Below, piece after piece: positions 1 to 64,000 of a stretch of DNA of 64,000 bases. Each line of letters starts with the position of its first letter. The first letter of the stretch is position 1. Source of the stretch: Actinomycetota bacterium (lineage in GTDB: Bacteria > Actinomycetota > Thermoleophilia > RBG-16-64-13); NCBI GenBank assembly GCA_016278725.1, contig JADQBG010000007.1:1-64000 (forward strand). Direction: 5' to 3'. A program made the position numbers and the translations under genes. Under the pieces are notes generated by a model that was not told the DNA's origin, searched no databases, and was given only the letters and a program-made list of their open reading frames with translations.

Positions 1-2
1 CC

Positions 3-2210
3 CGCCTCTACGGCGCGCAGACCTCCTACCGGGACGTAGACAGCAAACTGCGTCGGCCCTCGCCGGAGTCCTTGAGCGCGGTGCTGCGGGCGTTGGGCGC
101 ACCGCTGGACTCGCCGCGGGATCTCTCCAGAGCGCTGAGCGAGCGGCGGCTCGAGGAGTGGAGCAGTGTGCTTGCACCCGTCGCCCTCGCACCCGGTCCC
201 GTTTCGATCCGCCTCCCCCTGCCCGAACCCCGCCGGCTCGAACTGCGCCTGCGCCTGGAAAACCAAGAAGAGTGGTGCCGCAGCCTGAGCCCCGAGGAAC
301 TTCCCCTCGCCGAGAGCGGCGAGGTCGCGGGCCAACGCTTCCACCGCCGCCTGTTCTATCTGGAAAAGGACTGGCCGGGTGAGACCCGCGGGATTCCCCT
401 CCCCTGGGGCTACCACCGGCTCGAACTCAGCCGCGGAGGTGGGTCCGCTTCCTGCCTGGTCATCTCGGCGCCCCCGCGTTGTTGGGGCCCCGGCCCCGAA
501 GAGCATCGGGCCTGGGGAACGTTCATCCCCCTGTACGCCCTCCATTCCCAGCACTCGCTGGGCGTCGGCGATCTGGGAGATCTGCGCGCGCTACTCAAAT
601 GGGTGGAAGAGATGGGCGGAGAGATGGTGGGCACCCTGCCCCTGCTCGCCGCCTTCTTGGACGAGCCTTTCGAGCCCAGTCCTTACGCGCCGGTGACGCG
701 GCTCTTCTTCAACGAGCTCTATCTGGACCTTCGGCGCATCCCCGAACTCGAGATCTCCCCGGCGGCGTGTCTCCTCTTGGAAGACGCCCGCGCGCGGACG
801 GCAAGACCCGGCCGGTTGGTCGACTACCGCGGGGTCGCGCGGGTCAAAGGCGAGGTCATGCGGGTCCTCGCAGATGCCTTTTTCGACAGAGGCACAGGAC
901 GCCGGCGGGAGTCTTTCGAACGCTTCCTGAACGCTCGGCCCGACGTCGCGGAATACGCGCGCTTCCGGGCGGTCGCCCAGCGAGAGAAAGCCGGCTGGCC
1001 GGGCTGGGCCCGGCCGCTCGAGCCGGGTCAACTCCTGCCCGAACATTACGACGAGGGGGCGCAACATTTTCATATGTACGTGCAGTGGCTGCTCGACGAG
1101 CAGCTGGAGGCCGCCCTGGGCGACGGGGGAGGACGGCTCTATCTGGATCTTCCGCTCGGGGTCAACGGCGGAGGCTACGACACCTGGTGGGAGCGAGAGA
1201 TCTTCGCGCAAGGCGCCTCCGGGGGCGCTCCTCCCGACACCTTCTTCTCCGGCGGCCAAAACTGGGGGTTCCCGCCGCTCCATCCGCGGCAGCTGCGCGC
1301 TCAGGGTTATCGCTACTTCATCGCCTCACTGCGCGCGCAAATGCGCTTCGCCCGCTACCTGCGCATCGACCACGTCATGGGGCTTCACCGTCTCTTCTGG
1401 ATTCCCGACGGCTTCGAAGCCACCGAGGGGGTCTACATAACCTATCCGGCGGAGGAGCTCTACGCGGTCCTCTGTCTCGAGTCGCATCGCAACCAGACCA
1501 TCGTGCTGGGGGAGGATCTGGGCACCGTGCCCGAATACGTGCGGCCCGCCATGCGCAAGCACGCGGTCCGAAGAATGTACGTGCTCAGCTACGAGTTGAA
1601 CGCCGGCGAGGAGACCCCTACCGCCGAGGTGGGTCCTGGCGGCGAGGGGAAGCCCGGCGAGGAGGCCGCGGGGACGCTCACCCCGGTCTCCCCGGACATG
1701 GTGGCCAGCGTGAACACGCACGACATGCCTCCCTTCGCCGGCTTTCTCACCGGAGCAGACGTCGGGGAGCGGCGCTCCGCAGGCCACCTGGAAGGCGAGG
1801 CCGTCGAGGCAGAACTCGCCGAGCGGCGGCGGCTGACCCGGGCGCTCGCCGGATACTTGGAGGCGAACGGGCTGCTCGACCCCGCGGACGCTCCGACGCC
1901 CGCCGAGATGGAGACCCCGACCGGCGCCGCGGCGGAGACCCCGACCGACGCCGAGCTCTACGGCCTGCTCCGCGGCGCGCTGCGCTTTCTGGCCCGGAGC
2001 CCCGCAGAGCTCGTGCTGGTCAACCTGGAGGATCTGCTGCTCGAGCGCCGCCCGCAGAACGTCCCCGGAACCAGCGACGAACGCCCCAACTGGCAGTTGC
2101 GCGCGGCCGCCGCGCTGGAGGATCTGCGTGAAATCCCGCAGGTCCGGGAAGCCTTAATCGAAGTGAACCGCCTCAGGAACGAGCAGCGGAAGGGGATGGA
2201 GCCGAAGTGA
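3..2210 (+). CDS. malQ: 4-alpha-glucanotransferase, 5'-truncated by window edge
   Basis: Amylomaltase of glycoside hydrolase family 77, which transfers alpha-1,4-glucan segments between chains in the cytoplasm. The frame is open to the left edge; the residues before the first possible start (TTG at 72) read [20 protein letters not shown], which resembles the conserved MalQ N-terminus, so the true start lies outside the window. GH77 motifs are visible: [15 protein letters not shown] holds the nucleophile Asp, LGEDLGTVP the acid/base Glu and VNTHDMP the third acidic residue. A Pro/Thr/Glu-rich stretch near the C-terminus contains a 24-bp duplication (1911-1952). The gene overlaps glgB by 4 bp (GTGA), so the two are probably translationally coupled. 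The family call is firm; only the 5' end is missing. Confidence 0.95.
1911..1952 (+). repeat. in-frame 24-bp imperfect direct repeat in malQ
   Basis: An 18-bp core, GAGACCCCGACCGGCGCC, recurs 24 bp later as GAGACCCCGACCGACGCC. It encodes a repeated ETPTGA/ETPTDA peptide in a low-complexity segment near the C-terminus. The reading frame is kept. Confidence 0.7.
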
Positions 2211-4189
2211 ATCCGCGGGAACCGAAAGACCGGACCAAGAAAGGCGGGGAAGGCCGGGCGACCGCTCCCCGGGACGACGCGGGACCGTCCAGCAGCGTGC
2301 TGAGCAAGGACGATCTCTACCTGTTCAACGAAGGCAGCCATCTGCGCCTCTACGAGAAGCTCGGCTCGCATCTGCTCACCAGGAACGGCGAGTCCGGCGC
2401 CAATTTTGCCGTGTGGGCGCCCGGCGCCGAGCGCGTCTCGGTGATCGGCGGCTTCAACGGATGGAATCCCGAAGCCAACGTCCTGCAGGCCCAGGAAAAC
2501 TCGGGTATTTGGGAAGGCTTCATTCCCGGACTGGAAAAGGGGACCATCTACAAATACCACGTGGTCGGCCGCGGGGGGGTACACCGCGTCGACAAGGCCG
2601 ATCCCTTCGCGGTTCACGCCGAAACCCCGCCCAAGACCGGCTCGATCATCTGGGATCTGGACTACTCCTGGAACGATGCCGACTGGATGGCGTCGCGGGC
2701 CACAGCCAACTCCCTCGACGCCCCAATGTCGATCTATGAAGTCCACCTGGGTTCGTGGATGCGCATGCCCGAGGATCACAATCGCTCCTTGAACTACCGG
2801 GAGATCGCGCCCAAACTGGCGGCCCACGCGGTGGAGATGGGCTTCACCCACGTGGAGTTGCTGCCGGTGATGGAACACCCCTTCTACGGTTCCTGGGGTT
2901 ATCAGACCACCGGCTACTTCGCTCCCACCAGCCGCTACGGCACGCCGCAGGACTTCATGTTCCTGGTGGACACCCTGCACCAGGCGGGCATCGGCGTGAT
3001 TCTCGACTGGGTTCCCTCGCATTTCCCCAGCGACGAGCACGGGCTGGCCTATTTCGACGGCACCCACCTCTTTGAGCACGCCGACCCGCGGCAGGGTTTC
3101 CACCCCGATTGGCAGAGCTTCATCTTCAACTACGGCCGTCACGAGGTGCGGAGCTTCCTGCTTTCCTCGGCCTTGTACTGGATGGATCGGTATCACGCCG
3201 ACGGGCTGCGGGTGGACGCCGTCGCCTCGATGCTCTATCTGGATTACTCACGCCAGGAGGGCGAGTGGATCCCCAACAAGTACGGGGGCCGGGAGAACCT
3301 CGAGGCGATCGACTTCCTCCGGCGGATGAACGAGGAGATCTATCGGCACTTCCCCGACACGCAGACCATCGCCGAAGAGTCGACCGCCTGGGGCATGGTG
3401 TCGCGGCCGGTTTACGTGGGCGGCCTGGGCTTCGGCCTAAAGTGGGACATGGGCTGGATGCACGACACCCTGGACTACATGAGCCACGATCCGGTGCACC
3501 GCAAGTATCATCACGACGAACTCACGTTCCGGATGATCTACGCCTTCACCGAGAACTTCTGCCTGCCGCTCTCGCACGACGAGGTGGTGCACGGCAAGGG
3601 CAGTCTGCTCAGTAAGATGCCCGGCGACGACTGGCAGCGCTTCGCCAATCTGCGCCTGTTGCTTGCCTACATGTTCAGTCAGGCGGGCAAGAAGCTGCTT
3701 TTCATGGGCGTCGACGTGGCTCAAGGCGCCGAGTGGGACCACGAGTCGAGCTTGGAGTGGCATCTGCTCGACTATCCGGGTCACCGGGGGGTGAATCTAC
3801 TGCTCCGCGACCTCAACCGGCTCTACCGGGAAGAAGCCGCGCTTCACGAGTTGGACGTCTCCCCCGAGGGTTTCGAGTGGATCGCGGCCAACGACAGCCA
3901 GCAGAGCGTGATCGCTTACCTGCGCAAGGGCCGAAAGCCTGAGGACGTGGTGCTGGCGGCCTTCAACTTCACCCCACTGCCGCGGCACAGCTATCAGGTG
4001 GGCACCCCGGTGGGCGGTAAATGGGAGGAGATCCTCAACACCGACGCTCAGGAGTACATGGGCAGTGGTCAGGGCAACCTCGGCCTGGTGGAAGCCGGCC
4101 CCCTGCCCCTGCACGGACAGCCCTATAGGCTCACCCTGACCCTGCCGCCACTGGGGGCGACCTTCCTGCGGCCGGCAAGGGAGTCGTAG
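2207..4189 (+). CDS. glgB: 1,4-alpha-glucan branching enzyme
   Basis: GH13 enzyme that makes alpha-1,6 branches in glycogen. Domains in order are a variable charged N-terminus (about 1-40), a CBM48 domain containing [20 protein letters not shown] (about 60-150), the (beta/alpha)8 catalytic barrel (about 170-540) and a C-terminal beta domain. Catalytic signatures are [28 protein letters not shown] with the nucleophile Asp, AEESTAW with the acid/base Glu, and [12 protein letters not shown] with the transition-state Asp. The length of 660 residues is normal for the family. The GTG start overlaps the malQ stop. The next gene begins 3 bp after the stop, so this is an operon member. Confidence 0.97.
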
Positions 4190-4192
4190 ACC

Positions 4193-6637
4193 TTGGCCAA
4201 ACGCTACATCTGCGTCCATGGTCACTTCTACCAACCGCCTCGGGAAAACCCCTGGCTGGAGGTGATCGAACTCCAGGACTCCGCGTACCCCTATCACGAC
4301 TGGAACGAGCGGATCACCGCGGAGTGTTACGAGACCAACGGCGTCGCGCGCATCCTGAACGACGCCGGCAAGATCGAGAGCATCGTCAACAACTACGCCC
4401 GGATGAGCTTCAATTTCGGGCCCACCCTCCTCCAGTGGATGGAGGACCGGGCGCCCGAGGCCTACGCCTCCGTGCTGGAGGCCGACCGCCTGAGCCTGGA
4501 GCGCTTCGGCGGACACGGATCGGCCCTGGCTCAAGCCTACAATCACCTGATCATGCCGCTGGCCAACGAGCGGGACCGCCGCACCCAGGTGATCTGGGGC
4601 ATCCGCGACTTCGAGAAACGCTTTGGACGCGCACCCAAGGGGATGTGGCTGCCGGAGACCGCGGTGGACCTTGCCACCCTGGAACTCCTGGCCGAGTACG
4701 GCATCGACTTCACCATTCTGGCGCCGCGCCAAGCCCACCGGGTGCGCCCGCTCGAGGCCGGCGAGGATGACTGGGCGGACGTGACCGGCGGCAAGATCGA
4801 TCCCACCCGCGCCTACTTTCAGCAACTCCCCTCCGGCAAGCAGATATCCCTGTTCTTCTACGACGGCCCGATCTCCCAGGCCATCGCCTTCGAGGGCCTG
4901 TTGAACCGAGGTGATCTGCTTGCCAACCGCCTGCTCGGGGCCTTCAACGGGGACCGCGATTGGGCTCAGTTGGTACACATCGCCACCGACGGCGAGACCT
5001 ACGGCCACCATCACCGCAACGGGGAGATGGCCCTCGCCTGGGCTCTCGCCCGCATCGAGAGAGAAGCCGACGTCGAGTTGACCAACTACGGGGCCTACCT
5101 CGAGGTCAACCCGCCGGAGTACGAGGTCGAGATCTACGAGGACAGCTCGTGGAGCTGCATTCACGGCGTGGAGCGCTGGCGGGCGGACTGCGGCTGCAAC
5201 ACGGGAGGGCACCCCGATTGGAACCAGGCATGGCGGGGGCCGCTGCGCGACGCGCTCGACTGGATACGCGACGAGATCGCCCCGCTATACGAAGAGCAGG
5301 CGGCCCTGCTCCTCAAAGACCCCTGGGCGGCCCGCGATGCCTACATCCAGGTGATCCTCGACCGCGACCCGGCCAATCTGGACGGATTCCTGCGCGAACA
5401 TGCCAAGGGTCCGCTCGGCGAGGAAGAGACCCGCCGGGTGCTCAAACTGCTCGAACTCCAGCGGCACGCTCTGCTGATGTACACCAGCTGCGGCTGGTTC
5501 TTCGACGAGCTCTCGGGCATCGAGACCACTCAGGTGATCATGTATGCCGCACGGGCGCTGCAGCTCGCCGCCGAGGCCCTGGGTAAGGACCTGGAGCCCG
5601 GCTTTATCGAAAGGCTGGAAGAAACCCCCAGCAATCTGCCTGCCATCGGAAACGGGCGCGTGGTCTACGAGCGGTTCATCCGCCCGGCGGCGGTCACCCT
5701 GCCGAAGGTGGGGGCGCACTATGCCATCAGTTCCCTCTTCGAGGAGTACGAGCGGCTCACCCAGATCTACGCCTATCAGATCGAGTTGGTCGACAGCCGG
5801 CGTGACCGCGCCGGAGAGGCCGGCCTTCTGCTGGGCCGCGCCCGGGTGACTTCGCTGATCACCCGGGACACCATGGACTTGGGCTTCGGCTTGCTGCACT
5901 TCGGCGATCACAACTTGAGTTGCGGAGTGCGTGAGTACCAGGGCGCAGAGGCTTACGAGAGCATGGCGGCCGACGTGGGCAAAGCCTTCTCCCGCGCCGA
6001 CCTTCCCGAGGTCTTGCGCGCGCTTGACCGGGATTTCGGCGAGTTGACCTATTCTTTGCGGTCGCTCTTCCGCGATGAACAGCGCAAGGTGCTGAATTCC
6101 ATCATGGAGTCCGCCATCGCAGAGGCCGAGGGGGCCTACCGCAGTCTCTACGAACATCATGCCCCGCTTCTGTACTTCCTTTCCAGCCTGGGGATGCCCG
6201 GGCCCTCGGCCCTGCGCGCTCCCACCGAGTTCGTGGTGAACTCGGACCTGCGCGAGAGTCTCACCCTGGATAGCTTCGATCGAGAGCGCGCCCTCGCGGT
6301 GTTGGAAACGGCGGCGCGCGGAGACCTGCCCCTGGACTCAGCCGGACTGGCCTTTACCTATCAGGGCACTCTGGAGCAACTCGCCCTCGAGCTCTACGCC
6401 GATCCCACGAACCTGGAGTTGGTGCGAAGCCTGACCGACGCGGCCTCGCTGGTGCGGAAGCTTCCTTTCGACACCGACCTGGTGCGCCCGCAGAACCGCT
6501 ACTACGAGATCCTGCGAAGCACCTATCCGGCCATGCTCGAGAAGGCGGATGCGGGCGATGCGGTTGCCGAAGAGTGGCGGGCCCTGTTCCAGGAGTTGGG
6601 CGAGTATCTGTGGATCCAGGTGCCTGAAAGCGCCTAG
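4193..6637 (+). CDS. glycoside hydrolase family 57 protein with DUF3536-type C-terminus
   Basis: GH57-type (beta/alpha)7-barrel protein. The N-terminal motif reads HGHFYQPPRENPW, GMWLPETAVD supplies the expected nucleophile Glu, and ATDGETYGHHH holds the acidic Asp of the fourth conserved region. A Cys-containing segment (CIHGVERWRADCGCNTGG) follows, then a long alpha-helical C-terminal half of the DUF3536 kind. At 814 residues it is long, as is usual for this subgroup. The start is TTG, 3 bp after glgB. The exact substrate of the subgroup is not settled; its position between glgB and treY argues for an alpha-glucan. The family assignment is firm and the activity is inferred. Confidence 0.88.
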   Translation: MAKRYICVHGHFYQPPRENPWLEVIELQDSAYPYHDWNERITAECYETNGVARILNDAGKIESIVNNYARMSFNFGPTLLQWMEDRAPEAYASVLEADRLSLERFGGHGSALAQAYNHLIMPLANERDRRTQVIWGIRDFEKRFGRAPKGMWLPETAVDLATLELLAEYGIDFTILAPRQAHRVRPLEAGEDDWADVTGGKIDPTRAYFQQLPSGKQISLFFYDGPISQAIAFEGLLNRGDLLANRLLGAFNGDRDWAQLVHIATDGETYGHHHRNGEMALAWALARIEREADVELTNYGAYLEVNPPEYEVEIYEDSSWSCIHGVERWRADCGCNTGGHPDWNQAWRGPLRDALDWIRDEIAPLYEEQAALLLKDPWAARDAYIQVILDRDPANLDGFLREHAKGPLGEEETRRVLKLLELQRHALLMYTSCGWFFDELSGIETTQVIMYAARALQLAAEALGKDLEPGFIERLEETPSNLPAIGNGRVVYERFIRPAAVTLPKVGAHYAISSLFEEYERLTQIYAYQIELVDSRRDRAGEAGLLLGRARVTSLITRDTMDLGFGLLHFGDHNLSCGVREYQGAEAYESMAADVGKAFSRADLPEVLRALDRDFGELTYSLRSLFRDEQRKVLNSIMESAIAEAEGAYRSLYEHHAPLLYFLSSLGMPGPSALRAPTEFVVNSDLRESLTLDSFDRERALAVLETAARGDLPLDSAGLAFTYQGTLEQLALELYADPTNLELVRSLTDAASLVRKLPFDTDLVRPQNRYYEILRSTYPAMLEKADAGDAVAEEWRALFQELGEYLWIQVPESA

Positions 6638-6638
6638 G

Positions 6639-9203
6639 ATGCCGGAACATAGGGTTCAACCGAGCGAGCGCCTGCCCCGAGCCACCTATCGTCTTCAGTT
6701 GCGGCAGGGCATGGACCTCACCCGGGCCGCACAACTCGTGCCCTACCTGTCACGGCTGGGGGTTAGCCACCTCTACCTCTCCCCCGTCTTTCAGGCCGTC
6801 CCCGAGAGTACCCATGGCTACGACGTGATCCGGCCCGATCAAATCGACCCCATCCTCGGGGGCAGAGCGGCTTTTGACCGGCTGGCCGAGAGTCTGCGCG
6901 GGCAGGATATGGGCCTGATCCTGGACATCGTCCCCAATCACATGGCGGCACACTGGACCAATCCTTGGTGGGCCGACGTGCTCAAACGCGGACAGGAGTC
7001 TCGCTACGCCGACTACTTCAACATCTCCTGGGAGCGGGGACAGGGCAAGGTGATTCTGCCCTTCCTGGGTGCGCCCCTGCCCGAGATCCTCGAGCGCGGC
7101 GAGCTGGAAATCGTGCCGGAGGGCGGCGGCGAAGGACCGGGGCTGGGGCCGCATCTGCGCTACCACGAGCACCGCTTTCCTCTGGCGGGCTCGTCGCCGG
7201 CTCCCTCGTATCCGCCTCGTGGGGCGGCCGGGGCAGCCGAGCTGCAGGAGTTTCTGGAGCAGCAGAACTACCGGTTGGTGGATTTCAGGGAGACCGAGCG
7301 GATCAATTACGGCCGCTTCTTCGATGTCTCCTCCCTGGTATCCCTGCGGATCGAAGCGCCCGAGGTCTTCGCCGCCGTCCACCGGCTCCCCCTCGAATTG
7401 ATAGAAAGCGGGTCGGTGCAGGGACTGCGGGTCGATCACGTGGACGGCCTGCGCGATCCCGAGGCCTACCTGCACCGCCTGCAGGAGGCGGCCGGCGCGG
7501 CCTCGCGCGGCGGGCCCTTCTACGTCATCGTGGAGAAGATCCTGGAGCGCGACGAGGAGCTTCCCCCGAGCTGGCCGGTGAGCGGCACCACCGGCTACGA
7601 ATTCCTGAACGCGGCAAACGCCCTCCTGGTCTCATCCACCGGGCTCCAGGCGCTCGCCGATTTATACCGGGAGATGACCGGAGACCGGCGCGGCTTCGAC
7701 GAAGTGCTCTACGAGAGCAAGCGTCAAGTCCTGAGCACGCTCTTCCGCGGCGAGGTGCAGGCGCTTGTCGAGTTGATCCGCAAAGCCCCGGGCGTGGAGG
7801 ATGCGGGCCCGGAGTTGGAACGCGACTCTCTGACCGAGGCTCTGGTCGAGCTCACCGCCTGCCTCCCCGTTTACCGCACCTACGTAGGCGAGAGCGCCGC
7901 AGAAGAGGATCGGGACCTGATCGCGGGCGCAGCGGAGTGCGCCCAACGGCGCGACGCGGGGGCCCCGACCGCCGGCCTGGCCTTCCTGCGAGGGCTCTTC
8001 TCCCTCTCTCTGCGCAGCCGGCCTTTGCAGCCGCCTCCGGAGGCACTCGAGGCGGTTGCCCGCTGGCAGCAGCTGAGCGGACCGGCGATGGCCAAGGGCC
8101 TGGAGGACACCGCGTTCTACCGCCATCACCGCCTCGTGGCGCTCAATGAAGTAGGGGGGTATGCGGAACCTCCCCAGGACGCCGTCGCCCATTTTCACCG
8201 CTTGATGGCGCGGCACGCGCGGGAATGGCCCGGCACCCTCAACGCCACCTCGACGCACGACACCAAGCGTTCCGAAGAGGCGCGGGCCCGGCTGGCCGTG
8301 CTTTCGGAAATGCCCGACACCTGGCGGGCACTGGTGCAGAAATGGGAGAAGCGCTTCGCCGGCCCAAATACGGCGGCCGCCGACCGGATGCTCCTGTACC
8401 AAAGCGCCTTCGCCATCTGGGGAGCACCCCGCGCGGAGCTCGAAGAGCGGCTCACGCGCTTCGTGGTCAAAGCCCTGCGGGAGGGCAAAGAGCGTAGCGG
8501 CTGGCTGAATCCCGACCGGGACTACGAGGCCGCGATGCTCGCACTCGTCCTTCAGCTCTTGGGGAACGAGGAATTCCGCGCCGGCATGGACGGGCTGCTC
8601 GCCCAAGCAGCCCCGGCGACCGCGCTCAACTCGCTCTCCCAGACCCTGCTCAAATTGGCGGCGCCCGGCATTCCCGACATCTATCAGGGCATGGAGTTGC
8701 GCGAGTTCAACCTGGTCGACCCCGACAATCGGGGCGCGGTCGACTTCACCGAACGAAAGCGGCTGCTCGAGGAACTCGGAGAAGGCGAAGCCCGCGGGCG
8801 GAATCTTTTCGCCAACCCAGGCGCCGAGGATCTCGTGAGCGGGCGCTTGAAGCTGCAGCTGCTCCTGCGCGGGCTCGACCTGCGCGCCTCGCAGCCCCAG
8901 CTCTTCGCCGAGGGAGACTACCTGCCGCTGATGGCGGAAGGTCCTCGAGCAGCCCATCTGGTTGCCTTTGCCCGCCGTCTGGGTCCCGCTCAGTTGATCG
9001 CCCTTGCCCCCCGCCTCACCATGGAATGCGGAGATCCCGAATTCTGGAAGGGCACGCATCTCCCCCTTCCGCCTTCGAGCGCCGGGCCTTGGCGCGGGCC
9101 CTGGCGCGACGTCGTCAGCGGGACCCGGTTCGAGCTCGGGTCGGCCTTGCCCGTGGGCGAACTACCCCACCCGCCGCTCGCCCTCTTGGTCCCCCTTCGA
9201 TGA
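6639..9203 (+). CDS. treY: (1->4)-alpha-D-glucan 1-alpha-D-glucosylmutase (maltooligosyltrehalose synthase)
   Basis: Converts the reducing end of maltooligosaccharides into an alpha,alpha-1,1-linked (trehalose) end. GH13 motifs are LDIVPNHMAAH, LRVDHVDGLRDPEAYLHR with the nucleophile Asp, YVIVEKILERDEELP with the acid/base Glu, and STHDTKRSEEARARL. The ATG at 6639 is preferred over an upstream in-frame start at 6549 because the extra 30 residues overlap the GH57 gene and do not resemble TreY, whereas PRATYRLQL is the usual beginning of the family. The resulting 854 residues fit. The partner TreZ, which releases trehalose, is not in the window and may lie upstream of the partial malQ. Confidence 0.94.
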   Translation: MPEHRVQPSERLPRATYRLQLRQGMDLTRAAQLVPYLSRLGVSHLYLSPVFQAVPESTHGYDVIRPDQIDPILGGRAAFDRLAESLRGQDMGLILDIVPNHMAAHWTNPWWADVLKRGQESRYADYFNISWERGQGKVILPFLGAPLPEILERGELEIVPEGGGEGPGLGPHLRYHEHRFPLAGSSPAPSYPPRGAAGAAELQEFLEQQNYRLVDFRETERINYGRFFDVSSLVSLRIEAPEVFAAVHRLPLELIESGSVQGLRVDHVDGLRDPEAYLHRLQEAAGAASRGGPFYVIVEKILERDEELPPSWPVSGTTGYEFLNAANALLVSSTGLQALADLYREMTGDRRGFDEVLYESKRQVLSTLFRGEVQALVELIRKAPGVEDAGPELERDSLTEALVELTACLPVYRTYVGESAAEEDRDLIAGAAECAQRRDAGAPTAGLAFLRGLFSLSLRSRPLQPPPEALEAVARWQQLSGPAMAKGLEDTAFYRHHRLVALNEVGGYAEPPQDAVAHFHRLMARHAREWPGTLNATSTHDTKRSEEARARLAVLSEMPDTWRALVQKWEKRFAGPNTAAADRMLLYQSAFAIWGAPRAELEERLTRFVVKALREGKERSGWLNPDRDYEAAMLALVLQLLGNEEFRAGMDGLLAQAAPATALNSLSQTLLKLAAPGIPDIYQGMELREFNLVDPDNRGAVDFTERKRLLEELGEGEARGRNLFANPGAEDLVSGRLKLQLLLRGLDLRASQPQLFAEGDYLPLMAEGPRAAHLVAFARRLGPAQLIALAPRLTMECGDPEFWKGTHLPLPPSSAGPWRGPWRDVVSGTRFELGSALPVGELPHPPLALLVPLR

Positions 9204-9209
9204 CCCGAG

Positions 9210-9247
9210 GCAGGAGCCGGACCCGGTGGCAGGAACCGAACCCGGTG
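9210..9247 (+). repeat. two tandem 19-bp imperfect copies downstream of treY
   Basis: GCAGGAGCCGGACCCGGTG is followed directly by GCAGGAACCGAACCCGGTG, with 17 of 19 positions identical. The repeat lies in the 115-bp gap after the treY stop. It belongs to a set of similar short tandem duplications in this window. Confidence 0.8.
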
Positions 9248-9318
9248 ATTTGACGGCACGAGACTTCCTCGCCGCGCTCTGCCTGACCCGCGGCTCTACC
9301 GGGTAGAAGCGGCTCATC

Positions 9319-9852
9319 GTGGTTTCCTTCAAAGCAGAGATCGCCGCCGAAACGGTGATCCACGCTGAGCCGGAAAGAGTCTGGCGCATCCTGCTCGACG
9401 TGCGCACCTACTCGGAGTGGAACCGGTTCATGCTGGTGGTCCAAGGCGAGATTCTTCCCGGCCACAGCCTTTCCGTGCAGGCCCGCCTGAGCAACCTGCT
9501 GCGCCTGCGCTTCGACGCCACCATCACCGAACTCGAGCCCCCCTGGCGCCTGACCTGGGTGGGCCGTCTGCCGGTGCCCGGCCTCTTCACCGGCGTTCAT
9601 ACCTTCGGCCTGAAGCGCGTTCCCGAGGGGGTGCGCTTTGTCCAGAGCGAGCGCTACAGCGGCCTCCTGGTGCCGTTGATGCGCCGCTTTCTCATCGATC
9701 CCAGCGAGAGCGGTTTTCGCGCGATGAACGAAGCCCTCCGGGTGCGCGCGGAGCACGAAGCGGCCTTGGAAGCGTCACCCCGCGAGCATCATTTTGACGG
9801 CAAGGGGCCGAAAGCATTCACGGAAGGCGGCAACGATGGAGGTAAGACATGA
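9319..9852 (+). CDS. SRPBCC (START/Bet v1-like) domain protein
   Basis: A 177-residue protein of the polyketide cyclase/SRPBCC helix-grip fold. The N-terminus AAETVIHAEPERVWRILLD and the following TYSEWNRFM are typical of the family, as are the alternating strands ITELEPPWRLTWVGRLPVPG and GVRFVQSERYSG. Such proteins bind hydrophobic ligands; no specific ligand can be read from the sequence. The start is GTG. Its stop overlaps the ATG of the following SDR gene (ATGA), so the two are translationally coupled and probably act together. The C-terminal tail of about 30 residues is charged and probably disordered. Confidence 0.8.
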   Translation: MVSFKAEIAAETVIHAEPERVWRILLDVRTYSEWNRFMLVVQGEILPGHSLSVQARLSNLLRLRFDATITELEPPWRLTWVGRLPVPGLFTGVHTFGLKRVPEGVRFVQSERYSGLLVPLMRRFLIDPSESGFRAMNEALRVRAEHEAALEASPREHHFDGKGPKAFTEGGNDGGKT

Positions 9853-10775
9853 ATGACAGGCGCCGGGTGCTGGTTATCGGGGCGACCGGCTATATCGGCT
9901 CGCACCTCATCCCCTACCTCCTGGAGCGGGGCAACGACGTCGCCGTGCTGGCCCGAACCCCGGAGAAGGTCAAACGGCATCCCTGGCATGATCAGGTCAC
10001 GGTCTTCGAGGGAGACGTGCTCGACATCGAGACCCTGCCCGCGGCCTTCCAGGGTATGGACGTCATCTACTACCTGGTGCACTCGCTGGGCAAAGACAAC
10101 TTCGCCGAGCGGGATCGCCACGCCGCCTACAACACCGCCCTCATCGCCGACCGGCAGAAGGTGGGGCGCATCATCTACCTGAGCGGGATGGGCCACGGCC
10201 CGGACCTATCCGAGCATTTGGCCAGCAGACAGGAGACCGGGCGCGTGCTCGCCGGCAAGAGCGTGCCGGTGACGGAATTCCGGGCAGCGGTGGTGGTGGG
10301 GGCGGGAAGCGACTCGTTCCGCATCATCCACTACTTGGCGCAGCGGCTCCCGGTCATGATCACGCCCAAATGGGTCCGGACCCGCACTCAACCGATCGCC
10401 GAGGCGGACGTGCTCCGCTACCTCGCCGAGGCTCCCGAGCGGCCGGAAAGTACCGGCAAGATCCTGGAGATCGGTGGCGACGACGTGATGTCCTACGGCG
10501 ACATGATGCGCACCTACTCACGCATCCGCGGTCTGCGTCGCCTGATGATTCCGGTCCCGGTGCTGACACCGAGGCTCTCTGCCTACTGGGTGGACCTGAC
10601 CACACCGATACCCGCCGGGGTCTCGCACCCGCTGATCGAGGGCCTCAAGAATGAGGTGGTGGTCACGGACCCCGTGGCCCGGGAGATCTTTCCCTTCGAG
10701 CCCATGGGCTACGAGCAGGCGGTGCGCCTGGCCATCGAGGAGATGCGCCGGGAGCAGGACGCCGGCGGCCGATGA
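9849..10775 (+). CDS. NAD(P)-binding SDR-family (NmrA/YbjT-like) protein
   Basis: Atypical short-chain dehydrogenase fold. The N-terminal nucleotide-binding motif VLVIGATGYIGSHL is intact, followed by GDVLDIETLPAAFQGMDVIYYL. IIYLSGMGH and VTEFRAAVVVGAGS are characteristic of the NmrA/YbjT-like branch, which often lacks a classical catalytic Tyr-Lys pair. Length is 308 residues. Relatives often carry an SRPBCC-like (DUF2867) domain fused at the C-terminus; here the SRPBCC partner is a separate gene directly upstream. Substrate is unknown. Confidence 0.82.
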   Translation: MNDRRRVLVIGATGYIGSHLIPYLLERGNDVAVLARTPEKVKRHPWHDQVTVFEGDVLDIETLPAAFQGMDVIYYLVHSLGKDNFAERDRHAAYNTALIADRQKVGRIIYLSGMGHGPDLSEHLASRQETGRVLAGKSVPVTEFRAAVVVGAGSDSFRIIHYLAQRLPVMITPKWVRTRTQPIAEADVLRYLAEAPERPESTGKILEIGGDDVMSYGDMMRTYSRIRGLRRLMIPVPVLTPRLSAYWVDLTTPIPAGVSHPLIEGLKNEVVVTDPVAREIFPFEPMGYEQAVRLAIEEMRREQDAGGR

Positions 10776-10840
10776 CTACGGGGCTGGACCGCCCGGGTAT
10801 CTGACAGACGATCCCCCACAAAACAAACGAGGAGGCTCCC

Positions 10841-11044
10841 GTGCTCAGCGCTCGTAATAAGCTCTCCGGCAAAGTTCGCTCCATCAAGAAGGGCGACGTC
10901 ATGGCGGAGGTGATCGTGGAAGTCGGTGGCGGCGAAATGGCCGCACTGATCAGCCGCACATCCGCCGACCAACTCGACCTCAAAGAAGGCGACGAAGTGA
11001 GAGCGGTGGTCAAAGCCACCGAGGTCATGATCGAGAAGGACTGA
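10841..11044 (+). CDS. single-domain molybdenum-pterin/molybdate-binding protein (Mop/TOBE)
   Basis: A 67-residue protein made of one Mop (TOBE) domain. The opening SARNKLSGKVRSIKKGDVMA, the central EVIVEVGGGEMAALISR and the ending EVRAVVKATEVMIEKD follow the family pattern. Such proteins bind molybdate or tungstate, or store it, in the cytoplasm. The GTG start has a clear AGGAGG ribosome-binding site 6 bp upstream. No molybdate transporter lies next to it; the nearest transporter is the FNT channel 1.2 kb away. Followed by a hairpin shared with the convergent hydroxypyruvate isomerase gene. Confidence 0.88.
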   Translation: MLSARNKLSGKVRSIKKGDVMAEVIVEVGGGEMAALISRTSADQLDLKEGDEVRAVVKATEVMIEKD

Positions 11045-11067
11045 GGCTCTCGGGGCGCCTCTGCGCA

Positions 11068-11093
11068 CTCTCCCGGTGCTAACGCCGGGAGAG
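11068..11093. terminator. bidirectional hairpin between convergent mop and hyi genes
   Basis: CTCTCCCGG-tgctaacg-CCGGGAGAG is a perfect 9-bp stem with an 8-nt loop. It overlaps the last codons of hyi and lies just after the mop stop. No long T-tract follows on either side, so intrinsic termination is possible but not proven. Confidence 0.5.
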
Positions 11094-11864
11094 GTAAGGG
11101 CGCACCCAATCCAACCCGGCCACCGTATCGCCCGCCGGTTTGTACTCACAGCCCACCCAGCCGTCGTAACCCAACTCGTCGAGGCGCTTGAAGATGAAGG
11201 GGTAGGCGATCTCGCCGGTACCGGGCTCGTTCCGCCCCGGGTTGTCGGCCACCTGGATGTGCCCGATCCGGTCCAGGTTGCGCTCGATGGTCGGGACGAG
11301 GTCTCCCTCCATCACCTGCATGTGGTAGACGTCATACTGCAGCTTCAGGTTGGACGCGCCCACCTCCTCCACCACTCCCACGGCCTGCATGGTGGTGCTC
11401 AGGTAGAACCCGGGGATGTCGCGCGTGTTGATCGCCTCCACCAATAGAGTGATGCCGTGCTCGGCGAGCCGCTCGGCGGCGTAGCGGAGGTTCCGCACGA
11501 AGGTGGAGCGCAGTTCGTCCGGGTCGGCACCCTCGGGAGCGATCCCGGCCAGGCAGTTTACCTGGTCACAACCCAGAGCCCGCGCATAGTCGATGGCGCG
11601 GCGCACCCCGTCGCGAAACTCGTCGACCCGCTCGGGAAGCACGGCGATTCCGCGCTCCCCGGCCTCCCAATCGCCCGCGGGCAAGTTGTGCAGCACCTGG
11701 GTTAGGCCGTTTTCCCGCAGGCGCTCGGCGAGTTCCTGCGCCTCGTAATCGTAGGGAAAGAGGTACTCGACACCCCGAAAGCCCACCTCTGCGGCGGCGG
11801 CGAAGCGCTCGAGAAAAGGCCGTTCGCCAAAAAGCATGGAAAGGTTGGCGGAGAACTTCGGCAT
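11079..11864 (-). CDS. hyi: hydroxypyruvate isomerase
   Basis: TIM-barrel isomerase of the xylose-isomerase-like fold that interconverts hydroxypyruvate and tartronate semialdehyde in glyoxylate metabolism. Family signatures are VEAINTRDIPGFYL, LQYDVYHMQVMEGDL and IQVADNPGRNEPGTGEI, which carry the metal ligands and catalytic acids. The ATG at 11864 is chosen because GGAGGTGG sits just upstream and PKFSANLSMLF is the normal beginning; this gives 261 residues, the usual size. It stands alone on the minus strand. The glcDEF-like genes 6 kb away also touch glyoxylate/glycolate, so a pathway link is plausible. Confidence 0.88.
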   Translation of the reverse strand: MPKFSANLSMLFGERPFLERFAAAAEVGFRGVEYLFPYDYEAQELAERLRENGLTQVLHNLPAGDWEAGERGIAVLPERVDEFRDGVRRAIDYARALGCDQVNCLAGIAPEGADPDELRSTFVRNLRYAAERLAEHGITLLVEAINTRDIPGFYLSTTMQAVGVVEEVGASNLKLQYDVYHMQVMEGDLVPTIERNLDRIGHIQVADNPGRNEPGTGEIAYPFIFKRLDELGYDGWVGCEYKPAGDTVAGLDWVRPYLSRR

Positions 11865-11946
11865 TACCCACCTCCGGGTCGCTGGGGGACTCACCCCTAC
11901 TACCCAAAGAGGGCGCCAGGATCAAACGCCGTTACCGGTTAGAGCG

Positions 11947-11974
11947 TGTCGGCCGCCGCCTTCAGCGGCCGACA
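11947..11974. other. perfect 10-bp inverted repeat
   Basis: TGTCGGCCGC-cgccttca-GCGGCCGACA lies between hyi and the 39-residue membrane-protein gene. It would form a strong RNA hairpin downstream of the small gene's stop codon (minus strand). The run of A/T sits on the wrong side for a standard intrinsic terminator, so its role is unclear. Confidence 0.55.
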
Positions 11975-11985
11975 AAAATCATAAA

Positions 11986-12105
11986 CTACAACGCGTATAC
12001 GATGAGCGCGAGCATAGTGAGCGCGATCGAAGCGGCGATGACGGCCAGAACGGTGAGGCCGGCGCTTCTGGGAACGTTGCGGGTGTTGTAGTACTCTTCG
12101 CGCAT
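11986..12105 (-). CDS. 39-residue single-pass membrane protein
   Basis: A short ORF starting at ATG 12105 with an AGGGGG ribosome-binding site 5 bp upstream. The product has a charged N-terminus (MREEYYNTRNVPRSAG) and then one uninterrupted hydrophobic helix rich in Ala, Ile and Leu, ending in VYAL. This looks like a genuine small membrane protein rather than a random ORF, but I do not recognise a family. A longer in-frame version starting at 12273 adds 56 residues with no hydrophobic or conserved character and is less likely. Confidence 0.55.
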   Translation of the reverse strand: MREEYYNTRNVPRSAGLTVLAVIAASIALTMLALIVYAL

Positions 12106-12281
12106 CTTTTCCCCCTGAGATGCCGGTCTGTCCGGCCGGTAGAGCTCAAGTCCATACCTTATGGTAGGACCAACATGGCTCCATCTTAACCTGACCTCCC
12201 GCGGCCAATGCTTCATTCTCGGCAAGCGGTCACCTCCAAAGGACCAACGGTCCAAGCCTTCCTGAATAGGCAAATCCGGTC

Positions 12282-13304
12282 TTGGATGTTTTCACCCGGG
12301 TTCTGGGGAAGACCCGGGTAAGCGAGCAAAGGAAAGCTCCACGCAAGGAGGATCTACTGAGCCCGGAGCGCAAACAGGACCGTCGAGACGGCGAACCGGC
12401 CAAGGATCAACCCAAGCGCAAGGCCGAAGAGGTCTTCGAGAACCAGCCGACCGAGCCCGAGCCGGAACTGATCCCCCGCGAACGCAGGGAGGTCCAGCGC
12501 CGAACGACAGTTAGGGCGCACGTGGTGCATGAAGCCATCCGCGCCGAGGGTGAGGACGAGCTGAAGCGGCCACCCGCGGCCCTATGGTGGTCCGGGCTCG
12601 CCGCCGGTCTCTCCATGGGCTTCAGCATGGCCACCATGGGCCTACTGCAGGCCGGTCTTCCCGACGCGCCCTGGGCTCCACTGGTCTCGAGCCTGGGTTA
12701 CACCATTGGTTTTCTGATCGTCATACTCGGGCGGCAACAGTTGTTCACCGAGAACACGCTCACCGTGGTCCTGCCGCTCTTTCGCCGTCGCAACTGGCTG
12801 ACCCTTCGCCTGGTGGCGCGGCTCTGGTTCATCGTGCTCGTTGCCAACCTGCTTGGGGCCCTGATCTTCGCGCTGGGGGCAACGCTCACTAATGCATTTC
12901 CCGAGGGAGTGGCTGACGCCTTCTCGGCGATCGGCCACCACGCCATCCAGGGCAGCTTCTTGGACACCTTCTTCGGCGCAGTGCTGGCCGGCTGGCTGAT
13001 CGCCCTGATGGTGTGGCTCATGCCTTCGGCGGACACCGCCCGGGTCACAATAATCGTCATCATCACCTACGTGGTCGCACTTGGAGGCTTCGCTCACATC
13101 ATCGCGGGCTCGGTCGAGACCCTCTACATCATGGTCTCGGGCGAGATTGGGCCGCTGCGTTACCTGTGGGATTTCTTCCTGCCCACTCTTACAGGCAACG
13201 TCATCGGAGGCGTGGCGCTGGTGGCGACACTGAACCACGCCCAGGTCATCGCTGGGTCTCGCGAGGACAATGATCAGGGGCAGGACCGAAAGAAGAGAGG
13301 TTGA
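12282..13304 (+). CDS. formate/nitrite transporter (FNT) family channel with charged N-terminal extension
   Basis: Residues about 100-325 form the six-helix FNT/YfdC-like channel: WWSGLAAGLSMGFSMA, LGYTIGFLIVILGRQQLFTE, LVANLLGALIFALGA and LPTLTGNVIGGVALVA fit family positions. FNT proteins conduct small monovalent anions such as formate or nitrite; the cargo cannot be read here. About 95 residues before the first helix are highly charged and probably disordered. The start codon is uncertain. A TTG at 12282 gives the full length, but AAGGAGG precedes a CTG at 12357, which would shorten the extension by 25 residues. The gene runs 3 bp into the fusion enzyme gene. Confidence 0.85.
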   Translation: MDVFTRVLGKTRVSEQRKAPRKEDLLSPERKQDRRDGEPAKDQPKRKAEEVFENQPTEPEPELIPRERREVQRRTTVRAHVVHEAIRAEGEDELKRPPAALWWSGLAAGLSMGFSMATMGLLQAGLPDAPWAPLVSSLGYTIGFLIVILGRQQLFTENTLTVVLPLFRRRNWLTLRLVARLWFIVLVANLLGALIFALGATLTNAFPEGVADAFSAIGHHAIQGSFLDTFFGAVLAGWLIALMVWLMPSADTARVTIIVIITYVVALGGFAHIIAGSVETLYIMVSGEIGPLRYLWDFFLPTLTGNVIGGVALVATLNHAQVIAGSREDNDQGQDRKKRG

Positions 13305-13307
13305 GAG

Positions 13308-16088
13308 ATGGAACGGGCCCGAAAGCACCAGCAGGCCGGCAAAGCGCGGGAAACCTCGCGTTCGGGTGAAACTTGGCCGCTGGGGCACGGCCCCCGCCTC
13401 AGCGATCTCCCTCCCCGGCAGATGCTCGCGCTGCTGCTGAAGCGGGATGCCTACGGGTCCCCCGCCGAGTCGCTCACCGTTGATCAGCTGCCCGCTCCCG
13501 AGCTCTCCGCCGCCGACGCCGGCTCGGTCCTGGTGGCCGTGCTGGCCACCGGGCCCAACTTCAACACCAATTTCGCCGCACTGGGACTGCCCGTGCCGGT
13601 TTTCGGGCGGGCGGATCCTGCCGAACTGCACATTCCCGGGAGCGACGCCGTGGGCATCGTGATCGACGCGGGTCCCGCCGTGCACGGTCTGCGCCTGGGT
13701 CAGGCGGTCATGCTCGACTCCTGGACGGGTTCCTCCATCAGAGGCTACGAAACTCACGACGGCTTCAACGCCCAACTCGTGCGGGTGCCCGAGGAGCAGG
13801 CGCTGCCGTTACCGGAGGAGCTCCGCTCTTTACCTCCCGAGAGACTGGGAGCCCTCCTGCTCACCCAGGGCACCGCCTACCGGGCGGTAATCGAGCGGTT
13901 GGCCCTCGAAACCGGTGAGAGCCTCCTAGTGATGGGCGGCGGAAAGGGCACCAGTTTCGCCGCCGTCCAACTGGCCGCGTCGGTGGGCGGCCGAGCCATC
14001 CTCATGGGCTCCGACCCGGAATTGATGGGCCAACTGGTGGAACGCGGGCTGGCCCATGCTTTCATCGACCGGCGCACCCTGCCGGCCGAGCTCTTCGGCC
14101 CGCTGGAACCTGAGGACGATCTCCAAGCGTGGCAAGAGCGAACCGAAGCCTTCCGCGAAGCCATACGCCGGGCCAACGGAGGGCGGCTGGTCGACGCCGT
14201 CTTCGAGCACACCGGTGCGCGCAACTTCCCTCTGCTGGTTTCCGCGCTCCGGCCCGGCGGCAGGCTGGCCTTCTTTGGCGCAACCGGTTCGGGGGTGAAG
14301 GGCGAATACCGCCACACCTTCGCCTATCAGGGACATCGCCTGGTCTTCGACGCGCGCTACGTGTGGATGCGCCAGAAACAGTTGCTCTTTAGACCCGAGA
14401 ACCCCGCCCAGATCCTGACTGAGATCGGCCTTCCCCCCGGCAGACGGGTGCTGGTGTGGGGCGCCGATGCTTACGCGCGCGGGTTCGCAGAAGCGGCGCT
14501 CCAGCGTAGCGCCGCTGTCGCCGTGATCGCTTCCCGGCAGACCGAAGGGGAAGGACTTGCGGCATTGCTCGAACTCGGTGTGCCCGAGGAGGCGATCCTC
14601 GAGCGCGGCCGCTTCTCGCTACCTGCGGACATGCCCGATCCTCTGCTGCCCGAAGGAAAGCCCAACCCGGAATACGACTCAGGCTTCCTGAGGCCCGCCC
14701 GGGCCCTCGGCCGAGCGCTCTGGCAGTTGTGGGGCCGCGGCGTGAGCCCGGATGTCATCGTCGAACGGCCGCAGAGCTCCACCTATCATCTGAGCGCCTT
14801 TCTGGCCCGGGACTTCGACGAGCGCGATCAGTTCCCGGCCGGCCACGTGATTGTCCGTGGCGAAGAGACCCTGTCCCTCCGCGGGTCGCACATGTATTCC
14901 CGGCCGATGGCGCGGGAGGTCGTCCGCCTGTTGGCTAAGGGCACCCTGCAGGTAACCGAGGCGGATCTCGAGGTGGTCTCCCTGGAGGAGATGCCCGAGC
15001 TCCAGGAGAAGATGCTGCGCGGCGGCATGCGCAAACCCAAGGGCGTCGCGCTGGTGCAGGCCGCAAGGGAGGGCATCCCGCTGCGCGACTACGAGGCCGA
15101 TTTCCGGGGACGCCCCTTCTGGACGAGCGATACCCAGGCAGGCCGCTACCTGAGCGTAAGCCTCCTCGACGACATAGCCCTGGTCTCGATCGAGCGCCCG
15201 GCGGCGCTCAACGCTTTGAACGAGCAGCTGCTGGCGAATCTGGAGGAGCTCACCCAAGAGCTGACCGACGGGGAGTTGGCCGGAAAAGTCGGCGGGTTAG
15301 TGCTGACCGGCTCGGGCCGCGCTTTTATGGCCGGAGCCGATATCGAGATATTCCACGGCCGAAGCGAGGCGGAACTGGCCGGACTGGCCCAGCGGGTCAA
15401 CCGAAGCTTCCGCGCGCTCGAGCGACTGGCGGTGCCGGTGGTGGTGCTGGTCAACGGGCTGACCCTGGGCGGGGGTAACGAACTGGCCATGAGCGGGCAT
15501 CACCGGATCTCGGTTCCACAGGCGCTCTTCGGGCAGCCGGAGGTGAAGCTCGGCATTTTTCCGCTCTTCGGAGGAACCCAGCGCCTGCCTCGTTTGGCCG
15601 GCCCGCGTGCCGCCGCTCTGCTCTGCGCGAACGGCGAGCCCATCGACGCCGACCACGCCCTGCGGCTTGGGCTGGTCGATGAGATCCATCCCCCCGCGAC
15701 CGCCCTGCGCCGCGCCTGGCAGGCGGCCCGGGAACTTTCGGCCGGGCCGCCCGAAGCCTGGAGGCCCGATTGGGAGGCCCGCGAGCGCCGTTTTGCCGGC
15801 GAACTCGAAGAGGTCATGAACGAACCGGCGGTGCGCGGCCTTCGGGCTGCCCCCGTCGTCACGAGCTTAGAAGACGCCCAGGACCGCGAGCAGGTGAGAC
15901 GCGCGGCCGCGGGTCAGGCCCTCGAAGCGATGCGCGAGGGGTTTGCTCTGGGATTCGAAGCCGGCCTGGAAGCCGACGCCCGGCGCTTTGGCCGGCTGGG
16001 GGCTTCCCGGGGGGCTCAGGAGTGGATCGGACGCTTCCTCCAGAAAGACCCGGAACAGGCGGGGAGTGTTCGCCTGCTGCCCGGCTAG
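13308..16088 (+). CDS. fusion enzyme: Ccr-like MDR reductase module(s) + FadB-type enoyl-CoA hydratase
   Basis: A 926-residue multidomain protein. Residues about 40-360 are a medium-chain dehydrogenase resembling crotonyl-CoA carboxylase/reductase (LVAVLATGPNFNTNFAALG, IPGSDAVGIVIDAG, LLVMGGGKGTSFAAVQLAA, DAVFEHTGARNFPLLVSALR). Residues about 375-585 look like a second Rossmann half without its own GroES-like part (RRVLVWGADAYARGFAEAAL through RGSHMYSRPMAREVVRLLAKG to KGVALVQA). Residues about 610-900 are an enoyl-CoA hydratase. Both catalytic glutamates are visible in GGGNELAM and FGQPEVKLGIFP, and the C-terminal helices resemble the FadB linker. It probably performs successive hydration and reduction of acyl-CoAs, with NADPH likely. 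Substrate is unknown. It differs in order from propionyl-CoA synthase (ACS-ECH-ECR) and lacks the synthetase. Confidence 0.82.
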   Translation: MERARKHQQAGKARETSRSGETWPLGHGPRLSDLPPRQMLALLLKRDAYGSPAESLTVDQLPAPELSAADAGSVLVAVLATGPNFNTNFAALGLPVPVFGRADPAELHIPGSDAVGIVIDAGPAVHGLRLGQAVMLDSWTGSSIRGYETHDGFNAQLVRVPEEQALPLPEELRSLPPERLGALLLTQGTAYRAVIERLALETGESLLVMGGGKGTSFAAVQLAASVGGRAILMGSDPELMGQLVERGLAHAFIDRRTLPAELFGPLEPEDDLQAWQERTEAFREAIRRANGGRLVDAVFEHTGARNFPLLVSALRPGGRLAFFGATGSGVKGEYRHTFAYQGHRLVFDARYVWMRQKQLLFRPENPAQILTEIGLPPGRRVLVWGADAYARGFAEAALQRSAAVAVIASRQTEGEGLAALLELGVPEEAILERGRFSLPADMPDPLLPEGKPNPEYDSGFLRPARALGRALWQLWGRGVSPDVIVERPQSSTYHLSAFLARDFDERDQFPAGHVIVRGEETLSLRGSHMYSRPMAREVVRLLAKGTLQVTEADLEVVSLEEMPELQEKMLRGGMRKPKGVALVQAAREGIPLRDYEADFRGRPFWTSDTQAGRYLSVSLLDDIALVSIERPAALNALNEQLLANLEELTQELTDGELAGKVGGLVLTGSGRAFMAGADIEIFHGRSEAELAGLAQRVNRSFRALERLAVPVVVLVNGLTLGGGNELAMSGHHRISVPQALFGQPEVKLGIFPLFGGTQRLPRLAGPRAAALLCANGEPIDADHALRLGLVDEIHPPATALRRAWQAARELSAGPPEAWRPDWEARERRFAGELEEVMNEPAVRGLRAAPVVTSLEDAQDREQVRRAAAGQALEAMREGFALGFEAGLEADARRFGRLGASRGAQEWIGRFLQKDPEQAGSVRLLPG

Positions 16089-16649
16089 TCAGGCCTCGCC
16101 GTGGTGGCCCGCGTGGCCACCGCCATGATCGTGACCATGATCGTGGCCGTGCTCGTGACCATGCTCCTGGCCGTGCTCGTGGGCGTGATGGTGGTGGCCC
16201 TCTTGCCCGTGGTCATGGTCGTGGCCTGCCGGGGGTTCGCAGGCCGCCTCCGGCTCGAGAGTGGAAGCGTGGTTCAACTCCCACTCGAAACGTCCCTGCT
16301 CCTGCATTTGCCTTAGAGTGGCCAGGGTGACGGCCTCGACCTCGTCACCGCTCAGCCCGTAGACCAGCGCGGTGAGATCCACCGTGAGGGAGGCCGCCCC
16401 TTGCGCCCGCTCTCCCCGGCAACGGGCCCCGGCGCGCAGACTGGTCAGACTGCCGTGGAAGCTCTCTCCCCCGGGCGATTCGACGTAGCACTTGAGGTGA
16501 CCGATCAGAGAAGCCCCCGCGGCTTCGGTCCTGCGCCCCAACTCCTCGAGCAGCCCGCAAACGTCTTCCTGCGGCTCGGCAAAAGCGCCTTGCGGCGGGA
16601 CCAGCCGCAGCCGCACCGAATAGGGGGCGATGAGCTCGCGGCCGGTCAA
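16089..16649 (-). CDS. unrecognised protein with histidine-rich C-terminal tail
   Basis: A 186-residue protein. The first 135 or so residues match no family I recognise; they hold a few cysteines (DVCGLLEEL, LKCYVES, ARCRGERAQG). The last 46 residues contain 19 histidines alternating with Asp, Glu and Gly, a typical metal-storage or metal-delivery tail as seen on HypB, UreG and ZnuA-like proteins. The TTG start overlaps the stop of the upstream G3E GTPase by 4 bp (TTGA), so the two proteins are translationally coupled. A metallochaperone pair handling Zn, Ni or Co is the natural inference; the metal cannot be read from sequence. Confidence 0.75.
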   Translation of the reverse strand: MTGRELIAPYSVRLRLVPPQGAFAEPQEDVCGLLEELGRRTEAAGASLIGHLKCYVESPGGESFHGSLTSLRAGARCRGERAQGAASLTVDLTALVYGLSGDEVEAVTLATLRQMQEQGRFEWELNHASTLEPEAACEPPAGHDHDHGQEGHHHHAHEHGQEHGHEHGHDHGHDHGGGHAGHHGEA

Positions 16650-17254
16650 CTGGCCGCGCCGAAGGCCGCCAACCGCCCCAGGAGCGGATGCAGGCTTTCG
16701 GGCTTATCGCTCGTTATCTCGCTGACCCGGGTCTGGGGAGCCAGGTCCTCGAGCGTCTCCCGCGCGGCCGTCAATTCGTCCGGGGTCGCCTCGTCCAACT
16801 TGGTGATCACGAGTTCGTCCGCACCGCGTACCTGGGCCTCGGTGAGCGGGAGGGCCACGGCGAGCAGCATCTCGAGCCGGGTGGGATCGACCAGGCTGAC
16901 GACGAGCTGATCTTGGTAGAGCTCGCCTCGGCGGTGCGCCAACGCCTTGAGCACGCCCTCCGGAGCCGCGATTCCCGAGGCTTCGATTACCAGGAGGTCA
17001 GGATGATAACGCTCGACGATCTGCTCGGCCGTCGTGACCAGGCTGGAGGCGATCTCGCAGCAGATGCATCCGGCGGTGATCTCATACACGTCGAGGCCGC
17101 CGTCCCCCAGGACGCGGCCGTCGATGCCCACCTCGCCCACCTCGTTCACGATGAAGCAGGCGGTCAGGCCTTCGTCGGTCAGGCGCTGAGCGAAGGTGCG
17201 GATCAGAGTTGTCTTGCCCGACCCCAAGAAGCCGGCGAAAAGTAGCAGATTCAT
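16646..17254 (-). CDS. short G3E-family (CobW/YjiA-like) GTPase
   Basis: P-loop GTPase of the SIMIBI class. Visible motifs are GFLGSGKTTLIRTF (Walker A), ITAGCICCEI with the CxCC metal-binding motif diagnostic of the G3E group, VIEASGIAAPEG, and TKLDEATPDEL (base-recognition NKxD-like). These proteins couple GTP hydrolysis to metal insertion. At 202 residues it lacks the CobW C-terminal domain found in most relatives of about 320 or more residues; the separately encoded histidine-tail protein downstream may take that role. There is no ribosome-binding site. A TATTAT -10 element six bases before the ATG suggests a leaderless transcript. Confidence 0.85.
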   Translation of the reverse strand: MNLLLFAGFLGSGKTTLIRTFAQRLTDEGLTACFIVNEVGEVGIDGRVLGDGGLDVYEITAGCICCEIASSLVTTAEQIVERYHPDLLVIEASGIAAPEGVLKALAHRRGELYQDQLVVSLVDPTRLEMLLAVALPLTEAQVRGADELVITKLDEATPDELTAARETLEDLAPQTRVSEITSDKPESLHPLLGRLAAFGAAS

Positions 17255-17260
17255 GCGGGG

Positions 17261-17266
17261 ATAATA
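17261..17266 (-). promoter_or_regulatory. -10 element of a possible leaderless promoter for the G3E GTPase gene
   Basis: On the minus strand TATTAT ends six bases before the ATG at 17254, which places +1 at the A of the start codon. There is no Shine-Dalgarno sequence before this ATG and no recognisable -35 element. This is inferred from position only. Confidence 0.4.
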
Positions 17267-17280
17267 CGCGATGTCGGACG

Positions 17281-17360
17281 GGGATCCACCTCATTCGCGC
17301 GGATCTACCTCTGGCCGCGCGGGTCTATCCTCACCCGCGCGGTTCTACCTCCGCTCGACC
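17281..17360. repeat. four tandem ~20-bp degenerate repeats at the 3' end of a gene
   Basis: Units begin at 17281, 17301, 17321 and 17341 with core GGATCTACCTC...CGCGC. The fourth unit is the last coding part and stop codon (CTA on the plus strand, 17345-17347) of the 151-residue protein gene. Units two and three carry the same CTA in the same place. The array reads as serial duplication of the gene's end. Confidence 0.8.
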
Positions 17361-17800
17361 GGCTCCCACAGCGCGAGAAACTCGGAGAGAGGGCGGCCGG
17401 AGTGGAGCCAGGCATCCAGCACACCGAATTGTCCGGCCTCCCGCCGCCCGGTGGCCGCCGTCTCCTCGAAGGGAATCCTGCGGGCCCCGTCGATCCCCGG
17501 AGGCACTTCCGGTGCCGCTTCGCTCTGGGGAAACGCCCGCATTTGAGCCCGGGCACAGACGGTGTAGTAGCGGGAGACGGCGTGTCTCACCCTCCTCGAG
17601 CCCAACCTCATCTCCTCGCCCCACCATTCGGCCTGCCCGCAAACCCCTATGACTTCGCGGAGGGCGTCATGATCCAAGTCGAGAAGCCCCCCGAGGAGCC
17701 GCCAAGAGCGACGGTTGGCCTCGCTGCGGGTGCCGCCTTCCAGGCGCACGTATGCGGCCGTCAAGAAGTCGAGTATCAGTGCGCGGTCGGCGGGTGGCAT
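17345..17800 (-). CDS. hypothetical protein, 151 residues
   Basis: I do not recognise this protein. It starts at ATG 17800 with a strong GGAGGT site six bases upstream. The N-terminal half is helical with many Leu and Arg (LILDFLTAAYVRLEGG, SWRLLGGLLDLDHDALREVI) and has a WWGEEM patch and two cysteines. The C-terminal part is acidic/arginine-rich and ends EPVERR. There is no signal peptide and no membrane segment. It lies upstream of the G3E GTPase and the histidine-tail gene on the same strand, separated by the 20-bp repeat array. It is divergent from glcD, with 197 bp between the two starts. Confidence 0.6.
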   Translation of the reverse strand: MPPADRALILDFLTAAYVRLEGGTRSEANRRSWRLLGGLLDLDHDALREVIGVCGQAEWWGEEMRLGSRRVRHAVSRYYTVCARAQMRAFPQSEAAPEVPPGIDGARRIPFEETAATGRREAGQFGVLDAWLHSGRPLSEFLALWEPVERR

Positions 17801-17997
17801 GTCTACCTCCGCTGCCTTCCAGGTTTCTCTGCTTACACCTTAACCCCTGTCCCGAGGTCTTGCATCTACATTTTGGGGTGGGGAAGATGCTCGGAAGCTT
17901 CTCTTTTCTGGACGATCAGGTGTAACCGGGCCACCGGACGGGAAGCCCGGCTTGTACCCAGGTCCACAAAACCGCCCCCCAGAGCTGGAGAGGTCAG

Positions 17998-19425
17998 ATG
18001 CAGCCGAGCCGTTTCGTGCAGGAGCTGATCGATATCGTCGGCGAACGAAACGTCCTGTGGGACGATTACGACCTGCGGCTCTACGAGTACGACGGATCGG
18101 TCGACCGCGCCCTACCCCAGGCCGTGGTGCTCCCCGAGTCCGCCGAGCAGGTCGCGGAGATCGTCAAACTCTGCAACCGTGCTTCGGTGCCCTACACGGC
18201 GCGCGGCGGCGGCACCGGCCTCTCCGGAGGGTCGATACCGGTGGCCGGCGGCGTGCTCATCACGCTGGTCAAGATGAACCGAGTGCTCGAGGTCGATCTC
18301 GAAAACCTGCGCGCGGTGGTCGAACCGGGCCTGGTCAACCTGCAGCTCAGCGAAGCCGTCGCCGGCAACGGCCTTTACTACGTCCCCGACCCCTCCAGTC
18401 AGAAGGCCTGCACCATCGGCGGCAACGTCGGCGAGAACTCTGGCGGTCCTCACACTCTGCTCTACGGGGTCACCACCAATCACGTCTTGGGCGTCGAAGT
18501 GGTCATGCCGGACGGTGAGCTGGTGGAGTTCGGGGGAAAGGCCCTCGACCTTCCGGGCTACGACCTGACCGGCGCCTTCGTGGGCTCCGAGGGAACGCTG
18601 GGCATCGCCACCAAGATCACCGTACGGCTCGTCCCGCTGCCCGAGGATGTCCGCACGCTGCTGGCCGTGTTCAACACGGTGGATGACGCGAGCGCCACCG
18701 TGTCCGAGGTCATCGGCAAAGGGATCATCCCGGCGGCCATCGAGATGTTGGATCAAATGGCCCTGCAGGCCGTCGAGGCCTCGGTCCATGCCGGCTACCC
18801 GGAGGACGCCGCCGCCGTGCTGCTCATTGAAGTCGACGGCTTGAGAGACGGGCTGGACGAACAGGCCCAAGCCATTAGGGATATCGCCGAGGCTCACAAC
18901 GCGCGCAGCCTTCGCATCGCCAAGGACGCGAAGGAACGGGAACTCCTGTGGTCGGGGCGCAAGGGAGCCTTTGGCGCCATCGGACGCATCAGCCCTGAGT
19001 ATTACGTGGTGGACGGGGTCGTCCCCCGGACCAAACTTCCCGAGGTGCTCGAGGCGATCGCCGAGGTGGGCCGGCAGTACGATCTGCGCATCGCGAACGT
19101 CTTCCACGCCGGTGACGGCAACCTGCATCCCCTGGTCCTCTTTGACGGGGCCATTCCCGGCGAACTCGAGCGGACCAAAGAGGCCGGCGCCGAGATCATG
19201 CGGATCTGCATCCGAGCCGGCGGGGTGCTCTCCGGCGAACACGGCATCGGCATGGAGAAGGCGGAGCTGATGGGGGAGCTCTTCAGCGATCACGACATGG
19301 AAGTCATGCTGAAGCTGAAGGCGGCCCTGGATCCGGAAGGCTTGGCCAACCCGGGCAAGATCTTCCCCACCCCGGGCCGCTGCGTGGAGATTCCCCGCAG
19401 ACCGCTGGCCGGGATCGGCTGGTGA
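17998..19425 (+). CDS. glcD: glycolate oxidase subunit GlcD-like FAD-linked oxidase
   Basis: FAD-binding (PCMH/VAO-type) subunit of a membrane-associated 2-hydroxyacid oxidase. The FAD region shows TARGGGTGLSGGSIPVAGG and TIGGNVGENSGGPHTL; FVGSEGTLGIATKI ends the FAD domain. The C-terminal FAD-oxidase domain carries IANVFHAGDGNLHPLVLFD and GGVLSGEHGIGMEK, with the expected His residues. At 475 residues it matches GlcD. It is followed by glcE-like and glcF-like genes, so the complex oxidises glycolate, lactate or a similar acid and passes electrons to iron-sulfur clusters. D-lactate dehydrogenase activity cannot be excluded. A GAGAGG site precedes the ATG. Confidence 0.92.
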   Translation: MQPSRFVQELIDIVGERNVLWDDYDLRLYEYDGSVDRALPQAVVLPESAEQVAEIVKLCNRASVPYTARGGGTGLSGGSIPVAGGVLITLVKMNRVLEVDLENLRAVVEPGLVNLQLSEAVAGNGLYYVPDPSSQKACTIGGNVGENSGGPHTLLYGVTTNHVLGVEVVMPDGELVEFGGKALDLPGYDLTGAFVGSEGTLGIATKITVRLVPLPEDVRTLLAVFNTVDDASATVSEVIGKGIIPAAIEMLDQMALQAVEASVHAGYPEDAAAVLLIEVDGLRDGLDEQAQAIRDIAEAHNARSLRIAKDAKERELLWSGRKGAFGAIGRISPEYYVVDGVVPRTKLPEVLEAIAEVGRQYDLRIANVFHAGDGNLHPLVLFDGAIPGELERTKEAGAEIMRICIRAGGVLSGEHGIGMEKAELMGELFSDHDMEVMLKLKAALDPEGLANPGKIFPTPGRCVEIPRRPLAGIGW

Positions 19426-19431
19426 GGAGTC

Positions 19432-19467
19432 GTGGCTTTTCGGGAACCGGTGGCGTTTCGGGAACCG
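19432..19467 (+). repeat. two tandem 18-bp copies in the glcD-glcE gap
   Basis: GTGGCTTTTCGGGAACCG is followed directly by GTGGCGTTTCGGGAACCG, differing at one base. A second, weaker pair built on GGCGGGCGAA follows up to about 19512. The repeats fill most of the 105-bp gap. Confidence 0.75.
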
Positions 19468-19530
19468 GCGGGGACGGACAGGCAACTGGCGGGCGAATAC
19501 CGGCGGGCGAACTAGGGTGGTAAGCCGAGG

Positions 19531-20850
19531 ATGATAGAACAGGTCGATCTCACTACGCTCGAAACCGAACTCAAGTCGGTTGCGGAAACTCGGAAGCCGG
19601 ACGGGGCCGAGGCAGAGCCTTGGAGCGTCGGCGGAGTAGCACCGGCGCTGGTCTGCACTCCCTCCGACCCCGAGAGCCTGGGTGAAGCGTTGGCGGCGTG
19701 CGACCGCGCCGGGGCGGCGGTCGTCCCCTGGGGGGGCGGGACCCAGCAGGGCCTGGGCAATCCCCCGGAGCGGTACGACGTGGCGCTGGTAACCACGAAA
19801 CTCGATCGGCTGATCGAGCACGAACCCGGCGACATGACGGTCACCGCCCAGGCGGGCATGAGCCTCTCGGAGCTGCAATCGACGCTGAGAGCGCACGGGC
19901 AGTGGCTCCCCCTTGACCCGCCCGTGCTCCCCGGAGCCACTCTGGGCGGGGCGCTGGCCACCGATGTCAGCGGACCCCGGCGGCTGAAGGAGGGCGGCCT
20001 GCGCGACCTGGTGATCGGGACTCGCGCCGCGAACGTCGACGGCAGAGTAAGCCGCGCCGGAGGGAAAGTGGTCAAGAACGTCACCGGCTACGACCTCAAC
20101 AAACTGCACGTAGGGTCGCTGGGGACGCTGGGGATCCTGACCGAGGTCTCCTTCAAAGTGGCGCCCCTTCCCCCGGCCGACCGCACCTGGTACTGCGCCT
20201 TCGAGGACCCGAAGAGCGCCGGGCTCGCCCTTTCCAAGCTTCTCTGGCTGCCGGTTTCCTTCGCCGCCCTCGACCTGGTGAACGCCGCTACCGCCGCGGA
20301 ATTGGGGCTCTCGTTGGAGGGCGCTCCCTGGGCCCTGCTCGCCCGGGCGACCGGTTTTGGCCCGGCGGTCGAACGCCAGCTTAGCGAGTTCCGCACCGGC
20401 ACCGAGGCTCGCCAAGGCGCGGACACGGTCACCCTCGCCGAACAGCAGGCGGAAGGCCTCTGGTCCGGCTACCTGGAGAAGGCGGCCAAGAGACGCTGGG
20501 GGGAAGACCGGCTTACCTGCCGTATGGCCCTGTACTCGGCCGAGCAGGGAGCCGTTGCCGCCGCCGTCGCCGGGGTCGGCGAGAAGCCGCATATCTGGGG
20601 CCACGGCACCGGGGCCCTCTTCTGGAGTGCAGCGGTGGAGGCAGCCGGGCGGGCGGAAGCCGTGGCCCGGCTGCGCGAGGCGGCCCACCAGGCGGGAGGC
20701 CGCCTCATCGTCGAGAACCGCGGGAAAGGCGGGACCGGCCTCGACGTCTGGGGCCCGGAAGAGCCCTCGTACGAGTACATGCGGGCGATAAAGCGCCAAT
20801 TCGACCCACGGGGCACCCTGAATCCGGGCCGCTTCGTGGATGGGATCTAA
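19531..20850 (+). CDS. glcE: glycolate oxidase subunit GlcE-like FAD-binding protein
   Basis: Second FAD-binding (PCMH) subunit of the GlcDEF complex. Motifs are VVPWGGGTQQGLGNPP, TVTAQAGMSLSELQSTLRAHG, LPPVLPGATLGGALATDVSG (the first residues read LDPPVLPG), GGKVVKNVTGYDLNKLHVGS and LGTLGILTEVSFKVAPLP, all typical of GlcE. At 439 residues it is longer than E. coli GlcE (about 350) because it has a fuller C-terminal region ending in DPRGTLNPGRFVDGI, the usual ending of FAD-linked oxidases. Lies between glcD and glcF on the same strand. Confidence 0.9.
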   Translation: MIEQVDLTTLETELKSVAETRKPDGAEAEPWSVGGVAPALVCTPSDPESLGEALAACDRAGAAVVPWGGGTQQGLGNPPERYDVALVTTKLDRLIEHEPGDMTVTAQAGMSLSELQSTLRAHGQWLPLDPPVLPGATLGGALATDVSGPRRLKEGGLRDLVIGTRAANVDGRVSRAGGKVVKNVTGYDLNKLHVGSLGTLGILTEVSFKVAPLPPADRTWYCAFEDPKSAGLALSKLLWLPVSFAALDLVNAATAAELGLSLEGAPWALLARATGFGPAVERQLSEFRTGTEARQGADTVTLAEQQAEGLWSGYLEKAAKRRWGEDRLTCRMALYSAEQGAVAAAVAGVGEKPHIWGHGTGALFWSAAVEAAGRAEAVARLREAAHQAGGRLIVENRGKGGTGLDVWGPEEPSYEYMRAIKRQFDPRGTLNPGRFVDGI

Positions 20851-20854
20851 GGCC

Positions 20855-22363
20855 ATGAAGCTTAACCGAGTAGTGGCATGGGCGGCCCTGGTGATCGGGG
20901 CGATCGCCCTGGTGGCAGACTACGTGTACGACGGTCTGCTGCGGCGCAGCCTGCGCCGGCTGCTGGCCGCGGTCAGAGGCGGCGAGGAGGCCGGAGGAGT
21001 TCAGCGGGGTCCCGATGGTCAACCCGTGTCCGGCATCACCGAGGTGCCCGAGAGCGGGGAGACCCCGGTCGCCTTCCCCGACGCCGAGCTGATCCGCTCC
21101 TGCGTCCACTGCGGGCTCTGCCTGCCCTTCTGCCCCACCTACAACGTCCTCGGGGTGGAGATGGACTCCCCCCGCGGGCGCATCTACCAGATGAAGCTGG
21201 TGGCCGAGGGCAAGATCTCCCCGGACAATCCGCACTTCTACAAGCACATCTACCAGTGCCTCGACTGCCGCGCCTGCGAAACCGCCTGTCCCTCGGGCGT
21301 GCAGTACGGGCGGCTGGTGGAAGCGGCGCGCTCGATCATCCCGCCGCGAAGCAACGTCGAGCAGGCCGCCCGCCGGGCCATCCTCGCCGGAGCGCTGAAC
21401 TCGGATCCTATCCTCAGCGTGATCGGCGTGGGATCGCGCCTCTATCAGCGCAGCGGTTTGCAGAAGCTGGTGCGCTCGACCGGGATCCTGCGACCCATCC
21501 CGCGGCTGAATCGCATGGAGAGCATGCTGCCCCATCTCGAGGGGTCGCTCATCCTGGAACCGTTGCCTCCCGTAGTCCGGGCCCAGGGCGAGCGGAGGGC
21601 GCGCGTGGCCTTCCTCTCGGGCTGCATCGCCGCGCAGTTCTTCCCCCAGACCAACCGCTCCACCATCGCGGTGCTGGCCGCCAACGGCTGCGACGTGCTC
21701 ACCCCGCCGGCCCAAGGCTGCTGCGGCGCCCTGCAGAACCACAGCGGCGACCGGGAGACCGCCAAGAACTTCGCCCGCCACAACATCGACGTCTTCGAGC
21801 GCACCGGCGCCGACTACTACGTCTCGAACGCAGCCGGCTGCGGCTCAATGCTCAAGGAATACGGCGAGCTCCTAGCCGACGATCCCCTGTACGCGGAGCG
21901 GGCCGAGGCCTTCTCCGAGAAAGCCCGGGACATCACCGAACTCCTGGCGGAGCTGGGGCTGCGGCCGCCGACGCACGAGGTATCCGCGCGCGCCACCTAT
22001 CAAGACGCCTGCCACCTGCGCCACGGCCAGAAGATCAAGAACCCGCCGCGAGAGCTGCTGGCCGCCATCCCCGGTCTCGAGCTGGTGGAGATGGCCCGTT
22101 CCGAGTGGTGCTGCGGTAGCGCCGGTATCTACAACGTGACGCAGCCGGAGCTCTCGGAGAGCATCCTCGACATGAAGATGGAGAACGTGATCGCCACCGG
22201 CGCCGACACTATCCTCGCGGCCAACCCGGGTTGCCTGATCCAGCTGCAGCATGGATTGCGCGACCGCGGCGTGCACATGCGGGCGGCGCACCCGGTCGAC
22301 CTGCTCGCCGAGGCCTACGGAGCCGACGGGCACCTCGATTCCAACGGAGGCGACGGGGGCTAG
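20855..22363 (+). CDS. glcF: glycolate oxidase iron-sulfur subunit GlcF-like, with N-terminal membrane anchor
   Basis: Iron-sulfur subunit with two [4Fe-4S] motifs, CVHCGLCLPFCP and CLDCRACETACP, followed by two CCG-type domains (GCCGALQNHSG, EWCCGSAGIYN). It transfers electrons from the GlcD/GlcE flavins towards quinones. Unusually, it starts with a hydrophobic helix (VVAWAALVIGAIALVADYVY) before the first cluster, which suggests membrane anchoring; E. coli GlcF (about 407 residues) has none. Two in-frame ATGs exist. The one at 20855 is preferred because it starts at MKLNRVVAW; the other, at 20840, overlaps glcE by 11 bp. Confidence 0.9.
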   Translation: MKLNRVVAWAALVIGAIALVADYVYDGLLRRSLRRLLAAVRGGEEAGGVQRGPDGQPVSGITEVPESGETPVAFPDAELIRSCVHCGLCLPFCPTYNVLGVEMDSPRGRIYQMKLVAEGKISPDNPHFYKHIYQCLDCRACETACPSGVQYGRLVEAARSIIPPRSNVEQAARRAILAGALNSDPILSVIGVGSRLYQRSGLQKLVRSTGILRPIPRLNRMESMLPHLEGSLILEPLPPVVRAQGERRARVAFLSGCIAAQFFPQTNRSTIAVLAANGCDVLTPPAQGCCGALQNHSGDRETAKNFARHNIDVFERTGADYYVSNAAGCGSMLKEYGELLADDPLYAERAEAFSEKARDITELLAELGLRPPTHEVSARATYQDACHLRHGQKIKNPPRELLAAIPGLELVEMARSEWCCGSAGIYNVTQPELSESILDMKMENVIATGADTILAANPGCLIQLQHGLRDRGVHMRAAHPVDLLAEAYGADGHLDSNGGDGG

Positions 22364-23646
22364 ATCGCCTCGCTGAACTCGAAGTGCAGCCCGGAGAGCA
22401 CCTGATCGTGTTTCTCCAGGAGCTCCATCTCTGTCTGCGCGCCCACCAGGATGTTGGCGATCTCAAAGCTGTACATGTCCTGCCCCTGCAGCTCGCGCAG
22501 GTCCTGGCCGGCTTCGACCCGCAGCTTGATCCGGGTCCCGGGGATGGCCTGCTCCAGAGCCTCGATCTCCTGCTTGTCGGGCACCCCTTGCACGGAGGCG
22601 GGCTCGAAGGTGCGCAACATGAAGTTGGCCGCCAGAGCGTATTCTCCCGCCCAATCCAGCGTCTTCGGCCGCCGGCCCAAGGCCAGGTCGAGCATCACCT
22701 GCAGATGCGACTCCCCATGGACCTGCTCGAACATCCAGGTGTGGGCTTGGGAAACCCGCGGGTTGAACTCGAGTAGCCAGACCTTGTTGGCCGTCTGATC
22801 CCAAAAGAACTCGACGTTGAAGGCGCAGTTGTCCAGTCCGATTTGCGTGACTGCTCTACCGGCCACGTCGGCCATGCGGAACTGGACTTCCTGAGGCAGC
22901 CGCGAAGGGTACTGGTAGCGGGCAAAGGAGGAGCGGCCCGCCTCGCGAATGCTGTCCACCACCCCGTAGATGACCGGCTCCCCTTCGTAGACGTAGCCCT
23001 CCAGGGTGCACTGGCTGCCCCCGATGACGCTCTCCGCGAGACAATCCTCCTTCATCGCCAGGAACTGCCCGCCGATGTGGAAGGTGTCCAGCAGATAGCG
23101 GAAGGGCTCGTTCATGAAAGCGACGCCCTCGCGCAGGCGCTCCACGGCCGCTTGAAACTCGCCGTAATCGTGGATCTCGAAAGCCAGGTAGCTGCGGAAG
23201 GACTTGAAGGGCTTGATCCAATAGGGCGGCACCAGCGGGATGCTCTCCCAGGCGGTTTCGTCGAAGGGGTCGAAGGCACGAAAACTCGGGATGTTGTTGG
23301 GGATGACTTTCCGCTGCTCCAGCCGGCTCCAGTATTTGTGCTCGCACTTGATGATGCTTTCCAGGCTGGGGCCGGGCAGCCCGAAGCGCTCGGCGAGTAT
23401 GGGCACCAGGTCGGTGCCGGGGAAGTCGTAGAAGGCGCAGACACCGCTCGGCTCCTGCGGATGCTGTTCGATGTTGCGCGTCGCCTTGTCGATCAGATAC
23501 TCCATATCAAAGCGCTCGACATCGCGGATGTCGCTGATATCGAGCGCGGCGTGAAACTCGCACTCCTGCCCGCTGGGCAGACGCTCGAGCATCTCCAGGT
23601 TGAATTGGTCGAGTCCGACGACAAAGATGTGTTTCTTGGGGGCCAT
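22360..23646 (-). CDS. ATP-grasp domain protein, function unknown
   Basis: A 428-residue protein whose C-terminal two-thirds are an ATP-grasp fold. LVPPYWIKPFKSFRSYLAF is the lysine-bearing ATP-binding strand. TLEGYVYEGEPVIYGVVDS and VWLLEFNPRVSQAH supply the metal-binding acidic and Asn residues (EFNPR in place of the common EINPR). The N-terminal part (IFVVGLDQFNLEMLERLP) resembles the Rossmann-like pre-ATP-grasp domain of amino-acid ligases. It most probably forms an amide or ester bond between a carboxylate and an amine, but no substrate can be named. It is the last gene of a five-gene run, 45 bp after the CocE/NonD gene. It converges on glcF, overlapping its end by 4 bp. Confidence 0.8.
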   Translation of the reverse strand: MAPKKHIFVVGLDQFNLEMLERLPSGQECEFHAALDISDIRDVERFDMEYLIDKATRNIEQHPQEPSGVCAFYDFPGTDLVPILAERFGLPGPSLESIIKCEHKYWSRLEQRKVIPNNIPSFRAFDPFDETAWESIPLVPPYWIKPFKSFRSYLAFEIHDYGEFQAAVERLREGVAFMNEPFRYLLDTFHIGGQFLAMKEDCLAESVIGGSQCTLEGYVYEGEPVIYGVVDSIREAGRSSFARYQYPSRLPQEVQFRMADVAGRAVTQIGLDNCAFNVEFFWDQTANKVWLLEFNPRVSQAHTWMFEQVHGESHLQVMLDLALGRRPKTLDWAGEYALAANFMLRTFEPASVQGVPDKQEIEALEQAIPGTRIKLRVEAGQDLRELQGQDMYSFEIANILVGAQTEMELLEKHDQVLSGLHFEFSEAI

Positions 23647-23654
23647 CTGTCTCC

Positions 23655-23709
23655 TTAGATGTGCTCGCGGGATTAAGGCATGTTCGCGGGCTTAGATGTG
23701 ATCGCGGGG
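23655..23709. repeat. three tandem 18-19-bp copies of the cocE 3' end
   Basis: Units TTAGATGTGCTCGCGGGA (23655-23672), TTAAGGCATGTTCGCGGGC (23673-23691) and TTAGATGTGATCGCGGGG (23692-23709) lie head to tail. The last is the end of the CocE/NonD gene including its stop codon (TTA on the plus strand). The other two copy it into the intergenic gap. Confidence 0.85.
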
Positions 23710-25779
23710 AATCAGCTCGTCCCAACTCTTCGAATAGATGCGGGTGTCGCCCTCGTAGGCGTCAAGGGTTGCCTGAATCCGGAAATGGGCGCGGGTCGAG
23801 GTGAGCACGGTGTGCGTCTTCGTGGTGATCGCCCAATCCCCTCGCCGCAGACCGCGGTCGCTCAGCACTTCGCCCCGAACCGTGGCGTAGTTGTTGCCCA
23901 CGTAGGAGAAGCGCTCGCTGGTGTCTCGCCGCACCTCGAGATCGATGTCGTCCAGCCGGTACTGCTCGGCGTTGTTCACGATATTGAGCGAGACCTCGTT
24001 GGTGGCCAGGTTGTGCACAACCGTCCACTCCCGATGGGCCGGGGCGAGCAGCGTGGTGGCCGCGCCCGGCGCCGTATCGGGCTCTCCCAGGTCGCGCAGG
24101 CGCAGGTCCGATTCCCGGGGCTCCCGGCAGGGCAGGATCAGGCGGGCGTCGTCCAGATGAAGCGTCAAGCGGGGCGGCTCGGGCGCGGGCCAGGCCAGAG
24201 GCCAGTAAGAGGTGGAGACTCCCAGCCGGACGCGGTTCCCCGCCGGGAAGCGCTGCGCGATCTGGTTGAGGCGCACCCGCACCCGGTAGCGCTCCCCCGG
24301 GTAGAGCTCCTCCGGTTGCTCGTCGCTCTCCCGGTGGGTGAGGTTGAGCAGGCCGTAGGTCACCCGGGTGGCGGTGTCGTCGGGGGCGACATCTTCGAGG
24401 CGCACGGCGATCTGCGCAACCGGTTTATTGGCGCTGAGCTCCAATTCCACCCAGGGCGATCCCAGGACGTGCAAATCGCTGGTGAGCACCGGAGACTCGA
24501 AAACCAGGGCGCCCCCGTCCTCGGCCCGCTGGTCCTGAGGCAGGTCGGTGATTTCGGCGTATGAGGTCCACTTGCCCGCGAAAAGCCCCACCCGCAGCGG
24601 CGATTGCAGGTCGAGCTCGGCCCCGGACGCGGTCGCGGCCCCGGACGCGGTCGCGGCTCCGGGCGCGCCCGCATCGCCGTTCATGAGGATCACCCCGGGC
24701 GCCAGTTTGTAGGCCTGCCGCTTAACGTTGGGCGACGGCCAGGTGGGTTCGGCCACCCAGCGGCCCGGGTGGGTGGGATCCAGGGGCGACACCGTATCCA
24801 GCTGCCAGGCGCGCAGCACGGGGTCGTCCTCCACCCCGTTTTCAATCCCTTTCAGCCAGCGGTCGAACCAGCGCACGGTCTCGTGCAAGAAATTGATGGT
24901 GGGGCCGGGACCGCCCATGTGCGGGTACTTGTGCCCCCAGGGGCCGACCAGGGCTTTGCGCGGGACCTCCAGGTTCTCCATCAGCCGGAAGACCGTGTTG
25001 GAGTAGCCGTCCGCCCAGCCGCTGACCGCGAACACCGGCACCTGCACGCAGGAGAAGTCCTCGCATACCGAGGCGTGGGTCCAGAAGTAGTCGCGGCGTT
25101 GGTGCTCCAGCCAGTTCTTCAGCCAGAGACCGCTCCCCTCGAGCCGCTCGAGCCACATCTCCCGCCAGCGCTCCCCCACCACCTGAGGATCGGGGGGCAG
25201 GGAGTTGTAGGCGAACATGGTCGAGGCCCAGGAGAGATTGTCGCCCAGCAGGCAACCGCCCATGTAGTGCACGTCGTCGCGATAGCGGTCGTCGGATGAG
25301 CAGACCGTAACGATGGCCCCCAGTTCGGGGGGTTGAAGTCCGGCCAGCTGCAGGCCGTTAAAGCCGCCCCAGGAGAGGCCGAAGATGCCCACCGTGCCGC
25401 TGCACCAGGATTGCGCCGCCAGCCACCGAAGGATATCCAGTCCGTCCCCCAGCTCCTGATGCAGGTACTCGTCCTTGAGCACACCCTCCGAGTCACCGCT
25501 GCCGCGGATGTCGACGCGGACACCGGCATAGCCGTGTCCGGCGAAGTATCCGTGTATCTGCGCGTCCCGCTTGGCCTTGAAGTCGCGCTTACGGTACGGG
25601 ATGTACTCGAGTATCGCCGGCACCGGGCGCTCTTCGGCGTCCTCGGGCAGCCAGATCTTGGCCGCGAGTTGGGTCCCATCGGGCATGGGAATCCATTGGT
25701 TGTCGATCACCCGGTAAGGCTGCAGTTCGCTCCCGGTCACGGCGCTCCTCGCCCCCTTCCTACGCTTCGACTCCGGCAA
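23692..25779 (-). CDS. CocE/NonD family (X-Pro dipeptidyl-peptidase, S15-like) hydrolase
   Basis: Alpha/beta-hydrolase with all three domains of the CocE/NonD group. The catalytic Ser is in GIFGLSWGGFNG, the Asp in SGWADGYSN and the His in VGPWGHKYPHMG. The C-terminal jelly-roll follows (from about residue 390; LRVGLFAG and later strands). Members cleave acyl esters or X-Pro peptides. There is no signal peptide, so it is probably cytoplasmic. Start is uncertain: TTG at 25779 (695 residues) or GTG at 25740, which has GAGGAG upstream. A tandem 18-bp repeat lengthens an Ala/Thr/Ser/Gly linker at about residue 370-385. It lies between the nucleotidyltransferase and ATP-grasp genes, so a peptide- or ester-like conjugate may be its substrate. 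Confidence 0.87.
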   Translation of the reverse strand: MPESKRRKGARSAVTGSELQPYRVIDNQWIPMPDGTQLAAKIWLPEDAEERPVPAILEYIPYRKRDFKAKRDAQIHGYFAGHGYAGVRVDIRGSGDSEGVLKDEYLHQELGDGLDILRWLAAQSWCSGTVGIFGLSWGGFNGLQLAGLQPPELGAIVTVCSSDDRYRDDVHYMGGCLLGDNLSWASTMFAYNSLPPDPQVVGERWREMWLERLEGSGLWLKNWLEHQRRDYFWTHASVCEDFSCVQVPVFAVSGWADGYSNTVFRLMENLEVPRKALVGPWGHKYPHMGGPGPTINFLHETVRWFDRWLKGIENGVEDDPVLRAWQLDTVSPLDPTHPGRWVAEPTWPSPNVKRQAYKLAPGVILMNGDAGAPGAATASGAATASGAELDLQSPLRVGLFAGKWTSYAEITDLPQDQRAEDGGALVFESPVLTSDLHVLGSPWVELELSANKPVAQIAVRLEDVAPDDTATRVTYGLLNLTHRESDEQPEELYPGERYRVRVRLNQIAQRFPAGNRVRLGVSTSYWPLAWPAPEPPRLTLHLDDARLILPCREPRESDLRLRDLGEPDTAPGAATTLLAPAHREWTVVHNLATNEVSLNIVNNAEQYRLDDIDLEVRRDTSERFSYVGNNYATVRGEVLSDRGLRRGDWAITTKTHTVLTSTRAHFRIQATLDAYEGDTRIYSKSWDELIPRDHI
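24619..24654 (-). repeat. two perfect tandem 18-bp copies inside the CocE/NonD gene
   Basis: GGCCCCGGACGCGGTCGC occurs twice head to tail, and a third, decayed copy follows. In the protein this gives a repeated six-residue unit (ATASGA). The length is a multiple of three, so the frame is kept. Confidence 0.85.
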
Positions 25780-25812
25780 CTCGCTCCGACCTATGCCCGG
25801 GCGGCCGATCGG

Positions 25813-26739
25813 TTACTCGAACTCCTCGGACTCCTCGGTGGTGTAGAAAAGGTACAGATGGTCGCCCGCCAGCCTATCCTGGTCCAGACTGAGCAGCTGA
25901 GCTTCGGCCAGGTCGCGGGTCGTCGCCGCCGAGGCCTCCAGCGCCGTCAGCTTCTGGGTTACGCCGTGCTCGTCCAGCAGGGCTTTGGCCTGAGCGAACA
26001 GGCGGGGACTGCCGGAGAGCAACACTCCTTCCTGCAGGATCTTGCAGGCGACCATCTTCTTGAAGTCGTCGAACTGGGCCTGCTCGCGCAGGCGGGCGAA
26101 CGGCTTGACGATGTAGTCGATCTCTTCCCTGACCGAGGGATTGATCAGGTGCCGGTACTTCTGCTGATAGATGGCGTCGTCGATCGCCTTGGCCAGCTCG
26201 GGTGGGGCGCTGTCGTCCAGAACCACCACTAGATCGACGTCCGAACCGCGTACCATCTTGCCGGTGCTGCGCTCCGGGCGGGGTACGTCATGAGCCATCT
26301 CGTAAACGATGTCGCCCCCCAGCAGTACGAAAAAGCGCTCTTCGTCCTCCCCGCTCCCGGCGGCGGAGGACGAGACCGCCTCCACCACGTTTCGGGCAAG
26401 CTGGAGTTTGGCCGCCGTGACGCGGGCAATGTGGCCGGCGACCTCGGCGGCGCGGTCTTCCAGCGCCGCCCGTTTCTCGACCACACCCACCACCGTGTAG
26501 GTCAAGAACTCCCGCAGGATGGAAGGGGAGAGCCGGGCATATCCCTCGACGTTATGGTCGAGCCGCAGATAGCGCTTTCCCACCCGGCGCAGCGCCAGGC
26601 GCTCGGAAAGCAGGCAGGCCTTCCAAAGAGAGAAGGGGTCCCCTCCCAGGGCGTCGCCCAGCTCCATGCCGCTTAGGGGTCCTCGCTCCCCCAGCAGAGC
26701 GAGGACTCTGGCCTCAAGCCCGTCTGCAGTGGCGGCCAT
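25813..26739 (-). CDS. winged-helix + nucleotidyltransferase-fold protein, function unknown
   Basis: A 308-residue protein. Residues about 8-62 look like a winged helix (VLALLGERGPLSGMELGDAL ... RRVGKRYLRLD). After a helical linker, the GSDVDLVVVLDD segment is the Gly-Ser-x-Asp-x-Asp signature of the polymerase-beta-type nucleotidyltransferase fold, preceded by FFVLLGGDIVYEM. The third acidic residue expected in active enzymes may lie in EEIDYIVKPF. I cannot tie it to a known family with a defined substrate; it is not a typical MNT/HEPN toxin-antitoxin protein in size or context. It lies 33 bp from the CocE/NonD gene and 24 bp from glmM, all co-directional. Confidence 0.72.
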   Translation of the reverse strand: MAATADGLEARVLALLGERGPLSGMELGDALGGDPFSLWKACLLSERLALRRVGKRYLRLDHNVEGYARLSPSILREFLTYTVVGVVEKRAALEDRAAEVAGHIARVTAAKLQLARNVVEAVSSSAAGSGEDEERFFVLLGGDIVYEMAHDVPRPERSTGKMVRGSDVDLVVVLDDSAPPELAKAIDDAIYQQKYRHLINPSVREEIDYIVKPFARLREQAQFDDFKKMVACKILQEGVLLSGSPRLFAQAKALLDEHGVTQKLTALEASAATTRDLAEAQLLSLDQDRLAGDHLYLFYTTEESEEFE

Positions 26740-26763
26740 CTTGCTATCCCACCAGTGGCACGG

Positions 26764-28113
26764 CTAGCCGATTGCCGACTTGACGACGTCGGCCACGGTG
26801 CGGGCATGTTTCTCGGTCTCTTCCTCGGTGGGTCCTTCGACCATCACCCGGCACATGTTCTGCGTTCCCGAGTAGCGCACCAGCACCCGGCCCTGATCGC
26901 CCAACTCCGCCTCCGCCTGGGCTATGGCCTCGAGGATCTCGGGGACGGTGTCGATCGCGGGCTTGCTCTTGACGTCCACATTGATCAGCTTCTGCGGGAA
27001 GACGTCCATCTGCTTGGCCAGCTCGGAGAGCGGCTTATCCGCCTTGAGCATGGCGGCGACCAACTGCAGAGCGGTGAGAATGCCGTCTCCGGTGGTGTGG
27101 TGCTCCAGGAATATCATGTGTCCCGAGTCCTCGCCGCCGATGACGGCCCCCAGGCGCTTCATGTCCTCCAGGACGTAACGGTCCCCCACCTTTGAGGCGT
27201 GGTGCTTGAAGCCGTATTTCTTGCAGGCCACGCTCAGGCCCATGTTGCTCATGATGGTCGAGACCAGCAGGTCGTTCTGCAGACGGCCTTCCGCTTTCAG
27301 CATGTTGGCGCCGATGATCAGGATCTGGTCGCCGGTGATCTCGTTACCCTGCTCGTCCACGGCGATCAAGCGGTCGCCATCCCCGTCGAAGGCCAGGCCC
27401 ACCGCCGCGCCCGTTTCCAGCACGGTCTGTCGCAGGTCCTCGGTGTGCTGGGAACCGCAGTTGTCGTTGATGTTGAGCCCGTTGGGAGAGTTGTGGATGA
27501 CGGTGATCTCCGCGCCCAGTTCCCGAAAGACCGCGGGCGCCACCTTGTACGTCGCGCCGTTGGCCACGTCCATGGCGATCTTCATGCCCTCCAGGGTGAG
27601 GGAGCGGGGGAAGGAGTTCTTCAGAAATACGGTGTAGCGGCCCGGGGCGTCGTCCATGCGGTAGGCTCGGCCCATCCCGCTCGGCGGCGGCACCATCTCC
27701 GGCAGCTTGCCCCCCAGAATCAGATCCTCGATCTCCTCTTCCTGCTCATCGGAGAGCTTGTAGCCCGAGCCCGCGAAGATCTTGATGCCGTTGTCCTGGT
27801 AGGGGTTATGCGAGGCCGAGATGACCAGTCCCGCGTCTGCGCGCATGCTCTCGGCGATGAAGGCGATGCCCGGCGTCGGCAGCACGCCCACCAGGTAAGT
27901 GACGCCGCCCATCGAGGTCACGCCGGATTCCATGGCGCTCTCCAGCATGTAGCCGGAGATGCGCGTGTCTTTTCCGATGATGACCGTGGGAACGTGGTCT
28001 TCATTCTTCATCAGGTGGGTGACGGCCTGCCCCACGGCAAAGGCCATGGCGGCGTCCATCGGGGGCCGGTTGGCCTCACCCCGAATCCCGTCCGTGCCGA
28101 ACAACTTGCCCAT
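26764..28113 (-). CDS. glmM: phosphoglucosamine mutase
   Basis: Converts glucosamine-6-phosphate to glucosamine-1-phosphate for UDP-GlcNAc and cell-wall synthesis. It begins GKLFGTDGIRGEAN, carries the phosphoserine loop VISASHNPYQDNGIKIF and the metal loop AFDGDGDRLIAVDEQGN, has the substrate loop GGEDSGHMIFLEHHTTGDG, and ends with the phosphate-binding RYSGTQNMCRVMVEG. The 449 residues are normal length. It follows the beta-helix protein gene by 18 bp. The Bacillus neighbours ybbR and cdaA are absent; c-di-AMP synthesis is instead represented by disA in this window. Confidence 0.95.
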   Translation of the reverse strand: MGKLFGTDGIRGEANRPPMDAAMAFAVGQAVTHLMKNEDHVPTVIIGKDTRISGYMLESAMESGVTSMGGVTYLVGVLPTPGIAFIAESMRADAGLVISASHNPYQDNGIKIFAGSGYKLSDEQEEEIEDLILGGKLPEMVPPPSGMGRAYRMDDAPGRYTVFLKNSFPRSLTLEGMKIAMDVANGATYKVAPAVFRELGAEITVIHNSPNGLNINDNCGSQHTEDLRQTVLETGAAVGLAFDGDGDRLIAVDEQGNEITGDQILIIGANMLKAEGRLQNDLLVSTIMSNMGLSVACKKYGFKHHASKVGDRYVLEDMKRLGAVIGGEDSGHMIFLEHHTTGDGILTALQLVAAMLKADKPLSELAKQMDVFPQKLINVDVKSKPAIDTVPEILEAIAQAEAELGDQGRVLVRYSGTQNMCRVMVEGPTEEETEKHARTVADVVKSAIG

Positions 28114-28131
28114 GCGTTACTTCCTGCCTTC

Positions 28132-29364
28132 CTAGCGTCTCTCGGTGAAAGCCTCAGCCAAGCCGAGGATCTCCCCGGCTCGGCGGGCCAGCGAATCGAC
28201 CACCTGCTGCAGCCACTCCACCCCCGCGGCCGAGACCTCGCGAGGAAGCCCCTGAATGGTGGCGATGTAGCCCGGGCCGGCCCCACCCGTCGGCCCGTCC
28301 GCCGCCCCGGCGAACGCTTCCAGAAAGTCGTCCCTGCCGGCGGCCGGGGGCTCCTCGTCAAAGAGAGCACAGGCCGCGGCCACGCTATCACGCAGGCGTA
28401 AGCCGCTGGACCCCGCCTCGCTCGGTGCCTTCTCGGCCATGGCAAGCAGACGCTTGGACCGCTCCTGCTTCGCCAGGTCCAGCATCTCCAGAGCCCCCTC
28501 GTAGACGTGGGAGCCCAACTCTTGCGCCGCGAAGAAGGGCCGGCGCACGTGCCGGTACCACTCTTCCAGGACCACCAGGTTGGCCAGGTAGAGCAGGTTG
28601 TTCACTAAAGTGCGGTTCAGTTGCCGATAGGCGTGAGGGGTGAAGTCCCGCTCGAGGTCGTTGGGCGCCCCGCAGACGATCAGCTTGCCGTCGGCGAGCA
28701 CGTCGCGGCGCAGGATGGAGCCGGCCGCCACCACCGTGCCGTAGCCCACGCGCACGGGACCCACGGCGGCGCCCTGCCCCCCCAGGAAGATCCGGGGCTG
28801 ATCGAGCATGACGCCCCGGGGCACGTCGCCAAAGAGCGAGGCCGTCGTCTTGTTGCCGTCCGGGGTGAAATTGAAGTGGACGTAGGAGCTACCGACCTCA
28901 CTGTGGTCCTTGCGGCTGGTGCCGCCGGCCATGAAGCAGTCGCAGAAGTTGATCAGGCTGCCCAGGGTGACGAAAGGAAAGAGGATGGTCTGCTTGAGCC
29001 CCACCGTGTGGGCGCCGTTGGCCTCCTCCTCGAGGAGAGATCCCTCCCGCACCTGAGCCCCCGGGCCCATGTTGGCCCTCTCCAAGAAGACCGCCTTCTT
29101 GAAGGAGCCGCCGTTGAGCGTCACCGAGGGCCCCAGCCGGCAGTCATCGAGCGTGACCGGCCCCTCGGCCCCCAATTCGACCCTGGCGGAGATGACCGTC
29201 TTGGCCCCGTAGATGCGGCATCCGGGATAGAGCACCACGCCCTCGCCGGAAACGCGGTCAAGGTCCACCTCGTCCCCGATATCGAGCGAGAGCGGGTTGG
29301 GTATAACGACACCTTTTTCGAGCAAGCGCTCGACCTTGTCGTATCCCCTGGGTTGTAATTTCAT
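28132..29364 (-). CDS. left-handed beta-helix (hexapeptide-repeat) protein, UDP-sugar pyrophosphorylase-like
   Basis: Residues about 30-220 are a left-handed beta-helix built from hexapeptide repeats (for example VSGEGVVLYPGCRIYGAKTV, VELGAEGPVTLDDCRLGP, VRVGYGTVVAAGSILRRDVL). The segment GGTSRKDHSEVGSSYVHFNF resembles the C-terminal half of bifunctional GlmU-like or UDP-GlcNAc pyrophosphorylase-like proteins, but no N-terminal nucleotidyltransferase domain is present. The rest (about 230-410) is helical. The ATG at 29364 follows GAAGGGAAG, so the shorter start is preferred over a GTG 18 bases upstream. Its place before glmM suggests work on amino-sugar phosphates or nucleotide sugars. Catalytic activity is uncertain. 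Confidence 0.72.
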   Translation of the reverse strand: MKLQPRGYDKVERLLEKGVVIPNPLSLDIGDEVDLDRVSGEGVVLYPGCRIYGAKTVISARVELGAEGPVTLDDCRLGPSVTLNGGSFKKAVFLERANMGPGAQVREGSLLEEEANGAHTVGLKQTILFPFVTLGSLINFCDCFMAGGTSRKDHSEVGSSYVHFNFTPDGNKTTASLFGDVPRGVMLDQPRIFLGGQGAAVGPVRVGYGTVVAAGSILRRDVLADGKLIVCGAPNDLERDFTPHAYRQLNRTLVNNLLYLANLVVLEEWYRHVRRPFFAAQELGSHVYEGALEMLDLAKQERSKRLLAMAEKAPSEAGSSGLRLRDSVAAACALFDEEPPAAGRDDFLEAFAGAADGPTGGAGPGYIATIQGLPREVSAAGVEWLQQVVDSLARRAGEILGLAEAFTERR

Positions 29365-29460
29365 GGTCTTCCCTTCGCGCACCGGGACCGGACGGCAAAC
29401 AGCGACTGTTCATAATACAAAGGAAGCGGGGTCAGGGGGAGGATCCACCGGGGTAAGTCA

Positions 29461-29520
29461 GTGGGGCGAACGGCAGCGTGGCTAACGGCACGGTGGGGCT
29501 AACGGCGGCGGTGGAGCTAA
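29461..29520 (+). repeat. degenerate tandem repeats with GTGGGGCTAACGGC core
   Basis: Four imperfect units of about 15-18 bp share the core GTGG(GG)CTAACGGC (GTGGGGCGAACGGC, GTGGCTAACGGC, GTGGGGCTAACGGC, GTGGAGCTAACTG). Three contain TAA. They end directly at the CGNR zinc-finger ORF. Confidence 0.65.
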
Positions 29521-29523
29521 CTG

Positions 29524-29679
29524 ATGTGCGCGGGAAGCCCGTGCGGTTGGCTCTTCCTCGATCGCAGCCGTAATTTCAGCCGGCGCTGGTGCGACATGAA
29601 GGACTGCGGCAACCGGGCAAAAGTCCGCCGACACTACGAGCGCCACAAACTGCGGGGCGAGGAAGCCACGGAAGATTGA
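29524..29679 (+). pseudogene. orphan CGNR zinc-finger ORF, 51 residues (probable remnant)
   Basis: This 51-residue ORF is almost only a CGNR zinc-finger motif: [19 protein letters not shown], then [18 protein letters not shown]. In the usual protein the finger is the C-terminal end of a regulator of about 190 residues, after an ABATE (ginI-like) domain with stress-related roles. Here an in-frame TAA lies 3 bases before the ATG, and short tandem repeats replace the upstream part. The zinc ligands (C7, C23, C28) and the CGNR helix are intact, although the usual first cysteine is separated oddly (MCAGSPCG). It is either a decayed gene or a free-standing DNA-binding finger. No ribosome-binding site is evident. 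Confidence 0.6.
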
Positions 29680-30083
29680 GCCGACGCGGCTCTTGACCGG
29701 GTCCTACCCGGATCCCGCAGTTGACTGGCGAAAACCCCTTCGACGTAGCGCCACCGACGGGGGCTGTTCTTCAGCCGGGACTCACCCCCCCTTGGCTGAC
29801 CCCGGTTACCTCCTGAGCCGGCCGGCCGAGCAGCCCGGCTGCGCAAACCGGATCTTGCGGATGAGGAAGGAGTTGCTGCCCTGCCAGGCCGGCCGCATTG
29901 GCAACCGAATCGTGGACGGAGAAGAAGCAAGGAAAGAGATGTATTTCTTCGTCCTCGGGTAGGTCAAAGGCCGCAAAGGCCTCTCCCTGCAGCCCGAGAC
30001 CAAGTGGGCGCTTCGAGCTGCAGACCGTGGGACCCAAGGGATTCGGCAAGACTGGCGCCGTGGGGAACGGAAAAGACAAGAAA
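29680..30083. other. 404-bp stretch without a recognisable gene
   Basis: Open frames here are short and overlap on both strands, and none resembles a known protein or has a ribosome-binding site. A hairpin CCGGGTCCTACCCGG lies near 29697. I looked for RNase P, tmRNA, SRP RNA and riboswitch cores and saw none. The segment just left of the tRNA is T-rich on the minus strand and may end the tRNA transcript. Confidence 0.5.
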
Positions 30084-30155
30084 GCCGACGAGGGGACTCG
30101 AACCCCTAACCTGCTGATTACAAATCAGCTGCTCTGCCAGTTGAGCCACGTCGGC
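30084..30155 (-). tRNA. tRNA-Thr (anticodon UGU)
   Basis: A 72-nt cloverleaf on the minus strand. The acceptor stem GCCGACG/CGTCGGC is perfect. The D-arm contains GCTCAACTGGCAGAGC. The anticodon arm is GCTGA-TTTGTAA-TCAGC with anticodon TGT (30120-30122). The T-arm is AGGGGTTCGAGTCCCCT. The CCA end is not encoded. The promoter is seen just upstream. Confidence 0.97.
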
Positions 30156-30178
30156 GCGGACGGCCGGAGAACACCAGG

Positions 30179-30207
30179 ATTGTAGGGGGCGAAACCGCCG
30201 CCGACAA
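30179..30207 (-). promoter_or_regulatory. promoter of tRNA-Thr
   Basis: Minus-strand TTGTCG (-35) and TACAAT (-10) are separated by exactly 17 bp. The -10 lies 23 bases from the 5' end of the mature tRNA. This is a convincing housekeeping-sigma promoter. Confidence 0.65.
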
Positions 30208-30338
30208 GCCGCCGAAAACTTCGTGATTGCTTTCGCATTAATCATGGGCAGTCTGGGTAGGAATCTGCTCACGCGGTGGCCGCGGGAGGGACGGCCCTGC
30301 GTGGAGCGCAAAAAAACGCAGGACAGGGAGGATGAATA

Positions 30339-30959
30339 GTGAATAGCAGAAGGATGATGGTCGTCGTCGCGATCGCCGCGGCCGCCGTGCTGCTCCTTAG
30401 CGGAGTGGCCGTGGCCCAGACGTTCCCCGATGTAGACGAGTCCAATGTCCACTCCGAGGCCATCGAGTGGGCCGCCGAGATCGGCATAGTGCAGGGCTAT
30501 GATAACGGCAACTTCGGCCCCTTCGACAACATCACGAGAGGTCAAGCCGCCAGCATGTTCATGCGCTATGAGGACTACCGCATGGAAGACGTCGACGCCC
30601 GCCGCGGCTGCGAAGACTGCCACGCCGGCAACTACAGCCTTGCCAACGAAGTCCCCGACGGCCACGCAGTATTGCGGGACGACGCCGACATCAACACCTG
30701 CCTCTTCTGCCACCGGATGGATCCCGATGGCACCGGCAATATCGCGAACATCTCGCTTCGCGACATCGTGCACCCCGTGCACATGGGCAGCAAGATCTTC
30801 GCCTGGGAATTCATGGGCAACTGCTTCACCTGCCACAACGTGGACGCCAACGGTGAGTTCGACGTGCTGGGCGGCGCGGTGGCTACCGACCCAAGTGGAA
30901 TCCCCGACGAGATCCCGATTCCTGATCAGCAGGATCCGGTCGCGCCGCCGGCAGGTTAG
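30339..30959 (+). CDS. secreted S-layer-homology protein with three c-type haem motifs
   Basis: A 206-residue exported protein. Residues 1-27 are a signal peptide (charged start, hydrophobic core, cleavage after VAVAQ-like AVA). Residues about 28-85 form one SLH domain (FPDVDESNVHSEAIEWAAE, GIVQGYDNGNFGPFDNITRG, QAASMFMRY). The rest holds three CxxCH haem-attachment motifs (CEDCH, CLFCH, CFTCH) plus extra His residues that could be distal ligands. This places a small multihaem cytochrome at the cell wall or S-layer, where it may carry electrons out of or into the cell. A GTG start with GGGAGG upstream is used; the ATG at 30332 runs into a stop at once. A terminator follows. Confidence 0.85.
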   Translation: MNSRRMMVVVAIAAAAVLLLSGVAVAQTFPDVDESNVHSEAIEWAAEIGIVQGYDNGNFGPFDNITRGQAASMFMRYEDYRMEDVDARRGCEDCHAGNYSLANEVPDGHAVLRDDADINTCLFCHRMDPDGTGNIANISLRDIVHPVHMGSKIFAWEFMGNCFTCHNVDANGEFDVLGGAVATDPSGIPDEIPIPDQQDPVAPPAG

Positions 30960-30996
30960 GCGAGCAGTCCGAAGTGTTCCCTAGGTAACTTGGCTT

Positions 30997-31019
30997 GGGC
31001 CCGCCCCTCTCGCGGGCCC
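30997..31019 (+). terminator. probable intrinsic terminator after the SLH cytochrome gene
   Basis: GGGCCCGC-ccctctc-GCGGGCCC forms a perfect 8-bp GC-rich stem with a 7-nt loop. It is followed by the pyrimidine-rich GGCCTCTTTCTTCTC, which is a weak T-tract. Confidence 0.65.
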
Positions 31020-31104
31020 GGCCTCTTTCTTCTCACCCTCGCGGCCAAGCGCGCAAGGCGCCCACTCTCCCCGGCGCGGTTGGTGCCCCGGGGCAGCGGA
31101 CTCT

Positions 31105-31755
31105 CTAAGGCAGAACCTGGCGGCTCTCCAGGTGCAGCGTCACCTTGCGTTTGATGCGTTGCAGAGCGTTGTCCACCGTCTTGGTGTCGTGCTCGATCAG
31201 GCCGGCGATCTCCTCGTAGGAGCGGCCCTCCAGATAGTAGCGAAGAACGTGGGACTCGAGCGGACTCAGCATGTTGACCAGGCAGTCGGTGAGGCTGGCC
31301 AGTTCTTGGGCGCTGATCACCTGCTGCACCGGGTCGCTCGTTCTCCCTGAAGGCAGCAGATCCGCCAGCGTGCGGTCCTCGTAATCGCCTCGGCTGGGCG
31401 AGTGACTGAAGCTAATGTAGGTGTTCAGCGGTGAATGCTTCTGGCGGGAAGCGGTCTTGATGGCGGTTATGATTTGGCGCGTCACGCAGATTTCCGCAAA
31501 GCTGCGGAAGCTGGCTTCTCGCTCGGTGCGGTAGTCGCGGATGGCCTTGTAGAAGCCGATGTAGCCTTCCTGTATAAGGTCATCGGTGTCGCCCCCGGCG
31601 ATGAAGTAGGATTTCGCCTTCATCCGGACGAAGTGGTGATACTTCGTCAGCAGCCGCTTGGTGGCCTCGGGGTTGCCGGCCTTAGCGAGTCGAACGAGAG
31701 TTTCATCGTCATCGAGATCACAGAAAAGCGCATCAGCGTGGGCGTGGTCCGCCAT
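31105..31755 (-). CDS. sigH: RNA polymerase sigma factor, SigH-like
   Basis: Sigma-70-family factor. Region 2 shows LVRLAKAGNPEATKRLLTKY, then DTDDLIQEGYIGFYKAIRDY and SFRSFAEICVTRQIITAIK. Region 4 shows LSPLESHVLRYYLEGRSYEE and DTKTVDNALQRIKRKV. Order, size (216 residues from ATG 31755) and its place at the end of rlmB-yacP match the Bacillus/Clostridium sigH locus. In Bacillus SigH controls transition-state and sporulation genes; the target set here is unknown, since no sporulation gene is visible. AAAGGAGG lies about ten bases before the chosen ATG. The usual following genes (rpmG, secE, nusG) are absent. Confidence 0.9.
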   Translation of the reverse strand: MADHAHADALFCDLDDDETLVRLAKAGNPEATKRLLTKYHHFVRMKAKSYFIAGGDTDDLIQEGYIGFYKAIRDYRTEREASFRSFAEICVTRQIITAIKTASRQKHSPLNTYISFSHSPSRGDYEDRTLADLLPSGRTSDPVQQVISAQELASLTDCLVNMLSPLESHVLRYYLEGRSYEEIAGLIEHDTKTVDNALQRIKRKVTLHLESRQVLP

Positions 31756-31784
31756 CCCTACCGACCCTCCTTTAGGCTGTAATC

Positions 31785-32387
31785 TCAACCGGAACCCGAA
31801 TCGTCCTCCAAGCCCTCCCTCAGAGCCTCAAGGCGCCGTATTGATTCGGCGTCCAGCCTATCCTCCACTCGCTGACCCATTGTAGTGCAATCTTTCGAAA
31901 TTGCAAGCTTTGTTGTGGATCGTTGAAGATCGTCTACAAACTGGCGTGAGGACCGGCGGATTACGTTGGTGTGAAAGGTGGTCTTTTGAAGTCCATAATC
32001 GGATGTAACTACGACTATACTCTCTCGTTCCCTCAGCCCGTAAGCTTCGCGCTCGATGATGGCATCGGCCGAGCGGGAAAAGGAACCGTACACCACCTGC
32101 ACCGTCGCGGAGGTGGCGCTGACCTGTTCTTCCTTGGCTTTCGAGTCGAAGACGATCAACGCGTGGTCACCGGAAGAACCCATGAAGCTGGTGATGCGAT
32201 CGATCAGCCGCCGCCTTTCGATCTCGAGTTCGTCCTGGGAGAACTCGGCGTGGGAACCGGGGCCACCACCCTCTCTGCGGGCTTGCCGCTGTCGTCGGGC
32301 GCGTTTGGAAGAACCGGAGTCTGCAAACCCGGGGGCGTTGTGCAGTTGGTGCAGCACGTTATAGCCGTCGATCAGGTACAAAGCCAT
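31785..32387 (-). CDS. yacP: NYN-domain ribonuclease, YacP/Rae1-like
   Basis: A 200-residue PIN-like (NYN) nuclease. YLIDGYNVLHQL carries the first catalytic Asp and Asn. LIVFDSKAKEEQ and SADAIIEREAYGL supply further acidic residues, and IVVVTSDYGLQKT completes the site. The Bacillus relative Rae1 cleaves mRNA in the ribosomal A site. The start at 32387 (MALYLIDGYN) is chosen because it gives the family N-terminus; an earlier frame start lies inside rlmB. A charged insertion of about 35 residues (RARRQRQARREGGG region) after the first motif makes it longer than the usual 170. Confidence 0.88.
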   Translation of the reverse strand: MALYLIDGYNVLHQLHNAPGFADSGSSKRARRQRQARREGGGPGSHAEFSQDELEIERRRLIDRITSFMGSSGDHALIVFDSKAKEEQVSATSATVQVVYGSFSRSADAIIEREAYGLRERESIVVVTSDYGLQKTTFHTNVIRRSSRQFVDDLQRSTTKLAISKDCTTMGQRVEDRLDAESIRRLEALREGLEDDSGSG

Positions 32388-32394
32388 GGACGGG

Positions 32395-33324
32395 CTAGCC
32401 GTCTCTGTCGGGGGCGGCGCTGCGTTGGCGCCGTGCTTCGAACACCAGAATCGCCGTGGAGACACTCACGTTGAGCGAGGCCACCTGCCCCGTGAGCGGG
32501 ATGGCTACCAGCACGTCGCAGGCCTCGCCCAGCCGCTTGCCCAGACCCTCCCCTTCGGAGCCCATGCAGAAGACCACCTTGCCGGTGTAGTTCTGGGCAG
32601 TGTATTCGGCACCGGCTTGGGCTTCGGCGCCGTAGACCCAGTAGCCCGCTTCCTTGGCCGCCAGCACGAAGTCGGTCAGGTTGCGCACCCGGGCCACCGG
32701 CACGTGCTCGCTGGCCCCGGCGGACGCCTTGACCGCCGCGGGCGTGACCTCCGCGGAACGATGTCGCGGCAGCACCACGGCCGCACCGGCCGCCTCGGCG
32801 GTGCGCAGCACTGCGCCTAAGTTGTGCGGGTCCTGCACCCGGTCGAGCACGATCACCAGATCGCCGGTGTCGAGAATCGTCTCTTCGTCCATGTAGGGAA
32901 AGGCGTCGACCTCGGCCGCGAATCCCTGGTGCTCCTCGGCACCGGCCAGCTGGGTCAACCGTTCGCGCTCGAGGATCTCGATCGGGGGGCGCTCCGCCCC
33001 CAGGTTCGCCTGCAACTCCTCCGCGCGTCCTCCCGAGCTCACCCAGATCCGGTGTACCTCGCGGCGGCCCCGCAACGCTTCCAGCACGGGGTTGCGTCCG
33101 TAGATCACCTCTCGCCCGGCCTGACGGTTGCCGGCGAACGGCTTCGGCGCTTGAAGACCCTCGGGCTCGGCTTCCCCTTGACGTGGACGATGCGATTCGT
33201 GCGGGCGCGGCCGGTTACGGCCGGTCTGTTTGCGGGTGAGGGGCGCCTGTTCCTTCCAGGCCTGATACTTGGGCTTGCGCCCGCCGCTGAACTTCGGTCC
33301 CTTGCCTGCTCCGCGCTGACTCAT
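32395..33324 (-). CDS. rlmB: 23S rRNA (guanosine-2'-O-)-methyltransferase RlmB
   Basis: SPOUT methyltransferase that 2'-O-methylates G2251-type guanosine of 23S rRNA. YGRNPVLEALRG begins the substrate-binding domain. The SPOUT knot motifs are LDRVQDPHNLGAVLRTAEAA, VFCMGSEGEGLGKR and VAIPLTGQVASLNVSVSTAI. A basic, proline-rich extension of about 75 residues precedes them, likely an RNA-binding tail. Lies between cysS (6 bp) and yacP (7 bp). Mini-RNase III, which often sits next to cysS in Bacillus, is absent. Confidence 0.93.
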   Translation of the reverse strand: MSQRGAGKGPKFSGGRKPKYQAWKEQAPLTRKQTGRNRPRPHESHRPRQGEAEPEGLQAPKPFAGNRQAGREVIYGRNPVLEALRGRREVHRIWVSSGGRAEELQANLGAERPPIEILERERLTQLAGAEEHQGFAAEVDAFPYMDEETILDTGDLVIVLDRVQDPHNLGAVLRTAEAAGAAVVLPRHRSAEVTPAAVKASAGASEHVPVARVRNLTDFVLAAKEAGYWVYGAEAQAGAEYTAQNYTGKVVFCMGSEGEGLGKRLGEACDVLVAIPLTGQVASLNVSVSTAILVFEARRQRSAAPDRDG

Positions 33325-33329
33325 GCCGG

Positions 33330-34805
33330 CTAGACCAGCGGAACGAGCTTGAACCCGCCGGGAACGTCGCGTACTTCGTATCCGCGCTCGGTGATGGCGT
33401 CGCGCAGGCGATCGGCTTCGGCGAAGTCACGCGCTGCCCGCCGTCGCTGCCTCTCCTCGGCCATCTCGACGATTTCTTCCGGGAGCGAGAACTCCACCCG
33501 GGTGACCGCCTCGAGCCCCAGCACGTAGAGAAGCTCCGCGAGGGCATTTCGGAGGGTCTCGGCCGCCGTTTGGCTCAGCGACCGGGAAGCCAGAGCGCTG
33601 TTCACCTTGCGGGTAAGCGCGAAGATCTCTCCCAGGGCGCCGGCGGTGTTGAGATCGTCCGCCATCTCCCGGACGAAGGCCTCCTGGTGCTGGACCAGCG
33701 AGGCCAGGGTGGCTTCATCGGCGGGGGCGTCCGCCTCCGCCGCCCCCGGGTAATCCCCGAGGGTGCGGAACTGATTGCGAAGCCGCTCCACCTGCTGGCG
33801 CGCCTCGTCCAGAAGCTCGCGGCTGAACTCCATGGGGCTGCGGTAGTGGCTGCTCATGAAGTAGAGGATCAGCTCCTCCGGCTCGTACTCCTCGAGCGCG
33901 TTCCGCAGCAGGAAGATGTTGCCCAGGCTCTTCGACATCTTCTCTTCCTGGGTGAGCAGCATGCCGTTGTGAGCCCAGAAGCGCACGAAGGTCTCACCCA
34001 GCGCGGCCTCGGACTGCGCCACCTCGTTCTCGTGATGGGGAAAGATCAGATCGCGGCCGCCGCCGTGGATGTCAAAGCCGGCGCCCAGGTACTTGAGGCT
34101 CATGGCCGAACACTCGATATGCCACCCGGGCCGGCCGGGTCCCCAGGGTGAGTCCCAGGAGGGCTCGTCCGGCTTGGCCCCCTTCCACACGGCGAAATCC
34201 AGGGGGTCGTGTTTGTCCTCGTCGGGAGCGATCCGGGCGCCGCTGCGCATCTCCCCGGTCTGCTGCTTGGATAGCTTGCCGTACCCCGTAAAACTGGAGA
34301 CGTCGAAATAGACATCGCCCCCGGCCGGGTAGGCGTGCTTTCGCTCGACCAGTTTGCCGATCAGCTCGAGGATCTCGGGGATGTGCTCGGTGGCGCGCGG
34401 CTCGATATCGGGACGGCCCAGACCCAGCCTCTGGGTGTCCTCGACGTAGGCGTCACTGAACTCCTCGGCGACGTCCTTCCAGCTGCGCCCATCCTGATTG
34501 CCCTTGGCGATGATGCGATCGTCGATGTCGGTGATGTTCTCGACCAGGGTCACTCCCCAGCCCAGCGACTCGAAGAACCGCTTGGCCACCAGGGAGATGA
34601 CGAAGGGACGGGCGTTGCCCAGATGGATGTAGTTGTAGACCGTGGGGCCGCAGAAGTACATGGTGACGTGGCCGCTGTCGCGCGGGGCGAACGCGAGTTT
34701 GTCCTGACGCAGCGAGTCGTAGACGCGAAGCTCGGCCAGGGCGGCCTGAACCAGCTCGGGGGAGAAGCGCGGTGGCGCCTCGGCCGATTGACGTACTTCC
34801 GACAT
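33330..34805 (-). CDS. cysS: cysteinyl-tRNA synthetase
   Basis: Class I synthetase. FCGPTVYNYIHLGNARPF holds a zinc Cys and the HIGH-type motif (HLGN). HIECSAMSLKYLG, FDIHGGGRDLIFPHHENE and the KMSKSLGN loop follow. The anticodon-binding helical domain makes up the C-terminus, ending VPGGFKLVPLV. The 491 residues are typical. The ATG shares one base with the gltX stop, so the two are coupled. Confidence 0.97.
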   Translation of the reverse strand: MSEVRQSAEAPPRFSPELVQAALAELRVYDSLRQDKLAFAPRDSGHVTMYFCGPTVYNYIHLGNARPFVISLVAKRFFESLGWGVTLVENITDIDDRIIAKGNQDGRSWKDVAEEFSDAYVEDTQRLGLGRPDIEPRATEHIPEILELIGKLVERKHAYPAGGDVYFDVSSFTGYGKLSKQQTGEMRSGARIAPDEDKHDPLDFAVWKGAKPDEPSWDSPWGPGRPGWHIECSAMSLKYLGAGFDIHGGGRDLIFPHHENEVAQSEAALGETFVRFWAHNGMLLTQEEKMSKSLGNIFLLRNALEEYEPEELILYFMSSHYRSPMEFSRELLDEARQQVERLRNQFRTLGDYPGAAEADAPADEATLASLVQHQEAFVREMADDLNTAGALGEIFALTRKVNSALASRSLSQTAAETLRNALAELLYVLGLEAVTRVEFSLPEEIVEMAEERQRRRAARDFAEADRLRDAITERGYEVRDVPGGFKLVPLV

Positions 34806-36265
34806 CAGCCGGCCGATTCCGCAACCCGCCGGGCCGACTGCACCCGCTCGAGGATGCGCCCGCGGGGAAGTCCGGACACCAGATAGAACAGCTCGGGACC
34901 GGATTCGCGGCCGGTCAGTGCCACCCGCAGGGGCATGAATACGGCCTTGCCCTTGAGCCCCTGCTCCTTGGCCCGCGCCCCCACCTCTTTCATCAGCTCG
35001 TGGCCTTCGTCCAGGCTGAGGAACTCCGCTTTCCGCGCCGCGCGGGCCTCGTGCATGATCTGCATCACCGCCGCCACTCCGGGCGACCGCAGCTTATCCG
35101 CCGGCGCAGACTCGGCCGGATCCATCTCCTCGACGAAGAGCTGAGCGAACTCGGGAGCGTCCTCCAGGATCACCAGATTGGCCTGCAGGGCCGCGGTCAC
35201 CACGGGCCGCTGCGCTTCCGCCAGTTCGATCCCCGCCTCGTGCAGGTAGGGCCGGATCAGCTCCGCCAGCTCTTCCACCGGCAGCTCGCGAATGTAGAGG
35301 CCGTTAAGCCAGTTGAGCTTGTCGATGTCGAAGATCGCCGGGCTCTTCGAAACGCGGCTCATGTCGAAGGCCTCGACCAGCTCCTCGAGGGTGAACTTCT
35401 CCCGCTCGTCCCCGGAGCTCCAGGAGAGCAGCGCCAGATAGTTGACCACCGCGGGCGCCAAATAGCCCATGTCGCGGAACTCCCCGATCGAGGTGGCCCC
35501 GTGGCGCTTGGAAAGCTTGCCTCCGTCCGCGCCGTGGATCAGGGAGTGATGTCCGTACTCGGGCGCGTTTTCGCCGAGCGCCTCGTAGAGCATCAGCTGC
35601 CGGGCGGTATTGGTGATGTGGTCCTCGCCCCGGATGACGTGGGTGATCTTCATGCCGGCGTCGTCGATGACCACGGCGTAGTTATAGGCGTAGCCGCCGT
35701 CGGTGCGCTTGATGATGAAGTCGCCGATCACCTCGGCCGAGAAGCTGATCGGCCCATGGATCAGGTCGCGGAAAGGCCAGTCGCCGGCCGGCACCTTGAA
35801 GCGGACGGTCGCCTCTTCCCCGGCGGCCAGCCGCTCGGCCACCACTTCCGGAGGAATCCCCAGGCACAGGCGGTCATATTTGGGCATCTCTCCGCGGGCG
35901 AGCTGCTCCTCCTTCAGGCGGTCGAGCCGCTCCTGGGTGCAAAAGCAGTGATAGGCGTGACCGGTCTCGAGCAGGCGCTGAACCCCGTCCTCGTAGAGCT
36001 GACCGCGCTCGCTCTGGCGGTAGGGACCGTGATCGCCGCCGGCGTCCGGTCCCTCGTCGGCCGAGAGCCCCAACCAGTGCAGGTCGCGGACGATGCTCTC
36101 CTCGTACTCACGGCGGGAGCGCTTGACGTCGGTGTCCTCGATCCGCAGCACGAAGGTCCCCTGGTGGTGGCGGGCGAAGAGGTAGTTGTAGAGAGCCGTG
36201 CGGGCGCTGCCGATGTGGAGGGTGCCCGTCGGGCTGGGTGCGAAGCGAACTCTTACTTTATCCAT
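34805..36265 (-). CDS. gltX: glutamyl-tRNA synthetase
   Basis: Class I synthetase that begins VRFAPSPTGTLHIGSARTAL with the HIGH motif and carries KLSKRHGATS as the KMSKS-type loop. FVLRIEDTDVKRS lies in the active-site region. The 486 residues are normal. Without an asparaginyl/glutaminyl context it cannot be said whether it is discriminating. Its position upstream of cysS matches the Bacillus order except that cysE is missing. Confidence 0.96.
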   Translation of the reverse strand: MDKVRVRFAPSPTGTLHIGSARTALYNYLFARHHQGTFVLRIEDTDVKRSRREYEESIVRDLHWLGLSADEGPDAGGDHGPYRQSERGQLYEDGVQRLLETGHAYHCFCTQERLDRLKEEQLARGEMPKYDRLCLGIPPEVVAERLAAGEEATVRFKVPAGDWPFRDLIHGPISFSAEVIGDFIIKRTDGGYAYNYAVVIDDAGMKITHVIRGEDHITNTARQLMLYEALGENAPEYGHHSLIHGADGGKLSKRHGATSIGEFRDMGYLAPAVVNYLALLSWSSGDEREKFTLEELVEAFDMSRVSKSPAIFDIDKLNWLNGLYIRELPVEELAELIRPYLHEAGIELAEAQRPVVTAALQANLVILEDAPEFAQLFVEEMDPAESAPADKLRSPGVAAVMQIMHEARAARKAEFLSLDEGHELMKEVGARAKEQGLKGKAVFMPLRVALTGRESGPELFYLVSGLPRGRILERVQSARRVAESAG

Positions 36266-36304
36266 GAGGAAAATCCTACCATCTTGGCCCGAAGGCCAAG
36301 CCCC

Positions 36305-37270
36305 TCAGCGCTTCGGGTTCGAACAGGCGTCAACCGGATGGACGGGCTCATCGCCGGGAACGGGGTCGATATGCACGGACACGTCGTCAACCTCGGGGAT
36401 GTCGAGCAGCGCGAGACGCACTCTCTGCTCGGCGTCGTGGACGGCAATCAGGCTCTCGTTGCGGTTGACCTCGAGGTGAAAGCTGACGTGCAGCTCCGGA
36501 CCGCGGAAGTAGGTTTTGAGGTCGTGAACGGCACGCACCAGGTCCTCCGAGCAGGCGATCTCCCGCACCTGCTCCTCGATCTCCGCCGACGCCGAACGTC
36601 CCACGATGTAGCCGATGTTCTCCCAGAGGACCTCGACGGCGGTGCGCGCGACGAAGAGCGCCACCAGCAGACTGAAGACCGGGTCGGCGACCGGATATCC
36701 GAGAATCGCGGCCAGGTAGCCGCTCAGCGCCACCAGAGAAGCCAACACGTCCGCGGCGGCGTCGGTTCCCACCGCGGCCAGGGCCGGCGAGTGCATCTGC
36801 GCGGCGCTGCGCCTGGCGCGCAGCGCGACGTAGGCTTTGGCGGCCATGGAGAAGAGCAGCACCAGCACCGGCCACACACTGGTTTCGATCTCGCCCGGGT
36901 TCCTCAGACCATCGATCCCGCGCATGACGAGCTCCCAGGCGACGAAGGCGATGGCCATGCCGATGACCAGGCTGATCAGGGGCTCGAGCGCGCGGTGGCC
37001 CTGCGGGTGGCCGCGGTCGGCGGGTTGAAGGGAGAAGCGCATGCCCACCAGCAGCACCAGGCTGTAGGCGGTGTCGGCCAGGGAATTCACGGCGTCGGCG
37101 GTCACCGCCAGGCTTCCGGTCATCACCCCCACCGCTCCCTTGACCACCATCAGCACCGCATTGACGATCAAGTTGAGGAGGGTGAACCGCCGGGAGATCT
37201 CGCGCTTTTCGATCAACTGGTGGCCGCGCTTGGCCTCGACCAAATTGTCTTCGCGCATAAGCGCGGGCAC
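36305..37270 (-). CDS. cation diffusion facilitator (CDF) transporter
   Basis: Six-helix metal-ion/proton antiporter with a C-terminal cytoplasmic ferredoxin-like domain. TM2 has ADAVNSLADTAYS, where CDF proteins place metal-binding residues, and TM5 has AVGTDAAADVLASLVAL with the second Asp pair. The C-terminal region ending VSVHIDPVPGDEPVHP is the regulatory domain. The ADAVNSLAD pattern, with Asp and Asn rather than His at the first position, leans towards Mn or Fe rather than Zn, but this is inference. Start: GTG at 37270, preceded by AAGGGAG, is preferred over a longer frame from 37345 that overlaps ispF. The gene interrupts the usual ispF-gltX order. Confidence 0.88.
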   Translation of the reverse strand: MPALMREDNLVEAKRGHQLIEKREISRRFTLLNLIVNAVLMVVKGAVGVMTGSLAVTADAVNSLADTAYSLVLLVGMRFSLQPADRGHPQGHRALEPLISLVIGMAIAFVAWELVMRGIDGLRNPGEIETSVWPVLVLLFSMAAKAYVALRARRSAAQMHSPALAAVGTDAAADVLASLVALSGYLAAILGYPVADPVFSLLVALFVARTAVEVLWENIGYIVGRSASAEIEEQVREIACSEDLVRAVHDLKTYFRGPELHVSFHLEVNRNESLIAVHDAEQRVRLALLDIPEVDDVSVHIDPVPGDEPVHPVDACSNPKR

Positions 37271-37341
37271 GGCGACTCCCTTGGATGCCTCGGCCGGAGA
37301 CGGGCCGCGTCTACGGCTTGATTTGCGTGCGCGTCGGCCGG

Positions 37342-37815
37342 TCAAGCGTGGAACAGCAGGGCTACGGCATAGGCCATGATACCCTCGCGCCTGCCGGTGA
37401 ATCCCAGACCCTCGGTGGTGGTCCCCCGGATGCCCACCTGCTCCGCCTCTATGCCCAGCGCTCGGGACACCCGGCTGCGCATTTCCTGGCGGTGAGGCGC
37501 GATCTTGGGCGCCTCGCAGACGACCACCACATCCAGGTTGGCGATCCGCATCCCCCGCCCTTCGAGCATTTCACCCACACGTTCCAGCAGGACGATGCTA
37601 TCGGCGCCGGAGAACGCCGGGTCGGTGTCCGGGAAGTAATGACCGATGTCTTCCAGGCCGGCGGCGCCCAGGAGGGCGTCCATCACCGCGTGGGTCAAGA
37701 CGTCCGCGTCACTGTGGCCGGCCAGTCCGTCCTTCTCCCGCAGGCGCACGCCGCCCAGAACCAGAGGCCGGTCGGCGGCAAAGGCATGGGCGTCCACCCC
37801 CATGCCCACCCTCAC
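37342..37815 (-). CDS. ispF: 2-C-methyl-D-erythritol 2,4-cyclodiphosphate synthase
   Basis: MEP-pathway enzyme. [11 protein letters not shown] holds the metal-binding Asp-x-His. GHSDADVLTHAVMDALLGAA and DIGHYFPDTDP supply the third ligand and the substrate site. GIRGTTTEGLGFTGRREGIM is the typical C-terminal motif. The GTG start overlaps ispD by 4 bp (GTGA). At 157 residues it is of normal size. Confidence 0.96.
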   Translation of the reverse strand: MRVGMGVDAHAFAADRPLVLGGVRLREKDGLAGHSDADVLTHAVMDALLGAAGLEDIGHYFPDTDPAFSGADSIVLLERVGEMLEGRGMRIANLDVVVVCEAPKIAPHRQEMRSRVSRALGIEAEQVGIRGTTTEGLGFTGRREGIMAYAVALLFHA

Positions 37816-38516
37816 CGGCGGCGCTCCGCGAGGATGAACTCGGCCAGGCGCACGTCCAGAGGGCGGGTCACCTTGAGGTTCTCGGCGAGGCCTTCGACCA
37901 GCGCGACCCGGCCGCCCAGGCGCTCGACCAGGGAGGAGTCATCGGTGGCGGAGCGCAGCACGGCTTCCTCGGCGGCGTAGGCCCGCCGCAAGACCTCGGC
38001 CCGAAAGATCTGGGGAGTTTGAGCCTGCCACACTCGGCTCCGCGCAGGAGTCTCGCGCACGACCCCGGCCTCGTCGACCAATTTGATCGTGTCTATGCTC
38101 GGAATGCCCACGATGACGCCGTCCAGAGTCTGGTCCGCGGCCAGGCGCTGTTTGGCGGCCTCGATCTCTCCGCAGCCGACCAGAGGGCGGGCGCCGTCGT
38201 GAACGCCCAGCAAGGCAAACGGCCCCGCCGCCACGAGCGCGTCGAGCCCGTTCCGCACCGAGAGGGGGCGCTCCGAGCCGCCCCCCACCACATCCACCAC
38301 CTTTTCGAAACGCTCGGCGACGATCTCCCGCGTGCAGTAACTCACGTCCTCGGGATTGACCACCACCACGAGCGCATCCACCTCATCGCAGGCGTCCAGC
38401 GCCGCAATGGTGCGCTGGACCATGGGGACGCCGAGGAGGGGCAGGTACTGCTTGGGCCCGTCCAACCCGAGCCGGTTACCGCGACCCCCCGCGGTGACCA
38501 CGAGTCCCAGAGTCAC
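37812..38516 (-). CDS. ispD: 2-C-methyl-D-erythritol 4-phosphate cytidylyltransferase
   Basis: MEP-pathway nucleotidyltransferase. [20 protein letters not shown] is the CTP-binding glycine/lysine motif. [11 protein letters not shown] carries the metal-binding Asp, and [10 protein letters not shown] matches the family. The 234 residues and the GTG start overlapping the YacL-type gene by 4 bp indicate a tight operon with ispF. Confidence 0.95.
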
Positions 38517-39556
38517 GAGGCCAGCTTGGAGAAGACCATCTTGCCCGAGGGATTCTGCAGCACCGACGTGACCTCGACCTCGACCTCCTGCCCCATCTTA
38601 CGGCGGCCTCCCTCGACCACGACCATGGTGCCGTCGTCCAGATAGGCGACGCCTTGGTCCTGCTCCTTGCCCTCGCGGATGACATGCACGGCCAGACTCT
38701 CCCCGGGAAGCACCACCGGCTTCAGGGCGTTCGCGAGCATGTTGACGTTCAGCACGTCGACGCCCTGTATCTGGGCGATCTTGTTGAGGTTGTAGTCGGT
38801 GGTCACGATGCTGGCCCCGATGTCCTTGGCCAGCTTCAGGAGCTTGGCGTCGACCTCGGTCAGGCTGGGATAGTCCCGGTCGGTGATCACGACGCGGTCG
38901 TAGGCCGCCTGCAGGGAGCGCACCGTCTCCAACCCCCTCCTTCCGCGGGCCCGTTTGAGCGGCTCGGCGGAGTCGGCGATCGACTGCAACTCCTCCAGCA
39001 CGAATTCGGGGATGACGATGTCCCCCTCGATGAAGTGGGTCGGCACGATGTCGCCGATGCGGCCGTCGATTATCGCCGAGGTATCCAGGATCTTCCCCGC
39101 GGGATGGTCCTCCCGTTCTTCCACCTCCCGGCTGCGCACTCCGAGCATCCGGCTGATGTCTCCGTGCCGCCGATAGGCGAGATACGAGAAGATGTAGGCC
39201 GTGAGCGCGAAGATGACGGGGGGCAAGAACACGCCCACCACCGGCAGATCCTTGACGGCGAGACTGCCCAGAGCCCCGACGGCAAGCCCCAGCAGCAGGC
39301 CTACGCTGGTTACTATCAGAGCGGCCCCGCTGATCTTGGCGGTCGCCCGGTCCAGGCCCGAACTCATCCTGACCACCTGGCGACCCAAGAGGCCACCAAG
39401 TACGGCGCCGACGAGTCCGCCCGTGAGCACAGCCAGGCTTATGAGAAGGACGTTAGTAACATCGGATAAAGACGTTTGACCCAGGCCCAGGCTGACGAGT
39501 TGATAGCCGGCGACCCCACCGAGCACGGCAAGAATCACTCGCAGGAGCAAAACCAT
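38513..39556 (-). CDS. yacL: PIN/TRAM-domain membrane protein, YacL-like
   Basis: Four hydrophobic helices at the N-terminus ([20 protein letters not shown] and three more up to about residue 125) are followed by a PIN nuclease domain (about 155-285; [16 protein letters not shown] with catalytic Asp, [24 protein letters not shown]) and a C-terminal TRAM RNA-binding domain. The ATG at 39556 has a strong AAAGGAGGTG site, so a longer frame start is rejected. The role is probably membrane-bound RNA cleavage; the Bacillus homologue YacL has no settled function. Confidence 0.92.
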
Positions 39557-39627
39557 CGACACACCTCCTTTCTTGCGCGTGTCCAGTCGCCCCGGCAATG
39601 AGGCGTATGTGGCTGTCGAATCGAAAG

Positions 39628-40146
39628 CTATTCTTCTTCCTCTGCTGAGAAATCGGCGTCCTCGCAGATCTGCTCCAGAATCACCTCCAGGAATTGCATG
39701 GCATCGGCCTCCGGCACCGCCTTCGCGTACATCAGCTCCGAAGCCAGGATCTTCTTGACCCGGCCAAACATCTGCTTCTCGCCGGTGGAAAGCCCCTTGT
39801 CCGAGTCGCGCAGCGCCAGGTTGCGCACCACCTCGGCCACCTCGAAGATGTCGCCGGTCTTGATCTTGTCCCGGTTGTGCTTGTAGCGGCGGTTCCAGTT
39901 CTGGGGCATCTTGGAGGGATCACCGCGAAGCACCGCTTCGACCTCTTCGACCAGAGCCTCGGGAACCACCGCGCGGATCCCCGCCTGTTCCGCGGCGTCC
40001 GACGGCACCATCACCGTCATGTCGTTGTGGATAATGCGGATCTTCAGGTAAACCTTGCTCTCACCGGCGAGGTCCTTGTCCATTACCTCGAGCACCTCAC
40101 CGGCCCCGTGATGGGGATAGACCACGTGGTCTCCTACCTTGAACAA
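39628..40146 (-). CDS. carD: CarD-family transcriptional regulator
   Basis: RNA polymerase-binding activator of the CarD/CdnL group. The N-terminal Tudor-like RID domain begins [20 protein letters not shown]. The C-terminal helical DNA-binding part contains [20 protein letters not shown] and [11 protein letters not shown]. In mycobacteria and others CarD stabilises open complexes at rRNA and housekeeping promoters. The 172 residues are typical. The start is TTG (40146), with AAAGGAGAGG upstream; the gene lies 50 bp after disA. Confidence 0.93.
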
Positions 40147-40176
40147 ATGCCTCTCCTTTCGTTGCTTACCAATTGC

Positions 40177-40210
40177 CCGCTAGCCGCAGCGCTCCGCTAG
40201 CCGTAGCGCT
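40177..40210. repeat. 17-bp tandem duplication of the disA 3' end including its stop codon
   Basis: CCGCTAGCCGCAGCGCT (40177-40193) is followed by CCGCTAGCCGTAGCGCT (40194-40210), one base different. The second copy is the end of disA with its stop (CTA on the plus strand). The first lies in the disA-carD gap with the CTA in register. Confidence 0.85.
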
Positions 40211-41276
40211 CCAAAAGGTTGAGCTCCCGCAGCCGCAAGAAGCCTTCCTTGATGTCGTGTGCCCGCGCGGTGCCCACCCCGTCAACATCGGCGAGCTCTT
40301 CCGCCGTCGCCTGCATGATCTCTTCCAGCCGGCCGAACTCCACCACCAGGTTGGCAATGACCGACTTGGGCAGGCGCGGGATCTTGCGCAGCATGCGATA
40401 GCCCCGGGGCGAGAGTTGATGCTCGAAGGCGTCGACCTCGTGAAATCCCAGGATTCTGGTGATCGGGTCGAGGGTGAGCAGCTCCTCGTTGGACAGGGTC
40501 GCAAGATCGGCCGCCGCCTCGTCCACGAAGAGCCCCGCCTCTTCCGGCACGTAGTCCATCAGCACCGCGCGCAGGTCCTCGCGCACGTCGACCATCAGCT
40601 CCTCGAGTTGCATCTCGATCAAGCGGCCCTGCGATCCCAGTTCGATGATGTACCGCTCGATCTCGCGGGCGATGCGCAGCACCATCTCGGAGCGCTGGAC
40701 CACGCTGAGCACGTCGTAAAGGGTGACCGCGTCCTCGAACTCCAGAGCGCTCAAGGAAGTCGATACCTGGCTGAGCCGGGACTTGTATTTCTCCAGTGCC
40801 TGAAGGGCCTGGTTGGCCTTGGAGAGGATGGCGCGGATCTCCTCGAGCACGTAACGGATGCTGTCCACGTAGAGAGTCAAAACGTCGCGGGCCGCGGAGA
40901 TGGAGATGACCAGCGCGTCGATCTGCTTGGCCACGCGTTCAGCCGTGCGGTGGCGCGTGCCGGTCTCGCTCGAGTAGATCGCGGGATTCGGTACCAGTTG
41001 CACGTTCGCGTGCATCATCTGGCTGCCGTCCCGGTTCAGGATGATGGCGCCGTCCATCTTGGCCAGCTCGTAGAGGATCATGGGGCTGAAGTCGACGTCG
41101 ATGGAGATGCCCCCAGAGATGAGGGGGGCGACCTCTTCCTCGTCGGCAAACACCAGGAGGCCCCCGGTGCGCGCCCGAACGATGTTGTCCAAGGCCTCCC
41201 TGATCTGGGTGCCCGGCGCCACCAGCTGCATGGCTTCGATCAGCCTGTCCGAAGTGATCAAGTGACGCTTAATCAA
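40197..41276 (-). CDS. disA: diadenylate cyclase DisA (DNA integrity scanning protein)
   Basis: Makes c-di-AMP from two ATP and scans DNA. The DAC domain (about 1-145) shows KMDGAIILNRDGS and SSETGTRHRTAERVAKQ, the DGA and RHR active-site motifs. A helical spine (about 150-290) and a C-terminal HhH domain (LPKSVIANLVVEF, DVDGVGTARAHDIKEG) follow. The 359 residues are normal. TTG at 41276, with GGAGG six bases before it, overlaps radA by 8 bp. The coupling to radA is common, and RadA modulates DisA in Bacillus. Confidence 0.96.
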   Translation of the reverse strand: MIKRHLITSDRLIEAMQLVAPGTQIREALDNIVRARTGGLLVFADEEEVAPLISGGISIDVDFSPMILYELAKMDGAIILNRDGSQMMHANVQLVPNPAIYSSETGTRHRTAERVAKQIDALVISISAARDVLTLYVDSIRYVLEEIRAILSKANQALQALEKYKSRLSQVSTSLSALEFEDAVTLYDVLSVVQRSEMVLRIAREIERYIIELGSQGRLIEMQLEELMVDVREDLRAVLMDYVPEEAGLFVDEAAADLATLSNEELLTLDPITRILGFHEVDAFEHQLSPRGYRMLRKIPRLPKSVIANLVVEFGRLEEIMQATAEELADVDGVGTARAHDIKEGFLRLRELNLLERYG

Positions 41277-42636
41277 TGAGCTCCTCCACCGCTTCCCGCA
41301 CGCTTGTCACCGGCACGAGTTCCAACTCGCGGGGCAAGGCGGCTCCTGACCGTTCGAGTTCTGCCGCCGTGCGCTTGGCCACGGCCACCCGCGTGTATCC
41401 CCGCCGGGCGAGCTCCGCCACCCGGCGCTCCGCCCGATTGACGTGCCGCACCTCTCCGGTAAGACTGACCTCCCCCAGGGCCGCGGCCCCAGACTGAAGC
41501 GGGCGGTCGCGCCAGGCCGAAGCCAGGCTGAGCGCCACCGGCAGGTCGGCGGCCGGGTCATCCAGCGTGAGCCCTCCGGCTACGTTCAAGAAGACGTCGC
41601 AGTCCCCGAGCGCGAGACCGGCGCGCCGGGAGAGCACGGCCACCAACATGGCCAGCCGGTTGCGGTCGACCCCCCGCGTCACGTGGCGCGGCGAAGGGAA
41701 GCCCGTGGGCACCACCAGCGCCTGCACTTCCGCCAGGAGGCAACGGCTGCCCTCCAGGGCCGCCACCACCGAAGCTCCCGGGAGCGCCTGCGCCGACTCC
41801 AGGAAGAGCTCGCTGGGGTCCTCCACGCCCTCGAGACCTCGGTCGGTCATCTGAAAAACCCCGACCTCATTGGTCGAGCCGAACCGGTTCTTCACCGCCC
41901 GCAAGATCCGGTAGTCCTGCCCGCGCTCTCCCTCGAAGGCCAGCACGGAGTCGACCAGATGCTCGAGCACCCGAGGACCGGCCAAGTCGCCGGACTTGGT
42001 CACGTGCCCCACGAGCACCAGGGCGATACCTTCGGTTTTCGCCGTACGCACGAGTTGTCCTGTGACTTCCCGGATCTGCGAAACCGATCCCGGAGCCGAA
42101 GACAGCTCCGCCGACCAGAGCATCTGCACCGAATCCACCACGCAGACCTGGGGCAGATGTTCCTGCAGGCAGGCGATGACCGCGCCCGCCTCGGTTTCGG
42201 TGATCAGGCGCATGGACGTGGGCCCCGGGGAGATGCGGTCGGCCCGCATGCGAACCTGCTCGGGGGATTCCTCTCCGGAAACGAGAAGGACCGGCACCTG
42301 CGACCGGTCCAACTGAAGCATGGCCTGCAGCAGGAGGCTGCTCTTGCCGATGCCCGGCTCTCCGCCGAGGAGAACCACCGAGCCCCGGACCAGGCCGCCT
42401 CCCAGAACCCGGTCGAACTCCCCCACTCCGGTGGGAATCCGTTCGCCCTGGCCGGCGACCACCTCCTGCAGGCGAACGGGCGCCGCGGCCGGAGCCGGGC
42501 GGCGCCCTCCAACCTCTCGCGAGACTACCTCTTCGACCAGTGTGTTCCATTCCCCACAGTCCGGGCAGCGGCCAAGCCACCGCGGACTCTGGTAGCCACA
42601 GTTACTGCAGACGTGAAGGCTTCTGGTCTTGGCCAC
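41269..42636 (-). CDS. radA: DNA repair protein RadA (Sms)
   Basis: Recombination helicase-like ATPase. Zinc finger CSNCGYQSPRWLGRCPDCGEW at the N-terminus; Walker A LLGGEPGIGKSSLLLQ; the RadA-specific motif KNRFGSTNEVGVFQM; and a C-terminal Lon-protease-like domain containing DVFLNVAGGLTLDDPAADLP. The start is GTG. The 455 residues are typical. Confidence 0.96.
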   Translation of the reverse strand: MAKTRSLHVCSNCGYQSPRWLGRCPDCGEWNTLVEEVVSREVGGRRPAPAAAPVRLQEVVAGQGERIPTGVGEFDRVLGGGLVRGSVVLLGGEPGIGKSSLLLQAMLQLDRSQVPVLLVSGEESPEQVRMRADRISPGPTSMRLITETEAGAVIACLQEHLPQVCVVDSVQMLWSAELSSAPGSVSQIREVTGQLVRTAKTEGIALVLVGHVTKSGDLAGPRVLEHLVDSVLAFEGERGQDYRILRAVKNRFGSTNEVGVFQMTDRGLEGVEDPSELFLESAQALPGASVVAALEGSRCLLAEVQALVVPTGFPSPRHVTRGVDRNRLAMLVAVLSRRAGLALGDCDVFLNVAGGLTLDDPAADLPVALSLASAWRDRPLQSGAAALGEVSLTGEVRHVNRAERRVAELARRGYTRVAVAKRTAAELERSGAALPRELELVPVTSVREAVEELID

Positions 42637-42653
42637 CTGGCTCTTCCCGCAGT

Positions 42654-45131
42654 CTACTTGACCTCTTCGCCGACCAGGATCTCGGACCGGTCGAGCACCT
42701 CGCTGATAACGAGCTGGTCGCCGTCACGAGTCATGACCACGGTGCTGCCCGACGGGATCTCTCCCGAGAGCACCTTGTCGGCGATCATGTCCTCTACGTA
42801 GCGCTGGATCGCGCGGCGCAAAGGCCGAGCGCCCATCGCCGGGTCGTAGCCCACCTCGACCAGGAACTCCTTGGCTTCCTCGGTGAGCTCCACATTGAGA
42901 CCGCGATCCTTGAGCTGCTCGCGGATGCGGGCCATCATCAGTTCGACGATGCTCATGATCTGATCCCGGGTCAACTTGTGGAAGACGATGACCTCGTCGA
43001 TGCGGTTGAGGAATTCCGGCCGGAACACCTTCTTGAGCTCCCCCATGACCCGGCTCTTCATCTCGCCGTAGTCCATGCCGCCCTCCAGGATGGGCTCGCC
43101 GAAGCCGAGCACCTGCCCCTTGGAGATGGTGGCCGCGCCAATGTTCGAGGTCATGATCAGAATGGTGTTGCGGAAGTCGACGGTGCGTCCCTGGGCGTCC
43201 GTCAGCCGTCCGTCCTCCAGAATCTGGAGAAGGATGTTGAAGACGTCGGGGTGGGCCTTCTCGATCTCATCGAGGAGCACCACCGAATAGGGCCGGCGGC
43301 GCACCGCTTCGGTCAGTTGACCGCCCTCCTCGTAACCCACGTATCCGGGGGGCGAACCCACCAGCCGGCTCACCGCGTGCTTCTCCATGTACTCGGACAT
43401 GTCGATCTGCAGCAACGCGTCCTGGTCGCCGAAGAGAAACTCCGCGAGGGTGCGCGCCAACTCGGTCTTGCCGACACCCGAGGGACCCAGGAAGACGAAC
43501 GAGCCGCCGGGCCGCTTGGGGTCCTTGAGCCCCGCCCGCGAGCGGCGGATCGCTTTGGAGACCGCGTTCAGCGCCTCGTCCTGGCCAACCACCCGCTTGT
43601 GCAGCTCTTCCTCCATGCGGAGCAGTTTCTGCGTCTCGGCTTCGGTCAGCTTCACCACGGGGATGCCGGTCCACATGGCAACGATCTCGGCGATCTCGTC
43701 CTCGCCGATGGTGGCGCGGACGCCTTCCTCGTCGTTGCTCTTCCAGCGCTCTTCCATCTCTTTCTTCTCGTTGATCAGACGGCGCTCCCGGTCGCGCAGG
43801 TTGGCCGCCTTCTCGAACTCCTGCGCCTCGATGGCCGCTTCCTTCTCCTTGCGCACGGTCTGGATGCGCTCTTCGAGTTCACGGTAGTCGGGCGGTGCGG
43901 TCATGGTCTGAATGCGCTTGCGCGATGCAGCTTCGTCGACCAGGTCGACGGCCTTGTCGGGCAGGAAGCGGTCGCTGATGTACCGGTCGGCCAGGTAGGC
44001 CGCGGCATCGATGGCCTCATCAGAGATGCTGATCCGGTGGTGGGCCTCATAGCGGTCGCGCAGGCCCTTGAGGATCTCGCTGGTCTCCTCCACCGAAGGC
44101 TCCCGCACCATTATCTGCTGGAAGCGCCGCTCCAGGGCCGCGTCGCGCGCCAGATACTTGCGGTACTCGTCCACGGTGGTCGCGCCGATGGTCTGGATCT
44201 CGCCGCGCGCCAGCGCGGGCTTGAGAATCGAGGCCGCGTCGATGGCGCCCTCGGCCGCGCCGGCTCCCACCAGGTTGTGGATCTCGTCGATGAAGAGGAT
44301 GATGTCGCCGCGCTCGCTGATCTCCTTCATCACCTTCTTCAGGCGCTCCTCGAACTCGCCGCGGTACTTGGAACCCGCGACCAGGGCGCCCAGGTCGAGC
44401 GTGAAGATCTGCTTGTCCTTGAGCAGTTCGGGCACGTCGTGCTCGGCGATGCGCTTGGCCAGGCCTTCGACCACGGCGGTCTTGCCCACTCCGGGCTCGC
44501 CGATGAGCACCGGATTGTTCTTGGTGCGCCGCGAGAGGATCTGCATGACCCGCTCGATCTCGGTCTGCCGGCCAACGACCGGGTCCAGCTTGTCTTCTTC
44601 GGCATACTTGGTCAGGTTACGGCCGAACTGCTCCAGCACTTTGGAGCCCTTCTTGCCGCCGGGCGCAGCGCCTTCGGTCTTCTGACCCCGGCGCGTGGGG
44701 CCGGAGAGAACGCGCATGACCTCCTGCCGGATACGGTCGGCATCGGCGTCCAGGTCGTTGAGAATGCGGGCGGCGACGCCCTCGCTCTCCCGAACCAGCC
44801 CGAGCAGAATGTGCTCGGTGCCGATGTAGTTGTGGCCGAGCGATAGCGCTTCGCGCAGGGCCAGTTCCAGCACCTTCTTGGCCCGCGGGGTGAAGGGGAT
44901 CTGCCCTTGCGCCTCGTGCTCGCCCTCCCCCACGATCCGCATGATCTCTCCGCGGACGTCTTCCAGGGAGACTTCCAGCCCGCTGAGTACGCGTGCGGCG
45001 ACCCCGTCGCCCTCGCGCAAGAGGCCGAGCAGCAGGTGCTCGGTGCCAATATAGTTGTGTTTCAGCTCCCGCGCCTCTTCCTGGGCGAGAACCACCACCT
45101 GTCGCGCGCGCTCGGTAAAGCGTTCAAACAT
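42654..45131 (-). CDS. clpC: AAA+ unfoldase ClpC
   Basis: HSP100 unfoldase that feeds substrates to ClpP. Domains: two Clp-N repeats ([39 protein letters not shown] and a second copy), AAA1 with [15 protein letters not shown], a UVR-containing middle domain ([18 protein letters not shown]), AAA2 with [19 protein letters not shown], and a C-terminal D2-small domain. The 825 residues match ClpC. In Bacillus, McsB feeds phospho-arginine-tagged proteins to ClpC; here McsB looks inactive (see mcsB), so substrate selection may differ. It lies 4 bp downstream of mcsB. Confidence 0.96.
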
Positions 45132-45135
45132 CGTC

Positions 45136-46164
45136 CTACTCTCTCCTGTCTAGCGTCCGGGCGGACCCGAAGGCCCGCCGCAGCAATCGTGCGCGAACTT
45201 CGTCAAAACGGGGATCATCAACTTCGGCGTCGGGTTCCCCGAGTTCTTCCATGGCGATATGGCCGGGCTGCACTCGCCGCATGAGGGCGAAGGCGGAGGC
45301 GGGAGTGAATCCGTCGAGTGCGATCACTCCCATATCGACCCCGCTCTGCACCGCGGATATCAGGCCGAGAGCTTCTTCGACCGTCATCGACCAGGCCTGC
45401 TGGGCCACACCCAGGGAGCGCCCGACGTAATCCCGCACTTGCACCGGATTTTCTTCGAGCAGCCGCTTTCTCATGGCGTGCTCCTGCTCGGCCAACTGGC
45501 GGGAAACCGCATCTACCTTCTCGGCGATGCGCAGTTCGGCTCTACCCAAGCCCCCCTTGTTGGAAACTTGGAAGAGCCCGCCGGCCCCGCCCCAGACCGG
45601 GCTGAGCGTGATGCCCTTCCCGATCAATTTCACCGCCACCGAACCCAACTGGCCGGTGACCATCAAAGCCGGAAGATGAACCAGCGAGTGGGCGCGCAGC
45701 CCGGTTCCGGCATCCTCGGCCCTCGCGGTGAGATAACCCCAGCGCTCGTCGTAAGCGAACCCCAGTCCGGACTCCAGAACATCGTCCAACTCATCAAGCG
45801 TACTCCACAGACCGGACAGAACTTCGCCGGCGCGGGACACCATCAGCCGGATGTGGTCGCGGCCATTCACCTCCAACGAGGCAATGCCCCCGCGGTAAAG
45901 GCCGAAGCCCTTCCAGGGGTCGGTCTCGCGGGAGAAGGCGGGCGTCATCAGCCCGCGCTCGACCAAATAGGCCCGCAGTCCCGGGGACAGCGAATCCATG
46001 GGCGTTAGCTCCCAGTCACCGGGATCGGCACAGGTCTCGAGCACCCTCTCGACCCGCTCGAGGAACTCGGTCAGCTGAGCCTCTTCGGCGGCGTGGGGAA
46101 ACGGCAGCACCGAGTCATTGCGCGACATCTCGAGTCCGCCGGCAAATACCAGGTCCGCGCTCAA
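45136..46164 (-). CDS. mcsB: McsB-like protein-arginine kinase homologue, probably catalytically inactive
   Basis: Clearly an ATP:guanido phosphotransferase-fold Mcs[45 protein letters not shown] and [10 protein letters not shown] align with Bacillus McsB. Three active-site motifs are changed. The SSRIRLARN stretch is AGGLEMSRN (about residues 8-15), so the first two arginines are lost. The NEEDHIR motif with the catalytic Glu reads NGRDHIR (100-106). The Cys of LTSCPTN is Arg (LTARAED, 145-151). The allosteric C-terminal DIRRAALIR region is only partly kept (EVRARLLRR). The N-terminus is about 20 residues shorter. The frame is intact, so it is selected for and probably a pseudokinase. The TTG start overlaps mcsA by 4 bp. 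Confidence 0.85.
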
Positions 46165-46733
46165 TTCTCCTCCGCAACCAATTCGGCCAACTCCGCGATG
46201 CGGTCACGCACCCCGGCGGCCTCTTCGTATCTCTCGTCGTCGACCAGTTCCTTGAGCATGTGCTCCAGGCGCACCACCTCGCGGCGTTGCTCCAGGGCCG
46301 GCCGGCCGTGGGAGGGCTGCTTGCCCACATGTCCCGGGGCTTCGCTTCCCCCGAGCGCCGCTTCGATATGGCGGCTGAACGCCTGATAACAGGCGGGGCA
46401 GCCCAGCATCCCCCTCTCCTCGACATCTTTGAGCGTGGAACCGCACACCGCGCACATCGACTTTCGGGACGAGGCCCGCGAATCAAACAGAGGCGCCGGA
46501 CGGCTGAGCAGCGATCCGAGCATGCCGGCAAGGGCGGTCGGGACCGCAAAAAAGATATCGGTATCCGCGCCGCCGCCCGCAGCTTCCTCGGCGCAACTCT
46601 GGCAGAGATGCGCGTGGACGAATTCCCCGTCCTCGATACGGATGATGTGGATGGTGCCGGGCTCAGCGCCGCAGGAATCACATTCCTGGGCGTGGTCGTG
46701 ACCGAGTTCCCATTCGGATCCGTCGGCGAACAT
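46161..46733 (-). CDS. mcsA: McsA-like zinc-finger/UVR protein
   Basis: A 190-residue partner of McsB. It has two zinc-finger pairs (CDSCG ... CQSC near 18-50 and CAVCG ... CPAC near 92-115) and a C-terminal UVR motif (LKELVDDERYEEAAGVRDRI). In Bacillus McsA activates McsB and helps CtsR control; no ctsR is present upstream. A strong GGGAGGTG site precedes the ATG. The first gene of the block running to sigH. Confidence 0.9.
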   Translation of the reverse strand: MFADGSEWELGHDHAQECDSCGAEPGTIHIIRIEDGEFVHAHLCQSCAEEAAGGGADTDIFFAVPTALAGMLGSLLSRPAPLFDSRASSRKSMCAVCGSTLKDVEERGMLGCPACYQAFSRHIEAALGGSEAPGHVGKQPSHGRPALEQRREVVRLEHMLKELVDDERYEEAAGVRDRIAELAELVAEEN

Positions 46734-46830
46734 AAGGCACCTCCCTTCCTGTGCAAAAGCCCGCTCCCGCGGGCCTGCCGTCGTCTTGGATCTTCAGCTT
46801 CGAATTCTCGAGCGAAAAGGCCTGCACATT

Positions 46831-46845
46831 ACCACAAACTGTGGT
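46831..46845 (-). promoter_or_regulatory. possible operator in the leader of mcsA
   Basis: ACCACA-AAC-TGTGGT is a perfect 6-bp inverted repeat with a 3-bp spacer. It lies just downstream of the -10 element, roughly +8 to +22 of the expected transcript. It matches neither the CtsR box (direct repeat) nor CIRCE. Confidence 0.45.
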
Positions 46846-46860
46846 CTCTTCGCCTCAACA

Positions 46861-46869
46861 ATTGTAGCA
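46861..46869 (-). promoter_or_regulatory. extended -10 promoter of the mcsA-mcsB-clpC block
   Basis: On the minus strand TGC-TACAAT forms an extended -10 (TGn plus near-consensus hexamer). No good -35 lies 16-18 bp upstream, which extended -10 promoters tolerate. It is about 130 bp before the mcsA ATG. Confidence 0.55.
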
Positions 46870-46991
46870 CACCCTCCGGCGGCTGCCCGAAGCCTTACGG
46901 ATACCCGTAGGAGGTATGTTACTCCGTTTTGCGGCGCGCGGTGACGAGGGGCGGTGCGAGTTGGGAAAGCGGGGCAGGAGACCTGCGGTTT

Positions 46992-48482
46992 CTAGGCCCC
47001 GGGCGGGAACGCCTCCGGGCGCAGCTGAGGAAACAGCACGGCGTCGCGGATGGAATCCACGCCCAAGAAGAGCATCACCAGGCGGTCGATGCCGATTCCC
47101 AGTCCGCCGGCCGGGGGCATCCCGTACTCGAGCGCGCGCAGGAAGTCCTCGTCCACCACGTGGGCTTCTTCGTCGCCCATCGCCTTGTTGGCGGCCTGCT
47201 GCTCGAAGCGCCGGCGCTGATCCAGGGGGTCGTTGAGCTCGCTGAAGGCATTGCCGATCTCCCAACCGGCGATCACCGGTTGGAAGCGCTCCACCAGCGA
47301 GTCGTCGTCGCGGTGCTCCTTGGCCAAGGGGCTGAGCTCGACCGGGTGGTCGATCACGAAGACGGGGCGATCGAAGGTGGACCACACCAGTTCTTTGAGC
47401 GCTTTGTCCACCAGAAGCCCGAAGGTCTCCCGACGTTCGACATCGACGCCCTTGGCGCGGAGGGCTTCACGCGCTGCCTCGGGGTCTTCACGCATTTCGC
47501 GCAGCCCGAGGCCCAAGTTCTCCCGGAGCAGTGAGTCCACGGTCAGGCGCGGCCAGGGAGGCGCCAGATCCCACTCGCGTTCCCGGGCGGTGATCACCTG
47601 CGTGCCCAGCACCTCGGCGGCCAGAGCGGCCACCATCTGCTCCACGAGTTCCATGACCTCGTGGTAATCCACGTAGGCCCAGTAGAGCTCCATCATGGTG
47701 AATTCGGGATTGTGAATCGAGGAGATGCCCTCGTTGCGGAAGTTCTTGCCGATCTCGAACACCCGGTCGAAGCCGCCCACCAGCAAACGCTTGAGGTACA
47801 GCTCGGGCGCGATCCGCAGATAGAGGTCGGCGTCCAGGGCGTTGTGGTGAGTCTGGAAGGGTCGGGCGAGCGCACCCCCGGGCAATTGCTGGAGAATCGG
47901 GGTCTCGACCTCCATGAATCCGCGGTCCTCCAGATAGCGGCGCATGGCGGAGATCAGGCGGCTTCGCAGGATGAATGACCGCGCCACTTCCGGGTTGGCG
48001 ATCAGGTCGGCGTAACGCTGGCGGTAGCGCGTCTCCACGTCCTGGATTCCGTGCCACTTCTCGCCGGGAGCGCGCAGGGCCTTGCTGAGGAGCGCCCAGG
48101 AGTCCGCCATCAGGGAGAGTTCGCCCCGGCGCGTGCGGAAGATGCGGCCCTCGCAGCCGATGATGTCTCCCAGATCGAGCGAGGTCAAGCCGTCGAACCG
48201 CTCCTGCCCCAACCGGTTGACGTTGGCGAAGACCTGAAGATCCGCCTGCCCGTCGCGCAGGGTGAGGAAGGCGGCCTTGCCGTGCTCGCGCCGGGACATC
48301 ACCCGCCCGGTTATGCGGAAACGATCCTCGGTCTCCTGACCGTCGGCCAGCCAGTCATAACGGCCAACGATCTGGTCCAGGGGCTGACGGGCTTGGTAGC
48401 GGCGGGCGTAGGGCTCGACGCCCGCCGCGCGCAGGGCCTGCACCTTCTCCGCCGGTCCCATACGGGCCGCGGATTCCTCCAC
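46992..48482 (-). CDS. lysS: lysyl-tRNA synthetase, class II
   Basis: Class II synthetase with an N-terminal OB-fold (ITGRVMSRREHGKAAFLTL, then DGQADLQVFANV) and catalytic motifs 1 (RRYLEDRGFMEVETPILQ), 2 (IGKNFRNEGISSIHNPEFTM) and 3 (GLGIGIDRLVMLFLG). The 496 residues are normal. The GTG start shares a base with the greA stop. It is the last gene before the mcsA block on the same strand; the 258-bp gap after it holds the mcsA promoter. Confidence 0.96.
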   Translation of the reverse strand: MEESAARMGPAEKVQALRAAGVEPYARRYQARQPLDQIVGRYDWLADGQETEDRFRITGRVMSRREHGKAAFLTLRDGQADLQVFANVNRLGQERFDGLTSLDLGDIIGCEGRIFRTRRGELSLMADSWALLSKALRAPGEKWHGIQDVETRYRQRYADLIANPEVARSFILRSRLISAMRRYLEDRGFMEVETPILQQLPGGALARPFQTHHNALDADLYLRIAPELYLKRLLVGGFDRVFEIGKNFRNEGISSIHNPEFTMMELYWAYVDYHEVMELVEQMVAALAAEVLGTQVITAREREWDLAPPWPRLTVDSLLRENLGLGLREMREDPEAAREALRAKGVDVERRETFGLLVDKALKELVWSTFDRPVFVIDHPVELSPLAKEHRDDDSLVERFQPVIAGWEIGNAFSELNDPLDQRRRFEQQAANKAMGDEEAHVVDEDFLRALEYGMPPAGGLGIGIDRLVMLFLGVDSIRDAVLFPQLRPEAFPPGA

Positions 48483-48961
48483 TAGACGCTCTCGATCTTT
48501 ACGATCTCGTACTTGATGGCTCCGGCCGGAGCGGGCACCTCCACGACGTCGCCCACCGCGTGGCCGAGGACGGCCTGGCCCAGCGGCGATTCGTTGGAGA
48601 GACGCTGCTGAGTGGGATCCGCTTCGGCTGAGCCCACCAGGAAGTAGCTGAAGTCCTCGTCGGTCTCCAGATCGCGCAGGGTCACCCGCGTGCCCACGCT
48701 CACCTCGTCGGTGGTCACGTCGGTGGACTTGATCACCCGCGCCCGGCGCAGCCGCTCCTGCAGCATGGCGATGCGCTGCTCGAGCATGGCCTGGTCGTTC
48801 TTGGCGTCGTCGTACTCCGAGTTCTCGGAGATATCTCCGAACTCACGCGCCTCCCTGATCCGTTCGGCGATTTCGGCCCGCTTCTCGGTGGAGAGGTGCT
48901 CGATCTCCTGCTGAAGCTTGGCCAGTCCGTCCTCCGTGAGGAGCACTTCCTTATTGGGCAC
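48482..48961 (-). CDS. greA: transcription elongation factor GreA
   Basis: Restarts backtracked RNA polymerase by promoting transcript cleavage. The N-terminal coiled coil contains LTEDGLAKLQQEIEHLSTEK and the acidic tip DISENSEYDDAKNDQAMLE. The C-terminal FKBP-like domain ends with ESPLGQAVLGHAVGDVVEV. The GTG at 48961, with GGGAGGG upstream, gives 159 residues, the family size; a longer frame from 49006 is rejected. Confidence 0.96.
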   Translation of the reverse strand: MPNKEVLLTEDGLAKLQQEIEHLSTEKRAEIAERIREAREFGDISENSEYDDAKNDQAMLEQRIAMLQERLRRARVIKSTDVTTDEVSVGTRVTLRDLETDEDFSYFLVGSAEADPTQQRLSNESPLGQAVLGHAVGDVVEVPAPAGAIKYEIVKIESV

Positions 48962-49030
48962 GTGAACCCTCCCTGGAAAATGGTCAATCCGAAATGAGCG
49001 AGGCATTATAGGGAGTGGTTACCTCGGATG

Positions 49031-50035
49031 TCAAACAGCCTGGCTGCCGTAAGTTCCGGGCAAGCTCTCCAACGCCTCCACCAGCGCTTTGTCGTCAGGG
49101 CATTTGCGAAGCTCATGCACAACGGTTCCCGGCACTGGATAAGGCTGTAGATACCAGGTCAAGTGCTTTCTAAGCCACCGGGTCGCCCGTTCCGGGCCGA
49201 ACTGCCCGCGCGCCAACTCCAGCAACTCGAGCAGGTCCCTCACCGCCACGGCCAGCGAGGGCCGCTCAAATGTGCGGCCCTCGAGGAGCTCTCCGATCAG
49301 CCAGGGGTTGCCCAACGCTCCCCGGGCGGCCATCACGGCGTCCGCCCCGCACTCGGCCAGGATTGTGCGCGCGATCTCCCAAGAGTAAACATCGCCCGAC
49401 GCGATCACCGGTACGGACAGGGCTTCCACCACCCGAGCCGTCAACTCGTGGTCGGCCCTCCCCCGGTAGAACTGCGTAGCCGCCCGGGGATGGACGGCGA
49501 CGGCGGCGACGCCCGCGTCCTCCAACCGCCGCGCCAACTCGACGGCGTTCGGCTGCTCCGGGGTCAGACCGCTGCGGATCTTCGCGGTGACGGGAACACC
49601 CCTGGGAGAGGCGGCCCCGACCACGGCGGCCGTCACCGCGGCGGCCCGCACCGCGTCGGCGCCCAGGGCGCAGCCCGCGCCCCCGCGGGTGACCTTGCGC
49701 ACCGGGCAGCCCAGATTGAGGTCTATCAGGTCGGGCCGCGGTTCCCGCTCGAGCACCAGCCGGGCGGCCCGGCCCATCACTTCGGGCTCGTCGCCGAAGA
49801 GCTGCACGGCCACGGGCCGCTCCTCCTCGGCGAAGTCGAGGTACTCCTCGGTCCGCCGGTTGGCGTAGATCAGGCCGTAAGCACTCACCATCTCGGTGAC
49901 GACCAAACCCACGCCGTGGCGCTTCAGGTGCCGCCGATAGGCGCTGTTGGTGATCCCCGCCATCGGGGCGAGGACGACCCGGTTGGGGATGGAGAGCCCC
50001 CCGATCGAGAAAGGCTGCGAGAGCTCAGACGACAT
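49031..50035 (-). CDS. dusB: tRNA-dihydrouridine synthase DusB
   Basis: FMN-dependent TIM-barrel reductase. The start PNRVVLAPMAGITNSAYRR and DLNLGCPVRKVTRGGAGCAL (with the catalytic Cys) are the Dus signatures; VAVHPRAATQFYRGRADHE is the FMN phosphate region. The 334 residues are normal. It lies next to greA and lysS as in Bacillus (dusB-lysS). Confidence 0.94.
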   Translation of the reverse strand: MSSELSQPFSIGGLSIPNRVVLAPMAGITNSAYRRHLKRHGVGLVVTEMVSAYGLIYANRRTEEYLDFAEEERPVAVQLFGDEPEVMGRAARLVLEREPRPDLIDLNLGCPVRKVTRGGAGCALGADAVRAAAVTAAVVGAASPRGVPVTAKIRSGLTPEQPNAVELARRLEDAGVAAVAVHPRAATQFYRGRADHELTARVVEALSVPVIASGDVYSWEIARTILAECGADAVMAARGALGNPWLIGELLEGRTFERPSLAVAVRDLLELLELARGQFGPERATRWLRKHLTWYLQPYPVPGTVVHELRKCPDDKALVEALESLPGTYGSQAV

Positions 50036-50066
50036 CGCGAGGAAGCCGCGCCTCAGGCCGAGGCGA

Positions 50067-50831
50067 TCAGCGGTTGCGCTCGGCGATGATCCGCAGGCCG
50101 CGGAGAGTGAGGTAGGGATCGTGGTGCTGGATGGTCTCGGTATGGCGGCTGATCAGCCCGGCGAGCCCGCCGGTGGCCACGGTGGCCGCTCCTCCCCCAA
50201 GCTCCGCATCCATGCGGCGCACCAGGCCGTCGACCTGACCGGCGAAGCCGTAGATCACGCCGGCCTGCAGGCTCTGCACCGTGGATTTGCCGATCACAGT
50301 CCCCGGGTCCCTCAGCTCCACCGAGCGGAGCCGGGCCGCCCGGGAAACCAGCGCGTCGAGCGCGGTGAGCACTCCCGGAGCGATGGCGGTCCCCAGATAT
50401 TCGCCCAGTCGGGAGACGGCCCCCACCGTGGTGGCGGTCCCGAAGTCCACCACGATGACCGGGCCGCCGTGGGCGTCGAAGGCGGCCACGGCGTCGGCGA
50501 TCAGGTCGGAGCCCACTTCGTCGGGATTGCTGGTCTTGACCGGCATGCCCGTCTTTACCCCGGGCCCGACCACCAAGGGTTCCACCTCCAGGTAGCGCTC
50601 GCACATCTTGCGGTATTCCCAGATGAGGGCGGGCACCACGGAGGCCATGGCGAAACGGTTCACGTGCCCGCGACTCAAGTCCTCCAAGCGCAGGAGTCCT
50701 TCGACCACCATGGCGAGCTCGTCGGCGGAACGGTGGCTCTCCGTGGCAATCCGCCAATCGCGCACCAGTTCTCCGTCGCGGAAGAGCCCGAACACGGTCT
50801 GGCTGTTGCCTACGTCCGCGGTCAGCAGCAT
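50067..50831 (-). CDS. coaX: type III pantothenate kinase
   Basis: First step of CoA synthesis in organisms without CoaA. LTADVGNSQTVFGLF is the phosphate-binding first motif. GSDLIADAVAAFD holds the catalytic Asp, VIVVDFGTATTVGAVS the second phosphate motif, and IAPGVLTALDALVSRAARL the pantothenate site. At 254 residues it fits CoaX. It is placed near ftsH in Bacillus; here the nad and fol genes separate the two. Confidence 0.95.
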   Translation of the reverse strand: MLLTADVGNSQTVFGLFRDGELVRDWRIATESHRSADELAMVVEGLLRLEDLSRGHVNRFAMASVVPALIWEYRKMCERYLEVEPLVVGPGVKTGMPVKTSNPDEVGSDLIADAVAAFDAHGGPVIVVDFGTATTVGAVSRLGEYLGTAIAPGVLTALDALVSRAARLRSVELRDPGTVIGKSTVQSLQAGVIYGFAGQVDGLVRRMDAELGGGAATVATGGLAGLISRHTETIQHHDPYLTLRGLRIIAERNR

Positions 50832-50873
50832 GATCCGTCCTTTCGAGCCGCGGGGCTCAAAGCCCGCGCCGAG

Positions 50874-51743
50874 TCAGTCAAAATCCAGGGCCAGATCGAC
50901 CGGAGGCGCTCCGGCCGTGAGCGCGCTGGTGGAAACCACGTCGACCCCCGATTCAGCGATGGCCCGGACGGTCTCGAGGGTGACTCCCCCGGAGGCCTCG
51001 AGCAGGACCTCCGGCCGCGCCGCGCGGGCGATCCGGACGCAGACGGCGAGTTCCTCCGGCCCCATGTTGTCCAACATGACGATGTCGGCCCCGGCCGCCA
51101 ACGCCTCGCGCAGACCCGGTTCGTCTTCGACTTCGACTTCGATGCGCATGCCGAAGGGCGCCTGTTCCCGGGCCCTCCCGACGGCGGCCGCGACGCCGCC
51201 GGCCGCCACCAGGTGATTGTCCTTGATCAGCACCTGGTCGAACAGCCCAAACCGGTGGTTTCCCCCACCGCCGTGACGCACCGCCCGCTTCTCCCACAGC
51301 CGCAGTCCCGCCGTGGTCTTGCGGGTGTCCACAACCAGCGCGCCCGTGCCGGCGACGGCTTCGGCAAAGCGCTTGGTCTGGGTGGCCACTCCACTCAGAT
51401 GGGTCAGGAGATTCAGCATGGTGCGTTCCGCCGAGAGCAGGGAGCGCGCGCTGCCTTCGAGCGTCACCGCCGTCTGACCCCGCTCGAGCGGCGAACCCTC
51501 CTCGACCAGCAGGCGGAAGCCGGCGTCGGGGTCGACCTCCGCCAGCACCGCGGCCGCGAGCGGGGCCCCCGAGAAGATAAGATCCTCGCGGGCGACTATC
51601 CGTCCGGAAGCCCGCCGGTCGGCGGACACCGTCCAGGCGGAGGTGACGTCCCCGTATCCGGCCAGGTCTTCGCGCAAGGCCAGCCGGATGAGTTCGCGGC
51701 TGAGCGGATCCAACGTCACTTTCGGCTGCCGATCCTCGGTCAC
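50874..51743 (-). CDS. nadC: nicotinate-nucleotide pyrophosphorylase (carboxylating)
   Basis: Quinolinate phosphoribosyltransferase, the third step of de novo NAD synthesis. It begins near LDPLSRELIRLALREDLAGYGDVTS-like sequence, then TMLNLLTHLSGVATQTKRF, VDTRKTTAGLRLWEKRAVRHGGG (binding Arg residues) and VLLEASGGVTLETVRAIAES. The GTG at 51743 overlaps the nadB stop by 4 bp; an earlier in-frame start would lie inside nadB and adds a glycine-rich segment. The 289-residue product is normal. Confidence 0.95.
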   Translation of the reverse strand: MTEDRQPKVTLDPLSRELIRLALREDLAGYGDVTSAWTVSADRRASGRIVAREDLIFSGAPLAAAVLAEVDPDAGFRLLVEEGSPLERGQTAVTLEGSARSLLSAERTMLNLLTHLSGVATQTKRFAEAVAGTGALVVDTRKTTAGLRLWEKRAVRHGGGGNHRFGLFDQVLIKDNHLVAAGGVAAAVGRAREQAPFGMRIEVEVEDEPGLREALAAGADIVMLDNMGPEELAVCVRIARAARPEVLLEASGGVTLETVRAIAESGVDVVSTSALTAGAPPVDLALDFD

Positions 51744-53368
51744 TCCGCCACCACCTCCGGGTCCCAGCCCAGTCTCGCCCGCACGTGCCGCTGCCAATCC
51801 TCGTTGTCTCGCTCGGGGAAATCCGAGCGCAGGTGCACGCCGCGGCTCTCTTCCCTTATCCCGGCCGCCACCAGCAGCAAACGGGCGATGGTCAGCAGGT
51901 TGTAGAACTCGAACTCCGTGGCCGCGCAGCCGGGCGGCTGCAATTCGGCTTCCAGTTCGGCCAGATGGCCCAGCGCCTGCTGAAGGCTCTCCCGGCTGCG
52001 GACAATGCCGCCGTTGCGGGACATCTCCAACCGCAACCGCTGAGTGGCCGCGGCCGTTGCCGCCTGGTCGTTCCCGCGGCGCGATTCGGTGGGCAGGTCC
52101 AACTTCACCTTGCGCACCGAGGGCTCGGCCCGCTCGAGCAGCCGGTCCAGGTCGCGCACCACCCGGTCGCCGAACACCAGCCCTTCCAGCAAGGAGTTCG
52201 AGGCCAGGCGGTTGGCTCCATGCACGCCCGTGCTGGAGACTTCACCGGCCGCGTAGAGACCGGGCACCGAGGTGCGGCCCCAGAGATCGGTCACCACTCC
52301 GCCGATGTAGTAGTGGGAGGCCGGGGAAACGGGGATACGCTCGCGGCAGAGATCAAACCCCCGTTCGGTGAGCCCCCCGTGCACCGTGGGGAAGCGCTCG
52401 CGCAGGAAGTCGCAGGCCAGGTGAGTGGCGTCCAGCTCGACGTGGTCGACTCCGTCGCGCACCATCACTTCCTTCATCCGCCGCACAACCACGTCGCGCG
52501 GGGCCAGTTCGGCCAGGGGGTGCACCCCTTCCATGAAACGCCTTCCGGCGCCGTCCACCAGCCACGCCCCCTCGCCGCGAAGCGCCTCGGTCAGCAGCAG
52601 CGTGGGATTCTCGTCCGAATGCAGCGCCGTGGGGTGAAACTGCATGAACTCCAGATCTCGCATGACCGCGCCGGCCCGCCAGGCCATGGCGTGCCCGTCA
52701 CCGGTGGCGACGATGGGATTGGTGGTGTTGGCGTAGATCTGGCCGGCTCCGCCGGTGGCGAGCACGACGGCCCGGGCCAGGCTCACCGTAAGCTCGCCCT
52801 CCGGACCCAGGGAGAGGGCGCCCACGCAGCGCCCGTCCGCAATCAGCAGGTCGAGGACGAACTCCCCCTCATGCACTTCCACCCGGCTGCCCGAGATCAG
52901 GGCCTGAATCAGGGCGCTGCCGATGACGCTGCCGGTGGCGTCGCCGCCGGCCCGCACCACCCGGGGCACGGAGTGGGCGCCTTCCGAGGCGAGCACCAAT
53001 TCGCCCGCCCGCCGGTCAAAGCGCGTGCCCAGGTGCTCCAGTTCGCGCACCCGTTCCGGCCCCTCCTCCACCAGGAGGCGCACGGCCTCCTCGTCACAGA
53101 GACCGGCTCCCGCCTCGAGGGTATCGGCGAAGTGCAGTTCCGGCGAGTCGAACGGCCCCATCGCCGCCGCCACGCCGCCCTGGGCCAAAAAGGTGGTGGT
53201 GTTCTCCAGGCCGGCCTTGGTGAGCATGGCGACGTTCCAGCGCCGGGCGGCGCCCACCGCCGCCGTCAGTCCGGCGATACCCCCACCGATGACCAGCACG
53301 TCGTAGCTCGAGTAGCGCAGATCGCCGTCGCCGCAGGCAGCCAGGTAGTTGCGCGGCGCCGGGCCCAT
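51740..53368 (-). CDS. nadB: L-aspartate oxidase
   Basis: FAD enzyme that oxidises aspartate to iminoaspartate. The dinucleotide motif is VLVIGGGIAGLTAAVGAAR. TFLAQGGVAAAMG, FMQFHPTALH and ASHYYIGGVVTDLWGRTSV (with the active-site Arg/His nearby) are typical, as is GLYAAGEVSSTGVHGANRLA. The C-terminal helical domain is complete. The 542 residues are normal. It lies between nadA (1 bp) and nadC. Confidence 0.95.
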   Translation of the reverse strand: MGPAPRNYLAACGDGDLRYSSYDVLVIGGGIAGLTAAVGAARRWNVAMLTKAGLENTTTFLAQGGVAAAMGPFDSPELHFADTLEAGAGLCDEEAVRLLVEEGPERVRELEHLGTRFDRRAGELVLASEGAHSVPRVVRAGGDATGSVIGSALIQALISGSRVEVHEGEFVLDLLIADGRCVGALSLGPEGELTVSLARAVVLATGGAGQIYANTTNPIVATGDGHAMAWRAGAVMRDLEFMQFHPTALHSDENPTLLLTEALRGEGAWLVDGAGRRFMEGVHPLAELAPRDVVVRRMKEVMVRDGVDHVELDATHLACDFLRERFPTVHGGLTERGFDLCRERIPVSPASHYYIGGVVTDLWGRTSVPGLYAAGEVSSTGVHGANRLASNSLLEGLVFGDRVVRDLDRLLERAEPSVRKVKLDLPTESRRGNDQAATAAATQRLRLEMSRNGGIVRSRESLQQALGHLAELEAELQPPGCAATEFEFYNLLTIARLLLVAAGIREESRGVHLRSDFPERDNEDWQRHVRARLGWDPEVVAE

Positions 53369-53369
53369 C

Positions 53370-54284
53370 CTACCGGCCTATCTCCACCATCCGCTGAACC
53401 GCGAGCAGGGCCTTTAGCCTGATGTCCTCGGGCACGGTGATCACGGGCTCCCCCGCGCGCAGAGCTTCGACCGCCTTGCGCAGCGTGGTGAGCTTCATGT
53501 TGGGGCAGACGGCGTTTCTGGTGGCCAGGTAGAACTTCTTGCCCGGCACGTCCTGCTCCAGCCGGTGGATCATGCCCGCCTCGGTGCCGATGATGTACTC
53601 CTGCGCCTCGTCCTCGCGGCAGAAGCGGATCATCCCCGAGGTGCTCTCCACCGCGTCCGCCATCAGACTGACCTCGATCCGGCACTCCGGATGGACCACC
53701 ACCTTGGCCTGCGGGTGGGCCTCCTTGGCTTCGAGGATATCGCTCGGCTCGATGAGGTCGTGGGTGGGGCAGTAACCCTCCCAGAGGATGATATCCCGCC
53801 CCGTCTGGCGCGCCGTCCAAGCGCCCAAATTGCAGTCGGGGGTGAAGATGATCTCCCGGTCCGCCGGGATCGAGCGCACCACCTTCTCCGCGTTCGCGCT
53901 CGTGCAGCAAATGTCCGAGAGCGCCTTGACCTCGGCCGAAGAGTTGACGTAGGTGACCACCGCCGCGTCCGGGTGCTTGTCCTTGAGGGCCTGCAGTCCG
54001 GCCGGATCGACCATGCTCGCCATGGGACAGCCCGCGCGCAGCTCCGGCAGGATGACCTTCTTCTCGGGAGAGAGGATCACCGCCGTCTCGGCCATGAAGT
54101 CCACCCCGCAAAAGAGGATGGTGTTCGCCTCGGCAGCGGCCGCCTGCCGCGATAGCCCCAGCGAATCCCCCACGAAATCCGCGGCGTCCTGCACCTCGGC
54201 CCGCTGGTAGTTGTGGGCCAGGATGACCGCGTTCTTCTCGCGGGCGAGGGTCCGCAACTCCGCCTGCAGCGCGCTGTAGTCCAT
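53370..54284 (-). CDS. nadA: quinolinate synthase A
   Basis: [4Fe-4S] enzyme that condenses iminoaspartate with dihydroxyacetone phosphate. LAHNYQRAEVQDAADFVGDS begins the protein. The three cluster cysteines are in FCGVDFMAET, CCTSANAEKVV and CPNMKLTTLRK-type positions (AVCPNMKLTT). GEPVITVPEDIRLKALLA is the family ending. The 304 residues are normal. The ATG follows CAGGAGAAT. Confidence 0.95.
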   Translation of the reverse strand: MDYSALQAELRTLAREKNAVILAHNYQRAEVQDAADFVGDSLGLSRQAAAAEANTILFCGVDFMAETAVILSPEKKVILPELRAGCPMASMVDPAGLQALKDKHPDAAVVTYVNSSAEVKALSDICCTSANAEKVVRSIPADREIIFTPDCNLGAWTARQTGRDIILWEGYCPTHDLIEPSDILEAKEAHPQAKVVVHPECRIEVSLMADAVESTSGMIRFCREDEAQEYIIGTEAGMIHRLEQDVPGKKFYLATRNAVCPNMKLTTLRKAVEALRAGEPVITVPEDIRLKALLAVQRMVEIGR

Positions 54285-54297
54285 GATTCTCCTGGTA

Positions 54298-54843
54298 TCA
54301 GGCTCGGAGCTCGAGCATCTCCCTGCGCGTCACCCGCTGATCCTGCACCTGCTCCAGCGCGTCCGTCACGGTCGCTCCGTTGGGGAGTTCGAGTTCGGGC
54401 GCCAGTTCGGCCAAGGGCTCCAACACGAAGCGCCGCTCGGTCATTCGGGGATGAGGGAGCTCCAGCCGGTCGAGGTGAAGCGTGCGGCCATCGTACCAGA
54501 GGATGTCCACGTCCAGCGGGCGCGGGCCCCAGCGGTTTTCGGTCCGCACGCGGCCGGCGTCCCGTTCGAGGCGGTGAAGGGACGACAGCAGCCCGCAGGG
54601 ATCCAGCCCGGTCTCGATCTCGACCACCAGGTTGAGGAAATCAGCCTGCTCTTCGAAGCCCACGGGGGCGGTTTCATAGAGATGGGAATAGGCGATTACC
54701 CGGGTCTCTTCCAGGCCGTCCAGTTCCTCGATGGTGCGCGCCAGAGTAAGGCGCGAGTCGCCCTCGTTAGAGCCGAGACCCAGAAATACCCGCGAGCGTT
54801 CTTGCGGGCTTTCCGCATCCGGCATGGTCATGTGTGCTTCCAC
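54298..54843 (-). CDS. folK: 2-amino-4-hydroxy-6-hydroxymethyldihydropteridine pyrophosphokinase
   Basis: HPPK, the step before dihydropteroate synthase in folate synthesis. FLGLGSNEGDSRLTLA, APVGFEEQADFLNLVVEIET and RWGPRPLDVDILWYDG (metal-binding Asp residues), then LPHPRMTERRFVLEPLAELA, are all family motifs. The 181 residues from the GTG at 54843 fit, though an in-frame ATG lies four codons later. It shares one base with the folB stop. Confidence 0.93.
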   Translation of the reverse strand: MEAHMTMPDAESPQERSRVFLGLGSNEGDSRLTLARTIEELDGLEETRVIAYSHLYETAPVGFEEQADFLNLVVEIETGLDPCGLLSSLHRLERDAGRVRTENRWGPRPLDVDILWYDGRTLHLDRLELPHPRMTERRFVLEPLAELAPELELPNGATVTDALEQVQDQRVTRREMLELRA

Positions 54844-55202
54844 TACCTGACAACCTCCACGGCAACACCCACGGACTCCAGGCGGCGGGGGATCGGGGGA
54901 CGCGGCTTTCTCACCCTCACCTCGGCGCGGTCCACGGGAAAGTTTTCCATAATGGCGTCGGCCACAGTCCGGGCCAGCGCTTCGAGCAGATTATACGAAC
55001 GGCCGGTCGCAGTCGCGCAGATCACCTCGACCACCTCGCCGTAGTCCACGGTGTCCTCCACTCTGTCCGAGCGGCACCCGGAACACTCCTCGAGAGTCAG
55101 ACGAATGTCGAAGACAAAGGGTTGGCCGATGACCTTCTCCTCGGGCAGGACGCCGTGATAGGCGTAGACCTCGAGCCCGTTCACCTCGATGAGAGCGCCC
55201 AC
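54843..55202 (-). CDS. folB: dihydroneopterin aldolase
   Basis: A 119-residue tunnelling-fold enzyme. EVNGLEVYAYHGVLPEEKVI holds the family N-terminal motif with the active-site Tyr/His region; VDYGEVVEVI and YNLLEALARTVADAIMENF follow. VRVRKPRPPIPRRLESVGVA is the usual ending with the Lys. Compact fol gene order folP-folB-folK. Confidence 0.93.
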   Translation of the reverse strand: MGALIEVNGLEVYAYHGVLPEEKVIGQPFVFDIRLTLEECSGCRSDRVEDTVDYGEVVEVICATATGRSYNLLEALARTVADAIMENFPVDRAEVRVRKPRPPIPRRLESVGVAVEVVR

Positions 55203-55203
55203 T

Positions 55204-56424
55204 CTAGGCCTCCCCCGAGTGGTGGGGAAACACAGCGCGCACGAGTTGCACGGCCTGAGCGTTGGCGGCCACGTCGTGCACCCTCACGATATCGACGTCG
55301 GCCAGAGCCCCCAGCACCGAGGTGGCCACGGTGGCATGCACCCGGTCTTTGGGCTCGGGCAGCCCCAGGATCTCCCCCAGGAAGCGCTTTCGCGAAGTCC
55401 CCAAAAGCACCGGGCGCCCCAGCGAGCGGAAGGTGTCCAGATTGCGGATCAACTCCAGATTGTGCCTGAGCGTCTTGCCGAAACCAATCCCCGGGTCGAT
55501 CAGCAGGTTGTCCTCCGAAAGCCCCCGGTCAACGGCGTAGTTCAGGCGTTCCACGAAGTAATCGTAGACCTCGCCCACCACGTCGCCGTAGACCGGATTC
55601 TCCTGCATGGTCCCGGGTTCGCCCAGCATATGCATCAGCACCACCGGGCAACCGGCGTCCCGGACCACGTCTACCAGCCCCTCGTCCATGCTGAGAGCGG
55701 AGATGTCGTTGATCATGAAGGCGCCCGCTTCCAGCGCGCGCGCCGCCACCTCGGCCTTGTAGGTGTCGATCGAGATCGGCGCGGGCAAATCGCCGGCCAG
55801 GGCCTCTACCAGGGGGACGACCCGACGGAGCTCCTCCTCCAGAGGCACCCGCTCGGAGCCCGGACGGGTGGACTCGCCGCCGATGTCGACGATAGCCGCA
55901 CCCTCCTCCACCATGCGATAAGCCTCGCGGATGGCGACGTCCGAGCGAAAGAAATCTCCGCCGTCGGAGAAGGAGTCGGGCGTGATGTTGAGGATGCCCA
56001 TCACCACCGGCCGCAGACTCAGGTCGAGTCCGGGATGGGTCGAAGGCCGGCCTCCGTCACTGTGCTTGAGCACGGCCTCGAGCGAGTCGGCCAATGCCTT
56101 CAGGCCAAATGGTTGAGCGCGTAGCTTGGGGAGCAGCTTTGCGTACTGCGCCAGGGTTCCCATGATCAGGCAGTTGGCGCGCTCGGCCCCCAGTTCGTAG
56201 ACGGCGCGCGAGGTGGCCACCTCGCCGCCGCGCGAGAGCATCTCCTGTTTGAGGATGCCGGCGGCGCGGACGTCCAGGTCGCGCACCCGCACGACCCGGA
56301 AGAGGGCCTTCTCGTCCATGATGCGGACCCCGGGACCCGAGACCTCGAGTTCCGTCATCGTGCGCCGGGCCTCTTCCCGGTCGCGTATCGCCACCACGTG
56401 GGGATGGCCGGCGGTGGGGATCAT
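55204..56424 (-). CDS. folP: dihydropteroate synthase with long N-terminal extension
   Basis: TIM-barrel enzyme that joins pteridine diphosphate with p-aminobenzoate. Catalytic motifs are VVMGILNITPDSFSDGGDFF, VDIGGESTRPGSERVPLEEE, PISIDTYKAEVAARALEAGA, LIDPGIGFGKTLRHNLELI and SRKRFLGEILGLPEPKDRVH. The core of about 270 residues is normal, but about 130 residues precede it (IMDEKALFRVVRVRDLDVRA, ILKQEMLSRGGEVATSRAVY, GLKALADSLEAVL). Related extensions occur in some Firmicutes and archaea; their role is unclear. Overlaps no other gene and follows folE by 8 bp. Confidence 0.95.
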   Translation of the reverse strand: MIPTAGHPHVVAIRDREEARRTMTELEVSGPGVRIMDEKALFRVVRVRDLDVRAAGILKQEMLSRGGEVATSRAVYELGAERANCLIMGTLAQYAKLLPKLRAQPFGLKALADSLEAVLKHSDGGRPSTHPGLDLSLRPVVMGILNITPDSFSDGGDFFRSDVAIREAYRMVEEGAAIVDIGGESTRPGSERVPLEEELRRVVPLVEALAGDLPAPISIDTYKAEVAARALEAGAFMINDISALSMDEGLVDVVRDAGCPVVLMHMLGEPGTMQENPVYGDVVGEVYDYFVERLNYAVDRGLSEDNLLIDPGIGFGKTLRHNLELIRNLDTFRSLGRPVLLGTSRKRFLGEILGLPEPKDRVHATVATSVLGALADVDIVRVHDVAANAQAVQLVRAVFPHHSGEA

Positions 56425-56432
56425 GAAGCCTC

Positions 56433-57062
56433 CTAAGAGGAAGAGGAATCGATCAGAGCGAGCACCTCGGCCCGCGTCGACGCGTTGTTGCGGAAGACCC
56501 CGCGAACGGCGCTGGTGACGATCTGCGTGCCCTCGGCCCGCACCCCGCGCATGGTCATGCAGAGATGCTCCGCCTGGATCAGCACCAGCACCCCGTTGGG
56601 CTCCAGCGCAGCCACCAGCGTATCGGCCACCGTCGTCGCCAGGCGCTCCTGCAGTTGCAGCCGGGCAGCGGCCACCTTGACCAGTCGGGCCAGCTTGGAG
56701 ATCCCGGTGATCTTGCCGTGCCGGGAAGGGATATAGGCCACATGCGCCTTCCCGAAGAAGGGCGTCAGATGATGCTCGCAGATGGAGTGGAAGCTGATGT
56801 TCTTGACCAGCACCAGTTCTTGATGCTCGTCGGAGGCCATGGGTTCGACGATGCCGCTCAGGTCGACGTGCGTGCCGGCCAGGACCTCCTGGTACATCTG
56901 CGCCACCCGTTGCGGGGTGTCCCGCAGACCCTGACGCTCGACGTCCTCGCCCACACCCTCGAGTATCAGGCGGACGCCACGCTCGATCTTCTCCAGGTCC
57001 ATCTCACGCAAAAGACCGGCGCCCGGGGCTCCGGTCTTCTCGCTGGGAGTGGCTTCGGTCAT
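56433..57062 (-). CDS. folE: GTP cyclohydrolase I
   Basis: Zinc enzyme that opens GTP as the first step of folate synthesis. Motifs: GLRDTPQRVAQMYQEVLAG, ISFHSICEHHLTPFFGKAHV with a zinc Cys and His pair, IPSRHGKITGISKLARLV and LIQAEHLCMTMRGVRAEGTQ with the second zinc Cys. The 209 residues are normal. Starts 8 bp after the ftsH stop. Confidence 0.96.
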   Translation of the reverse strand: MTEATPSEKTGAPGAGLLREMDLEKIERGVRLILEGVGEDVERQGLRDTPQRVAQMYQEVLAGTHVDLSGIVEPMASDEHQELVLVKNISFHSICEHHLTPFFGKAHVAYIPSRHGKITGISKLARLVKVAAARLQLQERLATTVADTLVAALEPNGVLVLIQAEHLCMTMRGVRAEGTQIVTSAVRGVFRNNASTRAEVLALIDSSSS

Positions 57063-57070
57063 CCGCCGAC

Positions 57071-59059
57071 TTACTCTTCGTGCGGCGCGCGGACGGCGGC
57101 AGCGGGTCCGGGAGCGTCGGCCAGACGCTCGCGGTCGCGGTCGCGCTCGCGTTGGCGTTCCCGTTCGCGCTCCTGCTCCCGCGCCTGGCGCTGGCGCTCG
57201 CGGCGCTTGCGCTCTTCGGCGCGACGGGCCATCTTCTCGTCGCGCTCGCGGAAGACTTCTTCGGGATCTTCGCCCGCCAGCAGGCGGAGAAATTCCTCGC
57301 GATCGATGGTCTCGCGCTCGATCAGCAGCCGGGAAATCAGATCCAGATCCTCGCGGTGCTCGGATAGCACCTGCCGCGCCGTGATGTGCGCGTCCTCGAT
57401 CACCCGGCGGATTTCCAGGTCGATCTGCTCGGCGGTCTCCTGGGAGTATTCCTGGGCCATGCCGATCTCGCGGCCCACGAACGGCTGATTGGAGTCGTGG
57501 CCGAAGGTCCGGGGACCCAGCGCCTCACTCATGCCGTACTGGGTGATCATGCGGCGTGCGGTCTCGGTCGCCCTTTGCAGATCGTTGGAAGCTCCGGTGG
57601 TGATGTCGTCGAACTGCACTTCTTCGGCCACCCGGCCGCCCAGCATGTGGGCGAGCTTGTCCATGATCTCGCCCTTCTTGACCATGAATTTGTCCTCGGT
57701 GGGCAGCGTGATGGTGTAACCCAGCGCCTGCCCCCGGCTGATGATCGAGACTTTGTGCACGGGATCGGCGCCCTTGAGGTAGTGCGCCACCAAGGCGTGA
57801 CCGGTCTCGTGGTAGGCGGTGATCAGGCGTTCTTCCTCTCCCAGCAGCCGCGACTTCTTCTCCGGCCCGGCGATGACGCGCATGATCGACTCTTCCATCT
57901 CGTCCATGTCGATCACGCGTTTGCCGTTGCGGGCGGCGAGGAGCGCCGCCTCGTTGACCAGGTTGGCCAGATCGGCACCGGTGAATCCCGGGGTCTGGGC
58001 GGCCAGCAGGTCGAGGTCGATCCCCTCGCCCAGCGGCTTACCCTTGCTGTGCACCTCGAGAATGGCTTTGCGGCCTTCCTTGTCCGGACGGTCGACCACG
58101 ATCTGCCGGTCAAAACGGCCGGGACGCAGCAAGGCCGGGTCGAGGATATCGGGACGGTTGGTCGCGGCGATCATGATGATGCTCTCGTTGGCCTCGAAGC
58201 CGTCCATCTCCACCAAGAGCTGGTTGAGGGTCTGTTCGCGCTCGTCGTGCCCGCCGCCGAGACCGGCGCCCCGGTGCCGGCCGACCGCATCGATCTCGTC
58301 CATGAAGATGATGCAAGGCTGATTCTGCTTGGCCTGCTCGAACAGGTCGCGGACCCGGCTGGCGCCGACACCCACGAACATCTCCACGAAGTCCGAACCC
58401 GAGATACTGAAGAAAGGCACGCCCGCCTCGCCGGCAACCGCCCGGGCGAGCAGGGTCTTACCGGTTCCCGGAGGGCCGAAGAGCAGCACGCCCTTGGGCA
58501 CCCGCGCTCCCAGGCTCTGGAATTTCTTGGGGTTCTCGAGAAACTCCTTGATCTCGTGGAGCTCCTCGACCGCCTCCTCGGCGCCGGCCACGTCGGCGAA
58601 GGTCACCTTGGGCGAATCGACGCTCATGCGCTTGGCCCGGGACTTGCCGAAGCTCATCACCTTGCTCCCGCCGCCCTGCATCTGGTTGAGGATGAACAGG
58701 AAGAAGACGACCATGATCAAAATCGGAGCGAATGTGCTGAGCAGCGCCACCCACACGGACTGCTGTTCGGCATCGGTGGTAAAGGGCACCTCGTTCGCCG
58801 CCAGGAAGCCTTGGATGTCGAAGTTTTCCCAGTAGGCGAAGGAGAAGGTCTTCTCCGTATCGGTGATCTTGCCCTCGATCAGCCGAGAGTCCGTCTTGAC
58901 GACGACGTCGCTTATCTTCTGGTCGTCGACCAGTTGTTGCAGCTCTTGAAAGGTAAGCTGACCCGCGTCCTCCCCGCCGTAGAACATGTTCTGAACGAAG
59001 AAGGCGAGCAGGATGATGATCAGGATGGGAAAGGCTGCGCTCTTGAAGAAACGGTTCAA
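57071..59059 (-). CDS. ftsH: ATP-dependent zinc metalloprotease FtsH with charged tail
   Basis: Membrane AAA+ protease. Two transmembrane helices (about 8-25 and 106-128) frame an extracytoplasmic domain ([20 protein letters not shown]). AAA motifs are [34 protein letters not shown] and [14 protein letters not shown]. The zinc site is [12 protein letters not shown] with the third ligand downstream. The 662 residues end in about 45 residues made almost only of Arg, Glu, Gln and Lys, then an Ala/Pro end ([13 protein letters not shown]). The start is TTG at 59059 with GGAG upstream. An extended -10 promoter is seen 50 bp upstream. Confidence 0.95.
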
Positions 59060-59107
59060 TCCAACTCCAGAAAATTCCTGTTCACGGGGGGTTCTTTAGG
59101 CCGGGGA

Positions 59108-59116
59108 ATCGTACCA
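59108..59116 (-). promoter_or_regulatory. candidate extended -10 promoter of ftsH
   Basis: Minus-strand TGG-TACGAT has the extended -10 form and lies about 50 bp before the ftsH start. No recognisable -35 is seen. It would start a transcript covering ftsH, folE and the downstream fol/nad genes. Confidence 0.4.
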
Positions 59117-59124
59117 CAGACCAG

Positions 59125-59145
59125 GGGTTTCTTCCTCCGAAACCC
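59125..59145. other. perfect 7-bp hairpin in the hpt-ftsH gap
   Basis: GGGTTTC-ttcctcc-GAAACCC. On the transcribed (minus) strand no T-run follows, so it is not a standard terminator. It may separate hpt and ftsH transcripts or stabilise an RNA end. Confidence 0.45.
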
Positions 59146-59183
59146 GGGTCCAAGCGCCGTGGGCCACCCGGTGGTTGCGGCTT

Positions 59184-59714
59184 CTACGGCCCCGCCGTCG
59201 ATTCGCCCGGCTCGAGGATTCCGATGTAGGGAAGATTGCGGTAGCGTTCGGCAAAATCCAGGCCGTAGCCGACCACGAACTCGTTACCGATCTCGAAACC
59301 GGTGTAGCGGCAGGGGAGCGAAGTCTTGCGCCGCCCAGGTTTGTCCAGCAGGGTCACGATCTCGAGCGAGGCCGGCTTGCGCGAACTGAGGTTCTTGGTC
59401 AGGTATTTGAGCGTGAGCCCGGAGTCGATCACGTCCTCGACGATCAGCACGTGGCGGCCCTCGATGTTCATGTCCAGGTCTTTTAGTATCCGTACCACCC
59501 CGGAGCTGTCGGTGGAAGAGCCGTAACTGGAGACGGCCATGAAGTCCATCTCGAGGTCGATGTCGAGCCGCCGAGCGAGATCCGCCACAAAGAACACGGC
59601 GCCCTTCAGCACGCAGACGAGCACGGGATTCATCTCGGCGTAGTCCTCGGAGATCCTCGCCGCCAGATCGTCCAACTTGGCCTGCAGTTCCTGTGCGGAG
59701 ATGAGAGTCTTCAA
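59184..59714 (-). CDS. hpt: hypoxanthine phosphoribosyltransferase
   Basis: Purine salvage enzyme. LVCVLKGAVFFVADLARRL is the substrate loop; DFMAVSSYGSST and the PRPP-binding HVLIVEDVIDSGLTLKYL are diagnostic; VVGYGLDFAERYRNLPYIG is the C-terminal purine-binding motif. The 176 residues from TTG 59714 are normal. It lies 9 bp after tilS and before ftsH, exactly the Bacillus order. Confidence 0.95.
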   Translation of the reverse strand: MKTLISAQELQAKLDDLAARISEDYAEMNPVLVCVLKGAVFFVADLARRLDIDLEMDFMAVSSYGSSTDSSGVVRILKDLDMNIEGRHVLIVEDVIDSGLTLKYLTKNLSSRKPASLEIVTLLDKPGRRKTSLPCRYTGFEIGNEFVVGYGLDFAERYRNLPYIGILEPGESTAGP

Positions 59715-59723
59715 CTGGATCTT

Positions 59724-61223
59724 CTAGCCATCGAGAGGAATCGGACCTCCTTCGGTCCCCAGACGGAGGACGCGTTTGGTCGACCGGCCGATTCTACCGC
59801 GCTCGGCGGTCAGATAACCAGCAATCCAGACTACCTCGTCCCCGCACAGCACGAGCGGGAGGCGCGCGCGCAGCCGCGCCGGGATGCCGAGATCCACCAT
59901 AACATCCTGCAATTTGCGGCGTCCGGGAGCGCCCAGGGCGCGAAAGTGATCGCCGGGAAGTACGGCGCGGACCGTGAGAGATTCGCCGGCGCCGTGCCGT
60001 TCGCTCGGGTCGCGCCCCTCCCCCGGACCCAGCGTTACGGGTAATCCGAGGGCATCGGCGTCCAGGTAGGTCTCGCGCCGTACCTCGGGGGCCCGATAGC
60101 CCGGGACAATCGCCGCCATGACCTTGAGGCCGCCCCAGGTGGCGCTCCCGGGCACGGGCAAGGGGACCGGCGGCGGTGTAATCCCTGCTGCCGGAGGAGC
60201 CCCCTCCGCCGGCGCCAGCACGCGCAGCCATTGGTAGTCCCGGACGGCCACAAAACCCCCGGGCAGCGTGACCGAGCGCCCGGAGGCTCCCCCGACCAGG
60301 CCGTCGACGGCCGCGACCAGCTCCGCGGAAGGCTCGAGAGCCGGCAGGCGCCCCAGGAAGCGGTGAAGCAACAGGCGCCGTGCCCCTCGGGGCAGGCGGG
60401 ACAGCCGCGGCAGCGATAGCGCCGGACCGAACGGCGGCGCCGGGTCGCGGAAGCCGAGCTCCTCGAGCAGCTCGTCCGCCATAACGTGCAACAAATCCAC
60501 GCCCTCGGCGGCGACCTCCGCCGTGCGGGCGGCGGTTTCCACGGCTCCCGGGAGAGCCGCTTCCCAAGCCGGGAGGACTCCGGCCCGCAGACGGCTTCGC
60601 GCGTAGGCCGGATCGACGTTGCCGCGGTCCTCGGCGAACGCAAGCTGCTGCTCCTCGCAGTAGCGCGCCGTTTCCTCACGGCGCACGCCGAGCAGCGGGC
60701 GCACCCACACTCCCTGCCGCGGCCTCATGCCGGAGAGCGCCGCGAGGCCCGCGTAGCGCCCCACTCGGTAGAGCAGGGTCTCCACCTGGTCGTCCAACGT
60801 ATGGCCCAGGGCGATCTGGCCCTCGCCTCCCGCGGACTCCAGCAGATCGAGCGCCGCCCGCCGCCGCAGGTCGCGGGCGCGCGCCTGAAGATTTCCTTCC
60901 TCTTTGGAGAGCGGAGCGGTCACCACGGTGAGCGGCACCTGCAGACGCGCGCAGAGAGCTCTGACGAGCCGCTCGTCGGCTTCGCTCTCGGGCCCGCGCA
61001 ATCCGTGATTCACGTGAAGCGCCCGAAGCCGCGCCCGCGACGCCTCGGGCACGGCGCCGGTGGCGAGCAGGTGCAGCAGGCAGGTGGAGTCCCGGCCCCC
61101 GGAAACCATCACCACCAGAAGGTCCGCCTGAAAGAGCGACCGGGCTTGGGCGTACTCCCGAACGCGCCGCCGGAGGTCGCGCGCAAACGGGCCGCGCGGG
61201 TGGGATGCGTGATCTCTGCTCAT
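59724..61223 (-). CDS. tilS: tRNA(Ile)-lysidine synthetase
   Basis: PP-loop ATPase that changes C34 of tRNA-Ile(CAU) to lysidine, an essential modification. VMVSGGRDSTCLLHLLAT is the PP-loop and ALHVNHGLRGPESEADE the next motif; IALGHTLDDQVETLLYRV and RPLLGVRREETARYCEEQ follow. The C-terminal TilS-type domain (GDHFRALGAPGRRKLQDVMV) is present. The ATG at 61223 is chosen over an earlier frame start at 61301 because that extension overlaps the intergenic repeats and has no family resemblance. No matching tRNA-Ile is in the window. Confidence 0.93.
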   Translation of the reverse strand: MSRDHASHPRGPFARDLRRRVREYAQARSLFQADLLVVMVSGGRDSTCLLHLLATGAVPEASRARLRALHVNHGLRGPESEADERLVRALCARLQVPLTVVTAPLSKEEGNLQARARDLRRRAALDLLESAGGEGQIALGHTLDDQVETLLYRVGRYAGLAALSGMRPRQGVWVRPLLGVRREETARYCEEQQLAFAEDRGNVDPAYARSRLRAGVLPAWEAALPGAVETAARTAEVAAEGVDLLHVMADELLEELGFRDPAPPFGPALSLPRLSRLPRGARRLLLHRFLGRLPALEPSAELVAAVDGLVGGASGRSVTLPGGFVAVRDYQWLRVLAPAEGAPPAAGITPPPVPLPVPGSATWGGLKVMAAIVPGYRAPEVRRETYLDADALGLPVTLGPGEGRDPSERHGAGESLTVRAVLPGDHFRALGAPGRRKLQDVMVDLGIPARLRARLPLVLCGDEVVWIAGYLTAERGRIGRSTKRVLRLGTEGGPIPLDG

Positions 61224-61234
61224 ATGGTAAACAC

Positions 61235-61240
61235 TACAAT
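61235..61240 (+). promoter_or_regulatory. candidate -10 element of acuC
   Basis: TACAAT on the plus strand lies 139 bp before the acuC ATG, with no convincing -35 upstream. The same sequence read on the other strand (TATTGT near 61237-61242) could serve tilS, so this may be a divergent promoter pair. Confidence 0.35.
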
Positions 61241-61286
61241 AATGGATCGCAGGGACCCCGGGCGATTGGGGCCGAGCCGCGCGGCA

Positions 61287-61346
61287 GACGCAAGCCGCCA
61301 TGGCTCACGCAAGGCGCCCACGGCTCGAGCAAAGCGCCAAATCTGA
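61287..61346 (+). repeat. three tandem 20-bp degenerate repeats in the acuC leader
   Basis: Units begin at 61287 (GACGCAAGCCGCCATGGCTC), 61307 (ACGCAAGGCGCCCACGGCTC) and 61327 (GAGCAAAGCGCCAAATCTGA). The exact 20-bp spacing matches the array at 17281. The third copy is the most decayed. Confidence 0.7.
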
Positions 61347-61379
61347 CCTGCGACCGCCTACATCGCGGGGGGTAAGCAC

Positions 61380-62588
61380 ATGACGGCAGGCCGGCCGGGC
61401 GCCGGTTCGCACCCGCAAGACGAGCTGCTCGTCTTCTACAGCGCGGATCTGGAAGCCTACAATTTCGGGCGCAGCCACCCACTCCAACCGGAGCGCTACC
61501 GGCTCACCATGGAACTCATCGAAGGCTTGGGGTTGCTCGATGGCCCCGGCATCGAGGTGGTCCCGCCGCGCCACGCCCTGACCAGCGAACTGCTGAAAAT
61601 CCACAGCTATCCCTATCTGCAGGCGGTTCGGCGGGCGCAGAACATCGCCAAAGAGCAGGCCGAGCACGTCGACCTGCGTTTCTTCGGCCTGGGTGACGCC
61701 GACAACCCCTATTTTCCCGCCATGTATGAGGCCAGCTCACTGGCCGCCGGCGCCAGCCTGCAGGCCATGGAGGCGATTCTCGAAGGCCAGACCCGTCGGG
61801 CCTACAACATGGCGGGCGGTCTGCACCACGCCGGGAGGGACCGGGCCTCCGGCTTTTGCATCTTCAACGACGTTGCTATTGCGATCAACCGGGCGCTGGA
61901 AGACGGTCTGCGGGTGGCCTATGTGGACCTGGACGCGCACCATGGAGACGGGGTCCAGGAGCTCTTCTACGACGAGCCCAGGGTGCTGACCATTTCCATT
62001 CACGAATCCGGCCGCTTCCTCTTCCCGGGCACGGGCGACATGGAAGAGCAGGGCAACGGAAAGGGCTACGGCGCGGCCATCAACATCCCGCTGCCGCCCC
62101 GCTCGGGCAACGGGGCCTACATCTTCGCGCTGGAGGCCATTATCGAGCCGGCGCTCCGCGCCTTTCGGCCGGACGTTCTGGTAACGCAGACGGGATGCGA
62201 CTCTCATTGGAGCGACCCGCTCACGCACCTCGGGGCCACGTTGGAACTCTATCCGGTTCTCGGGCGTAACCTCGACCGCTTGGCGCGGGAGATCACCGAC
62301 GGCCGCTGGCTGATTCTAGGGGGAGGGGGTTACGACCCGCTGAGCATCACGCCGCGAGCCTGGGCCGGCTTCATCGCGGGCGCCCTGGGACACAATCCTC
62401 CGCCCAGCGTCCTGCCCGCCTCCTGGCTGGACCACGTCCGGCGGCAGGGCGCCGAAGCTCCCGAGTCACTGCTGGCCGATCCCGGACCCCGCTTTGAGCC
62501 GCTGGGCGCCTCGGTCGTGGTGCACCTGGCCGAGTTGTTCCGGGACGGCTTGATCAGGAATCTCGCCGCGGAAAGCCTTTCCGCCTGA
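61380..62588 (+). CDS. acuC: AcuC-like histone-deacetylase-fold protein
   Basis: Zinc-dependent deacetylase of the class I HDAC fold. Metal- and catalysis-related motifs: HHAGRDRASGFCIFNDVAIA (His pair), YVDLDAHHGDGVQELFYDE (Asp/His ligands), TGCDSHWSDPLTHLG (second Asp) and LGGGGYDPLSITPRAWAG (Tyr). It begins LVFYSADLEAYNFGRSHPLQ, as in AcuC. In Bacillus AcuC reactivates acetyl-CoA synthetase by deacetylation. No acsA or acuA lies near, so the target here is inferred only. The 402 residues fit. The ATG is preceded by GGGGGTAA. Confidence 0.9.
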   Translation: MTAGRPGAGSHPQDELLVFYSADLEAYNFGRSHPLQPERYRLTMELIEGLGLLDGPGIEVVPPRHALTSELLKIHSYPYLQAVRRAQNIAKEQAEHVDLRFFGLGDADNPYFPAMYEASSLAAGASLQAMEAILEGQTRRAYNMAGGLHHAGRDRASGFCIFNDVAIAINRALEDGLRVAYVDLDAHHGDGVQELFYDEPRVLTISIHESGRFLFPGTGDMEEQGNGKGYGAAINIPLPPRSGNGAYIFALEAIIEPALRAFRPDVLVTQTGCDSHWSDPLTHLGATLELYPVLGRNLDRLAREITDGRWLILGGGGYDPLSITPRAWAGFIAGALGHNPPPSVLPASWLDHVRRQGAEAPESLLADPGPRFEPLGASVVVHLAELFRDGLIRNLAAESLSA

Positions 62589-62604
62589 GGATCGCTTCAT
62601 CAAC

Positions 62605-62634
62605 TTGCGCACGGTCGCGGAGTGCGCGTACAAT
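62605..62634 (+). promoter_or_regulatory. promoter of the ferredoxin gene
   Basis: TTGCGC (-35) and TACAAT (-10) are separated by 18 bp. The start of transcription would fall near 62641, giving a leader of about 28 nt that contains the AGGAGGA ribosome-binding site. Confidence 0.6.
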
Positions 62635-62668
62635 GTGCGCGTTTGTGAGCCCCAATAGGAGGAACAGA

Positions 62669-62857
62669 ATGGCCACGCCCAAAGTCGATCCGGATCTCTG
62701 CACCGGCTGCGGCATCTGTGAAGACATTTGCCCCGACGTGTTCGAAGTGCAGGATGACGGCCTGAGCCACGTCATCGATCCAAACGCGTGCGACGACGCC
62801 GACTGCTGCGAAGAGGCTGTCGATGAGTGCCCGGAGGGTGCCATCAGCATGGAGTAG
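62669..62857 (+). CDS. small [4Fe-4S] ferredoxin
   Basis: A 62-residue single-cluster ferredoxin. CTGCGICEDICP gives three cluster cysteines and one more, and the last ligand is in DECPEGAI. The extra CxxxC/CC cysteines (CEDIC, DCCEE) may form the disulfide seen in monocluster ferredoxins. The cluster transfers electrons at low potential in the cytoplasm. ATG 62669 with AGGAGGA upstream is the start; an earlier in-frame ATG at 62633 overlaps the promoter. The gene stands alone with its own promoter and terminator. Confidence 0.93.
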   Translation: MATPKVDPDLCTGCGICEDICPDVFEVQDDGLSHVIDPNACDDADCCEEAVDECPEGAISME

Positions 62858-62884
62858 GCCTTCGCCGCTCCTCAGCTTGTTCAA

Positions 62885-62909
62885 GGCCGCCGCCGGGCGG
62901 CCTTTTTTT
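62885..62909 (+). terminator. intrinsic terminator after the ferredoxin gene
   Basis: GGCCGCC-gccg-GGCGGCC forms a 7-bp stem with a tetraloop, followed by seven T residues (62903-62909). This is a textbook Rho-independent terminator. Confidence 0.93.
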
Positions 62910-63005
62910 CAATCCCTCGAGGTGATGCCCGCGTCCGGCTCCTCGTTTCGCTCAACCGCGACCGGGTAGAGGCAACAAAGCCGTCCGAGGACTGCAGGAG
63001 GATTG

Positions 63006-63281
63006 GTGGACCGAGAACTTCAGAGCGCCTACGGTGAACGCCCGCACCGCCCCCGGTATTGGGTTTCCTTCAGCCCGGACCCCCGCGAGAACGCGATCGC
63101 GCCGCAGCCGCAGATCGTTGCGCTGGAGCCCGAAATCCGGGGAACCTGGAGGGTACGCGTGCAGTTTCAGGGAGAGGACGTCTACCTGAGCGACGGCATG
63201 GAATACCCCGAGGCCCTGGAGTCGTTGCTCGTCGCCTTCGAGTGGATGAACCAGGAGAAGCCACAGCGCTTGCACGCTTAG
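63006..63281 (+). CDS. hypothetical protein, 91 residues
   Basis: I do not recognise this protein. It reads like a compact beta-rich domain (HRPRYWVSFSPDPREN, LEPEIRGTWRVRVQFQGEDV) with an acidic helix at the end (YPEALESLLVAFEWMNQEK). No membrane segment, signal peptide or cysteine is present. AGGAGG lies before both possible starts: GTG at 63006 and TTG at 63003. The gene follows the ferredoxin terminator and is convergent with the sugar-kinase gene, 13 bp away. Confidence 0.55.
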   Translation: MDRELQSAYGERPHRPRYWVSFSPDPRENAIAPQPQIVALEPEIRGTWRVRVQFQGEDVYLSDGMEYPEALESLLVAFEWMNQEKPQRLHA

Positions 63282-63294
63282 GAGCGCACTCCCC

Positions 63295-63999
63295 TCAGTC
63301 CTCACTCTCCCAGTCGGCATAGAGCTTGGCATAAGCCGATGCCCGGGCCGGGTCGGGCCGGACCAATTCTCCCTCGTGCTGCAGGCGGGGCTCCGGTAGC
63401 CCCAGAGCCCGCAGCCCGAGAACCGCCGCACCACGCAGAGACGCCTCGGGGACCGCGGAGACCCTGAGGGGGCGATCCAAGCCGTCGGCCAACAGCCGCA
63501 GCCAGCCAGGTGAGCGGGTGGCCCCTCCGGAAAGCACCATCTCCAAGGGCCCGGACCACCTTTCGAGCTCTTCGATGCTGCGCCGCAGGCCGAGCACGGC
63601 CGCCTCGAGCAACGCCCGCAGCAACTGTTCGGCCGTGGTGTCGGTGCGGAGACCGGATATCGCACCGCGGGCCTTCACCGGCCAGTACGGGCTGCGTTCC
63701 CCGGCCAAGGAGGGGTCCACCACCAACCCGTGGTCCCCCGGAAGACTCTCGCCAAACACCTCCGCCACCAGGTCGATCCCCTCGCTCAGCGGCCCCTGTT
63801 GCCGAGCAGCCTGGGGATCCCGGAGCGCCTCGAGGAAGAGCACCCTTCTGCCCCAGCCAATCAGATTGCCGGCGTTCGACCGGGCAACCCCCACCACGGC
63901 ACGGTCTTCCTCCAAGAGGTAGGCAAAGAGGGCCCGGGGCAACGGCTTGCCCGCGCGCTGCAGGAAGGGAATCACCACTCGGGCAGCTGCGCTGGTGCC
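63295..63999 (-). CDS. FGGY-family carbohydrate kinase, 5'-truncated by window edge
   Basis: C-terminal domain of an FGGY sugar kinase. GERSPYWPVKARGAISGL is the FGGY signature, followed by LEMVLSGGATRSPGWLRLLA (ATP site) and EASLRGAAVLGLRALGL. The frame is open to the right edge. Residues before the first GTG (GTSAAARV) match the phosphate-binding GTS motif of the family, so the gene continues beyond the window. The sugar (gluconate, xylulose, glycerol or other) cannot be decided from this half. Confidence 0.9.
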   Translation of the reverse strand, partial: GTSAAARVVIPFLQRAGKPLPRALFAYLLEEDRAVVGVARSNAGNLIGWGRRVLFLEALRDPQAARQQGPLSEGIDLVAEVFGESLPGDHGLVVDPSLAGERSPYWPVKARGAISGLRTDTTAEQLLRALLEAAVLGLRRSIEELERWSGPLEMVLSGGATRSPGWLRLLADGLDRPLRVSAVPEASLRGAAVLGLRALGLPEPRLQHEGELVRPDPARASAYAKLYADWESED

Positions 64000-64000
64000 C

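Follow-up and report, generated by a model that had tools for sequence, protein, structure and literature searches.

The mcsB gene in the stretch of DNA analyzed here (64,000 nucleotides, hereafter the window) encodes a true orthologue of the protein arginine kinase McsB. In the explanation that we favor with moderate confidence, this orthologue has turned into a pseudokinase that is kept by selection, most likely as a dimeric, McsA-bound scaffold or adaptor for the ClpC unfoldase that operates without phospho-arginine. McsB has been studied as the writer of phospho-arginine, a degradation tag read by ClpC; whether McsB has a kinase-free role as well, that of a physical adaptor, is debated, and mutations do not easily tell the two apart. 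In the lineages described below, nature appears to have separated the kinase from the rest of the protein several times, and the loci examined adjoin mcsA and clpC. Such degenerate McsBs may serve as ready-made separation-of-function proteins for the action of McsB on ClpC, and arginine phosphorylation should not be assumed for a genome just because it carries mcsB.

An McsB orthologue and its degenerate reaction center

The window protein contains a match to the Pfam domain PF00217 (E 2.4e-30) and is matched over residues 3-331 by the NCBIfam protein arginine kinase model for McsB, NF002194 (E 3.5e-58), while its best PDB match is the McsB structure 6fh1 (E 5e-36). The NCBIfam and PDB searches agree with the proposal of the earlier note that the protein is homologous to McsB along its whole length. 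The equivalog cut-offs of NCBIfam are missed for both NF002194 (197 vs. 385 bits) and NF053707 (159 vs. 500 bits); however, these cut-offs were set for the active enzyme, thus the shortfall weakens the claim of a kinase, not the claim of descent. The AF2 model, built from a 48-row alignment (mean pLDDT 94.3, pTM 0.90), aligns with McsB 6fh3 across both domains (Z 38.1, rmsd 2.7, 329 residues) and with 8gqd (Z 28.1, rmsd 2.9, 314 residues), and the Foldseek match to McsB structures has an E-value of 2e-28. Full-length similarity in sequence and fold over both domains, together with the gene order shared with mcsA and clpC, identifies the protein as an McsB orthologue. The gene starts with a TTG codon that overlaps the mcsA stop codon, the exact start being uncertain; the mcsA and clpC genes are whole and adjoin mcsB, in line with the intact reading frame and operon of the earlier note (Table 1).

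Table 1. Features of the mcsB locus, with positions in the window; Gst, Geobacillus numbering; Sa, Staphylococcus aureus numbering
Feature	Coordinates	Strand	Remarks
lysS	46992..48482	minus	Upstream neighbor in the conserved gene order
mcsA	46161..46733	minus	Two intact CxxC...CxxC zinc fingers, UVR domain
mcsB (predicted pseudokinase gene)	45136..46164	minus	342 aa plus stop; AF2 model and PDB fold match
AGGLEMSRN, residues 8-16	46117..46143	minus	Degenerate SSRIRLARN; R28G and R30E, R33-N34 kept
NGRDHIR, residues 100-106	45847..45867	minus	Degenerate NEEDHIR; E120G, E121R
YDERWGY, residues 138-144	45733..45753	minus	Counterpart of the McsA-contact loop Y147-Y153 (8gqd alignment); kept
LTARAED, residues 145-151	45712..45732	minus	Degenerate LTSCPTN; C167R
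SPVWGGAGG, residues 188-196	45577..45603	minus	Degenerate RGTYGEGSEALGN lid loop; R207S, E212 lost
R249 (Gst R272, Sa R262)	45418..45420	minus	One side of the salt bridge (8gqd alignment, PMC12467219); invariant
E264 (Gst E287, Sa E277)	45373..45375	minus	Opposite side of the salt bridge (8gqd alignment, PMC12467219); invariant
clpC unfoldase	42654..45131	minus	YRGEFEER stretch and both N-terminal-domain GTEH motifs kept

The catalytic pocket was judged from alignment rather than from geometry, with the roles of residues taken from homologues, using the numbering of the Geobacillus literature, which equals the 6fh1 chain index minus 4. According to the 6fh1 alignment, the window protein carries R28G, R30E, E120G, E121R, C167R, and R207S, lacks E212 in a shortened lid loop, and keeps R33, D122, H123, R125, and R176. 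The three motifs quoted in the earlier note (AGGLEMSRN, NGRDHIR, and LTARAED in place of SSRIRLARN, NEEDHIR, and LTSCPTN, respectively) are exact, and the losses of R207 and E212 come in addition to them and strengthen the case. Thus, the protein lacks the ATP-site arginines R28, R30, and R207 and the catalytic residues E121, C167, and E212; among the residues required of a kinase it has R33, R125, and R176. In Bacillus subtilis, kinase activity in vitro is lost with any one of the substitutions R29K, R31K, R34K, R125K, R176K, and R207K, which correspond to Geobacillus positions 28, 30, 33, 125, 176, and 207, and the mcsB allele C167S encodes a kinase-inactive protein (PMC7235348). Since R28, R30, R207, and C167 are lost jointly, along with E121 and E212, the sequence makes a working arginine kinase very unlikely. 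The window protein is therefore an McsB by descent and fold that, by its defining residues, would not be a protein-arginine kinase.

In the S. aureus McsA-McsB structure, as summarized in PMC12467219, zinc finger 2 of McsA touches the McsB loop Y147-Y153, positioning Cys157, and the McsB subunits are joined by a salt bridge between R262 and E277. In the 8gqd alignment, Cys157 corresponds to R148 of the window protein, which retains the preceding contact loop. The counterparts of the salt-bridge residues, R249 and E264, do not vary among McsBs, whether intact or degenerate; at a second pair of this interface, F261-R271, the window protein has G248 and W258. The McsA proteins of the family of the source organism (hereafter the host family) retain all eight zinc-finger cysteines, as do those of the other degenerate lineages. 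McsA shares its distribution with McsB, being present in the same 17 host-family genomes; among 43 relatives of the same class without McsB, it was not found, except for one short match to the UVR region (residues 135-186, E 9e-5). We propose that the two-domain fold, the dimer contact, and the McsA docking have survived in this McsB, while the binding of ATP phosphates and the phosphoryl transfer to arginine would have been lost.

Distribution, selection, and the phospho-arginine system

The comparison within the host family covers 18 genomes and 18 McsB copies, one genome having two. McsB occurs in 17 of these 18 genomes, with a genome of 78% completeness as the exception; a search of 43 genomes from the rest of the class gave no McsB, and a PF00217 profile search across 299 class genomes recovered the same 17 only. 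The mcsAB pair has either been kept within the class by the host family alone or been acquired. R28, R30, C167, R207, and E212 are lost in all 18 copies and E121 in 15 of them, whereas R33 is invariant, and R125 and R176 are mostly kept; the P-x-W and AGG residues of the lid loop are specific to this family. Recurrence of the pattern in 18 copies from 17 genomes rules out a sequencing error or a one-off mutation. In the McsB tree, which was built without the catalytic columns, the host-family copies form one clade (support 100/100), whose stem has a length of 1.38 changes per site. A contig scan returned a single relative, the congeneric MAG Actinomycetes bacterium isolate LH_M23. The host genome (99.65% complete) encodes no PF00217 protein other than the window McsB, which rules out a second kinase copy; thus, the absence of a second mcsB, claimed in the earlier note for the window, extends to the whole genome, and the check for another ATP:guanido phosphotransferase that it had suggested found none. 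One genome (G008), in an assembly with 7% contamination, carries two diverged mcsA-mcsB-clpC loci (L075 and L076), the second of which resembles that of genome G007 and probably lies on foreign contigs.

Wherever the contig permits, host-family genomes have these genes in the order lysS-mcsA-mcsB-clpC, so that mcsB is genetically linked to clpC, as would be expected of a ClpC adaptor. In G007, a member of the host family, about 5 kb with several open reading frames separates lysS and mcsA (L074:3400-8780); the order is compact elsewhere. A scan for promoters and terminators around the operon gave nothing exceeding chance, and the N-terminal motifs of ClpC, in a comparison confined to genomes with mcsAB, are uninformative about McsB.

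The dN/dS ratio, estimated by the Nei-Gojobori method in congeneric or closely related pairs, is 0.06-0.18 for mcsB within the host family. For the same pairs, the values are similar in mcsA (0.10-0.23), lysS (0.06-0.13), and radA (0.05-0.11) and lower in the very slow clpC (0.03-0.05). Among the 49 alignment columns that are at least 90% conserved in intact actinobacterial McsBs, the host family keeps 33 and loses 13, the latter including R28, R30, E121, R207, G208, E212, and N219. The lost sites are nearly invariant in intact McsBs and variable in the host family; for instance, column 121, which is invariant in the intact proteins, reaches the 99th percentile of variability (entropy). This pattern suggests that the constraint has been lifted from the reaction center, not from the protein as a whole. 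The loss is fixed in the lineage, purifying selection acts on the rest of the protein, and the genome has no paralogue, a combination expected of a pseudokinase under selection. The idea that equivalent Glu and Cys residues are placed elsewhere in the pocket, which the earlier note had named as an objection, finds no support, since the host family has no conserved replacement Cys and the E121 column is among its most variable ones.

Other components of the phospho-arginine system were searched for in the same genomes. CtsR is absent from all 18 host-family genomes; however, none of the 50 other McsB genomes of the phylum has it either, including those with intact McsB, and its absence is therefore uninformative as a mark of the pseudokinase state. 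Matches to the low-molecular-weight (LMW) phosphatase family, to which YwlE belongs, were detected in three of the 18 host-family genomes, and the three best hits that were read have an ArsC-like loop (GNSARSQ or similar), as typed by sequence alone. By this loop typing, no YwlE-type phosphatase was found in any of the 18 genomes. An LMW phosphatase of non-ArsC type accompanies 18 of 25 intact, 4 of 23 other degenerate, and none of 18 host-family McsBs, a link between the pseudokinase state and the absence of a YwlE-type phosphatase that the counts suggest but that is not significant on five independent pairs. Counter to this trend, G316 and G342 (L147 and L148) combine a degenerate McsB with a YwlE-type LMW phosphatase (GNTCRS loop). 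In one group with intact McsB (L128, L153-L158), a normal LMW-phosphatase-like protein is accompanied by unusual ones whose loop is of the GNIMRSV type. Residue R337 of the phospho-arginine pocket is replaced by F320 in the window protein and by Ile or Val in its relatives; it was rejected as a diagnostic position, since intact actinobacterial McsBs also lack it.

Degenerate McsBs across the phylum

A PF00217 protein was found in 55 of 396 sampled genomes of the phylum, the genomes compared being largely multi-contig assemblies. Among the 50 aligned McsBs from outside the host family, about 25 have an intact site, and several groups have lost at least two of R28, R30, E121, R207, and E212. These groups include L087-L093 (R28, R30, and R207 lost; E121D, C167N), L097-L098 (E121H/Q, E212R), L100-L102 (R30S, R176E, R207Q), and L058-L062 (R207N, E212G), with further degenerate examples in L099 and L103, L085 and L094, and L104. 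In some of them the losses are milder than in the host family, and their inactivity, as judged from these residues, is less certain. Changes between the intact and degenerate states occurred at least six times on the tree, the exact number of losses being uncertain because of long branches in the set, and a single shared origin of all degenerate McsBs is rejected by the AU test (p-AU 0.0007). In eight pairs from the other degenerate lineages, dN/dS is 0.05-0.07 in six and 0.18 and 0.23 in two shallow ones; these mcsB genes also lie between mcsA and clpC where the contig permits. Thus, the pseudokinase state of McsB appears to be recurrent and selected rather than a stage of decay. In several otherwise intact McsBs (L053, L064, L051, and L066) C167 is replaced by Ser, although C167S is the kinase-inactive allele of B. 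subtilis.

Possible roles and comparison with known systems

A kinase-independent role predicts just such a protein, one that has lost the kinase but remains under selection in its operon. The earlier note had suggested a pseudokinase that is retained for a structural task in the ClpC branch, which is supported by the loss of the site, by the conservation of the fold, operon, McsA, and salt bridge, and by purifying selection. We infer further that this task is specifically that of an adaptor, with ClpC as its partner, and that the ClpC branch may work without phospho-arginine: the McsA-McsB dimer would present substrates to, or activate, the ClpC encoded next to it, with no phospho-arginine being written. 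In B. subtilis, the mcsB C167S allele stabilizes MgsR less than the deletion does, which its authors attributed to a kinase-independent adaptor function, possibly together with ClpX (PMC7235348). Furthermore, phosphorylated CtsR is not degraded without McsB, and the activation of ClpC by McsB is described as not understood (PMC5506225, PMC12583610). Several observations count against the adaptor role: the MgsR evidence points to ClpX rather than ClpC; ClpC stimulation and specific substrate degradation by B. subtilis McsB were reported to be kinase-dependent (PMC5506225); and R125 and R176, mostly kept in the host family, would not be required of a wholly relaxed pocket. Our search, which covered the open-licence literature, found no report of natural McsB pseudokinases.

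Other roles can be envisaged for the same set of observations. The McsB remnant might act as a reader, binding phospho-arginine written by another kinase and steering the tagged proteins to ClpC. Phospho-arginine has been reported from a species without a known McsB, Mycolicibacterium smegmatis (PMC9604228), the host family has an invariant Asp and an invariant Arg in its C-terminal DxxRA motif (D321, R324), and both GTEH motifs are kept in the ClpC N-terminal domain, though the latter say little about McsB; nevertheless, we regard this role as unlikely, given the replaced allosteric-pocket residue R337 (albeit one missing from intact actinobacterial McsBs too) and the failure to find a YwlE-type phosphatase in host-family genomes. 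A McsA-McsB dimer that keeps ClpC or McsA at rest, or in a redox-sensing state, until released under stress would fit the conserved zinc-finger cysteines of McsA and the B. subtilis system, in which ClpC keeps McsB inactive at rest and the thiol sensor McsA loses its contact with McsB on oxidation (PMC5506225). Such a brake is rather unlikely, because the redox switch is known to act downstream on CtsR, which these genomes lack. The pocket may also have been remodeled to take another ligand or catalyze another reaction, and McsA-McsB would then be a new type of sensor or enzyme on the ClpC protease. Some other pseudokinases have new chemistry, and the old lid and pocket segments contain family-specific, invariant or nearly invariant residues (A95, E98, G101, P189-x-W191, and G195-G196), in addition to the mostly kept R125 and R176. 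However, positions 121 and 167, in the center of the site, are variable and have no conserved replacement, and the Trp, Pro, and Gly replacements would be more in keeping with a pocket that is filled or stiffened than with catalysis, so that a new activity seems quite improbable.

The remaining explanations concern the catalytic site itself. A divergent yet active protein-arginine kinase that uses other residues could draw on E121 in three host-family copies, on R125 and R176 in most of them, and on the occurrence of Ser in several otherwise intact McsBs, which makes Cys167 alone not decisive; still, we give it very little credence, as R28, R30, R207, and E212 are lost in all copies and a single R-to-K substitution at any of the three arginines kills the B. 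subtilis enzyme. The loss of the catalytic site would also be expected of a gene in decay, a possibility of negligible weight that is ruled out by the dN/dS of 0.06-0.18 and is at odds with frames open in 18 copies and the conserved operon and partner.

The scaffold or adaptor for ClpC that we favor can be compared with several known systems. With the McsBs of Bacillus, Geobacillus, and Staphylococcus (PF00217; 6fh1-6fh3, 6tv6, and 8gqd), the window protein shares the phosphotransferase and dimerization domains, the mcsA-mcsB-clpC order, the McsA-contact loop, the R272-E287 salt bridge, and R33-N34. In contrast to these McsBs, to which the window protein is 28-30% identical in structural alignments, the host family has the site losses and a shortened lid loop and lacks CtsR and a YwlE-type phosphatase. 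MecA and YpbH are ClpC adaptors, and the likeness lies in the phosphorylation-independent adaptor or activator role proposed here for the host-family McsB; the folds of MecA and YpbH are unrelated to that of McsB. Bacterial Ser/Thr pseudokinases are likewise kinase relatives kept without catalytic residues, but they belong to a different fold and superfamily, and their review mentions McsB in its reference list only (PMC12599244). The B. subtilis McsB C167S protein, which is kinase-inactive and partially functional in MgsR turnover (PMC7235348), resembles the window protein in these respects; however, C167S is a single laboratory mutation, whereas the host family has lost several site residues in nature and is under selection.
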